NCBI GenBank assembly: GCA_019748095.1
Contig: JAIEQA010000019.1
Location: forward strand, 26,755-90,754
Direction: 5' to 3'
Source: Caulobacteraceae bacterium
GTDB lineage: Bacteria; Pseudomonadota; Alphaproteobacteria; Caulobacterales; Caulobacteraceae
DNA: 64,000 nucleotides
Position numbers and translations under genes: made by a program. Every line of letters begins with the position of its first letter. Positions within the stretch are counted from its first letter, which is position 1. This document shows, one piece after another, positions 1 to 64,000 of this stretch. The notes beneath the pieces are model-generated. The model had not been told where the DNA came from. It worked only from the letters and a program-made list of their open reading frames with translations, and did not search any database.

Positions 1-138
1 GAAACAGACCCGCACGCCCTGGGCCGGCAGGTCGAACGGCTCACCCGCCCGCGTCGCCCCCAGCAGGTCACGATACAGTGCAACACTGGCCTCGATGGAG
101 GGTGTGGCGATGCCGATATGGTTCAGGCGACCGATCAT
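1..138 (-). CDS. mce: Methylmalonyl-CoA epimerase, N-terminal part (cut by window edge)
   Basis: The reverse strand from the ATG at 138 reads MIGRLNHIGIATPSIEASVALY, the typical start of a vicinal-oxygen-chelate methylmalonyl-CoA epimerase, with the first metal-binding His in NHIGIA. The family interconverts the two epimers of methylmalonyl-CoA in propionyl-CoA catabolism, in the cytoplasm. Only about 46 residues are in the window. It starts 8 bp after the preceding unknown gene and looks like the tail of the long nuo-birA-coaX-rnj transcription unit. Another VOC-fold enzyme cannot be excluded from so short a piece. Confidence 0.8.
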   Translation of the reverse strand, partial: MIGRLNHIGIATPSIEASVALYRDLLGATRAGEPFDLPAQGVRVCF

Positions 139-146
139 GCCTGTCG

Positions 147-1091
147 CTATGGCCCCTCGCCCGATCCCGGGCAAGCGGCACCCAGCCCCGGAGCCCGCAG
201 CGCCAGCAGGATGGATCGTCGCACCTCGGCCGACATCAGACCTGCATCGTCGAGGATGCAGCCGACCACGGTGTTCGAGTTGGGGGCCAGCAGACCGTAG
301 GGCTGGTCCAGCGCATCCAGCCGCCGCCGCGCCACCTCCAGCGCCGCCGGTGCCGCGGCGACCACCTGCGGGTCACGACTGACGAGGGTCATCTCGTGCA
401 GCGCCTCCCCCGAACTGGGGAAGTCGTAGGCGTCGTCATCATAGGGCGTGAGCCGGGCCGTCAGCCGGCCCGGTGAGTCCGTTTCGCCCGGGAACTTGCC
501 GTCCTGACTGGCCGAGAACACCATCGCCTCCCCCGCCTCGGGCACCACGAGAATGTAGGCGTGGCGCGGGAACAGCAGATAGTGCGCCAGCCATTTGGTC
601 ACCCAGACCATCGGGGCATCATCGGGGCCAAGCGCATGGGCCCCGGCATAGATTCCAGGCGGCAGGACACGGCTGTCGACCCGCCCGTTCACGGCCTGCA
701 TCCGGTCGATCATGACCTGATCCAGCAGGAAGGTGCCACCGTCCAGCGCGGTCTCGAAATGGGCCCGGATATCGGCCGGCGCGGGATCCGTCCCCAGTCT
801 GCCGCCATGAATGACGCGGAACGCTTGATCCGTCGTCGGCTGCTCGCCCGGGGTGCTGAACCACAGCACCCCCAGCTCATGAGCGGTCCGGGCCACCGGA
901 TCCTCGCCGCGAAAGGTCGACAGGCTGAGCGCCAGATTGACGACGGCGAACAGGACGACGAACCCGGCCAGCCCCTCCCCCGCGATCACGACCCATTTAC
1001 GCCAGCCGGTCAGCGGATAGCGGGCCTTGCGGACGCGCTGCTTCAGCCGGCGCGCCCTGTCCCGAACCCGGTCCGAAACGCGCCGGCTCAT
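147..1091 (-). CDS. Unknown membrane-anchored protein between rnj and mce
   Basis: This 314-residue protein has a very basic N-terminus (RRVSDRVRDRARRLKQRVRKAR), one hydrophobic segment at about residues 32-56, and then a soluble domain probably outside the membrane. Conserved-looking patches are RHAYILVVP and PNSNTVVGCIL. The second faintly resembles the PNSNTF motif of DUF3750-type proteins, and a His plus a Cys could suggest a hydrolase, but this is speculation. It begins 4 bp after the rnj stop, so it is almost certainly co-transcribed. I do not recognise a function. Confidence 0.75.
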   Translation of the reverse strand: MSRRVSDRVRDRARRLKQRVRKARYPLTGWRKWVVIAGEGLAGFVVLFAVVNLALSLSTFRGEDPVARTAHELGVLWFSTPGEQPTTDQAFRVIHGGRLGTDPAPADIRAHFETALDGGTFLLDQVMIDRMQAVNGRVDSRVLPPGIYAGAHALGPDDAPMVWVTKWLAHYLLFPRHAYILVVPEAGEAMVFSASQDGKFPGETDSPGRLTARLTPYDDDAYDFPSSGEALHEMTLVSRDPQVVAAAPAALEVARRRLDALDQPYGLLAPNSNTVVGCILDDAGLMSAEVRRSILLALRAPGLGAACPGSGEGP

Positions 1092-1095
1092 GGCA

Positions 1096-2775
1096 TCAGA
1101 GCCTCAGGATGACCGTTTCAACGATCGGACGGCGATCCCAGATCTGCTGGGACGCCTTCTTCAGCACCCGTCCGACGGCGGCCTCGACCACCATGTCGTC
1201 GTCCCTGGCCTCGCCCTTCAGGCCATTGACGGCCTGTTCGACCCGCTCGGCCAGATCGTCCAAGGCGTCGCCCAGCGGCGTGACCTCATCGCCCGGCAGG
1301 CCGATGCCACGCACATCGATGTCGCTGACGATCTTGCCCCGCTTGTCCATGGCGAAACTGACGACCAGCACGCCGTTGGTCGAGGCGTGGCGACGCTCCC
1401 GCAGGGCCTCACCCTTCTCGGTCACCACCATGCCGCCGTCGACATAGAGACGACCGTTCGGCACCTCATCGATGATGGCCGCCTTGCCAGGGGCGAGGCG
1501 GACAAGGTCACCGTTCCGGGGCGTCACGGTCTCCTGCACGCCCAGATCGCGGGCGAGGGCCGCATGCTCCATCAGGTGGCGCCGCATGCCGTGGGTCGGG
1601 ATCGCGACGCGCGGCCGGGCCCAGGCGTACATCTGGCGGATCTCGTCACGGCAGGGGTGGCCCGAGACGTGGATGCCGGGGTGATCCTTCTCGGTGTAAA
1701 GGCGCACGCCCCGGTCGGCGAGCCGGTCCTGCAGGTCAGCGATGGCCAGTTCGTTGCCCGGGATGATCCGCGACGAGAACAGGCAGTGATCGCCGGCACC
1801 CAGCTTGATGAAGGGGTGCGATCCGTCGGCGATGCGCGACAGGGCCGCGCGATCCTCGCCCTGGCTGCCGGTGCACAGATACAGGATCTCGTCGGCGGGC
1901 CAGTGCCTCGCCTCATCCTCAGAGAGGATGGCGCGGCTCTCGTTGAACAGGCCGACGTGTTTGGCGGCGGCGGTGATGCGGTGCATGGACCGTCCGGCCA
2001 GGGCCACGCGCCGCCCCGCCCTGTCCGCCGCCTTGATCACGCTGACCATACGGGCGACGTTGGAGGCGAAACAGCCGACCGCGATCTTGCCCTTCTTCAG
2101 GCTGCCGATCAGCTTGATCAGGCCGTCCTGGGCCTCCAGCTCCGACCCCGCCTCGCCCTCGACGAAGACGTTGGTGGAATCGCAGACCATGGCCAGCAGG
2201 CCCTCGTCGCCCATCTTCTGGATGGCGGCAATGTCGGTGGGCTTGCCGATGACCGGGTTGGGATCCAGCTTCCAGTCGCCGGTATGGAACACCGTGCCCA
2301 GGGGCGTGGTGATCTTCAGGCCGTTCGGCTCGGCGATCGAATGGGTCATGGTGATGAAGTCGACCTGGAACGGCCCCAGGTCGACGTGCCCGCCCAGCGG
2401 CACCTCGATGATCTTGACGTCCTTCAGGATGCCCGCGTCGCGCAGCTTTTCGCGGATCAGGAAGGCGGTGAAGGGCGTGGCGTAGAGCGGAGCCTTGATC
2501 CGGCTCCACAGCCAGCCGAGGGCCCCGATGTGGTCCTCGTGCGCATGGGTCAGGACGATGCCCTTGATCGTCTCGCCTTCAAGGAAGGAGGGATCAGGCA
2601 CAATAATGTCAACGCCCGGCGTCGACTGGTCGCCGAAGGTCACGCCGACATCGACGATCATCCACTGACGGTTGTCTGCGGGGCCGTAGCCGTAGCAGTT
2701 GAGGTTCATTCCGACCTCGCCCGAGCCGCCCAGCGGCAGGAAGACGAGTTCGTCGTTCGATTTGATTTTGGTCAT
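1096..2775 (-). CDS. rnj: Ribonuclease J
   Basis: This 559-residue protein is a metallo-beta-lactamase/beta-CASP nuclease. The family has 5'-to-3' exoribonuclease and endoribonuclease activity in RNA maturation and decay. The metal-binding motif HAHEDH lies at residues 77-82, after the conserved start [14 protein letters not shown] beta-CASP region follows ([23 protein letters not shown]), and a C-terminal domain ends the protein. The length matches alphaproteobacterial RNase J. Its ATG overlaps the coaX stop in an ATGA junction, so translation is probably coupled to coaX. Confidence 0.95.
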
Positions 2776-3551
2776 GTGTCCGTCAGGTGGGTATTGCGGC
2801 GCCAGATTTCGAGTAGGCCGCGGATGGTCAGGTCCGGGTCGAACCGGTCGATGCTTTCGGTTGCGCCTTCAAAAAGGGAGGCCACGCCCCCGGTTCCGAC
2901 GACGGTCATGGGTGCGCCCCATTCGGCCTTGATCCGATGGACCATGCCTTCAATCAGGCCGACATAGCCCCAGAAGACGCCGGACTGCATATTGGACACG
3001 GTGTCCTTGCCGATCACACGCTCGGGGCGCTGGATGGCGATGCGCGGCAGCATGGCGGCCGCCTCATGCAGCGCCTGAAGGCTGAGATTGATCCCCGGGG
3101 CGATGGCCCCACCCTCAAAGGCCCCGTCTGCGGCCACGACATCGAAGGTGGTTGCGGTGCCCGAATCGATGACGATCAGATCACCGGGATAGGCCAGATG
3201 GGCCCCGATGGCGTTCACCAGCCGGTCCGCCCCTGCCTCACTGGGCTTGGTGATACGCACCGGGATTCCCAGCGCGACATTGTCACCGATGACCAGCGGT
3301 TCAACGTTCAGATAGCGCCGGGACAGGTTTTTCAGGTTGAAGATCGACTGGGGCACGACGCTGGAGATGATGCAGCCGTCCAGCGACGACAGGTCGATCC
3401 TGCGCATGGTCAGCAACTGCGTCAGCCAGACCGCATATTCGTCCGCCGTCCGGCTGGCCTCCGTCGCGGTCCGCCATTGGGCGATCCAGTTCTCGCCGTC
3501 GTGCACGGCGAACAGCGTATTGGTATTGCCCTGCTCAATGGCCAGCAGCAT
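2772..3551 (-). CDS. coaX: Type III pantothenate kinase
   Basis: This 259-residue ASKHA-fold enzyme catalyses the first step of coenzyme A synthesis, pantothenate to 4'-phosphopantothenate. The N-terminal phosphate loop reads IEQGNTNT, followed later by the pantothenate-site motif [12 protein letters not shown] and then [13 protein letters not shown] and [11 protein letters not shown]. The usual Asp of DxGNT appears as Glu, a conservative change. The gene sits between birA (1-nt overlap) and rnj (4-nt overlap), the common birA-coaX-rnj order of alphaproteobacteria. No type I kinase is seen in the window. Confidence 0.93.
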
Positions 3552-4297
3552 CAGGCAGCCTCTCCGAAGAAGACGTCACCGGCCGAGATCAGACGCAACG
3601 CGCCATCGGCGGTCCGCAGGCGCAGCGCCCCGTCCGGCGCGACCCCGTCGGCGATACCCGTCACCGTCTCATGACCCAGCCGGGCCATACAGGGGCCGTC
3701 CAGCCCTTGTGTCCGGGCCGTCCAGGCGTCGAGAACGGGCTGGAAGCCGAAGCGGTCCCAGCGATCCTGCCATACCGTGAAGGCCCCGGCCAGAACGCCG
3801 GCCGCTGCCTCGACCGGCGGCGGGTAGGCGATGTCGGGGCGCAGGTGGGCCGCCAGACTGGTCGCCGGCCGCTCGGTGCCGTCCGGCGCATGGGCCAGAT
3901 TGACCCCGATCCCGACCGCCAGCCACAGGGCCCCCGAGGCGTGAGCCCCGGACTCGATCAATATTCCGGCGGCCTTCTGGCCCCCGATCAGGACGTCGTT
4001 GGGCCATTTGATGCTGACCGAACCCGGCACGGCGAAAGCATCAAGCAGATCCGCGACGGCGAGAGCGGCGACAAAGGTCACCTGCGCCGCCTCGGCCGGC
4101 ACCTTCTGCGTCAGAAACAGCAAGGTCGAGAACAGGTTTCCGGTCTCGCTCTCCCAGTTGCGCCCCCGGCGACCCCGACCGGCGGACTGTCGCCGGGCCA
4201 CGATCCATTGGCACGCAGTCTCTCCGGCCTCGGCGCGCCGACGGGCCTCGGCGTTGGTGGAGTCGATCGCGTCGAGAATGTGGAGGGCGGGCGACAC
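3551..4297 (-). CDS. birA: Biotin-[acetyl-CoA-carboxylase] ligase
   Basis: This 248-residue protein attaches biotin to biotin-dependent carboxylases through biotinyl-AMP. It shows DSTNAEA near the N-terminus, the biotin-binding loop [13 protein letters not shown] and the segment [19 protein letters not shown] with its catalytic Lys. It begins directly with the catalytic domain. There is no helix-turn-helix domain, so it is the monofunctional class I type, not the E. coli repressor type. It starts 4 bp after nuoN and overlaps coaX by one base, so it rides on the nuo transcript. Confidence 0.93.
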
Positions 4298-4301
4298 CGC
4301 C

Positions 4302-5747
4302 CTAGCCCGGTCCGAACCCGGAGGCGGCGATACGGGTCAGGGGCTCCAGCCAGGTCAGGCCGACGATCACCAGCGGGAAGGAAAAGGCTGCGCAGGCCCA
4401 GCCGATCCACTGCGCCTCGACCGGAGCCTTGTCGGTCTTCGCCACGCCTTCGGGGGCCGGATCGAACCACATCAGCTTGATGATGCGCAGATAGTAGAAG
4501 GCCGCCACGACCGAAGCCACCAGACCCGCCGCCGCCACCATCCAGTAGCCGGACGAGGCCGCCGCGCCGAAGACATAGTATTTGCCCCAGAAGCCCGAGA
4601 ACGGCGGCATCCCCAGCACCGACAGCGACAGGACCGTGATCGCGATCGCGGTGACCGGCCGATCCTGCTTCAGCCCCGCCAGATCGGCGATATTGCGGAT
4701 CGGGCGGCCGTTGCGGCTGAGCGACAGCAGGATGGCGAAAAAGCCGAGGGTGTCGATCATGTACAGGGTCATGAACAGGACCATGGCCTGCAGCCCCTGT
4801 TCGGTGCCGGCCGCGATGGCCAGCAGGGCGTATCCGATGTTGGCGATGGAGGAATAGGCCAGCAGGCGCTGGATGTCCTTCTGCACCAGACCGCCCCAGG
4901 CCCCGACCACGAAACTGGCCAGAGCAATCAGGATCAGCACCTGGGCCCACTGGTCATGGGCCTGAAGGAAACCCTCCGACAGGGCCCGGCCGAACAGCAC
5001 CATGGCCGCCATCTTGGGGGCCGTGGTGAAGAAGGCCACGACGGGCGTGGGTGCCCCCTCATAGACATCGGGCGTCCACATGTGGAACGGGGCGGCAGAG
5101 ACCTTGAACGCCAGACCACAGATCAGGAACACAAGGCCGAAGATCAGGCCCGGTCCCGGATTGGCCGTCGCATAGGCGGCGATATCCTCGAACCGCATGG
5201 ATCCCGAGAAACCGTAGATCAGGCTTGAGCCGTACAGCAGCAGGCCGGACGACAGGGCCCCCAGCACGAAATACTTCAGCCCGGCTTCCGAGGCCTTCAG
5301 GTCATCGCGGTGATAGGCGGCGAGGACATAGAGGGCCAGCGAGTGCAGCTCGACCCCGACATAGAGGGAGATCAGGTCGCCCGAGGACACCATCATCCCC
5401 ATGCCGACAGCGGCCAGCACGATCAGGATGGGATATTCGAACCGGGCAATGCCGTTCCGCTGCATCCAGCCCCCGCCGAGAATGACGGCCACGGCCGAGG
5501 CGAGGTAGATGGCAACCTTGGCATAGAGCGCCAGCGGATCGGCAACATAGGCCCCGTTGAAGGCGGTGCCCAGCGGTCCGGTCGCGGCGACCGCCGCCGC
5601 TCCGATCAGCAGGGCCACGGACAGGATGGAGATCAACCGCGCGGACTTCTCACCGATAAAGGCCCCGAGCAGCAGCAGCACGAGGGCCCCGATCGCGAGC
5701 GACAGCTCCGAGGCGGCGAGGTTCAGGGCATAGGACAGGTCAGGCAT
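4302..5747 (-). CDS. nuoN: NADH-quinone oxidoreductase subunit N
   Basis: This 481-residue antiporter-like membrane subunit of complex I has about 14 predicted hydrophobic helices. Recognisable family patches are YVGVELHSLALYVLAAYHRDD, PFHMWTPDVYEGAPTPVVAFF and LLAYSSIANIGYALL. It is the proton-translocating subunit nearest the peripheral arm. It is the last nuo gene, 6 bp downstream of nuoM and 4 bp upstream of birA. Confidence 0.96.
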   Translation of the reverse strand: MPDLSYALNLAASELSLAIGALVLLLLGAFIGEKSARLISILSVALLIGAAAVAATGPLGTAFNGAYVADPLALYAKVAIYLASAVAVILGGGWMQRNGIARFEYPILIVLAAVGMGMMVSSGDLISLYVGVELHSLALYVLAAYHRDDLKASEAGLKYFVLGALSSGLLLYGSSLIYGFSGSMRFEDIAAYATANPGPGLIFGLVFLICGLAFKVSAAPFHMWTPDVYEGAPTPVVAFFTTAPKMAAMVLFGRALSEGFLQAHDQWAQVLILIALASFVVGAWGGLVQKDIQRLLAYSSIANIGYALLAIAAGTEQGLQAMVLFMTLYMIDTLGFFAILLSLSRNGRPIRNIADLAGLKQDRPVTAIAITVLSLSVLGMPPFSGFWGKYYVFGAAASSGYWMVAAAGLVASVVAAFYYLRIIKLMWFDPAPEGVAKTDKAPVEAQWIGWACAAFSFPLVIVGLTWLEPLTRIAASGFGPG

Positions 5748-5753
5748 GGTCTC

Positions 5754-7241
5754 TCACCCGCCGGTCGCGAGGCGCCAGGCGCCGATGACGGCGTCGACGG
5801 AAGGGGCGGTATAATCCAGCACAAGGCCAGGCTGAACGCCCAGCCAGATCGTGCCGACGATCAGCGGGACGAAGATCACCAGTTCGCGCAGGTCGATGTC
5901 CTTGATGGTCGCCAGCGCCGGATTGGTGATCTCGCCGAACATGACGTTGCGATACAAGGTCAGGGCATAGACCGCCGACAGGACGATCCCGGTGGCGGCC
6001 ACGAACGCCGCCCAGGTCGAGGCCTGGTAGACGCCTGTCAGGGTCAGCATCTCGCCGATGAAGCCCGAGGTGCCCGGCAGGCCGACATTGGCCATGGTGA
6101 ACATCAGGAAGATGGCGGCGTACCAGGGCATCCTGTTGGTCAACCCGCCATAGAAGGCGATCTCGCGGGTGTGCATCCGGTCATAGACGACGCCGACGCA
6201 GAGGAAGAGCGCGCCCGAGATCAGGCCGTGGCTCAGCATCTGGAAGATCGCCCCCTGCATCCCCTGGGCGTTGCCGGCGAAGATGCCCATGGTCACGAAA
6301 CCCATGTGGGCCACGGAGGAATAGGCGATCAGCTTCTTGATATCGGTCTGACGGAAGGCGACCAGCGAGGTATAGACAATGGCGATCACCGACAGGGTGA
6401 AGACCAGCGGCCGGTACAGAACCGAAGCATCCGGGAACATCGGCACATTGAACAGGATGAAGCCGTAGCCCCCCAGCTTCAGCAGGATGCCGGCCAGGAT
6501 GACCGACCCCGCCGTCGGGGCCTGGACGTGGGCATCCGGTAGCCAGGTGTGGACCGGCCACATCGGCATCTTGACCGCGAAGGAGGCGAAGAAGGCCAGC
6601 CACAGGATCGACTGGGCCTGCGGACCGAAAGCATACTCCTTCAGCGCCGGGATCGACGTGGTGCCCGCCTCATTGGCCATCCACAGCATGGCCAGCAGCA
6701 TCAGGACGGACCCCAGCAGGGTGTAGAGGAAGAACTTGTAGGCGGCGTAGATCCGGTTCGCTCCGCCCCACACCCCGATGATGATGAACATCGGCACCAG
6801 AGTGCCCTCGAAGAAGATGTAGAACAGGAACAGGTCCAGCGAGGTGAAGACCCCGATGACCAGGGTTTCCAGTACCAGGAAGGCGATCATATAGTCGGAG
6901 ACGCGCGTCTCGATCGTCTTCCAGCTGGCCAGGATGCAGATCGGCATCAGGAAGGCGGTCAGCAGGACGAACAGGATCGACACCCCGTCGACGCCCAGAT
7001 GGTAACTGGCCCCGGCGAACCAGGCGAAATTCTCGACGAACTGATAGGCCGGGTTCGAACTGTCGAACGTCAGCACCAGCACGGTCGCAACCGCCAGTGT
7101 CAGCAGGGTGGTGATCAACGCGCCCCAGCGGGCGATGCCGTCCTGCCCGGACGGCGAAAGCAGACGCCCCAGCAGGATCAGACCCGCCCCGACCAGAGGC
7201 AGGAAGGTCACGACGCTCAGGATATAGGGGATCGCACCCAT
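5754..7241 (-). CDS. nuoM: NADH-quinone oxidoreductase subunit M
   Basis: This 495-residue polytopic antiporter-like subunit of complex I carries the expected motifs [32 protein letters not shown] (helix-5 Glu), [23 protein letters not shown] and [15 protein letters not shown]. It forms one of the proton channels of the membrane arm. It starts one base after the nuoL stop and runs into nuoN. Confidence 0.97.
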
Positions 7242-7242
7242 C

Positions 7243-9315
7243 TTATGCGCCCCAGGCGTAGATGGCGAAGGCGAGCAGCACGGCCACGCCGAGCAGCATC
7301 ACGAACGCATAGTGATACAGATAGCCGGACTGCAGCTTCGCCAGCCGAGCCGCCGATTTCAGCGACGCCCAGGCCGCGCCGTTCGGGCCAAGCCCGTCGA
7401 TGATCTTCACATCGCCGACCTTCCAGAACAGGTCGCCCAGCGCACGGACACCCTTGACGAAGACGACGTCGTAGAGCTCGTCGAAATACCATTTGTTGTA
7501 GAGGAAGCTCCACAGCGGCCCGCGTTTGTCGGCCATCCGCTTCGCCAGTCCCTCACGCAGGACGTAGTAGTAGGCGGCGATCGCAGCCCCCAGCAGGGTG
7601 ACCACCAGAGGCGACCACTTCACCCATTTCGGCACTTCATGGCTGTCATGCAGGACGTGATTGCCGGCCGCGTTGAAGATCGCACCGCGCCAGAAATCGG
7701 TCTCGTAATAGCCGATGAAATGCGGCGCGAACACAAACCCGGCGGCGACCGCACCGATCGACAGCAGGATCAGCGGCACCAGCATGACCCACGGGCTCTC
7801 ATGCGGCTTCAGCGGGCCGTGATGTCCGTGTCCGTGGTCGTCATGGACGTGATCGCCATGGGCATGATCGTCGTGGGTGTCATGGGGGTGGTCGTCATGG
7901 GCGTGGGCGTGGTCGTCTTCCTTCCACGCCGGCTTGTTGTGGAAGGTCATGAAGATCAGCCGCCACGAATAGTAGCTGGTCAGGGCCGCCGCGAAGAGGC
8001 CGACCACGAAGGCGAAATAGCCTGCAGCCGAGTGGCCGGTGGTGGCCGCCGCATAGGCGCTCTCGATGATCGAATCCTTGGAATAGAAGCCGGCGAAGCC
8101 GCCGATTTCCGGAATGCCCAGGCCGGTGATGGCGATCGTGCCGATCATCATGACCGCATAGGTGACCGGCAGCAGCTTCCACAGCCCGCCCATCTTCCGC
8201 ATGTCCTGCTCGTGATGCATGCCGTGGATCACCGAACCGGCCCCCAGGAACAGCAGGGCCTTGAAGAAGGCGTGGGTGAACAGGTGGAACATGGCGGATT
8301 CGTAGACGCCGACGCCCGCCGCAAAGAACATGTAGCCCAGCTGCGAACAGGTCGAATAGGCGATGACCCGCTTGATGTCGTTCTGCATCAGGCCGACCGT
8401 CGCGGCATACAGGGCCGTGACCGCACCGACGATGGCGATGATCAGCGAGGCCGTCGGGGCGTACTCGTAGATCGGCGACAGCAGGCAGACCATGTAGACG
8501 CCGGCGGTGACCATGGTCGCGGCGTGGATCAGGGCGGACACTGGCGTCGGGCCCTCCATGGCGTCGGGCAGCCAGGTGTGCAGGAAAAACTGGGCCGACT
8601 TGCCCATGGCGCCGATGAACAGCAGCACCCCGGCCAGATCCAGCGCCGACCAGGTGTGTCCGAGGAACGCCCACCCCTGCCCCTGCTGCGCCGCGATCAG
8701 CGGGAACAGTTCGGCGAACTCGATGGTGCCGAACATCCAGAAGACGGTGATGATGCCGAGCGCGAAGCCGAAGTCGCCGACGCGGTTGACGACGAAAGCC
8801 TTGATGGCGGCAGCACTGGCCGTGGACTTCTTGAACCAGAATCCGATCAGCAGATAGGAGGCCAGGCCCACCCCTTCCCAGCCGAAGAACAGCTGCATGA
8901 AGTCGGCGGCGGTGACCAGCGCCAGCATGGCGAAGGTGAACAGCGACAGATAGGCGAAGAAGCGCGGCTTCGAGTCGTCCTCGGCCATGTATCCCCAGGA
9001 ATACAGGTGCACGAGCGAGGACACGCTGGTGACGACCACCAGCATGACCGCCGACAGGGCGTCGATGCGGATCGACCAGCTGGACTGGAAATCGCCGACA
9101 TTGATGAACGGCGCGACGGTGACGGTGAAGGGCTCAAGCTGGCCCCAGGTCCACTGGCCAAACACGATCCAGGCGACCACGCACGAGAAGAAGAGCAGAC
9201 CGGTGGTTATAGCCTGGGACGGAATGTTGCCGATGCGGCGGCCGAAGAAGCCGGCGACGGCGGCACCAAGCAGCGGGGCGAAAACCCCCAGGGTGACAAG
9301 CAGTTCGAGAGTCAC
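7243..9315 (-). CDS. nuoL: NADH-quinone oxidoreductase subunit L, with His/Asp-rich loop
   Basis: This 690-residue distal antiporter-like subunit of complex I has family motifs [44 protein letters not shown] and [20 protein letters not shown]-terminal helix region would form the lateral arm. Between transmembrane segments near residues 470-500 lies a strikingly His- and Asp-rich stretch ([20 protein letters not shown] and onward), presumably a solvent-exposed loop able to bind metal. The start is a GTG, two bases after the nuoK stop. Confidence 0.97.
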
Positions 9316-9317
9316 GA

Positions 9318-9626
9318 TCAGCCCTTCATCACGCTGGCGTCGTCAACCGCGATGTCGCCGCGGTTGCGGAAGAAGGTCACCAGAATGGCGAGGCCGACGG
9401 CGGCCTCGGCTGCCGCCACGGTCAGGATGAACATGGCCATGATCTGCCCCGACACATCGTTCAGATAGGCGGAGAAGGCGACGAAGTTGATGTTCACGGC
9501 CAGCAGGATCAGCTCGACCGACATCAGGATGATGATGACGTTCTTGCGGTTCACGAAGATGCCGAAAACCCCGATGGTGAACAGCATCGCGCCCACCGCC
9601 AGATAGTGCTGCAGGGTGACGTCCAT
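9318..9626 (-). CDS. nuoK: NADH-quinone oxidoreductase subunit K
   Basis: This 102-residue membrane protein has three hydrophobic helices, the standard NuoK size. It shows the conserved pair of membrane Glu residues in [18 protein letters not shown] and [13 protein letters not shown], which are part of the proton path. The ATG overlaps the nuoJ stop by one base (TGATG), suggesting translational coupling. Confidence 0.97.
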
Positions 9627-10252
9627 CAGCGCAGTTCCTTGCCGGTGACGCCGACGCCGGTTGCGACGCCCTTGATCTCGACCGAGGTCTTGCGGTCACG
9701 ATTGGTCTGGGCCCCCGGGTCCTGACGGCGCACGGACGGCCGCTTGCGCAGGGTCAGGATGATCGCGCCGATCATGGCGATCAGAAGCACGATTCCCGAG
9801 GCCTGGAAGATGTAGACGTAGTCGGTGTAGAGGACCCGCCCGATCGCCTCGACATTGGAGGTCTCGGCCGTGGCCACGGCGGGCGCGACGGCATCGGCTG
9901 CGGCCCCACCCTGGACCACCACGATCGAGATCATGATCATCTCCGCCAGCAGGATCCCCGCGACGATCGCCGCCAGAGGCAGATAGGTGGCATAGCCCTC
10001 GCGAAGGCGCACGAAGTCGACGTCCAGCATCATGACGACGAACAGGAACAGCACCGCCACCGCGCCGACGTAGACGACCACCAGAAGCATGGCGAGGAAC
10101 TCGGCCCCGAGCAGGACGAAGAGTCCCGCCGAGGAGAAGAAGGCCAGAATGAGCCAAAGGACGCTGTGCACAGGGTTGCGCGCGGTCACGACCAGCAGGC
10201 CTGACGCGACGGCCACCGCCGAGAGCAGATAGAAGGCTATGCCTTGCAGCAT
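9626..10252 (-). CDS. nuoJ: NADH-quinone oxidoreductase subunit J
   Basis: This is a 208-residue membrane subunit with five predicted helices. Start chosen: the ATG at 10252 ([18 protein letters not shown]), which gives the normal NuoJ N-terminus. The ORF-track extension to 10375 ([11 protein letters not shown] and onward) is non-homologous and runs through an intergenic hairpin. [14 protein letters not shown] and [21 protein letters not shown] match the family, including the pi-bulge helix region. The C-terminal 35 residues are hydrophilic. Confidence 0.95.
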
Positions 10253-10277
10253 GGGAGGCTTTCGCCCTTTCCGAAAT

Positions 10278-10299
10278 GGTGCGGCGCAATCGCCGCACC
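10278..10299. promoter_or_regulatory. Perfect 9-bp hairpin in the nuoI-nuoJ gap
   Basis: Arms GGTGCGGCG and CGCCGCACC enclose the loop CAAT. It lies in the 119-bp gap between nuoI and nuoJ, the only sizeable gap in the nuo operon. No U-tract follows on the minus strand, so it looks more like an RNA-processing or stability element, or a partial terminator, than a full intrinsic terminator. Confidence 0.6.
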
Positions 10300-10371
10300 T
10301 CTTAGACAGCGTTCGCTCCAAAATGAAGCGACCAATTCCACTTCCCTCCCCCGAACGGAGAGGACCGGGCG

Positions 10372-10863
10372 TCACCGATACGGCGCGTCCAGCTCCAGAT
10401 TCTTCGCAATCAGTCTTTCCCAGCGGTCGCCGTTATCCAGCAGCCTCTGCTTGTCGTAGTAGAGTTCCTCGCGCGTCTCCGTCGCGAACTCATAGTTCGG
10501 GCCCTCGACGATCGCGTCCACCGGACAGGCCTCCTGGCACAGGCCGCAATAGATGCATTTGACCATATCGATGTCGTAGCGGGTCGTGCGACGGCTGCCG
10601 TCGCTGCGCGGCTCTGATTCGATCGTGATCGCCTGGGCCGGACAGATGGCCTCGCACAGCTTGCAGGCGATGCAGCGTTCCTCGCCATTGGCATAGCGGC
10701 GCAGGGCATGCTCGCCCCGGAACCGCGGCGACTGGGGATTGCGCTCGAACGGATAGTTGACCGTGTGTTTGGGCCGGAAGAATTCGCGCATGGTCAGGCC
10801 GAACGCGCCGACCAGATCGATCAGCATCGCGCCCTTCGCGGCCTGGGCGATACGGGTGATCAT
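10372..10863 (-). CDS. nuoI: NADH-quinone oxidoreductase subunit I
   Basis: This 163-residue ferredoxin-like subunit carries two [4Fe-4S] clusters (N6a/N6b) of complex I. The two cluster motifs are [16 protein letters not shown] and [16 protein letters not shown]. Start chosen: the ATG at 10863 ([11 protein letters not shown]). The ORF-track extension upstream is a frame-shifted shadow of the lipoprotein gene. The start overlaps that gene's stop by 2 bases in an ATGA junction. Confidence 0.97.
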
Positions 10864-11081
10864 CGAATGGGGTCTCCGGGACGGCGGCAGTCGCGGCGAT
10901 AGCGATCCGTGTCGGTTTTGATGATGGCGCACAGACGCTGGCGTTCGGCCTCGCGGCGTTCGATGTTCTCCTGTCGCCGCTCCCACTGGACCGGAGAGGC
11001 GGGATCGGCCTCCCACGGCTGGGGGAAGGTGCAGGCGGCGAGCCCGAGGGCGGTCAGGGAGAGGGCGATCGTCCGGATCAT
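10860..11081 (-). CDS. Small predicted lipoprotein between nuoH and nuoI
   Basis: This 73-residue protein starts [17 protein letters not shown], a signal peptide with lipobox LAAC and lipidated Cys at residue 17. The mature part is short and highly charged ([20 protein letters not shown]), probably helical, with two more Cys residues. Its ATG overlaps the nuoH stop by 4 bases and its stop overlaps the nuoI start, so it is translationally threaded between two complex I genes. No family is recognised. A periplasmic lipoprotein is unexpected for a complex I core gene set. Confidence 0.8.
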
Positions 11082-12154
11082 GATCCCACCGCGAAGACAC
11101 GCCAGGCCGACACGATCACCACCGCCACCAGCGATGTCGGCAGGAAGATCTTCCAGCCCAGCCGCATCAGCTGATCGTAGCGATACCGGGGCACGAAGGT
11201 CTTCACCATGGCGAACATGAAGAACCAGAAGACGATCTTGACGAAGAAAACGAGGAACAGGAACAGGTTGGCCAGGATCACCGGCCAGGTATCGAGCCCG
11301 ATCAGGTCGGTGTCGAACCCGGGGTTCCAGCCGCCGAAGAACAGCAGGCTGATCATGGCGCACATGAAGATGATGTTCACGTACTCGCCCATCATGAACA
11401 GCAGATAGGGCGTCGAGGAATACTCGACCTGGTAGCCGGCGACGAGTTCCGACTCGGCCTCTGGCAGATCGAACGGCGGGCGGTTGGTCTCGGCCAGGGC
11501 CGAGATGAAGAACATGATCGCCATTGGGAACATCACGATCACCGTCGGCCAGGTGTCTGCCCCGCCACCGAAGGCGAACCAGTTCCAGATCCAGCCTTCC
11601 TGGGCGGTCACGATGGCCGTCAGGTTCATGGTCCCGGCCAGCAGGATCACATTGATGATGATCAGACCGATGGAGACCTCATAGGACACCATCTGCGCCG
11701 CCGACCGCAGCGATCCGAGGAAGGGATATTTCGAGTTGGAGGCCCAGCCTCCCATGATGATGCCGTAGACGCCCAGCGAGCTGATCGCGAAGACGTACAG
11801 GATCCCGACGTTCAGGTCGGAGATGACCCAGCCCGGCGCGAACGGCATCACCGCCCACGTCGCGAAGGCGAACATCACTGTCAGGATGGGGGCCAGCAGG
11901 AAGACGAACTTGTCCGCACCGGCCGGGACCACAATCTCCTTCAGGACGAACTTGATCATGTCGGCGAAGGACTGAAGCAGGCCGAACGGACCCACCACAT
12001 TGGGGCCCTTGCGCATCATTACCGCTGCCCAGATCTTGCGGTCGGCCAGCAGCAGGAAGGCCACGGCCAGCAGGATGCCGACGGTGACCAGCAAGACGGC
12101 ACCGGTGGTTGCCAGGGTCCAGCCGACAGGGGTGGTCCAGAAACTCTCGGTCAT
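11078..12154 (-). CDS. nuoH: NADH-quinone oxidoreductase subunit H
   Basis: This 358-residue membrane subunit joins the hydrophilic arm to the membrane arm and forms much of the quinone-access chamber. Motifs include [29 protein letters not shown] and [27 protein letters not shown], with the conserved acidic residues of the quinone/proton channel. The length is normal. It starts 3 bp after the nuoG stop. Confidence 0.97.
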
Positions 12155-12157
12155 CGG

Positions 12158-14203
12158 CTACTCCGCCGCCAGCAGGACCGGAGCGATGCGCAGGGCACTC
12201 AGCTCGGCCATGGTCGCACTGGCGCGCGCGATCGGGTTGTTCAGATACGGGTCGGTGACCGCAGGGACGAAGGCGACATCGCCCAGCTCGCCCTTGCGGC
12301 CCAGTCCGGCCACATCGAACGATTCGGCCGGTGCCCGATAGTCGATCCGGCCGAAGGTCGGATGATCGGCCATCAGCTTGCTGCGCAGCTGGTCCAGGGT
12401 GTCATAAGGCAGGGTGTGGCCCACCCGCTCGGACAGGGCGCGCAGGATGGCCCAGTCCTCCTTGGCCTCGCCTTTCGGGAAGACGGCCCGTTCGGCCATC
12501 TGCACCCGGCCCTCGGTGTTGACATACAGGCCCGACTTCTCGGTCCAGGCCGCGCCCGGCAGGATGACATCGGCGGTGTGGGCCCCACGGTCGCCGTGGC
12601 TGCCCAGATAGACCTTGAACGCCTTCGACGGTCCGGTCTCGATCTCGTCCGCCCCCAGCAGGAACAGCACATCCAGCGCGCCTGGCTGGACCATCTCGTG
12701 GGCGCTCAGGCCCCCGGCGGCCGGGACGAATCCCATATCCAGACCACCGACGCGAGCGGCGGCATGGTGCAGGATGTTGAACCCGTTCCAGCCGTCCTTC
12801 ACCACACCGGTCTTGGCCGCCAGCTTGCCCAGCGCCGCCAGCACGGCCGGCCCGCCGGGACCGGTCAAGGCCCCGGTGCCGATGACGATGGCAGGACGCT
12901 CGGCCCCGCTCAGGGCATCCATGGCGGCCTTGGGCAGTTTGGCGACGGTGCGGGTACCGCGGCCCACGACCTCGTAGTCATAGGTCAGGTCGGCCGTCTC
13001 GCCGATGACACCGACGCGGGTCTTGCCTGCCAGCCAGCTCTTGCGGATCCGCTGGTTCAGCAGCGGGGCCTCGGTGCGCGGATTGACCCCGACCAGAAGG
13101 ATGGAGTCGGCGTCCTCGATGCCCTGCAGACCGGTGTTGAACACCCAGCCCTCGCGCGGGCCATAGCCAAGGGCCGATCCGTCCTGACGGCAGTCGGTAT
13201 TGGCCGATCCCAGCGCCCGGAACAGGTCCAGCGCCGCCTTCATGGATTCCGCGTCCTGAAGATCGCCGGCGATGACGCCGGTCTTCCCGGGCTTGGCGGC
13301 CTTCAGCCGGGTGGCGACCGCGTTCAGGGCCTCGTCCCACGGGGCCACGCGCAGCTTGCCGTTCTCACGGACATAAGGCCGGTCAAGCCGGCGCGCCTGA
13401 AGGCCGTCGACGACATAGCGGCTCTTGTCCGACAGCCACTCCTCGTTGATGCCTTCGTGCACGCGGGGCAGGATCCGCATGATCTCGGCCCCCTTGGACT
13501 GGGCCGAGATGTTCGAGCCCAGCGCATCCATCACATCGATGGTCTCGGTCTTCTTCAGTTCCCACGGGCGGTAGTGGAACGACCACGGGCGGTGCGTCAG
13601 CGCCCCGACGGGGCACAGATCGTTGACGTTGCCGGACAGCTCCGAGCCGACCGCCTGTTCCAGATAGGTGGTGATCTCGGCGTCCTCGCCGCGCGAGATC
13701 ATGCCGATGTCCGGCACGCCCGCCACTTCCGACACGAACCGCACGCAGCGGGTGCACTGGATGCACCGCGTCATGAAGGTCTTGATCGTCGGCCCCATGT
13801 TCTTTTCTTCGACCGCACGCTTGTTCTCGGCGTAGCGAGACCCGTCGCGGCCATAGCCCATGGCCTGGTCCTGCAGGTCGCACTCACCGCCCTGGTCGCA
13901 GATCGGGCAGTCCAGCGGGTGGTTGATGAGCAGGAACTCCATCACCCCTTCGCGCGCCTTCTTGACCATCGGCGTGTCGGTGAAGATCTCCTGGCCCTCG
14001 GCGGCCGGCAGGGCACAGCTGGCCTGGGGCTTGGGCGGCCCCGGCTTCACCTCGACCAGACACATGCGGCAGTTGCCGGCGATCGAAAGCCGCTCGTGAT
14101 AGCAGAAACGCGGGATCTCGTGCCCGGCGCGCTCGGCGACCTGCAGCACCGTCATCCCGGGCTCGAACTCGGTTTCGACGCCGTTGACCTTGGCGATCGG
14201 CAT
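12158..14203 (-). CDS. nuoG: NADH-quinone oxidoreductase subunit G
   Basis: This 681-residue subunit holds several iron-sulfur clusters. The N-terminal [2Fe-2S] domain shows CYHERLSIAGNCRMC and a later Cys. Next come a His/Cys region (HPLDCPICDQGGECDLQD) and CIQCTRCVRFVSEVAG with NDLCPVGAL for [4Fe-4S] clusters. A molybdopterin-oxidoreductase-like domain without obvious cofactor function follows. The length fits the alphaproteobacterial type. Its ATG overlaps the upstream coiled-coil gene (TAATG). Confidence 0.96.
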   Translation of the reverse strand: MPIAKVNGVETEFEPGMTVLQVAERAGHEIPRFCYHERLSIAGNCRMCLVEVKPGPPKPQASCALPAAEGQEIFTDTPMVKKAREGVMEFLLINHPLDCPICDQGGECDLQDQAMGYGRDGSRYAENKRAVEEKNMGPTIKTFMTRCIQCTRCVRFVSEVAGVPDIGMISRGEDAEITTYLEQAVGSELSGNVNDLCPVGALTHRPWSFHYRPWELKKTETIDVMDALGSNISAQSKGAEIMRILPRVHEGINEEWLSDKSRYVVDGLQARRLDRPYVRENGKLRVAPWDEALNAVATRLKAAKPGKTGVIAGDLQDAESMKAALDLFRALGSANTDCRQDGSALGYGPREGWVFNTGLQGIEDADSILLVGVNPRTEAPLLNQRIRKSWLAGKTRVGVIGETADLTYDYEVVGRGTRTVAKLPKAAMDALSGAERPAIVIGTGALTGPGGPAVLAALGKLAAKTGVVKDGWNGFNILHHAAARVGGLDMGFVPAAGGLSAHEMVQPGALDVLFLLGADEIETGPSKAFKVYLGSHGDRGAHTADVILPGAAWTEKSGLYVNTEGRVQMAERAVFPKGEAKEDWAILRALSERVGHTLPYDTLDQLRSKLMADHPTFGRIDYRAPAESFDVAGLGRKGELGDVAFVPAVTDPYLNNPIARASATMAELSALRIAPVLLAAE

Positions 14204-14448
14204 TATTCTCGGACTCCGCCGTAGGGATGATCGACCAGGTCGAGACGTTTCTCGATCCGGTCCACGCGTTCTTCAATTCGATCCAGCCGCCGGTTCACGC
14301 CGGCCAGGCCTTCCTCGACATGGGTCATACGAACCTTGAGGCCATGCACGTCCTCGCCCACGCGGTCCAGCTTGGTCTCGATCGCCGTCAGGCGCGTCTC
14401 GACGCGCCGCAGGATCTGCAAAACCAGATTGTCGGGCTCATCGGCCAT
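14203..14448 (-). CDS. Small coiled-coil protein upstream of nuoG
   Basis: This 81-residue soluble protein has clear heptad character from about residue 10 to 75 (RRVETRLTAIETKLDRVGEDV, VNRRLDRIEERVDRIEKRL), so it probably forms a helical oligomer. It overlaps the lipoprotein gene upstream by one base and nuoG downstream by one base, which supports real translation. No catalytic motif or signal peptide is visible. A role in complex I assembly is only a guess from position. Confidence 0.75.
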   Translation of the reverse strand: MADEPDNLVLQILRRVETRLTAIETKLDRVGEDVHGLKVRMTHVEEGLAGVNRRLDRIEERVDRIEKRLDLVDHPYGGVRE

Positions 14449-14945
14449 CAGCCCGCCGCCTCCGTCACCGGAACCGTCAGGGTGGCCGTTTCGGTCGTGC
14501 CGTCGGGCAGCGTCTGGGTGATCGTGACCGCGTCACCCAGCAGGGAATAGCGCACGACCGGATCAGCCGCCTCGTTCATCCAGCGCACTGACACCGGATC
14601 GGGCAGATCCAGTGGCTTCCACACGACCAGCCCGTCGCCGGCGCGGCACTGGGCCCGCATGATCCCGCCGTCGACGGGCGCACGCCACTGGGCATCGATG
14701 ATCGCGCCATCGCCACCGGTCAGTTCGATCGAAGCGACCTCCTGGCCATGAATGGCGGCAAGACCCGCGCGACAGACACGGCGCAGATCCACCGGTGTCA
14801 AAACGGGCGGTGTCGTGGCCACGGCATCAGCAACCGGAGCTGCAACCGGAGCTGTGGCGGGGGATTCTGCAGGTGCCTCGGTGCGACCGCAGCCGGCCGT
14901 GAGCGCCACAACCGCGATCACGGGAATGATCCGCATCATCCGCAT
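14448..14945 (-). CDS. Predicted lipoprotein between nuoF and nuoG
   Basis: This 165-residue protein starts MRMMRIIPVIAVVALTAGC, a lipoprotein signal with lipobox LTAGC and Cys at residue 19. An Ala/Pro-rich linker follows to about residue 50. The compact C-terminal domain of roughly 115 residues contains two Cys (RRVCRAG, RAQCRAG) that could form a disulfide. It overlaps the SGNH hydrolase gene by 10 bp and the coiled-coil gene by one base. Function is not recognised. Confidence 0.78.
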   Translation of the reverse strand: MRMMRIIPVIAVVALTAGCGRTEAPAESPATAPVAAPVADAVATTPPVLTPVDLRRVCRAGLAAIHGQEVASIELTGGDGAIIDAQWRAPVDGGIMRAQCRAGDGLVVWKPLDLPDPVSVRWMNEAADPVVRYSLLGDAVTITQTLPDGTTETATLTVPVTEAAG

Positions 14946-15709
14946 GCCCCCGTCCTCACACAGGCGTCGATCAGGGGGGCCCAGCGGGCGTACCCTGCGG
15001 GCGTCAGGTGCAGGTCATCGCCGGTCACGGCCGGATCCAGACGGTCGCCGTCGACAACGAATGCGGAGTGGATGTCGAGGAACACCGCCCCATTGCGCCC
15101 GGCCACTGCTTTCAGACGGGCGTTGAGGTCCCGGATCCGGGCGTCGAACTCCGGCTGGCGTGGCAGCACGCTCTGGACGACCACCGGGGTGCCCGGCAGG
15201 GCCTCGGCCCACAGGGACAGCAGCTGATCCACCCGGCCGGCAATGGCCTCGGGGGTCTGGCCGTTGGCGAGATCGTTGGTCCCGATCAGCAGCATGATCC
15301 GACCGGGCTTCGCATCGACGACCTGACGGTAGCGGACCAGAAGACCCTCGGCCCGGTCACCACTGATGCCGTAGTTCCGGGTCTCGACGCCGGGAAACAG
15401 CGTCGTCCAGTCCCCGCCCTCGGTGATGCTGTCGCCGACGAACGCCACACCGCCGTTCAGAGGGGCATAGGCGGAAAAAACGCGGGTGCGCGCACGGTAG
15501 TGGTTGGTGAGCCATTCGGTGCCGACATAGGCTTCCGGGATCGGCACGACGTCGTCCGTGGACTGGCTCACACCGGTCGTCGACGATGCGCTGGCCAAGG
15601 CTTCGCGCCCGTCCGCCAGCACACCGTGCGCATGGGCAGGCACCGTCAGCACACCCGCCATGACGGCAAGCATCGCGATCCTCGTCATGCCTCCCGACAT
15701 CCCGTTCAT
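14936..15709 (-). CDS. Secreted SGNH/GDSL-family hydrolase
   Basis: This 257-residue protein is predicted to be exported by an N-terminal signal peptide (MTRIAMLAVMAGVLTVPAHA). Start chosen: the ATG at 15709, 5 bp after nuoF, with GGAG ahead; the ORF-track start at 15979 lies inside nuoF. The SGNH blocks are clear: GDSITEG (nucleophile Ser), NYGISGDRAEG, GTNDLANG and the C-terminal DDLHLTP carrying Asp and His. The family includes esterases, lipases and carbohydrate deacetylases. The substrate here is unknown. It is an odd insertion between nuoF and nuoG. Confidence 0.88.
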   Translation of the reverse strand: MNGMSGGMTRIAMLAVMAGVLTVPAHAHGVLADGREALASASSTTGVSQSTDDVVPIPEAYVGTEWLTNHYRARTRVFSAYAPLNGGVAFVGDSITEGGDWTTLFPGVETRNYGISGDRAEGLLVRYRQVVDAKPGRIMLLIGTNDLANGQTPEAIAGRVDQLLSLWAEALPGTPVVVQSVLPRQPEFDARIRDLNARLKAVAGRNGAVFLDIHSAFVVDGDRLDPAVTGDDLHLTPAGYARWAPLIDACVRTGACG

Positions 15710-15714
15710 GTTCC

Positions 15715-17028
15715 CTACTCCGCCGCGATCGCATGGCCGGCGAAGTTCGCCCGGCGGCTGCGGTACTGGGCGATGCGGTCCTCGATCTCGTGCCGGAAAT
15801 GGCGGATCAGCCCCTGAACCGGCCAGGCGGCGGCGTCGCCCAGCGCGCAAATGGTGTGGCCCTCGACCTGGCCGGCCACGTCCAGCAGCAGGTCGATCTC
15901 GGACGGATCTGCCTCGCCCACCGCCATCCGCTCCAGCACACGCCACATCCAGCCGGTGCCCTCGCGGCACGGGGTGCACTGTCCGCAGCTCTCATGCTTG
16001 TAGAAATAGCTGATGCGGGCGATCGCCTTCACCAGATCGGTCGACTGGTCCATCACGATGACGGCTGCCGTCCCCAGACCCGACTTCATTTCGCGCAAGG
16101 AGTCGAAATCCATCAGCGCCATTTCGGACATTTCGCGCGTGATCAGGGGTACCGACACGCCGCCCGGAATGATGGCTTTCAGATTGTCCCAGCCGCCGCG
16201 CACGCCACCGCAGTGTTCCTCGATCAGCCGCCGCAGCGGGATCGACATCGATTCCTCGACATTGCACGGGCGGTTCACGTGGCCCGATATGCTCATCAGC
16301 TTGGTGCCGGTGTTGTTCGGCCGGCCGAAGCCCGCGAACCAGTCCGCCCCGCGCCGCAGGATCGTGCCGACCACCGCAATCGACTCGACGTTGTTCACCG
16401 TGGTCGGACAGCCATACAGGCCGGCCCCGGCCGGGAACGGCGGCTTCAGGCGCGGCTGGCCCTTTTTGCCCTCCAGGCTTTCCAGCAGGGCCGTCTCCTC
16501 GCCGCAGATATAGGCCCCGGCACCGTGGTGGATATAGACGTCGAAATCCCAGCCGTGGACGTTGTTCTTGCCGATCAATTTGGCCTCGTAGGCCTGTTTG
16601 ACCGCCGCCTCCATGCGCTCGCGTTCCAGCACATATTCGCCGCGCAGATAGATGTAACAGGCATGGGCCTGCATGGCGAAGGAGGCGATCAGGCACCCCT
16701 CGATCAGCAGGTGGGGATCATGGCGCATGATCTCCCGGTCCTTGCAGGTCCCGGGCTCTGACTCATCGGCGTTGACGACCAGATAGTGCGGCCGGTCCTT
16801 CACCTCTTTCGGCATGAAGGACCACTTCAGCCCGGTCGAGAACCCGGCCCCACCCCGCCCGCGCAGGCCCGAGGCCTTCACATTGTTGATGATCCAGTCG
16901 CGGCCCATGGCCAGCATGTCCGGGGTCGCATTCCAGCAGCCGCGCGTCTTCGCCCCTTCCAGACCCCAGTCATGGAGCCCGTACAGATTGGTGAAGATAC
17001 GATCCTTGTCCTGCAGCATGCCGGCCAT
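15715..17028 (-). CDS. nuoF: NADH-quinone oxidoreductase subunit F
   Basis: This 437-residue FMN- and NADH-binding subunit also carries a [4Fe-4S] cluster. Key motifs are [19 protein letters not shown] (NADH/FMN), [17 protein letters not shown], and [17 protein letters not shown] with a later Cys in HTICALGD for the cluster. Start chosen: the ATG at 17028 ([20 protein letters not shown]), with GGGAGG about 7 bases upstream, which gives the normal family length. The frame stays open upstream to 17394; see the separate entry for that extension. Confidence 0.95.
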
Positions 17029-17394
17029 CAGCGGACCTCCCCCACCCCGGCCACTGCGGCCGGTCCCGCTGCCGCGCGGGCGCGAGAGCTCGCTCTTGCG
17101 ATCACCGGTCGGGCGCTCCGACGGCGGCGGCGGGCGTTGTCCGCTTGAACTGGAAGCATTCTGGTCAGGCGCATTCGGGGAACCGGCGGGAGAAGGCGAA
17201 GGAGAGGGTGTGGGCGACGGCGTCGCCGGTGCGGGTTGCGGCGGCTGGGCCGCCGCTCCACCCAGAGGCAAGGCCCCTGCCCCCATCAGATTGGCCAGGA
17301 ACAGGCTCGCGACCCTGCGCTTGCCGACGGGTTTGTCTGACGGATTGGATGCCACGACGATCCCCCGAACGTCTTGAAAGCGCCGATACTGCAC
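17029..17394 (-). other. Open in-frame Pro/Ser-rich stretch upstream of nuoF
   Basis: The nuoF frame continues upstream without a stop. From a GTG at 17355, preceded by GGGGGA, it would encode [20 protein letters not shown], a hydrophobic segment ending in AAA, and a Pro/Ser-rich linker that leads straight into nuoF. This looks like a signal peptide plus linker, which makes little sense for a cytoplasmic NuoF. Options are a small exported protein that lost its stop, an alternative longer NuoF, or leader sequence that happens to be open. Confidence 0.4.
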
Positions 17395-17445
17395 CGGCCG
17401 TCCGACAAACGCGCGACGGTTCGCCGGAGGCGGGAAGGAACAGGA

Positions 17446-17724
17446 TCATGACAGCGACCCTTCCAGCTCGGCCATGCGGCGGCGATGATAGCGGGTGCGC
17501 AGGAAGATGGCGGTCAGCATCAGGGCCCAGCCGGCAGCCAAAGCCCCGTAGCCGGCCATCTGCACGACCTCGGCAAGCCCGCCCGCCCGTGTCCCGCCCC
17601 AGACCAGCACGGCCCCCAGCAGCACGAGCCCGAACCCCGCAAGCCGCTGGGTCCGACCCACGGCGCGCATCTCGGCACGATAGGCGGCGACCTTCTCGTC
17701 GGTGTGCGGGTCGGGCGGGGTCAC
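17446..17724 (-). CDS. Small two-helix membrane protein between nuoE and nuoF
   Basis: This 92-residue protein has a charged N-terminus (DEKVAAYRAEMRAVGRTQR), two hydrophobic helices (LAGFGLVLLGAVLVWGG and GALAAGWALMLTAIFL) and a basic tail. Start chosen: the GTG at 17724, which overlaps the preceding small gene's stop in a GTGA junction; the longer ORF-track start at 17970 lies inside other genes. No family is recognised. Confidence 0.75.
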   Translation of the reverse strand: MTPPDPHTDEKVAAYRAEMRAVGRTQRLAGFGLVLLGAVLVWGGTRAGGLAEVVQMAGYGALAAGWALMLTAIFLRTRYHRRRMAELEGSLS

Positions 17725-17912
17725 TTGCGGTCTTCCTGCCTGCGGCCCAGCAACCAGCCCATGGCCAATCCGAAACCAAGCATGGGGAACACCGCAAGAC
17801 CGCTCGCCGCCCACCAGTCCAGACCGGTGCCCACAGCGTTCACGGCCACGGCCGCGAAAACGCCGATCAGAGCCGCGGTCTGATTGATTTTCCGGGGCAC
17901 GCGCAGGATCAT
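17721..17912 (-). CDS. Small two-helix membrane protein downstream of nuoE
   Basis: This 63-residue protein has two hydrophobic helices (ALIGVFAAVAVNAVGTGLDWW and GLAVFPMLGFGLAMGWLLG) and a short basic tail. Its ATG overlaps the nuoE stop (ATGA) and its stop overlaps the next gene's GTG. This tight threading is the main support that it is a real gene. No homologous family is recognised. Confidence 0.72.
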   Translation of the reverse strand: MILRVPRKINQTAALIGVFAAVAVNAVGTGLDWWAASGLAVFPMLGFGLAMGWLLGRRQEDRK

Positions 17913-18571
17913 GCCGACACGGGCTCCGTGTTCGGCAGCTTCCTGATCGGTTTGGCGGCAGAGCCGTCATAGAGTTTGGGATCGGTCAGGGTCAGGGCTC
18001 CGCCTTCGGGGGCCGAGTTGAACCGATCAACGCGCGTCCCGCGCTCCGGCGTCTTGCCGGCGGCGAAGTCGTCGATGATCTGGTTCATGTCGGCGGCGGT
18101 CAGATCCTCGAAATAGTAGTCGTTGATCATGGCCATCGGGGCGTTGACGCAGGCACCGAGACACTCGACCTCTTCCCAGTAGAATTTGCCGTCGGCCGAC
18201 AGGGTGTGTTTCGGCCCGATCCGGCTCTTGCACACCTTCATCAGTTCGCCCGACCCGCGCAGCATGCAGGGCGTCGTTCCGCAGACCTGGATCAGGGCCG
18301 CCGAGCCGACCGGCTCCAGCATGAACATGGTGTAGAAGGTCGCCACCTCCAGCACCCGGATATAGGCCATGCCCAGAAGGTCGGCGATGGCGCGGAGCGC
18401 CGGCTCGGAAACCCAGCCCTCCTGCTTCTGCACCAGCCACAGGATGGGGATCACCGCCGACTGGCGACGATCGGCCGGATATTTGGCGATCCACCAGTCG
18501 CACTTTTTCTTCGTGTCCTTCGAGAAGGCGAACGACGCGGGCTGTTCCTTGGCGAGACGACGGACCGACAT
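17909..18571 (-). CDS. nuoE: NADH-quinone oxidoreductase subunit E
   Basis: This 220-residue thioredoxin-like subunit carries the N1a [2Fe-2S] cluster, with ligands in VCGTTPCMLRG and ECLGACVNAPM. Start chosen: the ATG at 18571 ([18 protein letters not shown]), which overlaps the upstream small gene by one base; the 271-residue ORF version reads into that gene in the wrong frame. A roughly 45-residue C-terminal tail beyond the core fold is common in alphaproteobacteria. Confidence 0.95.
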   Translation of the reverse strand: MSVRRLAKEQPASFAFSKDTKKKCDWWIAKYPADRRQSAVIPILWLVQKQEGWVSEPALRAIADLLGMAYIRVLEVATFYTMFMLEPVGSAALIQVCGTTPCMLRGSGELMKVCKSRIGPKHTLSADGKFYWEEVECLGACVNAPMAMINDYYFEDLTAADMNQIIDDFAAGKTPERGTRVDRFNSAPEGGALTLTDPKLYDGSAAKPIRKLPNTEPVSA

Positions 18572-18762
18572 CAGACATCCAGCTCCGAATCGACGACGAT
18601 CCCGTCGCCGAGCAGTTTCTTGCGCAACACAATGATCCTGTGCTGGCCGTTCCGGTGCAGCAGCACGCTGTGCTGATAGGCGGCCCCCGACGCGTCGGTG
18701 GCGGAATAGCCGGCGATTTCCCAACCCTGCCGGACCAGATCGCTCACGGGCGTGTCGCTCAC
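18571..18762 (-). CDS. Small soluble protein between nuoD and nuoE
   Basis: This 63-residue protein reads from a GTG at 18762 that overlaps the nuoD stop (GTGA), and its TGA overlaps the nuoE ATG. The sequence [37 protein letters not shown] looks like a small beta-rich domain, loosely like DUF4177-type proteins. No signal peptide, helix or catalytic motif is seen. Function is unknown. Confidence 0.75.
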
Positions 18763-20036
18763 CGGTCCACCTCCCCGAACACGATGTCCAGCGAGCCCAG
18801 GATGGCGCTCACGTCGGCCAGCATGTGGCCGCGGTTCAGCCAGTCCATCGCCTGCATGTGGCGGAAGCCCGGGGCGCTGATCTTCACGCGGTACGGCTTG
18901 TTGGTGCCGTCCGAGACCAGATAGATGCCGAACTCGCCCTTGGGCGCCTCCACGGCGGCATAGACCTCGCCCACGGGCGTATGGAAGCCTTCGGTATACA
19001 GTTTGAAGTGATGGATCAGCGCTTCCATCGAGCGCTTCATCTCACCACGCTTGGGCGGGACGATCTTGTTGTCGTCGACCATCACCGGCTCGCCGGGGCA
19101 GTTGCGCAGCTTGTGGATGCACTGCTCCATGATGTGCACCGACTGCTTCATCTCCTCGATGCGCACGAGGTACCGGTCCCAGCAGTCGCCGTTCTTGCCG
19201 ACGACCACGTCAAAATCCAGCTCGGCATAGCATTCATAGGGCTGCGACTTGCGCAGGTCCCAGGCGATGTCGGACCCGCGCAGCATCACGCCAGTGAAGC
19301 CCCACTCGAGGGCCTGCTCCTTGGAAACGACGCCGATGTCGACGTTGCGCTGTTTGAAGATCCGGTTCTCGGTGACGAGACTCTCGATATCCCCCAGCGC
19401 CGTCGGGAAGGCCTGACACCAGGTCCAGATGTCGTCGATCAGGGCCATGGGCAGGTCCTGATGCACGCCGCCCGGCCGGAAATAGTTGGCATGCAGGCGC
19501 GCCCCGCAGGCCCGCTCATAGAAGACCATAAGCTTTTCGCGCTGTTCGAAGCCCCAGAGCGGCGGTGTCAGGGCCCCGACGTCCAGCGCCTGGGTCGTCA
19601 CGTTCAGCATGTGCGACAGGATGCGGCCGATCTCGGAGTACAGCACCCGGATCAGTTGGGCCCGGTAGGGCACCTCGATGCCCAGCAGCCGCTCGATGGC
19701 CAGACAGAAGGCGTGCTCCTGATTCATCGGCGCGACATAGTCCAGCCGGTCCAGATAGGGCACGTTCTGCAGATAGGTGCGGGCCTCCATCAGCTTTTCG
19801 GTGCCGCGGTGCAGCAGGCCGATATGCGGATCGACGCGCTCGACGATCTCGCCGTCCAGTTCCAGCACCAGACGCAGAACGCCGTGGGCGGCCGGGTGCT
19901 GGGGACCGAAATTGATGGTGAACTTGCGGTCGTCCATCTCGCGCGCATGGGCCGTGCGCGGATCCTCGAAGGCGATGCGACCGAGATCCTCGGCTGCAGC
20001 ATCACGTGCAGTCACGGGTTTCATATCGTCAGCCAT
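18759..20036 (-). CDS. nuoD: NADH-quinone oxidoreductase subunit D
   Basis: This 425-residue 49-kDa-type subunit forms the quinone-binding site together with NuoB. Conserved segments are [21 protein letters not shown] (quinone-head His), [12 protein letters not shown] and [15 protein letters not shown], and the protein ends [11 protein letters not shown] as is typical. NuoC and NuoD are separate genes here, unlike in E. coli. The start overlaps the upstream membrane-protein gene by 8 bp. Confidence 0.97.
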
Positions 20037-20457
20037 CAGCGCGAACCTCTGCCGAATCGGGCTTGCGTGTGATCGCCACGAACCAGCCGACCACCAGCGT
20101 CACCACGCCCATGCCAGAGACGGCCGCCGTCGAAAGCTGCCAGTCGCCGGTCAGAACCGCGAGCGCGAGCGGCGTCGAGAGCAGAATGGCCGAGGCTCCG
20201 AGCAGCGCACTCTGCAGCTCCGCCGCCGACAACCGCCGTATACTGGCCCCCACGGCCAGACAGATCACTGCCACCATGATGGCGATGCCCAGAGTCTGGG
20301 TCTGTTCCGGCGGGATCACCGGCGAGCGTGTGAACCACCCGGTCAGGCGCGCGCCGAGGGTAAAGAGGAAGGCCGTCGAAAAGGTCACGAGAAAGAACGA
20401 CGCCGCCGATTGCAGCGCGGTCCGGGTAAACGCCATCTGAAGCGCAGACGAAGCCAT
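20029..20457 (-). CDS. Four-helix membrane protein between nuoC and nuoD
   Basis: This 142-residue protein has four hydrophobic segments ([67 protein letters not shown]) and a short charged C-terminus. It starts 6 bp after nuoC and overlaps nuoD by 8 bp. The competing frame 20036-20467 gives no sensible protein. No family is recognised. Confidence 0.8.
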
Positions 20458-20463
20458 GATCTG

Positions 20464-21117
20464 TCATCCCGTCGCCTTGGGCCCCGGGACCGCCCCGAGG
20501 GCCTTCTCGTCGCCGGGCAGGGTTGGAAGGGGGTATTCAGCCCCTTCCCATGGCGACAGGAAATCGAAGTTACGAAACTCCTGCGTCAGTTTGACGGGCT
20601 CATAGACGACCCGCTTCTGTTCCTCATCGTACCGGACCTCGACATAGCCGGTCATGGGGAAGTCCTTACGCAGCGGATGCCCCTGAAAGCCGTAGTCCGT
20701 GAGCAGCCGGCGCAGGTCCGGATGGTCGGAGAACAGGATGCCGTACATGTCGAACGCCTCGCGCTCGAACCAGCCGGCCGACGGGTAGGCGGAAATCGCA
20801 CTGGGAACGGGCTGAACCTCGTCCGTCGTCGTCTTGACCCGGATGCGCACATTCCGCGTCAGCGACAGCAGGTGATAGACCACGTCGAACCGTTCAACCC
20901 GGTCCGGATAGTCCGCCCCGCAGACATCCAGCAGCTGCTGGAACCCGAAGCGGTCCCTCAGATCGGTCAGGACGGCGACAATCCGGTCGCGGTGGCAGGT
21001 GATCGTCAGCTCGCCATAGGCCACGGTCGCATCGACCTGCAGTTCGGCGACCATTTCCTGGCCCAGAGGCGTCAGGGCTTCCGTGTTGCGCGCGACGGTC
21101 GCGAGATGGCCGTTCAT
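20464..21117 (-). CDS. nuoC: NADH-quinone oxidoreductase subunit C
   Basis: This 217-residue 30-kDa-type subunit of the connecting module carries the signature [37 protein letters not shown]. Start chosen: the ATG at 21117 ([19 protein letters not shown]), which overlaps the nuoB stop in an ATGA junction; the ORF-track start at 21237 reads through nuoB in the wrong frame. The length is normal for a free-standing NuoC. Confidence 0.96.
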
Positions 21118-21695
21118 CGTTCGATCGTCCCGGTGCGACGGATCTTCTTCTGCAACTGCAACAGGCCATAGATCAGCGCCTCGGCCGTCGGCGGGCAGCC
21201 CGGAACATAGACATCGACCGGCACGATCCGGTCGCAACCGCGCACGACGCTGTAGCTGTAGTGGTAATAGCCACCGCCATTGGCGCAGCTGCCCATGGAC
21301 AGGACATAGCGGGGGTCCGGCATCTGGTCGTAGACCTTGCGAAGGGCCGGAGCCATCTTGTTGGTCAGGGTGCCGGCCACGATCATCAGGTCGGACTGAC
21401 GCGGGCTGGCGCGGGGTGCCATGCCGAAACGCTCCAGATCATAGCGCGGCATCGACGCCTGGATCATCTCCACGGCGCAGCAGGCCAGTCCGAACGTCAT
21501 CCACATCAGCGAGCCGGTCCGGGCCCAGTTGATCACATCGTCCAGCGACGCCGTCAGGAAGCCCTGCTCGGCGACCTCGGTATTGATGGCCTCGAAGAAC
21601 TTGTCGTGAAGCCGGGGATCATAGCCCTCGACGGTCGACCGCGCGGCCTGACCGAAGGCGGTGGGCAGCGGGCTTGACGGTGCGACTATTGCCAT
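21114..21695 (-). CDS. nuoB: NADH-quinone oxidoreductase subunit B
   Basis: This 193-residue subunit carries the N2 [4Fe-4S] cluster that reduces quinone. The ligands are in [30 protein letters not shown] and [13 protein letters not shown]. Start chosen: the ATG at 21695 ([15 protein letters not shown]), overlapping nuoA by 10 bp; the longer ORF form runs through nuoA in another frame. Confidence 0.97.
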
Positions 21696-22063
21696 TCCAG
21701 CGCGCCCTTCTTCCATTCGTAGATGAAGCCGACGGTCAGGATGCCGAGGAAGGACATCATCGACCAGAAGGCAAAGATCATTTCGGGGCGGGCCAGATCG
21801 AACAGCGACACCGCCCACGGAAACAGGAACGCCACTTCAAGGTCGAAAATGATGAACAGGATCGAAACCAGATAGAAGCGCACGTCGAACTTCATCCGCG
21901 CATCGTCGAAGGCGTTGAACCCGCATTCGTAGGCCGAGAGCTTTTCGGAATCGGGATTGGAAGGGGCCATGGCCCACGCCGCGACCATGAAGCCGAGACC
22001 GAGAAGGGTCGCGATCCCCAGAAAGATCACGATCGGCAGGTACTGCAGGAGAAATTCGTTCAT
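21686..22063 (-). CDS. nuoA: NADH-quinone oxidoreductase subunit A
   Basis: This 125-residue membrane subunit has three helices and the conserved loop [39 protein letters not shown]. It is the first gene of the nuo operon, divergent from the AbgT-type transporter with a 196-bp region between the starts. Confidence 0.97.
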
Positions 22064-22259
22064 TGGACAGGTCCACGCCGCGAGGGAGAGCGGCGGATTC
22101 GGCGCTTTCTAGACCCAACCTCGCGGCGGTTCAAACCCGTGTGACGAAACGTTTTCTGTTGCGATCGGCTCGCAAACTCGCAGCGATTGGCGCTTGCCAA
22201 GTCGGCAGATCGTCGGTCCTTATCCGGATCACCCGGAATTTGGCAGACAGGAGACGCGC
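22064..22259. promoter_or_regulatory. Divergent control region, nuoA / abgT-type gene
   Basis: This 196-bp gap must hold the promoter of the long nuo operon (minus strand) and that of the transporter (plus strand). A perfect dyad TTGGC-GCTT-GCCAA sits at 22187-22200, spaced like an FNR/CRP-family half-site pair but not matching a known consensus. AGGAG at 22249-22253 is the ribosome-binding site for the transporter's GTG. I could not assign the nuo promoter elements. Confidence 0.45.
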
Positions 22260-23819
22260 GTGGGCATCGGCAACGGAGTATTGAGCTTCGTGGAGAAGGC
22301 GGGCAACCGCCTCCCCGACCCCGTTTTCATCTTCGTCTGGCTTATCGGCTTTCTGGTGATTGGCAGTGTCGCGGCAGCCTCATATGGCCTGAGCGCGGTC
22401 AATCCCGTCGACGGACAGGCTGTGGCCGCCCAGAGCCTGATGTCGAGCGAAAATCTTCGGCGTCTGTTTGTCGACATGCCCAAGACCCTGACCGGGTTCG
22501 CTCCCCTGGGCTATGTGCTTGTGGTCATGCTGGGCGCAGGGGTGGCGGAACGCACAGGTCTGTTCTCGGCGGCCATGCGCGCAGGCATCCGTAACGCTCC
22601 CAAGACCTTCCTGACCCCGATCGTGGTGTTCGTCGGCATCGTCTCCAACCACGCGGCCGACGCCGGCTATGTGGTGCTGGTGCCGCTGGCAGGCCTCATC
22701 TTCGCCGCTGCAGGGCGGCACCCGGTCGCCGGGATCGCCGCCGGCTTCGCCGCCGTCTCCGGCGGCTTCTCGGCCAACCTTTTCCCGGGCCACCTCGACG
22801 CCCTGCTGCTGGGCATCACCGAGCCGGCAGCGCGGCTGATCCAGCCGGACTGGACCGCCAACATCGCCGGCAACCTGTACTTCATCATCGCCATGACGTT
22901 CGTCTTTGTGCCGCTGGCCTGGTTCGTCACCGACAAGATCGTCGAGCCGCGCCTTGGCCCGTGGACCCCGTCAGCCGACGCGCCCATCCAGCTCAGCGAA
23001 TCGGCCCTGACGGGCGCGGAGAAGCGCGGCCTGTTCTGGGCAGGGCTGGCGACCCTGCTGGTGATCGGTGCCTGGGCCGCCATGACCTTGATGCCCGAAG
23101 CCGCCCTGATCAACGCCGAGGCCCCTCCGCAGGAGCGCATGACGCCCTTCTACAACTCGCTCGTGGCCGGCTTCTTCGTGCTGTTCCTCGCCGCCGGCGT
23201 GGCCTACGGCACAGCGGCCGGCACCCTTAAGAACCATCGCGAGCTGGTGCGGATGATGACCGAATCGATGGCGGTCATGGCACCGTACATCGTGCTTGCA
23301 TTCGTCGCGGCCCACTTCGTGGCCATGTTCAACTGGTCGAACCTCGGCGTCATCACAGCGATCGCCGGGGCGGAACAGCTCAAGGCCAGCGGTCTGTCCT
23401 CCTGGCAGCTGCTGGTAGCGATCGTGCTGCTGGCCGCGACCATCAACCTTCTGGTCGGCTCGGCTTCCGCCAAGTGGGCCGCCATGGCCCCGGTGCTCGT
23501 GCCGATGCTGATGCTGCTCGGAATCAGCCCCGAGATGACCACGGCAGCCTTCCGCATGGGCGACTCGGTGACCAACATCATGACCCCGCTGATGGTCTAC
23601 TTCCCGCTGATCCTCGGCTTCTGCCAGCGCTGGGTGCCCGGCTTCGGCATCGGCAACCTGATGGCGACCATGCTGCCCTATTCGTTCTTCTTCCTGATCG
23701 CAGGCTGCATCATGACCGGGGCCTGGGTCTTCCTGAACATACCGCTGGGGGGTGGAGAGGTCGTGACCTACGACCTGAACCAGGCCCGTCAGGCGGTCCA
23801 GGCATTGCCTGTGCCCTGA
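22260..23819 (+). CDS. AbgT-family transporter
   Basis: This 519-residue membrane protein has about 11-13 hydrophobic helices. The AbgT-family features are GNRLPDPVFIFVWLIGFLV at the N-terminus, the re-entrant hairpin region NHAADAGYVVLVPLAGLIF, VSGGFSANLFPGHLDALLLGIT and the C-terminal AGSASAKWA-type motif (here LLVGSASAKWAAMAPVLVPM). Members import p-aminobenzoyl-glutamate or export sulfonamide-like antimetabolites. Start chosen: the GTG at 22260 with AGGAG six bases ahead, not the ORF-track start at 22194. Transport direction and substrate are not decidable from sequence. Confidence 0.9.
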   Translation: MGIGNGVLSFVEKAGNRLPDPVFIFVWLIGFLVIGSVAAASYGLSAVNPVDGQAVAAQSLMSSENLRRLFVDMPKTLTGFAPLGYVLVVMLGAGVAERTGLFSAAMRAGIRNAPKTFLTPIVVFVGIVSNHAADAGYVVLVPLAGLIFAAAGRHPVAGIAAGFAAVSGGFSANLFPGHLDALLLGITEPAARLIQPDWTANIAGNLYFIIAMTFVFVPLAWFVTDKIVEPRLGPWTPSADAPIQLSESALTGAEKRGLFWAGLATLLVIGAWAAMTLMPEAALINAEAPPQERMTPFYNSLVAGFFVLFLAAGVAYGTAAGTLKNHRELVRMMTESMAVMAPYIVLAFVAAHFVAMFNWSNLGVITAIAGAEQLKASGLSSWQLLVAIVLLAATINLLVGSASAKWAAMAPVLVPMLMLLGISPEMTTAAFRMGDSVTNIMTPLMVYFPLILGFCQRWVPGFGIGNLMATMLPYSFFFLIAGCIMTGAWVFLNIPLGGGEVVTYDLNQARQAVQALPVP

Positions 23820-23833
23820 TGCGGAAATCGCGC

Positions 23834-23862
23834 TTGACAGGTTCGGCCACCCCCGCCTAAAC
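23834..23862 (+). promoter_or_regulatory. Housekeeping-type promoter for tRNA-Asp
   Basis: TTGACA at 23834-23839 is followed after 17 bp by CTAAAC at 23857-23862. This agrees with the caulobacterial housekeeping pattern (TTGACG and GCTANAWC). It lies just after the transporter stop and about 45 bp before the mature tRNA. Confidence 0.65.
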
Positions 23863-23906
23863 GACGCCCCTCGCCGGGGGACAACACGTCACTCCGGCGG
23901 GGAAAT

Positions 23907-23983
23907 GCGGGTGTAGCTCAGTTGGTTAGAGTGCCGGCCTGTCACGCCGGAGGTCGCGGGTTCGAGTCCCGTCACTCGCGCCA
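23907..23983 (+). tRNA. tRNA-Asp (GTC)
   Basis: This is a 77-nt cloverleaf with a 7-bp acceptor stem (GCGGGTG/CACTCGC), anticodon stem CCGGC/GCCGG, loop CTGTCAC with anticodon GTC at 23941-23943, T-loop GGTTCGAGTCC, discriminator G and encoded CCA. A strong inverted repeat overlaps its 3' end. Confidence 0.97.
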
Positions 23984-24009
23984 TCTCTTCGATCTGGAAG
24001 AGATGGCGC
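23978..24009 (+). terminator. 13-bp perfect hairpin starting within the tRNA-Asp 3' end
   Basis: The arms are GCGCCATCTCTTC and GAAGAGATGGCGC with loop GATCTG. The left arm includes the last acceptor base, the discriminator and CCA of tRNA-Asp. No T-run follows, so it may stop transcription only in part or guide 3' processing. The position directly after the tRNA makes a terminator-like role the simplest reading. Confidence 0.55.
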
Positions 24010-24131
24010 GCCACCCCCTCAAGGTTCTCTCGGACTTCAGGCTTGCGGCGTATAACTTGACGCCCGCCTTACACATGGGTCTCCTCGACACTGATCGGCC
24101 CTGACCGGGCCGCCTGTCCCGGACACCGCCT

Positions 24132-25421
24132 GTGACGTCCTCTGTCGATCCATCCGCGCCCGTATGGGCTCCACCGGTCCGGGCCGCTGTGCCGCGCAAT
24201 CTCTGCACCGACTGCGGCGTCTCACGGATGGAGGACCCGACCCTGTGCGGGCGGGCCTGCCAGTTCATCAAACCGGACTATCCGGCCCTTGAGACCCGCA
24301 TACACGGCCGGGCCCGCGATTCGGAGACAGGAGACGAGCTGTTCTTCGGTCCGGTGCGCCGCATGGCGAGGGCGAGGCTGAAAGTCCCCGCCCATGGGGC
24401 CCAGTGGACGGGAATAACCACCCGCATCGGTGAACGCCTGCTCGAGACCGGCACGGTCGATGCGGTCCTGACCATGGCTCCCGACCCCGAGGACCGCTGG
24501 CGGCCGGTGCCCGTGCTGGTGACCCGCCCGGAGGCAATGGCCCGGGTGCGCGGTATGCGCATGGGCTATGCGCCGCTTCTGGCCCTGCTGGAGCAGGCGC
24601 GGGCCCAGGGCTACCGCCGCCTCGCCGTCATCGGCATTCCCTGTCAGGTCTATGCCCTGAGGGCGCTGGAGGCCGAACTGGGGCTGGAGGCGCTGTACGT
24701 CATCGGCACCCCCTGTTCGGACAATACGACGACCGAGAACTTCCACGCGTTCCTGGCCCTCCTCTCGGATGCGCCAGACACCATCACCTATCTGGAGTTC
24801 CGCGCCGATTATCACGTCGAGCTGCGGTTCACCGACGGGCGGGTGAAGACGATTCCCTTCCTGTCCCTGCCGATCTCGCAGCTGGCTCCGGACTTCTTCC
24901 CCCTCACTTGCCGCACCTGCGTCGACTACACCAATGCCCTCGCTGACATCACGGTCGGCTATATGGCCGGTCAGGGCGAGCAGTGGCTGATCGTGCGCAA
25001 TGCGCGCGGCGAGGCCCTGCTGGATCTGCTGGGGGATGAGGTCGCCCTTTCGGAGCCGCAGAGCCACGGCAAACGCAAGGCCGCCGTTCAGGGCTTCATC
25101 GCCAATGTCGAGCGGGCCGCCGGCGGCCTGCCCCTGCGACGCATGCCCGACTGGGTCCGGCCGATCGTCAGCTGGCTACAACCCCGCACCGGCCCTCGCG
25201 GTCTGGAGTTCGCACGCACACGGCTGGAAATGAAGGCGGCTGAGACGGTGATCCACCTGCGCCGCGAGGAGCCGCGCAGGATGAAGTCCATGATCCCCGA
25301 TCATGTCTGGGCCCTGGTCGAGCCCTATGGCCTGTCGCCCGGGGCCGGAGAGCGGTCAGACCCGGTGACTAGTGAACCGCCAGCTCCGCAGCCGGCTGAA
25401 CGAACTCGGGCCGGCCACTGA
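24132..25421 (+). CDS. BciB/HCAR-like F420H2-dehydrogenase-beta (FrhB) family reductase
   Basis: This 429-residue protein belongs to the FrhB family of FAD and [4Fe-4S] reductases. An N-terminal cluster motif (LCTDCGVSRMEDPTLCGRAC) is followed by GIPCQVYALRALEAELGLEALYVIGTPC and by TCRTCVDYTNALADITVGYM. These patches closely resemble 8-vinyl chlorophyllide reductase (BciB) and 7-hydroxymethyl-chlorophyll a reductase. If functional as such, it would act in bacteriochlorophyll synthesis, but no other photosynthesis gene is in the window. The start is a GTG. The last 53 bp overlap the convergent glycosyltransferase gene. Another substrate is possible. Confidence 0.8.
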   Translation: MTSSVDPSAPVWAPPVRAAVPRNLCTDCGVSRMEDPTLCGRACQFIKPDYPALETRIHGRARDSETGDELFFGPVRRMARARLKVPAHGAQWTGITTRIGERLLETGTVDAVLTMAPDPEDRWRPVPVLVTRPEAMARVRGMRMGYAPLLALLEQARAQGYRRLAVIGIPCQVYALRALEAELGLEALYVIGTPCSDNTTTENFHAFLALLSDAPDTITYLEFRADYHVELRFTDGRVKTIPFLSLPISQLAPDFFPLTCRTCVDYTNALADITVGYMAGQGEQWLIVRNARGEALLDLLGDEVALSEPQSHGKRKAAVQGFIANVERAAGGLPLRRMPDWVRPIVSWLQPRTGPRGLEFARTRLEMKAAETVIHLRREEPRRMKSMIPDHVWALVEPYGLSPGAGERSDPVTSEPPAPQPAERTRAGH

Positions 25422-26700
25422 CCTCACCATAAACCATGCACAGGTCCTCAAAGACCCGGTTCCAGGCGAAGGTTTCGACCGTATGGACGCGGGCCGCCGC
25501 CCCGATCGCCTCGACGTCGCGGGCGAACAGGGCCTCGATCGCTTCAGCATACTCGCCCGGGTCGGCGCTTCGGGACAGCTGACCCACGCTGTTGTTGACG
25601 GTTTCCGCCACCCCGCCCGCATTGACCCCCACCACCGGCCGCCCACAGGCCATGGCCTCCAGCACGATCAGGCCGAAAGGCTCCTTGTCGTTGGCGTGCA
25701 CAAAGGCATCGCAGCTGGCGATGATCCGGGCGACGGCGCGGGGATCCCGCTCATAGGGCAGGGCGATGACCCGGTCCTCTGCGGGCATCCCCTGCCCCGC
25801 CCCGACGAGCACGAGGTGATAAGGTGCCCCCAGACGCTGGACGGCCTCGATCAGGACATCGATGTTCTTTTCCCGTGCCGGCCGACCGGCGAAACACAGC
25901 AGCCGCGCGCTGGCGGGCAGGCCCAGCCGCTTCAACAGCCAGTCCCGGTCGCGACGGTCGGGCCGGAAGGTGTCGATCTCGACCCCCAGGGGCCGGATGA
26001 CGATGTTGCGGACGCCCGCCTCTTCCAGCCGACGCGCGATGAAGCGGCTCGGGGAGACAACGCGATCGAACTGGCCAAACAGGCGGGCCCAGCGCTTTTC
26101 GACTGGCTTCTTGGCCCATTCCCCGAAATGCAGCGCGGCCAGACCCGCCGGGTCGGAATGGCAAAAGCCGATCACGGGACAGCCGACCCTCTGTCCGGCC
26201 TCCAGTGCGCCCTGTCCCGGGGTATAGGGGTCGCCCGCCTCAATCAGCGCCGGCTTCATGGCAGCGACCCACGCACCCCAGCGGCGCACCGAACTGGGCC
26301 AGCGATAGCCGTCGCCGAACGGCAGTTTGGTCGCGTGCAGCTTGATGATGCCGTCGCGGCCGGCCTGGTGTCGCGCTCCCGGCACAAGCAGTGAGTGGGC
26401 GACACCGGGGCGGTTGGCTTCCAGCCATGCCTTCTTGGACAGCAGATACCGCTTCACGCCCCCGGAGCGCGGCGCATAAAGCATCGTCGTGTCCACCATC
26501 CGTGGCCGGGGATCGGATGTGGACGCCCTCAGCACACTGAGCGTTTCCGCCACTTCCTCATCGCGGCTGGGAAACAGTCGGAGTTCTGCGGCCTGGACGT
26601 CGAGATCCGTCATGTTCATCGAGTCCTGCTGGGGCGACTGGATCGCCCGAGCGAGCGTCCGGCGATATTGGCTGCGTGCGGACGGTTTATTCCGGACCAT
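25369..26700 (-). CDS. GT4-type glycosyltransferase
   Basis: This protein of up to 443 residues has the GT-B fold pattern: an N-terminal acceptor domain (YAPRSGGVKRYLLSKKAWL) and a C-terminal donor domain with FAGRPAREKNIDVLIEAV and EPFGLIVLEAMACGRPVVGV, which contains the E-x7-E motif of retaining GT4 enzymes. It probably transfers a nucleotide-sugar residue to a lipid or polysaccharide; the acceptor is unknown. The ATG at 26700 has AGGGG upstream. The ATG at 26619 (MNMTDLD) with AGGA is an equal alternative. It lies 31 bp downstream of the ribbon-helix-helix gene and overlaps the convergent reductase. Confidence 0.85.
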   Translation of the reverse strand: MVRNKPSARSQYRRTLARAIQSPQQDSMNMTDLDVQAAELRLFPSRDEEVAETLSVLRASTSDPRPRMVDTTMLYAPRSGGVKRYLLSKKAWLEANRPGVAHSLLVPGARHQAGRDGIIKLHATKLPFGDGYRWPSSVRRWGAWVAAMKPALIEAGDPYTPGQGALEAGQRVGCPVIGFCHSDPAGLAALHFGEWAKKPVEKRWARLFGQFDRVVSPSRFIARRLEEAGVRNIVIRPLGVEIDTFRPDRRDRDWLLKRLGLPASARLLCFAGRPAREKNIDVLIEAVQRLGAPYHLVLVGAGQGMPAEDRVIALPYERDPRAVARIIASCDAFVHANDKEPFGLIVLEAMACGRPVVGVNAGGVAETVNNSVGQLSRSADPGEYAEAIEALFARDVEAIGAAARVHTVETFAWNRVFEDLCMVYGEVSGRPEFVQPAAELAVH

Positions 26701-26731
26701 GAAGCGCCCCTAAACCTGCTGACGGTCAAGC

Positions 26732-26914
26732 TCAAGCCGTATCATCCGGGTCGCCCGGCACCGGGGTCGCGATTCCCCGCCGCGCCAGCGCTTCCCGCAG
26801 CAGGGTCTCGAGCTGCGCATTGACCGACCGCAACTCAGCTGCTGCCAGCCGCTCCACGGCCGCCATCAACGCCGGAGAGGCGCGCAGCAGAAAGGGTTTG
26901 CGAACCCGGGCCAC
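26732..26914 (-). CDS. Ribbon-helix-helix (Arc-type) DNA-binding protein
   Basis: This 60-residue protein reads [43 protein letters not shown]. That is the beta-strand plus two-helix pattern of Arc/MetJ-type repressors, including [14 protein letters not shown] of the second helix. It starts with GTG 3 bp after the SPFH gene's stop, so the two are co-transcribed. No toxin gene lies beside it. It may autoregulate the SPFH operon, which is inference. Confidence 0.78.
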
Positions 26915-26917
26915 AGG

Positions 26918-27814
26918 TCAACCGTACAGGGTGCCGGCGTTCACGACGGGCTGGGCTTCCCGATCGGCGCACAGCACGACGAGAAGATTCGAGACCATGG
27001 CGGCCTTGCGGTCCTCGTCCAGCTGGACCACGTCGCGCTCGCCGAGATCCTTCAGGGCGCTTTCGACCATGCTGACCGCGCCACGGACGATCAGGCGGCG
27101 CGCCGAAAGGATGGCCTCGGCCTGCTGGCGGCGCAGCATGGCCCCGGCGATTTCCGGGGCATAGGCCAGATGCGCCAGCCGGGCCTCGTCGATCGCCACC
27201 CCGGCCACCCGCACCCGATTGGCCAGTTCGTCCCGAAGCCGCCGCGCCACATCTTCCGCATCGGCCCTGAGGGTCAGCTCCTGATCCACCCCCTCTTCCT
27301 CCTCGCCGTGGTCATAGGCGTAGTGGGAGGCGATATCGCGCAGGCCGGTATCGATCTGGATGTTCACGAAGGCCTGATAGTCATCGACGTCGAACAGGGC
27401 CTGTGCCGAATCCTCGACCCGCCAGACGACGTTGGCCGCGATCTCGACCGGGCTGCCGCGACGGTCGTTCACCTTCAGCTTGTCAGAGGTCACATTGCGC
27501 GCACGCAGCGAGATTTTCTTGCGGCTGTACCAGGGAAGCACCCAGCGCAGCCCCGTGGCCCGGTCGGTGCCGCGGTAGTCGCCGAACAGCAGGATCGCCA
27601 CCCCCTCGTTCGGCTGCAGGGCATACAGGCCGCACAGAAGAAACAGGCCCACAACCGCGAACCCTATTCCCGCGGCAACGTTCACCGCGACGTCCGGGCC
27701 CTGGGCGACCGCCACGGGCCCGAGCAGAATCAGCCCGATCCCAACCAGCAGCATCACCACGCCATTCGTCGTTCGCGCAGGCCGCTCGCGGGAGACTGTC
27801 CGTTGATCGTTCAT
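26918..27814 (-). CDS. SPFH (stomatin/prohibitin/flotillin) domain membrane protein
   Basis: This 298-residue protein has a basic N-terminus, two hydrophobic segments at about residues 18-62 and then an SPFH/band-7 domain ([62 protein letters not shown]). A helical tail with [27 protein letters not shown] follows. Such proteins form oligomeric membrane scaffolds, often modulating proteases. Start chosen: the ATG at 27814 with GGAGG upstream. A helix-turn-helix-like operator sequence lies just ahead of the ribosome-binding site. Confidence 0.88.
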
Positions 27815-27829
27815 GTCCGTCCTCCAACT

Positions 27830-27848
27830 CGATATGAAAGTGATATCA
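27830..27848 (-). promoter_or_regulatory. Candidate operator TGATATCA plus ATATC repeat before the SPFH gene
   Basis: Immediately upstream of the SPFH ribosome-binding site the minus strand reads TGATATCACTTTCATATC, an 8-bp palindrome followed by a partial repeat. In this GC-rich genome such an AT-rich palindrome stands out. A small ribbon-helix-helix protein encoded in the same operon is an obvious candidate ligand. This is inference only. Confidence 0.4.
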
Positions 27849-27909
27849 TTTTTGTCCCGTAATGGCAACGCTTGACGGTCGCCTGCCTGGATCGAGGCCT
27901 TGCATTCGC

Positions 27910-27954
27910 CTCAAATTCGCGAAACTTGAGACAGGTCGTGGCGCCCCTGTTAGA
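27910..27954 (+). promoter_or_regulatory. Autotransporter promoter with overlapping dyad
   Basis: A dyad CTCAA-A-TTCGCGAA-AC-TTGAG covers 27910-27930. Its right arm forms TTGAGA, a plausible -35 element at 27926-27931. After 17 bp GTTAGAAG fits 6 of 8 positions of the caulobacterial -10 pattern. The dyad is therefore placed to act as an operator on this promoter. Confidence 0.4.
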
Positions 27955-27999
27955 AGGCGGCCGACGCCTTGCGCGTAGCCAATTGGGGTGACTTTTCGA

Positions 28000-30900
28000 A
28001 TGCGTAGACTGCTTGCGACTGCGGTGGCGCTTGCCCCTCTCATGGCTGTCACCGGAGCGCACGCCGAAGTCGTGATCTCCAATGCCCGCACGACACCCAT
28101 CGTGACCTCCACGGCGACCGGCACGGCGCGGGATGACATTCGCCTGGCCAGCGGCGGATCCATCGCCGTGAACACGGGAGCCGCCGTCACGGTCGACAGC
28201 AACAACAGTATCGACCTGGACAGTGGATCCACGATCGGCCTGTCGAACTCGGCGAACGGCTCCACGGGCATTCTGGTGGGGCCCGGCGCGGCGACAGGCA
28301 ACATCACGATCGGCGGACAGATCACCGTCACCGACAGCATAGACACCTACCCCGATACCGATAACGACGGTGACCTCGACGGCCCCTTTGCCGTCGGCAG
28401 CGACCGCTTCGGCCTGCGCCTGACCGGTGGCACGCCCCTGACCGGCAATATCCTCGTCGAGAGCACCGGCGTGATTCTCGCCGAGGGGGCCAATTCCCGC
28501 GCGATCTCGATCGAGCGCGCCCTGACAGGCAACGTCACCACCTTCGGCACACTGCGCGCCATCGGCGACAACGCCGTGGCCTTTGCCACCACCGGCAATG
28601 TCTCGGGTTCGGTGAACCTGGGGGGGCCGATCACGGCCCAGGGCCTGAACGCCGGAGCGGTCGATATCCAGGGCGACATCGGCGGCCGTCTGACGCTCCA
28701 GGGCGAGATCGCCTCGACCGGATATCGCTACACGTCCCGTCCCACCGATGCAGCGATCGCCAGACTGGACGCGGACGACCTGCTCCAGGGACGGTCCGCC
28801 GTGGTCGTGGCGGGCAATGTCGGCGGGGGCGTGGTTCTCGACATCCGGCCGGCGGACAACAGCGCCACATCGACAGACGAGGATAATGACGGCATCCCGG
28901 ACGCCAGCGAGGGGAATCTGGCAATCAATGCCTACGGTTCGGCACCGGCCCTCACGGTCGGATCGGCCACCCGTGGCATTGCGCTCGGTCTCGCCGGCAC
29001 AGGCACCAACGCCTACGGCCTGATCAACCGCGGGTCGATCACGGCAGACGGCGTCTTTGATTCCGTCAATGCGACGGCCGTCCAGCTGGGGGTCGGCGGC
29101 GGGCAGACGGTGAGCATCGCCGGCGGGGTCCGCAACGAAGGCTCCATCACAGCCCTCGGCCGCAATGGCGGTGCGACAGTGGTCTCCATCGGAGCAGGAG
29201 TCGCGACGCCCCGGTTTGACAACACGGGGACCATCACTGCGGGGGTGTCCAGCACCAATGCCAGCTCCCAGGCGACCGCCATCACCATTGCGGCGGGCGC
29301 CAGCCTGCCGACCCTGTTCAACAACGGGTCGATCCTCGCGACCGCAGGGGGGGCCGCCACAAACACGACCGCCATCCGCGATCTGTCGGGGACCCTGACC
29401 TCCATCCAGAATGCCGGGTCCATCCAGTCGATTCTCGTGCGCGACGAGACCACGGGTCAGGTCGTCGCCGGGGCCACGGCCGTGGCGGTGGATGTCGCGG
29501 CCAACACGACCGGCGTGGCCTTCCGCCAGTACGGGGAAACCAGCACGCCAACCACGACGGATCCGGACACTGACGGCGACGGCGTCACCGACTCCAACGA
29601 GCCTGTCACGATCGGAGATCTGCGGTTCGGCTCGGGAGCCGACACCTTGAACCTCGAGAACGGCACCCTGACGGGGGCCGTGTCGTTCGGGGCAGGCGCT
29701 GACCGACTGACCATCTCGGGCGGCGGCGTCCTGCGCGGGGCCATCACCGACAGTGACGGGCAGCTGGCGATCGACATCACCAACGGCACACTCGATGCGC
29801 GACAGGCCAGTGCAACGACCGTCACCAGCCTGAACATCGGGGCGGCCGGTGACCTGATCGTGACCCTCGATCCGGCCGCGGGTACCAACTCGGGCTTCCG
29901 GGTCAATGGCACGGCCACGCTCGCGACGGGCGCAGGCCTGGGGGTACGCTTCAACTCCCTGATCGACACACCCCGCCGGTTCACGGTCATTGACGCCAAC
30001 GCCCTGACGATCGGCACGATCGATCAGACAGCGGTCCAGGCCAATTCACCCTATCTCTTCGTCGTGAACGCCGGCTCCGACGTGGCGGCAGGGGATGTCT
30101 ATATCGACGCGCGGCGTCGGACAGCGGCTGAAGCCAGCCTGAACGGTGTAGAGACCCAGGCGTTCGACGCGATCTATTCCTCGCTTGGCAACAGCACCGT
30201 GCTGCGCGACGTCTTCCTTGCCGAGACCGGCCGGGACGGCTTCATCAACCTGTACGAACAGATGCTGCCGGACCACTCCGGCGGGGCGCTGATGTCGCTG
30301 GCGTCGGGCGTCGATGCCGTGACCCGGGCCCTGACCGGACGCAACGCCTCGGTCGCGCCCGGCGAGACCAGCGCCTGGCTGCAGGAGATCAATTTCTACG
30401 CCGACAAGGACAAGACCGACAGCTACGGCTTCCGGTCCGAAGGGTTCGGGGTGGCCGGGGGCGTCGAGCGCGGCACCGATCTGGGTGCCCTGGGTTTGTC
30501 GATCGCCTTCACCTCGTCCGACGTAGAAGACCCCGAGGCCGAAGCCGAGGAAATCCTCTCGGCCAACCTGGTGGAGCTGGGCCTCTACTGGCGGGCCCAG
30601 GGCCAGGCCTGGACCACCTGGGCCCGTGCGGCCGGCGGCTATGCCACATTCGAGGCCACACGCACCCTGGTGAGCGAGGAGATCAACCTCAGCAACCAGT
30701 CGAGCTGGAACGGCTTTACCCTCGCCCTGGCCGGCGGGGCCTCCTACGAACGCAATTTCGGCAAGCTGAACATCCGGCCCGAAGCCTATGTCGAGTATTT
30801 CTCGCTGAGCGAGGACGGTCGCGTCGAGGAAGGCGCGACCCCCGGCTTCAATCTGGAAATCGAGGATCGTGACGGCCACATGCTGGCTGGCGTCGCGGCC

Positions 30901-31188
30901 GTGAACATCGGTTACGGCTTCGGCCAGAACGGCTGGATCCGCCCCGAGGTCCGGCTGGGCTGGCGTCAGAACATCTCGGTCGACGCCGGCGACACGGTTG
31001 CCCGCTTCCGGTCGGGCGGGAACGCCTTCACCCTGTCGCCCGACGCTATCGAGGGCGGCGGGCCGATCGCGGGCTTCAACCTGAGTGTGGGCAACGACCT
31101 CGGCCGACTGTCGGTGACCGCCGATGCCGAGATGATCGAGGACTATGTGCGCTACACCCTGCTGCTGCGGGCCAGCTTCCGGTTTTAG
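28000..31188 (+). CDS. Large autotransporter (type V secretion) with Asp-rich calcium-type repeats
   Basis: This protein of about 1062 residues has signal peptide MRRLLATAVALAPLMAVTGAHA, then a long passenger rich in Gly, Thr, Asn and Ser with repeated beta-strand character (NRGSITADG, NEGSITALG, NTGTITAG, NNGSILATA), typical of a beta-helix. Three Asp-rich stretches resemble thrombospondin type 3 calcium repeats: DTDNDGDLDG, DEDNDGIPDASEG and DPDTDGDGVTDSNE. From about residue 790 a C-terminal beta-barrel ends in LLRASFRF with terminal Phe. The ATG at 28000 gives the cleanest signal peptide; a GTG at 27988 is the ORF-track start. The passenger's role (adhesion, surface layer) is unknown. Confidence 0.88.
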   Translation: MRRLLATAVALAPLMAVTGAHAEVVISNARTTPIVTSTATGTARDDIRLASGGSIAVNTGAAVTVDSNNSIDLDSGSTIGLSNSANGSTGILVGPGAATGNITIGGQITVTDSIDTYPDTDNDGDLDGPFAVGSDRFGLRLTGGTPLTGNILVESTGVILAEGANSRAISIERALTGNVTTFGTLRAIGDNAVAFATTGNVSGSVNLGGPITAQGLNAGAVDIQGDIGGRLTLQGEIASTGYRYTSRPTDAAIARLDADDLLQGRSAVVVAGNVGGGVVLDIRPADNSATSTDEDNDGIPDASEGNLAINAYGSAPALTVGSATRGIALGLAGTGTNAYGLINRGSITADGVFDSVNATAVQLGVGGGQTVSIAGGVRNEGSITALGRNGGATVVSIGAGVATPRFDNTGTITAGVSSTNASSQATAITIAAGASLPTLFNNGSILATAGGAATNTTAIRDLSGTLTSIQNAGSIQSILVRDETTGQVVAGATAVAVDVAANTTGVAFRQYGETSTPTTTDPDTDGDGVTDSNEPVTIGDLRFGSGADTLNLENGTLTGAVSFGAGADRLTISGGGVLRGAITDSDGQLAIDITNGTLDARQASATTVTSLNIGAAGDLIVTLDPAAGTNSGFRVNGTATLATGAGLGVRFNSLIDTPRRFTVIDANALTIGTIDQTAVQANSPYLFVVNAGSDVAAGDVYIDARRRTAAEASLNGVETQAFDAIYSSLGNSTVLRDVFLAETGRDGFINLYEQMLPDHSGGALMSLASGVDAVTRALTGRNASVAPGETSAWLQEINFYADKDKTDSYGFRSEGFGVAGGVERGTDLGALGLSIAFTSSDVEDPEAEAEEILSANLVELGLYWRAQGQAWTTWARAAGGYATFEATRTLVSEEINLSNQSSWNGFTLALAGGASYERNFGKLNIRPEAYVEYFSLSEDGRVEEGATPGFNLEIEDRDGHMLAGVAAVNIGYGFGQNGWIRPEVRLGWRQNISVDAGDTVARFRSGGNAFTLSPDAIEGGGPIAGFNLSVGNDLGRLSVTADAEMIEDYVRYTLLLRASFRF

Positions 31189-31240
31189 CGACCCTGATCA
31201 GGTTGGTGATTCCGCCTGGTCAGTTTGACGATGCCAAAAC

Positions 31241-31273
31241 AAAGGCCGCCGGAGCGATCCGGCGGCCTTTTCG
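31241..31273. terminator. Bidirectional intrinsic terminator
   Basis: A perfect 13-bp stem AAAGGCCGCCGGA / TCCGGCGGCCTTT with loop GCGA is followed by TTTTC on the plus strand and by TTTGTTTT on the minus strand. It should end both the autotransporter transcript and the tRNA-Val transcript. Confidence 0.9.
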
Positions 31274-31280
31274 ATGGGTG

Positions 31281-31357
31281 TGGTAGGCGGCGACGGGTTC
31301 GAACCGCCGACCCTCTCGGTGTAAACGAGATGCTCTGACCAGCTGAGCTAGCCGCCC
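31281..31357 (-). tRNA. tRNA-Val (TAC)
   Basis: This is a 77-nt cloverleaf on the minus strand: acceptor GGGCGGC, D-arm AGCTCAGCTGGTCAGAGC, anticodon stem TCTCG/CGAGA with loop TTTACAC (anticodon TAC), T-loop GGTTCGAACCC and encoded CCA. The first acceptor pair is G-U. A bidirectional terminator follows it. Confidence 0.97.
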
Positions 31358-31405
31358 ATCCAGAGCCTGTGTTTGCCCGCTGCTGCGGCCCTGATCAACC
31401 CGTCC

Positions 31406-31434
31406 CCTCCCCGTTCGCGTCGCAAACGGGGAGG
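31406..31434 (-). terminator. Hairpin after lon
   Basis: Arms CCTCCCCGTT and AACGGGGAGG enclose a 9-base loop, 12 bp beyond the lon stop on the minus strand. There is no clear U-tract, so termination is likely but not certain. Confidence 0.55.
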
Positions 31435-31445
31435 AACGTCGAGGG

Positions 31446-33848
31446 TCAGTGGCTGACGACCGTCGTCCCGGCAATCGGCGGGACAGGCGAAGGGGCCGGA
31501 TTCAGCGGTTCAGCCACCTCGTCCCATTCCACCGGCGTCAGCGACCCGGTCAGGGCCCATTTCAGCGCCTCGTCGGCCGTGGAGATGGGCACGATCTCCA
31601 GGGCCCCCTTCACATTGTCCGGCACGTCGGCGAGATCCTTCTCGTTCTCCTGCGGGATCAGCACCGTCTTGACCCCGGCCCGCAGCGCCGCGAGCAGCTT
31701 CTCTTTCAGCCCCCCGATGGCCGTGACCCGGCCCCGCAGGGTGATCTCGCCGGTCATGGCGATATCCTTGCGGATCGGCACCCCGGTCAGGACCGAGACC
31801 ATGGCCACGGTCATGGCGACACCGGCGGACGGACCGTCCTTGGGCGTGGCCCCGTCCGGCACATGCACGTGGATGTCGGTCTTCTCGAACACCGGTGGCT
31901 TGACCCCGAAGGCGAGGGAGCGGGCCCGGACATAGGAGGCGGCGGCCGAGATGGACTCCTTCATCACGTCCTTCAGGTTGCCGGTCACGGTCATGCGACC
32001 GCGGCCCGGCATCCGGATCGCCTCGATGGTCAGGATGTCGCCCCCGAACTGGGTCCAGGCCAGACCGGTGACGATCCCGACCTGATCCTCTTCATCCGTC
32101 TCGCCATAGCGGTACTTCTTCACACCCGCATAGGTCGCCAGCTTCTCCGCATCGACCGTGATCGACAGGGTCTTTTCCTTGGCCATCTCGCGGACGGCCT
32201 TGCGGGCCAGTCCGCCCAGGGCGCGCTCCAGCGAACGCACACCGGCCTCGCGGGTGTAGTAGCGGATCAGATCACGGATGGTGTCGTCCGGCACCGAGAA
32301 CTCGGCCGGCGTCAGGCCGTTGTCCGTCGTGACCTTGGGCAGGACGTGACGCTTGGCGATCTCGACCTTCTCGTCCTCGGTGTAGCCGGACACATGGATG
32401 ATCTCCATCCGGTCGCGCAGCGGCTGGGGCATGTCCAGGCTGTTGGCCGTGGTCACGAACATCACGTTCGACAGGTCATAGTCGACCTCCAGATAGTGAT
32501 CCCCGAACGCATTGTTCTGCGCCGGATCCAGCACCTCCAGCAGGGCGGACGACGGGTCTCCGCGCCAGTCGGCCCCCAGTTTGTCGATCTCGTCCAGCAG
32601 GATGAAGGCGTTCGTGGTCTTGGCCTTCTTCATCGACTGGATGATCTTGCCCGGCATGGAGCCGATATAGGTCCGCCGGTGCCCGCGGATCTCGGCCTCG
32701 TCCCGCACGCCGCCCAGCGACATCCGGACGTATTCGCGTCCAGTCGCCTTGGCGATCGACTTGGCCAGCGAGGTCTTGCCGACGCCGGGAGGCCCGACGA
32801 GGCACAGGATCGGGCCTTTCAGCGAATTGGTCCGCGCCTGGACCGCCAGATATTCGATGATCCGTTCCTTGACCTTCTCCAGCCCGTAGTGGTCCTCCTC
32901 GAGGATCGCTTCGGCCTTGTTCAGATCGATCGGCTTCTGCTTGGCCTTGCCCCACGGTATCGACAGCAGCCAGTCGAGATAGTTCCGCACCACCGTCGAC
33001 TCGGCCGACATCGGGCTCATATTGCGCAGCTTCTTGACCTCGGCGTCGGCCTTGGCCCTGGCTTCCTTGGAAAGGCGCGTCTTGCGGATGCGCTTTTCCA
33101 GCTCCATCACCTCGTCGCGGGCATCGTCGGTCTCGCCCAGCTCGCGCTGGATCGCCTTCATCTGCTCGTTCAGATAATATTCGCGCTGGGTCTTCTCCAT
33201 CTGGCGCTTCACGCGCGAGCGGATCTTCTTCTCGACCTGAAGCACGCTGATCTCGCCCTCCATCAGGGCGTAGACCTTCTCCAGCCGCTGCGGCACGACG
33301 ATGGTTTCCAGCAGGGCCTGCTTGTCGGCGATCTTGACCGACAGATGGGCCGCGACGCTGTCCGCCAGCTTGGACGCATCGGTGATCTGGGGGATGGAAC
33401 TGAGGGCCTCGGGCGGCACCTTCTTGTTCAGCTTCACATAGTTTTCGAACTGCTCGACGACCGCGCGCAGCAGGGCCTCGGCTTGGGACGGATCGCCCGC
33501 ATCGTCCTCAATCTCGACGGCCTCCGCCTCGAAATACTCCTCGCGGTCCGTGAACCGGGTCAGGTGGGCGCGCCCCTTGCCCTCGACCAGAACCTTCACG
33601 GTCCCGTCCGGCAGCTTCAGCAGCTGCAGTACGGTCGCCAGCACACCGATCGGATAGATGGCGTCCGGCGACGGGTCGTCGTCGACACTGTTCTTCTGGG
33701 TGGCCAGCAGGATCTGCTTTTCGCCCTTCATGATCTCGTCCAGCGCCCGCACGGACTTCTCGCGTCCCACGAACAGCGGCACGACCATGTGCGGAAAGAC
33801 GACAATGTCCCGCAGCGGCAGGACGGGCAGGATTTTACTCTCGGACAT
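31446..33848 (-). CDS. lon: ATP-dependent protease Lon
   Basis: This 800-residue cytoplasmic protease degrades misfolded and regulatory proteins. In Caulobacter, Lon substrates include CcrM and DnaA. The domains are an N-terminal substrate domain ([23 protein letters not shown]), a coiled middle region, an AAA+ module with Walker [14 protein letters not shown] and Walker [12 protein letters not shown], and a C-terminal Ser-Lys protease with DGPSAGVAM (Ser) and the Lys in [20 protein letters not shown]. Start chosen: the ATG at 33848 ([12 protein letters not shown]) with AGGAG ahead; the ORF-track start at 34055 is an artefact. A sigma-32-like promoter lies upstream. Confidence 0.97.
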
Positions 33849-33954
33849 GATGCACTCCTGGGCCATTGACGATCTCCGGCCCGCCGCCCCCGACGCCCCG
33901 CGATATGCAGCAACACCTGGACGCAGCCCGTCGATTCCGACGGCGTTCAGGTGA

Positions 33955-33984
33955 GTATGTGGCCCCTTCGCCCCGGGGTTCAAG
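33955..33984 (-). promoter_or_regulatory. Sigma-32-like heat-shock promoter of lon
   Basis: On the minus strand CTTGAA is followed after 16 bases by CCACATAC. This matches the heat-shock pattern CTTGAA-N13-17-CCCCATNT at all six -35 positions and at most -10 positions. It is about 107 bp upstream of the lon start. Heat induction of lon through sigma-32 is well known in other proteobacteria. Confidence 0.65.
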
Positions 33985-34054
33985 CGGAACGGCATTTCCG
34001 TCCACGGAACACCCCGCCGGGTGTGACTTCGAGGCCAGACTGCCTGACACGACA

Positions 34055-34084
34055 CAGCCCCGGAGCCTTTCGACCCCGGGGCTG
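34055..34084 (-). terminator. Hairpin after clpX
   Basis: Arms CAGCCCCGG and CCGGGGCTG enclose a 12-base loop, about 36 bp beyond the clpX stop and ahead of the lon promoter. There is no U-tract. It probably separates the clpX and lon transcription units. Confidence 0.5.
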
Positions 34085-34119
34085 AACGGTCTCACCCGCC
34101 GGGGCAGGTGGCGAAAGTG

Positions 34120-35382
34120 TCAGGCCGCGCCGTCGGCCTTCTTCTTCTCGGCATAGATCAGCAGCGGCTGGGCGTTGCCCTCGATGACTTCCGCATTGAC
34201 CACAACCTCCTCGACACCGTCGAAGGTCGGCAGTTCGAACATGGTCTCCAGCAGGATGCCCTCGAGGATCGAGCGCAGGCCGCGCGCGCCGGTCTTGCGG
34301 GTAATGGCCTTCTTGGCCACGGCGATCAGGGCGTCGTCGGTGAACGTCAGACCGACGTTCTCCATCTCGAACAGGCGCTTGTACTGTTTGACCAGGGCGT
34401 TCTTGGGCTCGGTCAGGATGGTGACCAGGGCGGTCTCGTCCAGATCTTCCAGCGTTGCCAGAACAGGCAGTCGGCCGATGAACTCGGGGATCAGGCCGAA
34501 CCGCATCAGATCGTCAGGCTCGACACCCTTCAGGATATCGCCGGTCCGACGCTCGTCCACGTCCTTGACCTTGGCTCCGAAGCCGATCGAGGCCCCGGCT
34601 CCGCGCGCGGAGATCACCTTCTCCAGACCGGCGAAGGCCCCCCCCACGATGAACAGGATGTTGGCCGTGTCGACCTGCAGGAACTCCTGCTGCGGATGTT
34701 TGCGACCGCCTTGCGGGGGCACGGAGGCGACGGTGCCTTCCATGATCTTCAGCAGGGCCTGTTGCACGCCCTCGCCCGACACGTCGCGGGTGATCGAGGG
34801 GTTGTCGGACTTGCGGCTGATCTTGTCGATTTCATCGATGTAGACGATGCCGCGCTGGGCCCGCTCGACGTTGTAGTCGGACGCCTGGAGCAGCTTCAGG
34901 ATGATGTTCTCGACGTCCTCACCGACATAGCCCGCCTCGGTCAGGGTCGTGGCGTCGGCCATGGTGAAGGGCACATCAATGATGCGCGCCAGCGTCTGGG
35001 CCAGCAGCGTCTTGCCCGAGCCGGTCGGCCCGATCAGCATGATGTTGGACTTGGCCAGCTCGACGTCGTTGTTCTTCGTCGCGTGGTTCAGGCGCTTGTA
35101 GTGGTTGTGCACTGCGACCGAGAGCACCTTCTTGGCGTGGCTCTGGCCGATCACGTAATCGTCGAGGACTTCGCGGATTTCCTTGGGTGTCGGAACCCCG
35201 TCCTTGGATTTGACGAAGCCGATCTTGTGCTCTTCGCGGATGATATCCATGCACAGTTCGACGCATTCATCACAGATGAACACCGTCGGTCCGGCGATGA
35301 GCTTGCGCACCTCGTGCTGGCTCTTGCCGCAGAAGCTGCAGTAGAGGGTGCTCTTGGCGTCGGTGCCGGCTGCTTTGGTCAT
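34120..35382 (-). CDS. clpX: ClpXP protease ATPase subunit ClpX
   Basis: This 420-residue AAA+ unfoldase delivers substrates to ClpP; in Caulobacter it removes CtrA and other cell-cycle regulators. The N-terminal zinc domain has [30 protein letters not shown]. Further motifs are Walker [13 protein letters not shown], pore loop GYVGED, Walker [12 protein letters not shown] and the ClpP-docking loop IGFGAKV. The length is standard. It is transcribed away from cicA across a 183-bp gap. Confidence 0.97.
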
Positions 35383-35565
35383 AGACCCTTCTCACTCTCG
35401 CGCCCCGGAGAGGGAACGCGCTTTCTCCGCATTGATTCCATCACTATGGACGCGAAGATATTCAAAAAATGACAATCCCCCATCCGAACGTCCGCCACAA
35501 CCCCGTCAAGGTAAAGGCGGGGCACACGGACGGGGACGAGGCGGACGGGATGGAGATCGGGACGG

Positions 35566-36222
35566 ATGGGTGACATGGGGGCCACACAGGCCATACGCCA
35601 GCCCGACGCTGCGGATCAGCCCGTCGTGGCCTTCGATTTCGACGGCACCCTGACGGTCCGCGACAGTTTTACCCAATTCCTGCGCTGGCGGGCCGGCCGA
35701 CGCGGCTGGGCCCTCGGCCTGGTCCGTATGGCCCCGGCCACGGCCGCCTATGCCCGCAACCGCGACCGGGGGGCCATCAAGGCGGCCTCGGTGGCGGTGT
35801 TCCTGAAAGGCGTTTCCCGCGCAGACCTGGAACGCGATGCCGCCGCCTTCGCCGATGATGTCTGGGACCGGTTCATCCGGCCGGATGCCCTCAGGATCTG
35901 GGAGGACTGGGGTCGCCGCGGGGCCCATCGCGTGATCGTGACGGCCTCCCCGTCCCTGACCGTCGCCCCGTTCGCCCGACGACTGGGGGCCGAAGCACTG
36001 CTGGGGACCGACCTGATGTTCGATCACCAGGACCGGGTCACGGGCGAATTCTCCAATCTGAACTGTCGGGCAGAAGAGAAGGTTCGACGCCTGCGCGAGG
36101 CCTATGGCCCCGACATCCGGCTGGCGGCTGCCTACGGTGACACCTCGGGCGACACCGAAATGCTGGCGATCGCCGACATTCAGGGCTTCCGCACCTTCAG
36201 GGACCGGCCGGACCGCCGCTAG
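35566..36222 (+). CDS. cicA: CicA-like HAD-family phosphatase
   Basis: This 218-residue HAD-IB hydrolase has motif I DFDGTLTVRD, motif II VTASPS, a Lys-containing segment RAEEKVRRL and motif IV YGDTSGDTEML, as in the SerB-like branch that dephosphorylates small molecules. In Caulobacter a protein of this family, CicA, lies between clpP and clpX and its dosage affects growth and cell shape. The same position here supports orthology. The start may be the ATG at 35566 or at 35575. Its TAG stop shares CTAG with the convergent gene. The substrate is unknown. Confidence 0.85.
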   Translation: MGDMGATQAIRQPDAADQPVVAFDFDGTLTVRDSFTQFLRWRAGRRGWALGLVRMAPATAAYARNRDRGAIKAASVAVFLKGVSRADLERDAAAFADDVWDRFIRPDALRIWEDWGRRGAHRVIVTASPSLTVAPFARRLGAEALLGTDLMFDHQDRVTGEFSNLNCRAEEKVRRLREAYGPDIRLAAAYGDTSGDTEMLAIADIQGFRTFRDRPDRR

Positions 36223-36539
36223 TTGCCGGCCGCGTCCACGTCGAAGACCACGACCTTGCCGCGCGAGGTCGGGTCCCAGCCCGCCGCGATCGCCGACGAC
36301 ACCGCATTGCGGATGCTTTCGACATTGATCCGCTGCCGCTCGAAATTGGGGATGCCGCTGGCCCGCATCACCATGGGGAACATGACGATGGCCTCGCGCT
36401 GGGCGTCCTTCAGTCGCAGGGCGATGCCAATCCCCTGCCACTCATTGCCCGTGGTCCGCTGCGGCTGACGCCGCACCTCCCACTCATAGTCCTCGCCGTC
36501 CACCTGGACGACGCCCTTGAGATCACGCGTGTGTTGCAT
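36219..36539 (-). CDS. Conserved-looking small protein, unknown function
   Basis: This 106-residue soluble protein begins MQHTRDLKGVVQVDGEDYEWEVRRQPQRT at the ATG at 36539 and shows an ordered alternating pattern (GIGIALRLKDAQREAIVMFPM) that suggests a small beta-rich fold. No catalytic motif is seen. It lies between clpP and cicA and is convergent with cicA, their stop codons sharing the bases CTAG at 36219-36222. Confidence 0.72.
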   Translation of the reverse strand: MQHTRDLKGVVQVDGEDYEWEVRRQPQRTTGNEWQGIGIALRLKDAQREAIVMFPMVMRASGIPNFERQRINVESIRNAVSSAIAAGWDPTSRGKVVVFDVDAAGN

Positions 36540-36561
36540 GAGCGCCTGATAGCACAAACAA

Positions 36562-36591
36562 AAAGGGCGCGCCGATCACGGCGCGCCCTTT
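36562..36591. terminator. Intrinsic terminator of clpP
   Basis: A perfect 13-bp stem AAAGGGCGCGCCG / CGGCGCGCCCTTT with loop ATCA is followed by TTTTTGTTTG when read on the minus strand. It lies 21 bp past the clpP stop and before the unknown gene. Confidence 0.88.
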
Positions 36592-36612
36592 CCGCAGGAT
36601 GATCAGGCGGGA

Positions 36613-37254
36613 TCAGACCGTCTTGACGCCGTCCGCATCGGCCTGTTCGCGCTTGTCGTAGACGTGATCCACGATGCCCCAGGCCTTGGCTTCCTCGGCG
36701 GTCATGAAGTGGTCGCGGTCCAGGGTGCGCTCGACCTCTTCGTAGGTCCGGCCGGTGTGGTGGACATAGATCTCGTTCAGGCGGCGCTTGGTGGCGATGA
36801 TGTCCTCGGCGTGACGCTCGATGTCCGAGGCCGTGCCGCGGAACCCGCCCGAGGGCTGGTGCACCATGACCCGCGCGTTCGGCAGGGCGATGCGCTGGCC
36901 CGCCTCCCCGGCCGTCAGGATCAGGGAGCCGGCCGAGGCCGCCATACCCATGACCACGGTCGAGACCGGGCTCTTGATGTATTGCATGGTGTCATAGATC
37001 GCGAGCGCCGAGGTCACCTGACCGCCGGGGCTGTTGATGTACATGCTGATTTCCTTCTTCGGATTTTCCGATTCCAGGAACAGCAGCTGGGCGCAGATCA
37101 GGCTGGCCATGCCGTCCTCGAACGGGCCGGTCAGGAAGATGATCCGCTCTCGCAGCAGGCGCGAGAAAATGTCGAACGCCCGCTCCCCCCGGCTGGACTG
37201 CTCCACCACCATGGGGACGAGGTTCGAGGAGATGTAGTCGATGGGATCGCGCAT
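36613..37254 (-). CDS. clpP: ATP-dependent Clp protease proteolytic subunit
   Basis: This is a 213-residue serine protease barrel subunit. With the start at 37254 ([34 protein letters not shown]) the catalytic triad falls at Ser107 (GMAASAGS), His132 (MVHQPSGG) and Asp181 (LDRDHFM). An ATG at 37311 ([12 protein letters not shown]) would add a short propeptide-like extension and cannot be excluded. It partners with ClpX encoded 1.2 kb further on. Confidence 0.96.
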
Positions 37255-37360
37255 GAGGTCTCGCTGATGGCCTGAGACACGACTCGAAAGGGTCGCGGGT
37301 TCCGTCCTCATATCGCGTCGCCGACGGGCCAGCGCAAGTTCCCCGCAGCGTGAACGAAAC

Positions 37361-38332
37361 TCAATCCGTTTCCGGTGTCTCCAGACGCTGGTCCGCCATG
37401 GCGGAGGCGACCGATCTCGCATTGCGGCGGCTGCCGATCTGGCTTTGATCGGCGGCGTACAACCCCTGAAGATAGGCGGTGTCCCAGTCGGTCAGAAACC
37501 GGTCCGTCGCCACGGTGGGATCGAACAGGTTCAGGATCGTGTTGAACCCGGCCGTCTCGGCTTCGGGGTCAATCTGGGCCAGGGCGACCATGGCGACATA
37601 GTCGGCGATCTGCTCGAAGGAGGCCATCTCCAGCGCGTCGATGTCCACCACAACGATCACCTGACGCAGGTCGTCGCGGATCTGGCTGTTCAGCCGGGAG
37701 GCGGCGAACACCGAGATCGTCGGTGCGTAGTCATAGACACTGTCGCATGCCCCCTTGCACTGGCCGGGAATGCGGACGGCCGGATCACCGGTTTCGGAAT
37801 CGACCGGCAGGCTGACATGCCACCACCGGATCAGCCGGTCGGAGCTCTGGAAGGCCTCCAGCGCCCGATCACTCAGATTGGCCCCGGAGACGTTGGTGTC
37901 GAACTCGCGAGGACGGGACTGGACCAGCGACCGGGCCATCGCCTGGCCGTCGTCCGTTCCGATGATGATCACATTGGGCGTGCAACCGGGATCGCCCGGG
38001 TTCAACCCGAGGTCCTCGGCCACCGTTGAGACCCGATCCACCAGATACTGCGCCGCGTCCGCCTGCAGGCTGAGGGCACCGACGCATACTCCGCGGTGCC
38101 AGCGCGCCAGGCCGCGATTGCGGACGGGGGCCGCGATCTCGCCGACGAAATCGCGGGTCGCATCGTCCAGGGAGCGCCGCTCGACCACGATGTCGGCCAG
38201 TGGCGTCGCGATGTCCTGATCGGGGTCGGAGGGCGGGGTCTGGGCCCCCGATGCACCTGCGGCCCCGAGACTCGCCAGAAGCGCGGCTCCAGCCACCGCC
38301 AGAACGCGCGTCCTTGATAAGACCCTGGCCAT
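37361..38332 (-). CDS. Exported protein of unknown function upstream of clpP
   Basis: This 323-residue protein carries a signal peptide ([30 protein letters not shown]). The mature part contains two Cys pairs ([44 protein letters not shown]) and the hydrophobic core strands VIIIGTDDG and [13 protein letters not shown]. The pattern recalls uncharacterised periplasmic proteins of Caulobacteraceae. No enzyme motif is recognised. Start chosen: the ATG at 38332; the ORF-track start at 38380 lacks a signal peptide at its end. Confidence 0.8.
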
Positions 38333-38446
38333 GTGACCCTGCCGCCGTCCTGAAGTTCTGATAGCGGCACCGTAACCCAATGTTCCGGGAACCTTAAGTT
38401 ACAATCGCGTCATATGCCCCGCTCAGGTTTCATGGACTCCCCGGAA

Positions 38447-39790
38447 TCAGCCCTCGTCTTCGTCCTTCAGCAGGTCTTCCTTGCTGATCGGGGTGTCCTT
38501 GACCTCGGCCATCGTGAAGATCAGGTCGCAGACCTTCTCCTCATAGATGGGGGCACGCATCTGGGCGGCGGCGTTGGGGTTCTGGCGGTAGAACTCCAGC
38601 ACCTGACGCTCCTGGCCCGGATAGTTGCGGGCCTCGGCCATGATGGCGTTGTTCAGTTCCTGATCGGTCACACCGACATTGTTGGCCCGGCCGATCTCGG
38701 CCAGCACCAGACCCAGACGCACGCGGCGCTCGGCGATCTTGCGGTATTCGGCCTTCAGGTCCTCATCCGACTTGGCGGCATCGTCCTCGGGCAGGTTGCC
38801 GGCGGCCTTGTCGGCCTCGACCTGTCTCCAGATGCCGTCGAACTCGGCGTCGACCATCTTGGGCGGCAGATCGAAGCTGTGGACCTTGTCCAGCGCGTCC
38901 AGCAGGGCGCGTTTCAGCTTGAAGCGAGCGGCACCGGCGTACTGCTGGTTCAGGTTCGACCGCAGCAGATCCTTGAGCTTGTCCAGCGACTCCAGACCGA
39001 TGCGCTTGGCGAATTCCTCGTCGACCTTGCCCTCGACCTCGGCCTTGATGGCCTTCACCTTGATGTCGAAGGTAGCCAGTTTGCCGGCCAGGTTGGCGGC
39101 CTGATAGTCGGCGGGGAAGGTCACCTCGATGGTCTTCTCGTCGCCGACCTTGGCCCCCTTCAGCTGCTCCTCGAAGCCCGGGATGAAGCGGTTGGATCCG
39201 ATGACCAGATCGGCGTCCTCGGCCGCGCCGCCCTCGAAGGGCTCGCCGTCCAGCTTGCCGAGGAAGTCGATGGTCAGCTGGTCGCCGTCGACGGCCTTCA
39301 CGGTCTTGCCCTTCTTGTCCTCATAGGATTTGGCCTGACCGGCCAGTTCCTTCAGCGCCTCGTCCAGATCCTCGTCCGAGGCCTCATAGACGGGACGGTC
39401 AAGTTTCAGGGTCTTGGGGTCGACCGGCGTGAATTCCGGCATAACTTCCAGCGCCATTTCGTAGGCGAGGTCGTCCGAACCGGCCAGGACCTTGTCCATG
39501 TCCGAGGTCAGCTTCATCTCGGCCGGGGCGGCCGGGCGCACCTTGATCTCATCCAGCGCGGCCTGGCTGCTCTCGTTGATGGCGTCGTTGATGATCTCGC
39601 CCATCATGTCGCGGCCGAAAGTCTTCTTGACGTGCGACGTCGGGACCTTGCCGGGCCGGAAGCCCTTCAGCTTCATCTTGGGAGCCATTTCCGCCAGCTT
39701 GGCGTCCAGCTTCGCGTTGAGTTCGGTGGCGGGCACGGTCACGGTGATGACGCGGCTCAGGCCTTCGGCGGAATTCTGGACGACTTGCAT
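38447..39790 (-). CDS. tig: Trigger factor
   Basis: This 447-residue ribosome-bound chaperone has N-terminal ribosome-binding signature KLKGFRPGKVPTSHVKKTFG (GFRxGKxP) at about residues 40-60. A FKBP-type domain (DGDQLTIDFLGKLDGEPFEGGAAEDADLVIGSNRFIPGFEEQL) and a helical C-terminal domain follow, with an acidic tail (LLKDEDEG). It sits next to clpP-clpX-lon, a common quality-control cluster. Confidence 0.96.
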   Translation of the reverse strand: MQVVQNSAEGLSRVITVTVPATELNAKLDAKLAEMAPKMKLKGFRPGKVPTSHVKKTFGRDMMGEIINDAINESSQAALDEIKVRPAAPAEMKLTSDMDKVLAGSDDLAYEMALEVMPEFTPVDPKTLKLDRPVYEASDEDLDEALKELAGQAKSYEDKKGKTVKAVDGDQLTIDFLGKLDGEPFEGGAAEDADLVIGSNRFIPGFEEQLKGAKVGDEKTIEVTFPADYQAANLAGKLATFDIKVKAIKAEVEGKVDEEFAKRIGLESLDKLKDLLRSNLNQQYAGAARFKLKRALLDALDKVHSFDLPPKMVDAEFDGIWRQVEADKAAGNLPEDDAAKSDEDLKAEYRKIAERRVRLGLVLAEIGRANNVGVTDQELNNAIMAEARNYPGQERQVLEFYRQNPNAAAQMRAPIYEEKVCDLIFTMAEVKDTPISKEDLLKDEDEG

Positions 39791-39969
39791 GGGACGGATC
39801 TGACGCTCTGGGGCGACGCCGGGACCGGCGCGCGCGCAAGGATGGGTGAAGCAGAAAGGGCCGCCCCGTGGGGAGCGGCACCTCGAAGCCCGCCCTTATG
39901 TCGAGATGGGCTCCAAACGTCAACGCGCGGGCGGTTTCCCGCAGGCGGCAAGGCCGCTATGTCGGAGGC

Positions 39970-40686
39970 ATGACCCAGTCTGCCACCGCTCCAGCCCCCT
40001 CCCCCGTGGGCGTCTTTGTCACCCCGGTCACGCCGCTGCAGCAGAACTGTACCACCGTCTGGTGCACCGCCACGATGAGGGCTGCCGTGATCGATCCCGG
40101 AGGGTCGGTCGACATTGTCCTCGGCGAAGTCGCCCGTCGCGGCCTGACCCTGGACCAGATCTGGATCACCCACGGCCATCTCGACCACGCTGGCGGCGCC
40201 GCCGAGATGGCCGAAAAGTCCGGCGCACCCATCGTGGGGCCGCATCCGGATGACCAGTTCTGGATTGATGATCTCGAAGTTCACGGTGAGCGCTGGGGCC
40301 TCCCGGAGGCCCGCGCCTTCACCCCGACCCGCTGGCTGGCTGAAGGCGACGAGCTGACGCTGGGCCAGACCCGCTGGAGCGTCCACCATTGCCCCGGACA
40401 CACTCCCGGTCACGTGATCTTCTTCAACGCTGCCGCCCGCTTCGCCCAGGTCGGGGATGTGCTGTTCAAGGGCTCGGTCGGCCGCACCGACTTTCCCCGC
40501 AGCGACCCGGACGCCCTGATCCGGTCGGTCGTGACAAGGCTCTGGCCTCTGGGCGACGACGTCACCTTCGTGCCGGGCCATGGACCCATATCGACCTTTG
40601 GCGAGGAACGCCGCAGCAACCCGTTCGTCTCGGACGCCGCCGTCAGGGCCTCGGCTCCGCTCAGGCCGGCAACCGGGCCGGCCTGA
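39970..40686 (+). CDS. MBL-fold metallo-hydrolase (YcbL/glyoxalase II-like)
   Basis: This 238-residue protein of the metallo-beta-lactamase fold has HGHLDHAGG for metal binding, CPGHTPGHVIFF, a GDVLFKGSVGRTDF segment and a final FVPGHGPISTFGEE. It resembles the small glyoxalase II-like hydrolases such as YcbL, which cleave thioesters, but substrate is uncertain. Start chosen: the ATG at 39970. It is divergent from tig across 179 bp. Confidence 0.88.
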   Translation: MTQSATAPAPSPVGVFVTPVTPLQQNCTTVWCTATMRAAVIDPGGSVDIVLGEVARRGLTLDQIWITHGHLDHAGGAAEMAEKSGAPIVGPHPDDQFWIDDLEVHGERWGLPEARAFTPTRWLAEGDELTLGQTRWSVHHCPGHTPGHVIFFNAAARFAQVGDVLFKGSVGRTDFPRSDPDALIRSVVTRLWPLGDDVTFVPGHGPISTFGEERRSNPFVSDAAVRASAPLRPATGPA

Positions 40687-40697
40687 GCGATCGCGCC

Positions 40698-40994
40698 CTA
40701 TCGGCGCAGCAGGAGCCCGATCAGCACCCCCACGCCCAGCGCATAGAACGTCGTCTCCACCGGGCGGTCTGCGATGTGGCTCCGGGCCTGTTCCGCGCGA
40801 TGACGCGCCCAGTCCCGGCCATTCTCGATGTCAGATCGTACAGCCCCTCTCAGCCCCTGCTCACGGGCGGGATGATCGATGCCGTCATCGCGAAGGCCGC
40901 CTATCGGGTCGTAGGCCGTTCGGGATCTCACTGCCTCGGTACCGGTGTCCAGCGCGTCATCGTCGAAGGTCGTCGTCAGATTGGGATCGGTCAT
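40698..40994 (-). CDS. DUF883 (ElaB/YqjD)-like membrane-anchored protein
   Basis: This 98-residue protein has an acidic N-terminal half, an amphipathic segment (SDIENGRDWARHRAEQARSHIADRPVETT) and one C-terminal hydrophobic helix ending in basic residues (FYALGVGVLIGLLLRR). That is the layout of ElaB/YqjD/DUF883 proteins, inner-membrane proteins that bind ribosomes in stationary phase in E. coli. Start chosen: the ATG at 40994. The short overlap of features with the stress-type KGG gene nearby suggests a stress context. Confidence 0.72.
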   Translation of the reverse strand: MTDPNLTTTFDDDALDTGTEAVRSRTAYDPIGGLRDDGIDHPAREQGLRGAVRSDIENGRDWARHRAEQARSHIADRPVETTFYALGVGVLIGLLLRR

Positions 40995-41091
40995 GGAAGC
41001 TCCTTGCCGTACTTGTGAACCGGATAATTGAACCCTGGGATCAGCCGGTGGTTCCGGGTGTCGAGGTCCATTCCGGACCGGGAGCCACCCC

Positions 41092-41238
41092 ATGACCGAC
41101 CCGACCCCCCTGCCCGACATCACCCCGCCGATGCCGTCCCCGCAGCAGCCTGAAATCGATCCTGCAGGCACGCCGGACGAGGTTCCGCCTCAACCCGGCG
41201 ACAACGACGGCGGGTTTGACCGTCCCGGAGCGGACTGA
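41092..41238 (+). CDS. Tiny Pro-rich protein (48 aa)
   Basis: Below the ORF-track cut-off, this 48-residue frame starts ATGACCGACCCG at 41092 with GGGAG seven bases upstream and reads MTDPTPLPDITPPMPSP, ending FDRPGAD. It is very rich in Pro and Asp and is likely unstructured. Good ribosome-binding site and codon bias support it; the function is unknown. Confidence 0.55.
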   Translation: MTDPTPLPDITPPMPSPQQPEIDPAGTPDEVPPQPGDNDGGFDRPGAD

Positions 41239-41333
41239 TTTCCGCGGCGTTGAAGTGTCGCGCTTCTGGAACCCCGGCACGCCTGCGGGGTTCACCTTCC
41301 AACGTCAGTCATTACCAAAACAGGGAGCCTCGC

Positions 41334-41561
41334 ATGGCCCAAGGTCAGCCCAATCGTCCCTCCGGAGTGTCCAAACGGGGCTTCGCCTCCATGGACCCCG
41401 AACGCCAGCGCGAGATCGCCCGAAAGGGAGGAGCCAGCGTGCCCAGCGAGAAGCGCAGCTTCTCCCAGGACCGCAGCCTTGCCGCCCAGGCCGGCCGCAA
41501 GGGCGGTGAGGCGTCACACGGTGCGCGCCGGCCCGAGGACGTTGAAGGTCAGGCCGAATAG
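41334..41561 (+). CDS. KGG-repeat stress-induced protein
   Basis: This 75-residue hydrophilic protein contains two KGG-type units (KRGFASMDPERQREIARKGGASV and RSLAAQAGRKGGEASHG). They are characteristic of the YciG/GsiB/Con-10 family of small proteins induced by general stress and desiccation, probably disordered and hydrophilin-like. Start chosen: the ATG at 41334 with GGGAG upstream. A strong intrinsic terminator follows. Confidence 0.88.
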   Translation: MAQGQPNRPSGVSKRGFASMDPERQREIARKGGASVPSEKRSFSQDRSLAAQAGRKGGEASHGARRPEDVEGQAE

Positions 41562-41586
41562 GTCTGATCCACGCAGCAACAAGAAC

Positions 41587-41617
41587 GGGCGGTCCGTGCA
41601 AACGGGCCGCCCTTTTT
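41587..41617 (+). terminator. Intrinsic terminator after the KGG gene
   Basis: An 11-bp stem with one G-U pair (GGGCGGTCCGT / ACGGGCCGCCC) and loop GCAA is followed by TTTTTGCT. It lies 25 bp past the KGG gene's stop and just before the convergent egt gene's stop. Confidence 0.9.
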
Positions 41618-41634
41618 GCTGACCTGCCGTCCGG

Positions 41635-43794
41635 TCAGGCCGACAGCAGAACCACCGCAACAGACGGATCTGGACTGGTCTCTATGGTCATGACCCGCCA
41701 GCCCGCCGCCTCGGCCATGGCCGTAACCGTGGCCTCGGTGAATTTGCGCGAGCTTTCGGTGTGGATGGTCTCACCGGCCTCGAAGGCGATTGCGACCTCC
41801 CCGATGTGGACCGTCGTGGGACGGTCGGCACGCAGATGCATCTCCATCCGCGACTCCAAGGCATTCCACAGGGCCAGGTGGGAGAACTGATCCAGATTGA
41901 AATCCGCCCCCAGTTCGCGATTCGCACGCACGAGCAGGTTCAGGTTGAACGCCGCCGTCACCCCCTGGGCGTCGTCATAGGCCGCGACCAATACCGCTGG
42001 ATCCTTGACCAGATCGACGCCCAGAATGAACAGGGACGAAGGCCCAAGGCGCTCCCGCGCATTGGCGAGGAAGGCCACAGCCTGATCGGGCTCAAGATTG
42101 CCGATCGTCGACCCCGGGAAGAATCCGATCCGACGCCCGAGTCCCAGTTCCGGCAGCGGGGCCAGATTGAGGAAATCCCCGACCATCGGAGCGACCTCGA
42201 TCCCCGGATAGGCGGCGGCGATACTGGCCGCCGCAGCCTTCAGGGCGTCCTGGCTGATATCGATCGGGACATAGGCCTTCAGTGAGGGAGCGGCATCCAT
42301 CAGAATCCGCGTCTTCTCGCTGGCCCCCGATCCGAACTCCACCAGCACCGCATTGTCGCCGAACGCCCCTGTCAGCTCCGGAGCCAGCGCCCGCAGCAGG
42401 GCCGCTTCCTGCCGTGTGGGATAGTATTCCGGCAGTCGGGTGATGTCCTCGAACAGACGGGACCCCTCGGCGTCATAGAACCATTTCGGCGACAGGGTTT
42501 TGTGGGGACGGGACAGGCCGGCGACCATTTCGGCCCGGAATTTTGCGGTTTCCAGCTTTTCGATCCGCGCCCGGCTGCCCGCGGGGGCGTCTGCCGCCAG
42601 CCTCAATCCTGTGAAGGCCCAACGCTGGTGCGGATAGAAGAAATTGCGATAGGTGACCCGGGCATGTCCCGGCGGGGTCGCAAACGACCCGCCCCGCAGG
42701 ACAAGCTGATTGGCCATGAACTTGCCGTTGTACTCGGACGCCGTGCCCTCGGTCGGACGAAACCCCGGATAGGGCGCATAGGCACTGGAGGTGTGCTGCC
42801 AGACCTCGCCGAACAGGTTGGAAAACACATCGGGGGTGGTGGACGCCGCGCTTTCCCATTCCGCTTCGGTCGGCAATCGCTTGCCGGCCCAGCGGGCATA
42901 GGCCTCCGCCTCATAGGCGCTGACATGACGCACCGGCGCGTCGACTTGCACAGGCTCACGCCCCCCCAGCCCCAGAACGGTCCAGGTGTCGTCATCCAGC
43001 CGCCAGTACAAGGGGGCCTCCCAGCCCTCCCTCCGGACTGCGGCCCAGCCGTCGGCCAGCCACAGCTCGGGCCGGCCGTAGCCCCCGTCGGCCATGAACG
43101 CCAGCCATTGGCCGTTCGTGACAAGGTCGTGATCCAGCAGGAACGGCTCCAGCCAGACCTTGTGGCGCGGGCCCTCGTTGTCGAACGCAAAGGCCGGTCC
43201 GCCGTGACCGATCTCGACCAGTCCTCCTTCAAACCGGGTCTGGCCGCCGCGCCCCGCCTGCAGGGAACCGCCGGGCCGGGGTTCCTGGGCATAGGCCGCC
43301 GGGTCCAGCGGCGAGCGCGCCATCAGGTTCAGCAGGTCCATAAGGAACAGCTCCTGATGCTGCTGATCGTGATGCAGGCCGAGGGTGAACAGATAGGTTT
43401 CGAGGCCGTCGTTCGGCCGCTCAGCCAGCCAGGCCTCCATCCGGCGATCAATCTCGCCCCGATAGGCCAGAACCTCATCCAGTGACGGCCGGGTCATCAG
43501 GCCCCGCTCGAAGCGTTCAACCCGCCGGCCCAGACTGTCATAGTAGGAGTTGAATACCTGCTGCAGGCGCGCGTCGACCGGCTGATAGCCCGGTTGTCCC
43601 GCCAGAATCATGGCTTCGAAGAACCAGCTGGAATGTGCCAGATGCCATTTTCCAGGGCTGGCGTCGGGCATCGATTGCGCGGCAAGGTCCTCGGCCGACA
43701 GGCCTGCTGCGAGGGCCGGCATCGCTGCCCGGACCTCGCGATAGCGTTCCCGATCATCAGACCGGACCGACAGGGTTCGCGCTGTCGCATCCAT
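41635..43794 (-). CDS. EgtB-EgtD fusion: ergothioneine sulfoxide synthase + histidine trimethyltransferase
   Basis: This single 719-residue protein joins two ergothioneine enzymes. Residues 1 to about 402 are EgtB: a DinB-type domain with WHLAHSSWFFE (His51) and LGLHHDQQHQELFLMDLL (His142, His146) as the iron-binding triad, then an FGE-sulfatase-type domain with GKRLPTEAEWE and NLFGEVWQHTSSAYAPYPGF. Residues about 415-719 are EgtD: SPKWFYDAEGSRLFEDITRLPEYYPTRQE, SAM motif VEFGSGASEKT and later FPGSTIGNLEP. EgtD trimethylates histidine; EgtB adds the sulfur. The active-site stretch YRNFFYPHQRW resembles cysteine-using EgtB. Fungal Egt1 has the opposite domain order. No egtA, egtC or egtE is nearby. 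Confidence 0.92.
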   Translation of the reverse strand: MDATARTLSVRSDDRERYREVRAAMPALAAGLSAEDLAAQSMPDASPGKWHLAHSSWFFEAMILAGQPGYQPVDARLQQVFNSYYDSLGRRVERFERGLMTRPSLDEVLAYRGEIDRRMEAWLAERPNDGLETYLFTLGLHHDQQHQELFLMDLLNLMARSPLDPAAYAQEPRPGGSLQAGRGGQTRFEGGLVEIGHGGPAFAFDNEGPRHKVWLEPFLLDHDLVTNGQWLAFMADGGYGRPELWLADGWAAVRREGWEAPLYWRLDDDTWTVLGLGGREPVQVDAPVRHVSAYEAEAYARWAGKRLPTEAEWESAASTTPDVFSNLFGEVWQHTSSAYAPYPGFRPTEGTASEYNGKFMANQLVLRGGSFATPPGHARVTYRNFFYPHQRWAFTGLRLAADAPAGSRARIEKLETAKFRAEMVAGLSRPHKTLSPKWFYDAEGSRLFEDITRLPEYYPTRQEAALLRALAPELTGAFGDNAVLVEFGSGASEKTRILMDAAPSLKAYVPIDISQDALKAAAASIAAAYPGIEVAPMVGDFLNLAPLPELGLGRRIGFFPGSTIGNLEPDQAVAFLANARERLGPSSLFILGVDLVKDPAVLVAAYDDAQGVTAAFNLNLLVRANRELGADFNLDQFSHLALWNALESRMEMHLRADRPTTVHIGEVAIAFEAGETIHTESSRKFTEATVTAMAEAAGWRVMTIETSPDPSVAVVLLSA

Positions 43795-43885
43795 CGATTC
43801 GGCTCCGTGTGGCTGACCGACAGGCGCCGGACTCGTGTGAGTCTACGCTAACACGGTGCTCCCGGTTTCGTTGCCGGGCCGGTCC

Positions 43886-43920
43886 CTGTGCGACGACGGG
43901 GCACGCCCGTCGCCGCACAG
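43886..43920. terminator. Long hairpin between the acyl-CoA dehydrogenase and egt genes
   Basis: Arms CTGTGCG-x-CGACGGG and CCCGTCG-x-CGCACAG form a 15-bp stem, the central pair being a G-U on the minus-strand RNA. It lies 4 bp past the acyl-CoA dehydrogenase stop. No U-tract follows, so it is a terminator-like or 3'-stabilising hairpin. Confidence 0.6.
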
Positions 43921-43924
43921 GCCT

Positions 43925-45139
43925 TCACCGAACCGGCTTGCCGCCGTGTTTGGCGTATTCCATCCGGGCGATGGTCCGGTTGTGGACCTCGTCCGGGCCG
44001 TCGGCGATCCTCAGGGTCCGCACCGTCGCATACATCTCGGCCAGAACCGTATCGCCCGACACCCCGGCCCCGCCGAACGCCTGGATGGCGTCGTCGATGA
44101 CCTGCAGCGCCATGCGCGGGGCTGCCACCTTGATCTGGGCGATCTCGGACTTGGCGTTCTTGGCCCCGGCCTGATCGATCATCCAGGCGGCCTTGAGCAC
44201 CATCAGCCGGCACATCTCGATATTGGTCCGCGCCTCGCCGACCCGCTGCTCCCAGACCGAATGCTCGGCCAGCTGTTTCCTGAAGGCCGTGCGGTTCAGC
44301 AGCCGCTGACACATCAGTTCCAGCGCCTTTTCGGCCGCGCCGATCACCCGCATGCAGTGATGGATCCGGCCCGGCCCCAGACGCCCCTGGGCGATCTCGA
44401 AACCCCGGCCCTCGCCGGCGATCAGATTCTCGACCGGCACCCGCACGTTCTCCAGCACCACCTCGGCGTGACCGATCGGACGTTCGTCATAGCCAAAGAC
44501 GCTCAGCATCCGGTCGACCCGGAACCCGGGCGTGTCGGTCGGCACCAGGATCTGGGACTGCTGCGCATGGGTCGCGGCTCCCGTGTCGGTCTTGCCCATG
44601 ACGATCGAGATGGCGACGTTCGGGTGGCCCATATTGGTCGACCACCATTTGCGGCCGTTGATCACATAATGATCGCCGTCGCGGACGATCGAGGTCTGGA
44701 TATTGGTCGCGTCCGATGAGGCGACCTCGGGCTCGGTCATCAGGAAGGCGGACCGGATCTCGCCCGCCATCAGGGGCTTCAGCCAGCGGTCCTGTTGCGC
44801 CGCATTCCCGTACATATGGAGGACTTCCATATTGCCGGTGTCCGGCGCGTTGCAGTTGAACACCTCGGGGGTCCACAGCCCGGCCCGGCCCATGGCCTCG
44901 GCCAGCGGCGCATATTCGAGGTTGGTCAGGCCCGAGCCGTGCTCGCCCGGTAGGAACATGTTCCACAGGCCCGCCTCACGCGCCTCGGCCTTCAGCGACT
45001 CCATCGTCTTTGGCTGGACCGTGTGGTCGGCATGGACCTCGGCCCAGTAGTCGGCGGCGCGAGGCAGCACCCGCTCGTCGAGGAACCGGGTGACCCGCTC
45101 CTGAAAATGCAGTCCGCGATCCGAATGTTTGAAGTCCAT
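43925..45139 (-). CDS. Acyl-CoA dehydrogenase family protein
   Basis: This 404-residue flavoenzyme has the acyl-CoA dehydrogenase layout: a helical N-domain, the middle segment FLMTEPEVASSDATNIQTSI and YVINGRKWWSTNMGHPN, then a C-terminal helical domain with RTAFRKQLAEHSVWEQRVGE and QAFGGAGVSGDTVLAEMYATVRTLRIADGPDEVH. The sequence resembles the ACAD10/11-like branch, which acts on long or branched acyl-CoA. The substrate is not decidable. Start ATG at 45139 has AAGGA upstream. It lies 82 bp downstream of the SCP2 gene and may share its transcript. Confidence 0.92.
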   Translation of the reverse strand: MDFKHSDRGLHFQERVTRFLDERVLPRAADYWAEVHADHTVQPKTMESLKAEAREAGLWNMFLPGEHGSGLTNLEYAPLAEAMGRAGLWTPEVFNCNAPDTGNMEVLHMYGNAAQQDRWLKPLMAGEIRSAFLMTEPEVASSDATNIQTSIVRDGDHYVINGRKWWSTNMGHPNVAISIVMGKTDTGAATHAQQSQILVPTDTPGFRVDRMLSVFGYDERPIGHAEVVLENVRVPVENLIAGEGRGFEIAQGRLGPGRIHHCMRVIGAAEKALELMCQRLLNRTAFRKQLAEHSVWEQRVGEARTNIEMCRLMVLKAAWMIDQAGAKNAKSEIAQIKVAAPRMALQVIDDAIQAFGGAGVSGDTVLAEMYATVRTLRIADGPDEVHNRTIARMEYAKHGGKPVR

Positions 45140-45221
45140 GGTCGTCTTCCTTCCCGATACGCGAACGGCGCGATCCGCAGGGACCGCGCCGCTCTGTTCT
45201 TCTTGTTTTGTCAGCGGGCCA

Positions 45222-45527
45222 TCAGCGCTTCAGCAGCGGGGCCAGCTTCTGGGCGATCATCATGTCGCCGGCGATCTTCAGCTTGCCCTGCATGAAGGCC
45301 ATCATCGGATCGAGCTTGCCGTCCGACAGGGCCATGAAGTCGTCCCACGTCATTGAGACGGTGGCGTCGGCGGGCTTGTCCTCATTGGTCACCGAGTTCG
45401 GCACGGAGGCCCCGTCGATGTAGATCTTGCCGGCGTCGCCGAGGTCCAGCTTCACGGTCTTGCCCAGACCGGAGTTGTCGCCGACAGCGGCGCGGATGTG
45501 TTCGGTTACCTGAGCCAGATCAGCCAT
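45222..45527 (-). CDS. SCP2 sterol-binding domain protein
   Basis: This 101-residue single-domain protein shows the SCP2 pattern (KTVKLDLGDAGKIYIDGASV, ADATVSMTWDDFMALSDGKLDPMMAFMQGKLKIAGDMMIAQKLAPLL). In this family the fold binds hydrophobic ligands such as acyl-CoA. Its position directly upstream of an acyl-CoA dehydrogenase suggests a lipid-carrier role in fatty-acid breakdown. The gap to the next gene holds a GC-rich hairpin (GGCGCG...CGCGCC). Confidence 0.92.
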   Translation of the reverse strand: MADLAQVTEHIRAAVGDNSGLGKTVKLDLGDAGKIYIDGASVPNSVTNEDKPADATVSMTWDDFMALSDGKLDPMMAFMQGKLKIAGDMMIAQKLAPLLKR

Positions 45528-45703
45528 GGTCGTCTCCCTGGGAACGATGAGGCCACAGCCCTATCCCTCCCCGCCGCGGGTCACAAGATCACGCCGGGTA
45601 AACCTCCCGCTCCCGTGTTCTGTCGGGTCGGTGCACAACCTGTATCAAACTGCCGGCAGCGGATTGCGCCCCGGCCCGGCCTCCGCTATCGAGCCTGCCT
45701 GCC

Positions 45704-45795
45704 GGAGACGTGGCCGAGTGGCTGAAGGCAACGGTTTGCTAAATCGTCATACCCTGTAAGGGGTATCGAGGGTTCGAATCCCTCCGTCTCCGCCA
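45704..45795 (+). tRNA. tRNA-Ser (GCT)
   Basis: This 92-nt class II tRNA has acceptor GGAGACG/CGTCTCC, anticodon stem ACGGT/ATCGT with loop TTGCTAA (anticodon GCT), a long variable arm (CATACCCTGTAAGGGGTATCG) and T-arm AGGGTTCGAATCCCT, discriminator G and encoded CCA. A possible promoter (TTGCGC-N16-CTATCG) lies just upstream. Confidence 0.97.
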
Positions 45796-45845
45796 GACCT
45801 TCCCTCCCGGGATGGGGCCAGCCACAGCCCCCTTGCCGCCAACGA

Positions 45846-46328
45846 CTAGGCGGCCAGTTGCAGCTCTTCCGGCATCAGCGAACGGACCACAAGTCGGCTC
45901 AGCATCCGGCCTTCCAGCGAGATCAGGCCATCCACGAACAGATTGTCGGACGGGCTGTCCATCGGCGGGACCGGCTGGACCAGCGAGACAGGCACCACAA
46001 ACGTCTCCTGCACCGCATCCACCAGCAGCCCGGCCAGGCGATCCTCGTGCTGGACCACCACAATGACGTGGCGTGACGAGACCTCGGTCACACCCAGTCC
46101 CAGCCTGCAGCGCAGGTCAATGACCGGCATCACCGTGCCGCGCAGATTGATCACGCCCAGAACATACTCCGGCGTCTGAGGCATATGGGTCGTCGCCGTC
46201 CAGCCCCGGATCTCGCGCACCATACGGATGTCGATGCACAGGTCCTGACCGCCAATCCCGAACGAGATCAGCTCCAGGTTTTCAGGAATTGCCACCTGGG
46301 CGGACGGACCCGGGGTTTCAGCCGCCAT
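45846..46328 (-). CDS. cheW: CheW chemotaxis coupling protein, copy 1
   Basis: This 160-residue CheW domain protein couples chemoreceptors to the histidine kinase CheA. The CheW core reads LELISFGIGGQDLCIDIRMVREIRGWT, VLGVINLRGTVMPVIDLRCRLGL and VVVQHEDRLAGLLVDAVQETFVVP. It starts with an ATG that overlaps the mcp stop by one base, so receptor and coupling protein are translated together. It is nearly identical over the core to the second copy at 48714-49208. No cheA or cheY is in the window. Confidence 0.95.
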   Translation of the reverse strand: MAAETPGPSAQVAIPENLELISFGIGGQDLCIDIRMVREIRGWTATTHMPQTPEYVLGVINLRGTVMPVIDLRCRLGLGVTEVSSRHVIVVVQHEDRLAGLLVDAVQETFVVPVSLVQPVPPMDSPSDNLFVDGLISLEGRMLSRLVVRSLMPEELQLAA

Positions 46329-57103: not shown

Positions 57104-58159
57104 GTGAGCGCGGCACCCGCAGCGGGCGGGTTCAAACCCCTGCTGGCGAAACTGGTCGAGGGCCAGACCCTGACCTCGGCCGAGGCCGGTGACTTCTTCG
57201 CTGCCTGTCTGCGCGGTGAACCCACCCCGGCCCAGGTCGCCGCTGCCGTCACCGCCCTGCGCATCCGGGGCGAGACGGTGGACGAGATCGCGGCCTTCGC
57301 CGGGGCCATGCGCGACGCCGCCCTGACGCTGGATCATCCCTACGACGTCATCGACACCTGCGGCACCGGCGGGGACGGGGCCCACACCTTCAACATCTCG
57401 ACCGCGGCGGCCCTGGTTCTGGCCGGCGCGGGCCTGAAGGTCGCCAAACACGGCAACCGCGCCATGAGTTCGAAGTCGGGGTCATCGGACGTGCTCTCGG
57501 TTCTGGGCGTCGACCTGACGGCGGGTCTGGCCCAGCAGCGTCAGGCGCTGGACGAAGCCGGCATCGCCTTCCTGTTCGCCCCCTCCTACCACGGGGCCAT
57601 GCGCCACGTCGGACCGGTCCGGGCCGAGATCGGCTTTCGCACCGTGTTCAACCTGCTGGGGCCCCTGTCCAATCCGGCGGGCGCGAAACGTCAGGTCATG
57701 GGCGTCTATGACCCCCGCCTGCTGGAGCCCCTGGCCGAGGTTCTGGGCCGGCTGGGGGCCACCCGCGCCTGGACCGTCCATGGTCAGGGGCTCGACGAAC
57801 TGACCACCACGGGCCCCAGCGAGGTGGCCGAGTGGAAGGATGGCGCGGTCCGCCGCTTCACCGTGACGCCCGAGGACGCCGGCCTGCCACGCGCCGACCT
57901 CGAAGCCTTGCGCGGCGGCGATGCGGAGGCGAACGCCGCCGCCCTGACCGCCCTGCTGGCCGGCCAGACCGGCCCCTATCGCGACATCGTCCTGCTGAAC
58001 GCCGCAGCCGCCCTCGTCGTCGCCGACCGGGCCCCGGATCTGAAGGCGGGCGTGGCCATGGCCGCCGCCGCCATCGACGACGGCCGGGCGGCAGCGGCGC
58101 TAGCCGGCCTCGCCCGCATCACCTCGACACCCCTGCCTGCCGGCGAAGACCAGCCATGA
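57104..58159 (+). CDS. trpD: Anthranilate phosphoribosyltransferase
   Basis: This 351-residue enzyme joins anthranilate to PRPP. Motifs are [27 protein letters not shown] (PRPP loop), [17 protein letters not shown] and [21 protein letters not shown]. Start chosen: the GTG at 57104 ([16 protein letters not shown]), just after trpG; the ORF-track start at 56852 lies within trpG. Its stop overlaps the trpC start in ATGA. Confidence 0.96.
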
Positions 58160-58992
58160 CCCCAGCCACGACCCCAGCCACGACCCCAGCCACGACCCCA
58201 GCCACGACCGACGTCCTCGCCAAGATCGCCGCCTACAAGCGTGACGAGGTCGCCGTCCGCAAGGCGGCACAGTCACACGCCGCCATCGAGGCCCTCGCCG
58301 CGACGACCGACGCCCCGCGCGGCTTCACCGCCGCCCTGCGCCGTCGCGCGGCTCCCGGTCGCCCCGCCCTGATCGCCGAGATCAAGAAGGCCAGTCCGTC
58401 CAAGGGTCTGATTCGCGCCGACTTCGACCCGCCCGTCCTCGCCCGCGCCTATGAGGCCGGCGGCGCGACCTGCCTCTCGGTCCTGACCGACGGCCCCAGT
58501 TTCCAGGGCGACGACACCTATCTCCAGTCCGCCCGCGCCGCCGTGACCCTGCCCTGCCTGCGCAAGGACTTCCTCGTGGACCCCTGGCAGGTGGCCGAGA
58601 GCCGGGCCCTGGGGGCCGACTGTATCCTGATCATCATGGCCATGATCGACGACGCTTTGGCCGCCGACCTGCTGGCCGAGGCCCGCCGGTTCGGCATGGA
58701 CGCCCTGATCGAGACCCATGACGAGGCCGAAATGGCGCGCGCCGTGGCTCTGGGCGGCGACCTGATCGGCATCAACAACCGCTCGCTGAGGACCTTCGAC
58801 GTCGATCTGGGCACCACCGCCCGCCTGGCCTCGATGGCCCCGGCGAACGCCCTGCTGGTCGCCGAAAGCGGCCTGTTCACCCCCGCCGACGTGGCCATGG
58901 TCGCCGCCGCCGGGGCCTCGGCCATCCTCGTCGGCGAGAGCCTGATGCGTCAGGACGACGTCGAGGCGGCGACCCGGACGCTGCTCGCCTGA
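58156..58992 (+). CDS. trpC: Indole-3-glycerol phosphate synthase
   Basis: This 278-residue TIM-barrel enzyme closes the indole ring in the fourth dedicated step of tryptophan synthesis. Active-site segments are [47 protein letters not shown] and [13 protein letters not shown]. It is the stand-alone TrpC, not fused to TrpF. The first 16 residues are a tandem repeat (TPAT)4 from four 12-bp units, absent from the core family, then [18 protein letters not shown] starts the normal sequence. The start overlaps trpD (ATGA). Confidence 0.96.
58160..58207 (+). repeat. 12-bp tandem repeat at the 5' end of trpC
   Basis: Four consecutive exact copies of CCCCAGCCACGA-type units (reading TPAT) begin directly after the start codon. 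Length is a multiple of three, so copy-number change would keep trpC in frame. Confidence 0.9.
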
Positions 58993-59136
58993 CGTCTGCG
59001 GTGTTGGCGGGGTCGGCGGTTCTTCGCCGGAAATTTTTGCAGTTCACCGTTTCTCCGGCCCGGTCTGCATTGACCGCCTTTGAAAGGGGCCCGGAACGCC
59101 CTCGAAATGCAGTCCGTCGGCCCGCTCCCCGTTAAG

Positions 59137-59142
59137 TTGACA
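59137..59142 (+). promoter_or_regulatory. Likely -35 element of lexA
   Basis: TTGACA is present 65 bp upstream of the lexA start. The two SOS boxes fall just downstream of it, covering the expected -10 and start region. A well-spaced -10 hexamer could not be fixed. Confidence 0.45.
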
Positions 59143-59150
59143 TTAGGCAA

Positions 59151-59165
59151 GAACACTTACAGAAC
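59151..59165 (+). promoter_or_regulatory. SOS box 1 upstream of lexA
   Basis: GAACACTTACAGAAC is GAAC-N7-GAAC, the complement of the alphaproteobacterial LexA operator GTTC-N7-GTTC. It is 41 bp before the lexA start and downstream of TTGACA, so LexA bound here would block transcription of its own gene. Confidence 0.85.
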
Positions 59166-59175
59166 ATCGACAACG

Positions 59176-59190
59176 GTTCACGACTTGTTC
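59176..59190 (+). promoter_or_regulatory. SOS box 2 upstream of lexA
   Basis: GTTCACGACTTGTTC is a second exact GTTC-N7-GTTC operator, 16 bp before the lexA start and in the opposite orientation to box 1. Two boxes imply strong, possibly cooperative, autorepression. Confidence 0.85.
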
Positions 59191-59206
59191 TGAAGGCCCA
59201 CCGCCG

Positions 59207-59899
59207 ATGCTCACGCGCAAACAGCACGAACTCCTGATGTTCATCCACGAGCGGATCAAGGAGACGGGCGTCTCCCCCTCGTTCGACGAGATGAAGGAGG
59301 CGCTGGATCTGGCGTCCAAATCGGGCATCCACCGGCTGATCACGGCCCTGGAGGAACGCGGCTTCATCCGCCGCCTCGCCCACCGCGCCCGGGCGCTGGA
59401 GGTGACCAAATTGCCCGAACAGGCGACGACGGGCCCCGTGCGCGGGCGACCCGGCTTCACCCCGGCCGTCATCGAGGGCGGCGGTCGCTCCGCCCCGGCT
59501 GAGCCCGCCAACGACACCCGCGAGCTGGTTCTGGTCGGCAAGATCGCCGCCGGCGTGCCCATCGCCGCCCTGCAGCAGGACCACGGCCGCTATCAGGTGC
59601 CCGAGGCCATGCTGGGGGCCGGCGAGCACTACATGCTCGAGATCGAGGGCGACTCCATGATCGAGGCCGGGATCCTCAACGGCGATCTGGTGGTGATCAA
59701 ACGGGTCGACACCGCCGCCTCCGGCGAGATCGTCGTGGCCCTCGTCGAGGGCGAGGAGGCGACCCTGAAGCGCCTGCGCAAGAAGGGCGGCTCCATCGCC
59801 CTGGAGCCCGCCAACCGCAACTACGAGACACGCATCTTCGGCCCCGACCAGGTCGAGGTCCAGGGCAAGCTGGTCGGCCTCATCCGCCGCTACCACTGA
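59207..59899 (+). CDS. lexA: LexA repressor
   Basis: This 230-residue SOS repressor has an N-terminal winged helix ([44 protein letters not shown]), the self-cleavage Ala115-Gly116 bond in IAAGVPIAA, and the Ser-Lys dyad Ser150 (EGDSMIEAG) and Lys188 (EEATLKRL). It is cleaved when RecA is activated by DNA damage. Two SOS boxes in its promoter give autoregulation. It starts at the ATG at 59207. Confidence 0.97.
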
Positions 59900-62039
59900 C
59901 TCCGGGGCTCCACGGCCGCTCACCCCGGACGTCCGCCGTCCACACCGCGCTCCAGCCCGGCGGCATGCGCCACAGTTCGACCGCCCCGCCCCGGGCGAAA
60001 TCGACGCCGTCCAGCACCAGCCGGTCCGTGCATTCGGCCGGAAGGGTCGCGACCACCGCCCGCACACTCACCACCGGGGCGGACTGGCACAGATCGGCCA
60101 TCTCCCCTTCATCGGGGGCCGTCGTTCCCCACCACAGGGCCAGCGGGGCGGCCTGCGCATCCGGTGCGCAGTCCGTCCGGCCGCAGACCCATCCCTCGTC
60201 CGTCCGCGCCCCGGGCTCAAGGCCACGTCTTCGGGCCCACAGGTCGGAGGCGAAGGTCCGGACACCCGGCCGGATCACGCGGGCCACTCCGTCTTCGGTG
60301 AAGGCCGCGTTGGCACCGCCGTCGCCGATCCAGACGTCCGGCGTTGGCGACCGGGGCCACCAGAACACCGCCAGCGCGAGGGGGAGACCCAGCCACCGCA
60401 GTCGCCCGCGCCACAGGCACATCAGCAACACCCCCAGAAACGAGATCGGCAGGACATGATCCGGCGCGCTCGCGATGATCTGCACCGCCCCGGGCAAGCC
60501 GGCCGTCCAGTGCCCGATGGCCAGCATCGCCTCGACGCCCTGCCCCGCGACCCACAGAAACGGCCCGCCCAGCCCCAGCGGCTCCAGCATCGCCCCCAGC
60601 GCCAGCGCCGGCATCATCATGAAATCCGCGATCGGCGAGGTCAGCAAGTTCGCCACCAGCCCGTACAGGGCGGCCCGGTTGAAATGCTGGACCGCGAATG
60701 GCCCGGTCGCCGCCCCCGCCACCAGGCTGGCCATCACCGCCACCGTCAGCCAGTGCCGCGCATTCTGGAGGGCCGCGATCGGCCAGGGCACCGACAGCTC
60801 GCGGATCCGCGGCGGCCACACCTCGGCCAGGGCCACCAGCGCCGCCGTCGCCGCAAACGACATCTGGAACCCCGGCGTCACGATCGCCTCCGGCTGCAGT
60901 ATCAGCACGATCATCGCCGCCACCGCCAGCGCCTGCATGCTGATCGCGGGTCTATCCAGGAGGATCGCGGCGAACATCACGGACGCCGTCACCGCCGCCC
61001 GCTGCGCCGGCGCCGGCGCGCCGGACAGCACCAGATAGCTCCACACCGCGACCAGTCCGACAACCGCCGCGATCTTCTTGCCGGACACCCGGAGCGCCAG
61101 CCACGGCCAGGCCGCCACGCCCAGCCGCACCGCAAAGAAGGCGAACCCGCCCACGATCGCCATATGGAGGCCCGAGATCGACAGGATGTGCGCCAGTCCG
61201 GAATCCCGCATGGCGTCCAGATCCTCGGGCTGGATCCATGTCTCATGCCCGGTCGTCATCGCCGCCGCGACCCCTCCGGTCCGCTCCCCCAGCCGGTCGA
61301 CGATCCGCTGCGCCAGACCGAACCGGGCCGCATTGACCGCCATGGTCAGCCGAATCTGCCAGGGTGGCGGTGACAGGTCCGCCAGGCGCGTGTCGGACAG
61401 GGCAAAGGCCGTCCCGCCCAGTCGCTGGAAGAAGGCGTTGCGGCCGAAATCATAGGCTCCCGGACTGGCGGGCGGTGGCGGCGGGTTCAGGATGGCGAAC
61501 AGCCGGACCGGCGTCCCCGGTGCCGGCGGCGCGCCCCGGACCGTGGCCCTCAGCCGGACCGGCGTGGCCTCGGGCGTCAGACCCCGGATCCAGACCGGGG
61601 CCAGCACCACCCGGTGGCCCCGGTCGCCGGGACTGTCGACATCCATGACCCAGGCCTCCAGCGTCACGGGGGCCTCAAGGGCCGGGGCGATCGGGGCTGT
61701 GACCCGGTCGGTCCGCAGTTTCGCCCCCGCCAGCCCCAGCGTCAGACAGGCCAGCAGCATCAGCGGCAGGGTCACCGCCCTTCCCCGCCCTTGCCGCCGC
61801 GCCCACAGCCAACTCCCGGTCACAACAGCAGCGGCAAGAACGAGTGGCCAGACCGGAGGCTCCTGTTTCAGGGCGAAATAGATCGCCGCCCCCGCCCCGA
61901 AGGCGACCGGCGCCCACAGCCGCCAGCGCAGCCCCTGGCTCCTGATCTCGGTCCACACCCCGTCGCTGATGCGTTCGGCCAGACTAGGTTTTGGCGCATC
62001 GGGAGGTATAAGGGCCGCCCCTTCGGACGCCCTTGCCAT
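59880..62039 (-). CDS. comEC: ComEC/Rec2-type competence membrane protein
   Basis: This protein of up to 719 residues has many hydrophobic helices and the Competence domain signature ([48 protein letters not shown]). A C-terminal region after [10 protein letters not shown] carries a remnant MBL-like part without the HxHxDH motif, as in short alphaproteobacterial ComEC. It would form the inner-membrane DNA channel of natural transformation. Start: the ATG at 62039 (MARASEG) shares CATG with the gltX start; a start inside at a GTG near 61955 is possible. It overlaps the lexA 3' end by 20 bp. Confidence 0.88.
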
Positions 62040-63459
62040 GCCCTCATCCTCCGCCCCCACCCGGGTCGTCACCCGCTTCGCCCCCTCGCCGACCGGCTAT
62101 CTGCACATAGGCGGCGCAAGAACGGCACTTTTCAACTACCTTTACGCGAAGGGCCACGGAGGAAAGTTCCTCGTGCGCATCGAAGATACCGACCGCGAGC
62201 GCTCCACCGACGACGCCGTCAAGGCGATCTTTGACGGTCTCAGCTGGCTGGAACTGTTCGCTGACGAGGAGCCGGTGTTCCAGCACGCCCGCGCCGACCG
62301 CCACCGCGCGGTCGTCGACGCCCTGCTGGAGGCCGGTGCCGCCTATCGCGACTACACCTCTGCCGAAGAGACCGGCCGGCTGCGTGACGAGGCCAAGGCC
62401 GCCCGCACGACCTTCGAATCGCCGTGGCGCGATCGCGAACCGACGGTCGACGACCTGTCCCAGCCGCACGTCGTCCGCTTCCGCCGCCCCCTGCCGGGCC
62501 GGACCGTCGTCCATGATGCGGTTCAGGGCGAGGTCAGCTGGGACAATGCCGATCTGGACGACCTGGTCCTGCTGCGCTCGGACGGCAACCCGACCTACAA
62601 CCTGGCCGTGGTCGCCGATGATCACGACATGGGCGTCACCCATGTCATCCGCGGCGACGACCATCTGAACAACGCGGCGCGCCAGTCGCTGATCTATGAC
62701 GCGCTCGGCTGGGATCGGCCGGTGTTTGCCCACATTCCCCTGATCCACGGTCCGGACGGTGCCAAACTGTCCAAGCGCCACGGGGCCCAGGCCGTCCACG
62801 AATATGCCGAGATGGGCTATCTGCCCGAGGCCATGCGCAACTATCTGGCCCGGCTGGGCTGGGCCCACGGCGACGACGAACTGTTCAGCGACGACCAGGC
62901 GCGCGACTGGTTCGATCTGGACGGCATCGGCAAGGCCCCGGCCCGGCTGGACTTCGACAAGCTCGCCCATGTGAATGCCCACTGGCTGCGGCTGGCGGAT
63001 GACGGACGTCTGGCCGGTCTGACGCTGGATGCCCATCTGGCCACCGGTGCCCCGCTGAACGAAGGCGACGAGACGCGGCTGCAACAGGCCATCCCGTTCG
63101 TGAAGGACCGGGCGAAGACCCTGCTGGAGCTGGCGGCCCAGACCGCCTTCGTGCTCCGGACCCGTCCGCTGGATCTCGACGACAAGGCCCGCGCCCTGCT
63201 GTCCGGCGAGACCCATGACCGGATCGCTCGCGTCCGCGCCCGGCTCGCCCTGTTCGAAAGCTGGGACGTCTTCGCCCTCGAAGCCGAGCTGAAGGCCTTC
63301 GCCGAAGAGGAAGGCGTCGGCTTCGGCAAGATCGGCCCGCCCATGCGCGCGGCCCTCACCGGCGGGGCCGCCTCGCCCGATATGGCCCGCACCCTTTCGG
63401 CCCTCGGCCGCGAAGAGGCTCTGGGGCGCTTGGATGATGCGCTGCAACAGACTAAGTGA
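62038..63459 (+). CDS. gltX: Glutamyl-tRNA synthetase
   Basis: This 473-residue class I aminoacyl-tRNA synthetase has the HIGH motif as [30 protein letters not shown] and the KMSKS motif as [12 protein letters not shown] Rossmann catalytic domain is followed by an alpha-helical anticodon-binding domain. Start chosen: the ATG at 62038 ([26 protein letters not shown]), the family-like N-terminus; the ORF-track start at 61969 adds unrelated residues. Confidence 0.96.
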
Positions 63460-63477
63460 TCACCCATAACAAATCGG

Positions 63478-63501
63478 GGTCCGGGTTCTCCCGTCCGGAC
63501 C
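63478..63501. promoter_or_regulatory. Hairpin between gltX and gltA
   Basis: Arms GGTCCGG and CCGGACC enclose a 10-base loop in the 65-bp gap. There is no T-run. It may attenuate read-through or stabilise the gltX 3' end. Confidence 0.4.
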
Positions 63502-63524
63502 AACAATCGCAAAGGGCGCGCCTG

Positions 63525-64000
63525 ATGACCGAAGCTTCCAAATCCGCCGGATCGGCGACCCTGACCTACGGCGACGTGTCCGTCGATCTGCCGGTCCTGT
63601 CGGGCTCGACCGGCCCGAACGTGATCGACATCCGCAAGCTGTACGGCGCGACCGACGCCTTCACCTACGACCCCGGCTTCACCTCGACGGCCTCGTGCGA
63701 AAGCGCCCTGACCTTCATCGACGGTGACATCGGCACCCTGCTGCACCGCGGCTATCCGATCGACCAGCTCGCCTCGCAGTCCAACTTCATCGAGGTCTGC
63801 CACCTGCTGCTGCATGGCGAGCTGCCGACCGCCGCCCAGTACGAGGCGTTCGAACGCAGCATCACGATGCACACCATGCTGCATTCGCAGTTCGACCGCT
63901 TCTTCGAGGGTTTCCGCCGCGACGCCCACCCGATGGCCATCATGGTCGGCACGGTCGGGGCCCTGTCGGCCTTCTATCACGACAGCCTGGACATCCATGA
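63525..64000 (+). CDS. gltA: Citrate synthase, N-terminal part (cut by window edge)
   Basis: From the ATG at 63525 the frame reads [41 protein letters not shown], then [38 protein letters not shown], the N-terminus of the hexameric, NADH-sensitive type II citrate synthase. It condenses oxaloacetate and acetyl-CoA in the TCA cycle. Only the first 158 residues are present; the catalytic His and Asp lie beyond the window. Confidence 0.95.

Follow-up and report, generated by a model that had tools for sequence, protein, structure and literature searches.

A single-chain EgtB–EgtD fusion conserved across Brevundimonas: a predicted bifunctional enzyme of ergothioneine synthesis

Introduction

Jones, Doyle and Fitzpatrick (2014, Gene 549:161) reportedly recognized two independent egtB–egtD fusion events in bacteria. 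Another article, with authors in common, notes, on the basis of phylogeny, that gene fusion possibly occurred in the evolution of bacterial species, and credits Jones et al. 2014 (PMC5066259). Bacterial EgtB–EgtD fusion is already known. The stand-alone type II sulfoxide synthase of Chloracidobacterium thermophilum, CthEgtB, has been studied closely enough that roles are assigned to its active-site residues, including a catalytic tyrosine pair (PMC10903977, PMC9103826); it takes both cysteine and gamma-glutamylcysteine as donors, and Ala420 is one of two residues whose change shifted donor preference (PMC9103826). In Methylobacterium aquaticum 22A, deletion of egtBD abolished ergothioneine (PMC4621440). 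Here we analyze a stretch of 64,000 nucleotides from a Caulobacteraceae genome (the window) in which both families occur in one open reading frame, and compare it with its relatives in Brevundimonas and beyond.

Results

The fusion gene begins with an ATG at 43794, ends with a stop at 41637–41635 and has zero internal stops (Table 1). A preliminary description had given these coordinates correctly and omitted the strand, which is the minus strand. The N-terminal half scores 500 bits against TIGR03440, for which the curated cut-off is 360, and covers profile positions 3–413 of 413; the C-terminal half scores 364.6 bits against TIGR03438 (cut-off 290.9; positions 2–300 of 301), and the boundary between the two falls between residues 400 and 419. 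Pfam matches to DinB_2, FGE-sulfatase and Methyltransf_33 are found in the fused protein. All of the motifs picked out in the preliminary description are there, namely HLAH (H54), HHDQQH (H142, H146), GSGASEKT (488–495) and PKWFYDAEGSRLFED. With both halves above their curated cut-offs and the frame uninterrupted, the initial reading of EgtB and EgtD in one chain holds, as does its statement that their order is the opposite of that in fungal Egt1: the methyltransferase-first layout of the fungal protein is not found here.

Table 1. Positions in the window of the egtBD gene, its domains and its upstream region
Feature	Coordinates	Strand	Evidence
egtBD fusion gene, 719 aa	41635..43794	-	ORF translation; profile and Pfam matches
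EgtB type II sulfoxide synthase domain, residues 16–400 (DinB-like helical part and FGE part)	42595..43749	-	TIGR03440, 500 bits; CthEgtB residue mapping; Foldseek
Linker, residues 401–418, variable across the genus in length and sequence	42541..42594	-	Alignment of 78 fused proteins; AlphaFold2
EgtD histidine N-alpha-methyltransferase domain, residues 419–716 (SAM motif EFGSGASEKT)	41647..42540	-	TIGR03438; identity to M. smegmatis EgtD; Foldseek
egtBD upstream intergenic region, with clade-conserved GCAAC-N16-TGTT	43795..43924	-	Weak for the window: exact EcfG consensus absent

Since some Brevundimonas relatives have two overlapping ORFs at this locus, one could suppose that two genes were merged into a single frame by an error of assembly. 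This has next to no probability, and for the genus it is already refuted: a single uninterrupted frame spans both domains in 30 of 36 other Brevundimonas genomes, single-contig assemblies among them. Of the rest, one is interrupted by contig ends with the frame passing the junction, three carry two separate ORFs and two gave no match. A named collection of 72 Brevundimonas loci, Caulobacteraceae metagenome-assembled genomes included, gives a complete single frame in 66, two ORFs in four and a truncated gene in two. These counts also rule out a sequencing error hiding a stop or frameshift near residues 402–415, a weak point that the preliminary description had singled out. The EgtB–EgtD join is real and normal for Brevundimonas.

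At most of these loci the gene sits in a common neighborhood (SCP2, acyl-CoA dehydrogenase, egtBD, KGG protein, metallo-beta-lactamase fold protein, trigger factor), the SCP2/acyl-CoA dehydrogenase side being missing at some. The gene for the KGG stress-repeat protein, at 41250–41561 on the plus strand of the window, is convergent with egtBD and adjoins it through most of the genus. The same assembly also holds a second fused EgtBD of 718 aa that is 72% identical (contig C52, 5413–7569); the contig is 8.6 kb long, and genes for YqeY and an ABC transporter ATPase adjoin the fusion there. Parts of this contig show 88–92% identity to contig C85. The one segment that was searched matched no other sampled genome of the genus. 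This protein is either a second copy or comes from a contaminating relative; the assembly is 99.9% complete with 4.25% contamination.

Mapping the EgtB half onto CthEgtB (54.7% identity over 384 aligned residues) places the iron triad H62/H153/H157 at H54/H142/H146, the catalytic tyrosines Y93/Y94 at Y84/Y85, R103/R106 at R94/R97, Q156 at Q145 and the hercynine-binding N414/F415 at N384/F385, all invariant in 78 fused proteins. D52 corresponds to D44, an aspartate in 71 of the 78, and the sole examined catalytic or substrate residue that has changed is A420, which is Q390 here. For this half of the predicted model the best Foldseek matches are the type II EgtB structures 6qkj and 6o6m, and in phmmer CthEgtB scores 422 bits versus 138 for the gamma-glutamylcysteine enzyme MthEgtB. 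By sequence, we assign the EgtB half to type II (Chloracidobacterium-like). SenA (selenoneine) and OvoA (ovothiol) enzymes belong to the same superfamily and give matches of 348.8 bits (NF041186) and 99.3 bits (TIGR04344), which fall below the respective cut-offs of 420 and 400 while EgtB lies far above its own; moreover, the partner domain is a histidine N-alpha methyltransferase, the one of ergothioneine synthesis. It is very improbable that this half is either of those enzymes.

The sulfur donor of this type II enzyme is likely to be free cysteine: the nearest solved enzyme prefers cysteine and EgtC is missing, but position 420 carries glutamine and gshA is present. The donor is a matter of inference because CthEgtB also takes gamma-glutamylcysteine and position 420 differs. 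The C-terminal stretch YRNFFYPHQRW had been put forward as resembling cysteine-using EgtB enzymes; the resemblance is there, with N384 and F385 matching CthEgtB, but by itself it is not diagnostic of cysteine use for the same two reasons. In an alternative scenario, GshA would supply the EgtB half with gamma-glutamylcysteine and an unrecognized amidase would stand in for EgtC. This would accommodate gshA, both gamma-glutamylcysteine-binding arginines (R94, R97), the glutamine at position 420 and the dual donor use of CthEgtB (PMC9103826). It is unlikely, as the protein is closest to the cysteine-preferring type II enzyme by the phmmer scores above and the genome has no EgtC match above cut-off.

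Over 281 aligned residues, the EgtD half shares 50.9% identity with EgtD of Mycobacterium smegmatis, and its predicted model matches 4pip and 4pim in Foldseek. From its sequence it is the predicted enzyme of histidine N-alpha trimethylation.

We then considered how the two halves are joined. An alignment of the 78 fused proteins shows conserved flanks, RWAFxGLRLA at the EgtB end and FRxDLxxGLS at the EgtD start, between which both length and sequence vary freely. The AlphaFold2 model of the fused protein (mean pLDDT 87.8, pTM 0.57) consists of two confident domains whose mutual arrangement is not confident, with linker residues 407–412 below a pLDDT of 50, and Foldseek matched each half separately, to type II EgtB and to EgtD. 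The model fits two independent domains on a flexible tether. The preliminary description proposed that hercynine could be channeled to the iron centre, and we find no support for this in the variable linker or in a model that has no confident domain arrangement. It is distinctly unlikely that the fusion exists to pass hercynine across a dedicated domain interface, out of the EgtD site and on to the iron site of EgtB. Most of the genus retains the fusion, and several lineages have gained or retained it, which may point to some benefit. The evidence against channeling is the unconserved sequence and length of the linker, the low pTM and linker pLDDT, and the two ORFs at the same locus in several Brevundimonas, which make the fusion dispensable. 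A predicted structure without a confident arrangement leaves room for a real interface, and nothing in the model supports one.

The remaining pathway genes were searched for with profiles in the window's genome, where EgtA, EgtC and EgtE all lack a match above cut-off; a complete mycobacterial-type pathway (EgtA, EgtC and EgtE together) is not found. An EgtA-like match is the ordinary glutamate–cysteine ligase gshA (TIGR01436, 525 bits), and two EgtE candidates, on contigs C148 and C117, score better as relatives of cysteine desulfurase and glycine dehydrogenase. The absence of egtA, initially noted for the surroundings of the gene, extends to the whole genome, and the proposed search for egtE and egtA elsewhere returned neither above cut-off. 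As a sign of cysteine use, however, the lack of egtA is weak, because gshA makes gamma-glutamylcysteine; the lack of egtC carries more weight. The EgtE model is stringent, reaching its cut-off in none of 115 alphaproteobacterial genomes, some of which have near-full-length matches of 150–217 bits. No EgtE-like C–S lyase is seen in the 36 sampled Brevundimonas genomes, where the best match is at most 86.3 bits, and for that reason the last step is without an assigned gene in the genus. A search covering part of the literature returned no papers on ergothioneine in Brevundimonas and no activity data for this protein or its homologues in the genus. We infer that ergothioneine is the end product in Brevundimonas, a genus that seemingly makes it without a recognizable EgtE.

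The arrangement of unfused relatives suggests how the fusion came about. In Brevundimonas terrae, Brevundimonas pishanensis and Caulobacter, egtB directly precedes egtD and overlaps it in a different frame (such as ATGA). The EgtB–EgtD order is explained by the fact that bacterial pairs run egtB–egtD, and loss of a stop or a small frameshift gives only that order; the order seen in fungi therefore stems from a separate fusion and not from a different chemistry. Judging from these gene arrangements, the fusion most likely formed in situ when neighboring or overlapping genes were joined by stop loss or a small frameshift. Many unfused species, represented here by six loci, have egtB and egtD in one frame with just one stop codon separating them, a single point mutation from fusion.

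The spread of this domain order, which the preliminary description had suggested surveying, extends beyond Brevundimonas to at least seven other genera. In a 387-genome sample of the class, five genomes from four families were confirmed to carry a single-frame fusion, and a 398-genome sample of the phylum added three more, two belonging to further genera within the same family and one from beyond the class; these counts are lower bounds, as inspection covered only the top-ranking loci and long frames. Seven further long open frames considered as fusions each proved to be two ORFs. On a 62-row tree of both domains, a quick tree with many open forks, six changes are required to account for the fused state, and well-supported branches force at least four of them. 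A single origin with all fused proteins in one clade is rejected (AU test, p ~1e-58, for a group chosen after the first tree had been seen). The sequences are compatible with repeated fusion, repeated splitting or both. The two-ORF Brevundimonas are not supported as a basal ancestral state, being nested among fused forms in trees with many open forks, and secondary splitting within the genus is possible on these trees.

Lastly, we looked at the region upstream of egtBD. An EcfG-type promoter, GGAAC-N16/17-CGTT, is present at 31 of the 72 Brevundimonas loci as opposed to 1.4% of 380-base windows drawn at random from those loci, a roughly 30-fold enrichment. The upstream region at 43795–43924 has no exact match to this consensus; instead, the clade to which it belongs conserves GCAAC-N16-TGTT, possibly a degenerate variant of the EcfG promoter. 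The general stress response regulon of Sphingopyxis granuli includes egtB and egtD (PMC7083833).

Discussion

Very probably, the protein is bifunctional and catalyzes both of the initial committed steps in aerobic ergothioneine synthesis, with independent tethered domains that were fused in place from a gene pair. The C-terminal EgtD domain would trimethylate histidine to hercynine with three SAM, and the N-terminal EgtB domain, with Fe(II) and O2, would attach a thiol donor to C2 of the imidazole ring of hercynine. The donor is most likely free cysteine and the product would be hercynylcysteine sulfoxide, after which a C–S lyase would finish the pathway. The fusion would fix a 1:1 stoichiometry and the proximity of the two catalysts, with no tunnel between them. 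A bolder reading, that the fusion has been repeatedly selected in proteobacterial ergothioneine synthesis, with hercynine handed on directly and the pathway finished by a C–S lyase unrelated to known EgtE, has little chance of being right as a whole.

What this locus offers is a predicted one-polypeptide route to hercynylcysteine sulfoxide documented across a whole bacterial genus, in the order opposite to that of fungi; its useful additions are the view across the genus, the recurrence of the fusion and the missing lyase. Unfused close relatives at the same locus amount to a natural paired experiment on the benefit of enzyme fusion, and a single egtBD gene may be handy for ergothioneine production.

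Among described systems, CthEgtB (6qki, 6qkj, 6o6l, 8qf6) shares with the EgtB half, at 54.7% identity, the iron triad, Tyr93/94, Arg103/106, Gln156, Asn414, Phe415 and Asp52, but it stands alone without an EgtD domain and has Ala420 where the Brevundimonas fusion has glutamine. M. smegmatis EgtD (4pim, 4uy5), with 50.9% identity, has the same fold, the SAM motif and many pocket residues in common with the EgtD half, but is a separate protein encoded in a five-gene egtABCDE cluster. OvoA (8khq) likewise places a sulfoxide synthase before a C-terminal SAM methyltransferase; it differs in methyltransferase family and in substrate order, and its profile score here is far below the cut-off. Fungal Egt1 (N. 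crassa, S. pombe and EgtA of A. fumigatus, the last of 844 aa) combines both activities in one chain and takes cysteine as donor, but has the methyltransferase first and the sulfoxide synthase second. In Methylobacterium aquaticum 22A, also an alphaproteobacterium, egtB and egtD are adjacent as two tandem genes, with homologues of egtA, egtC and egtE reported elsewhere in the genome. The bacterial fusions reported by Jones et al. 2014 are alike in having EgtB and EgtD in one protein; here the fusion is documented in Brevundimonas and at least seven further genera.
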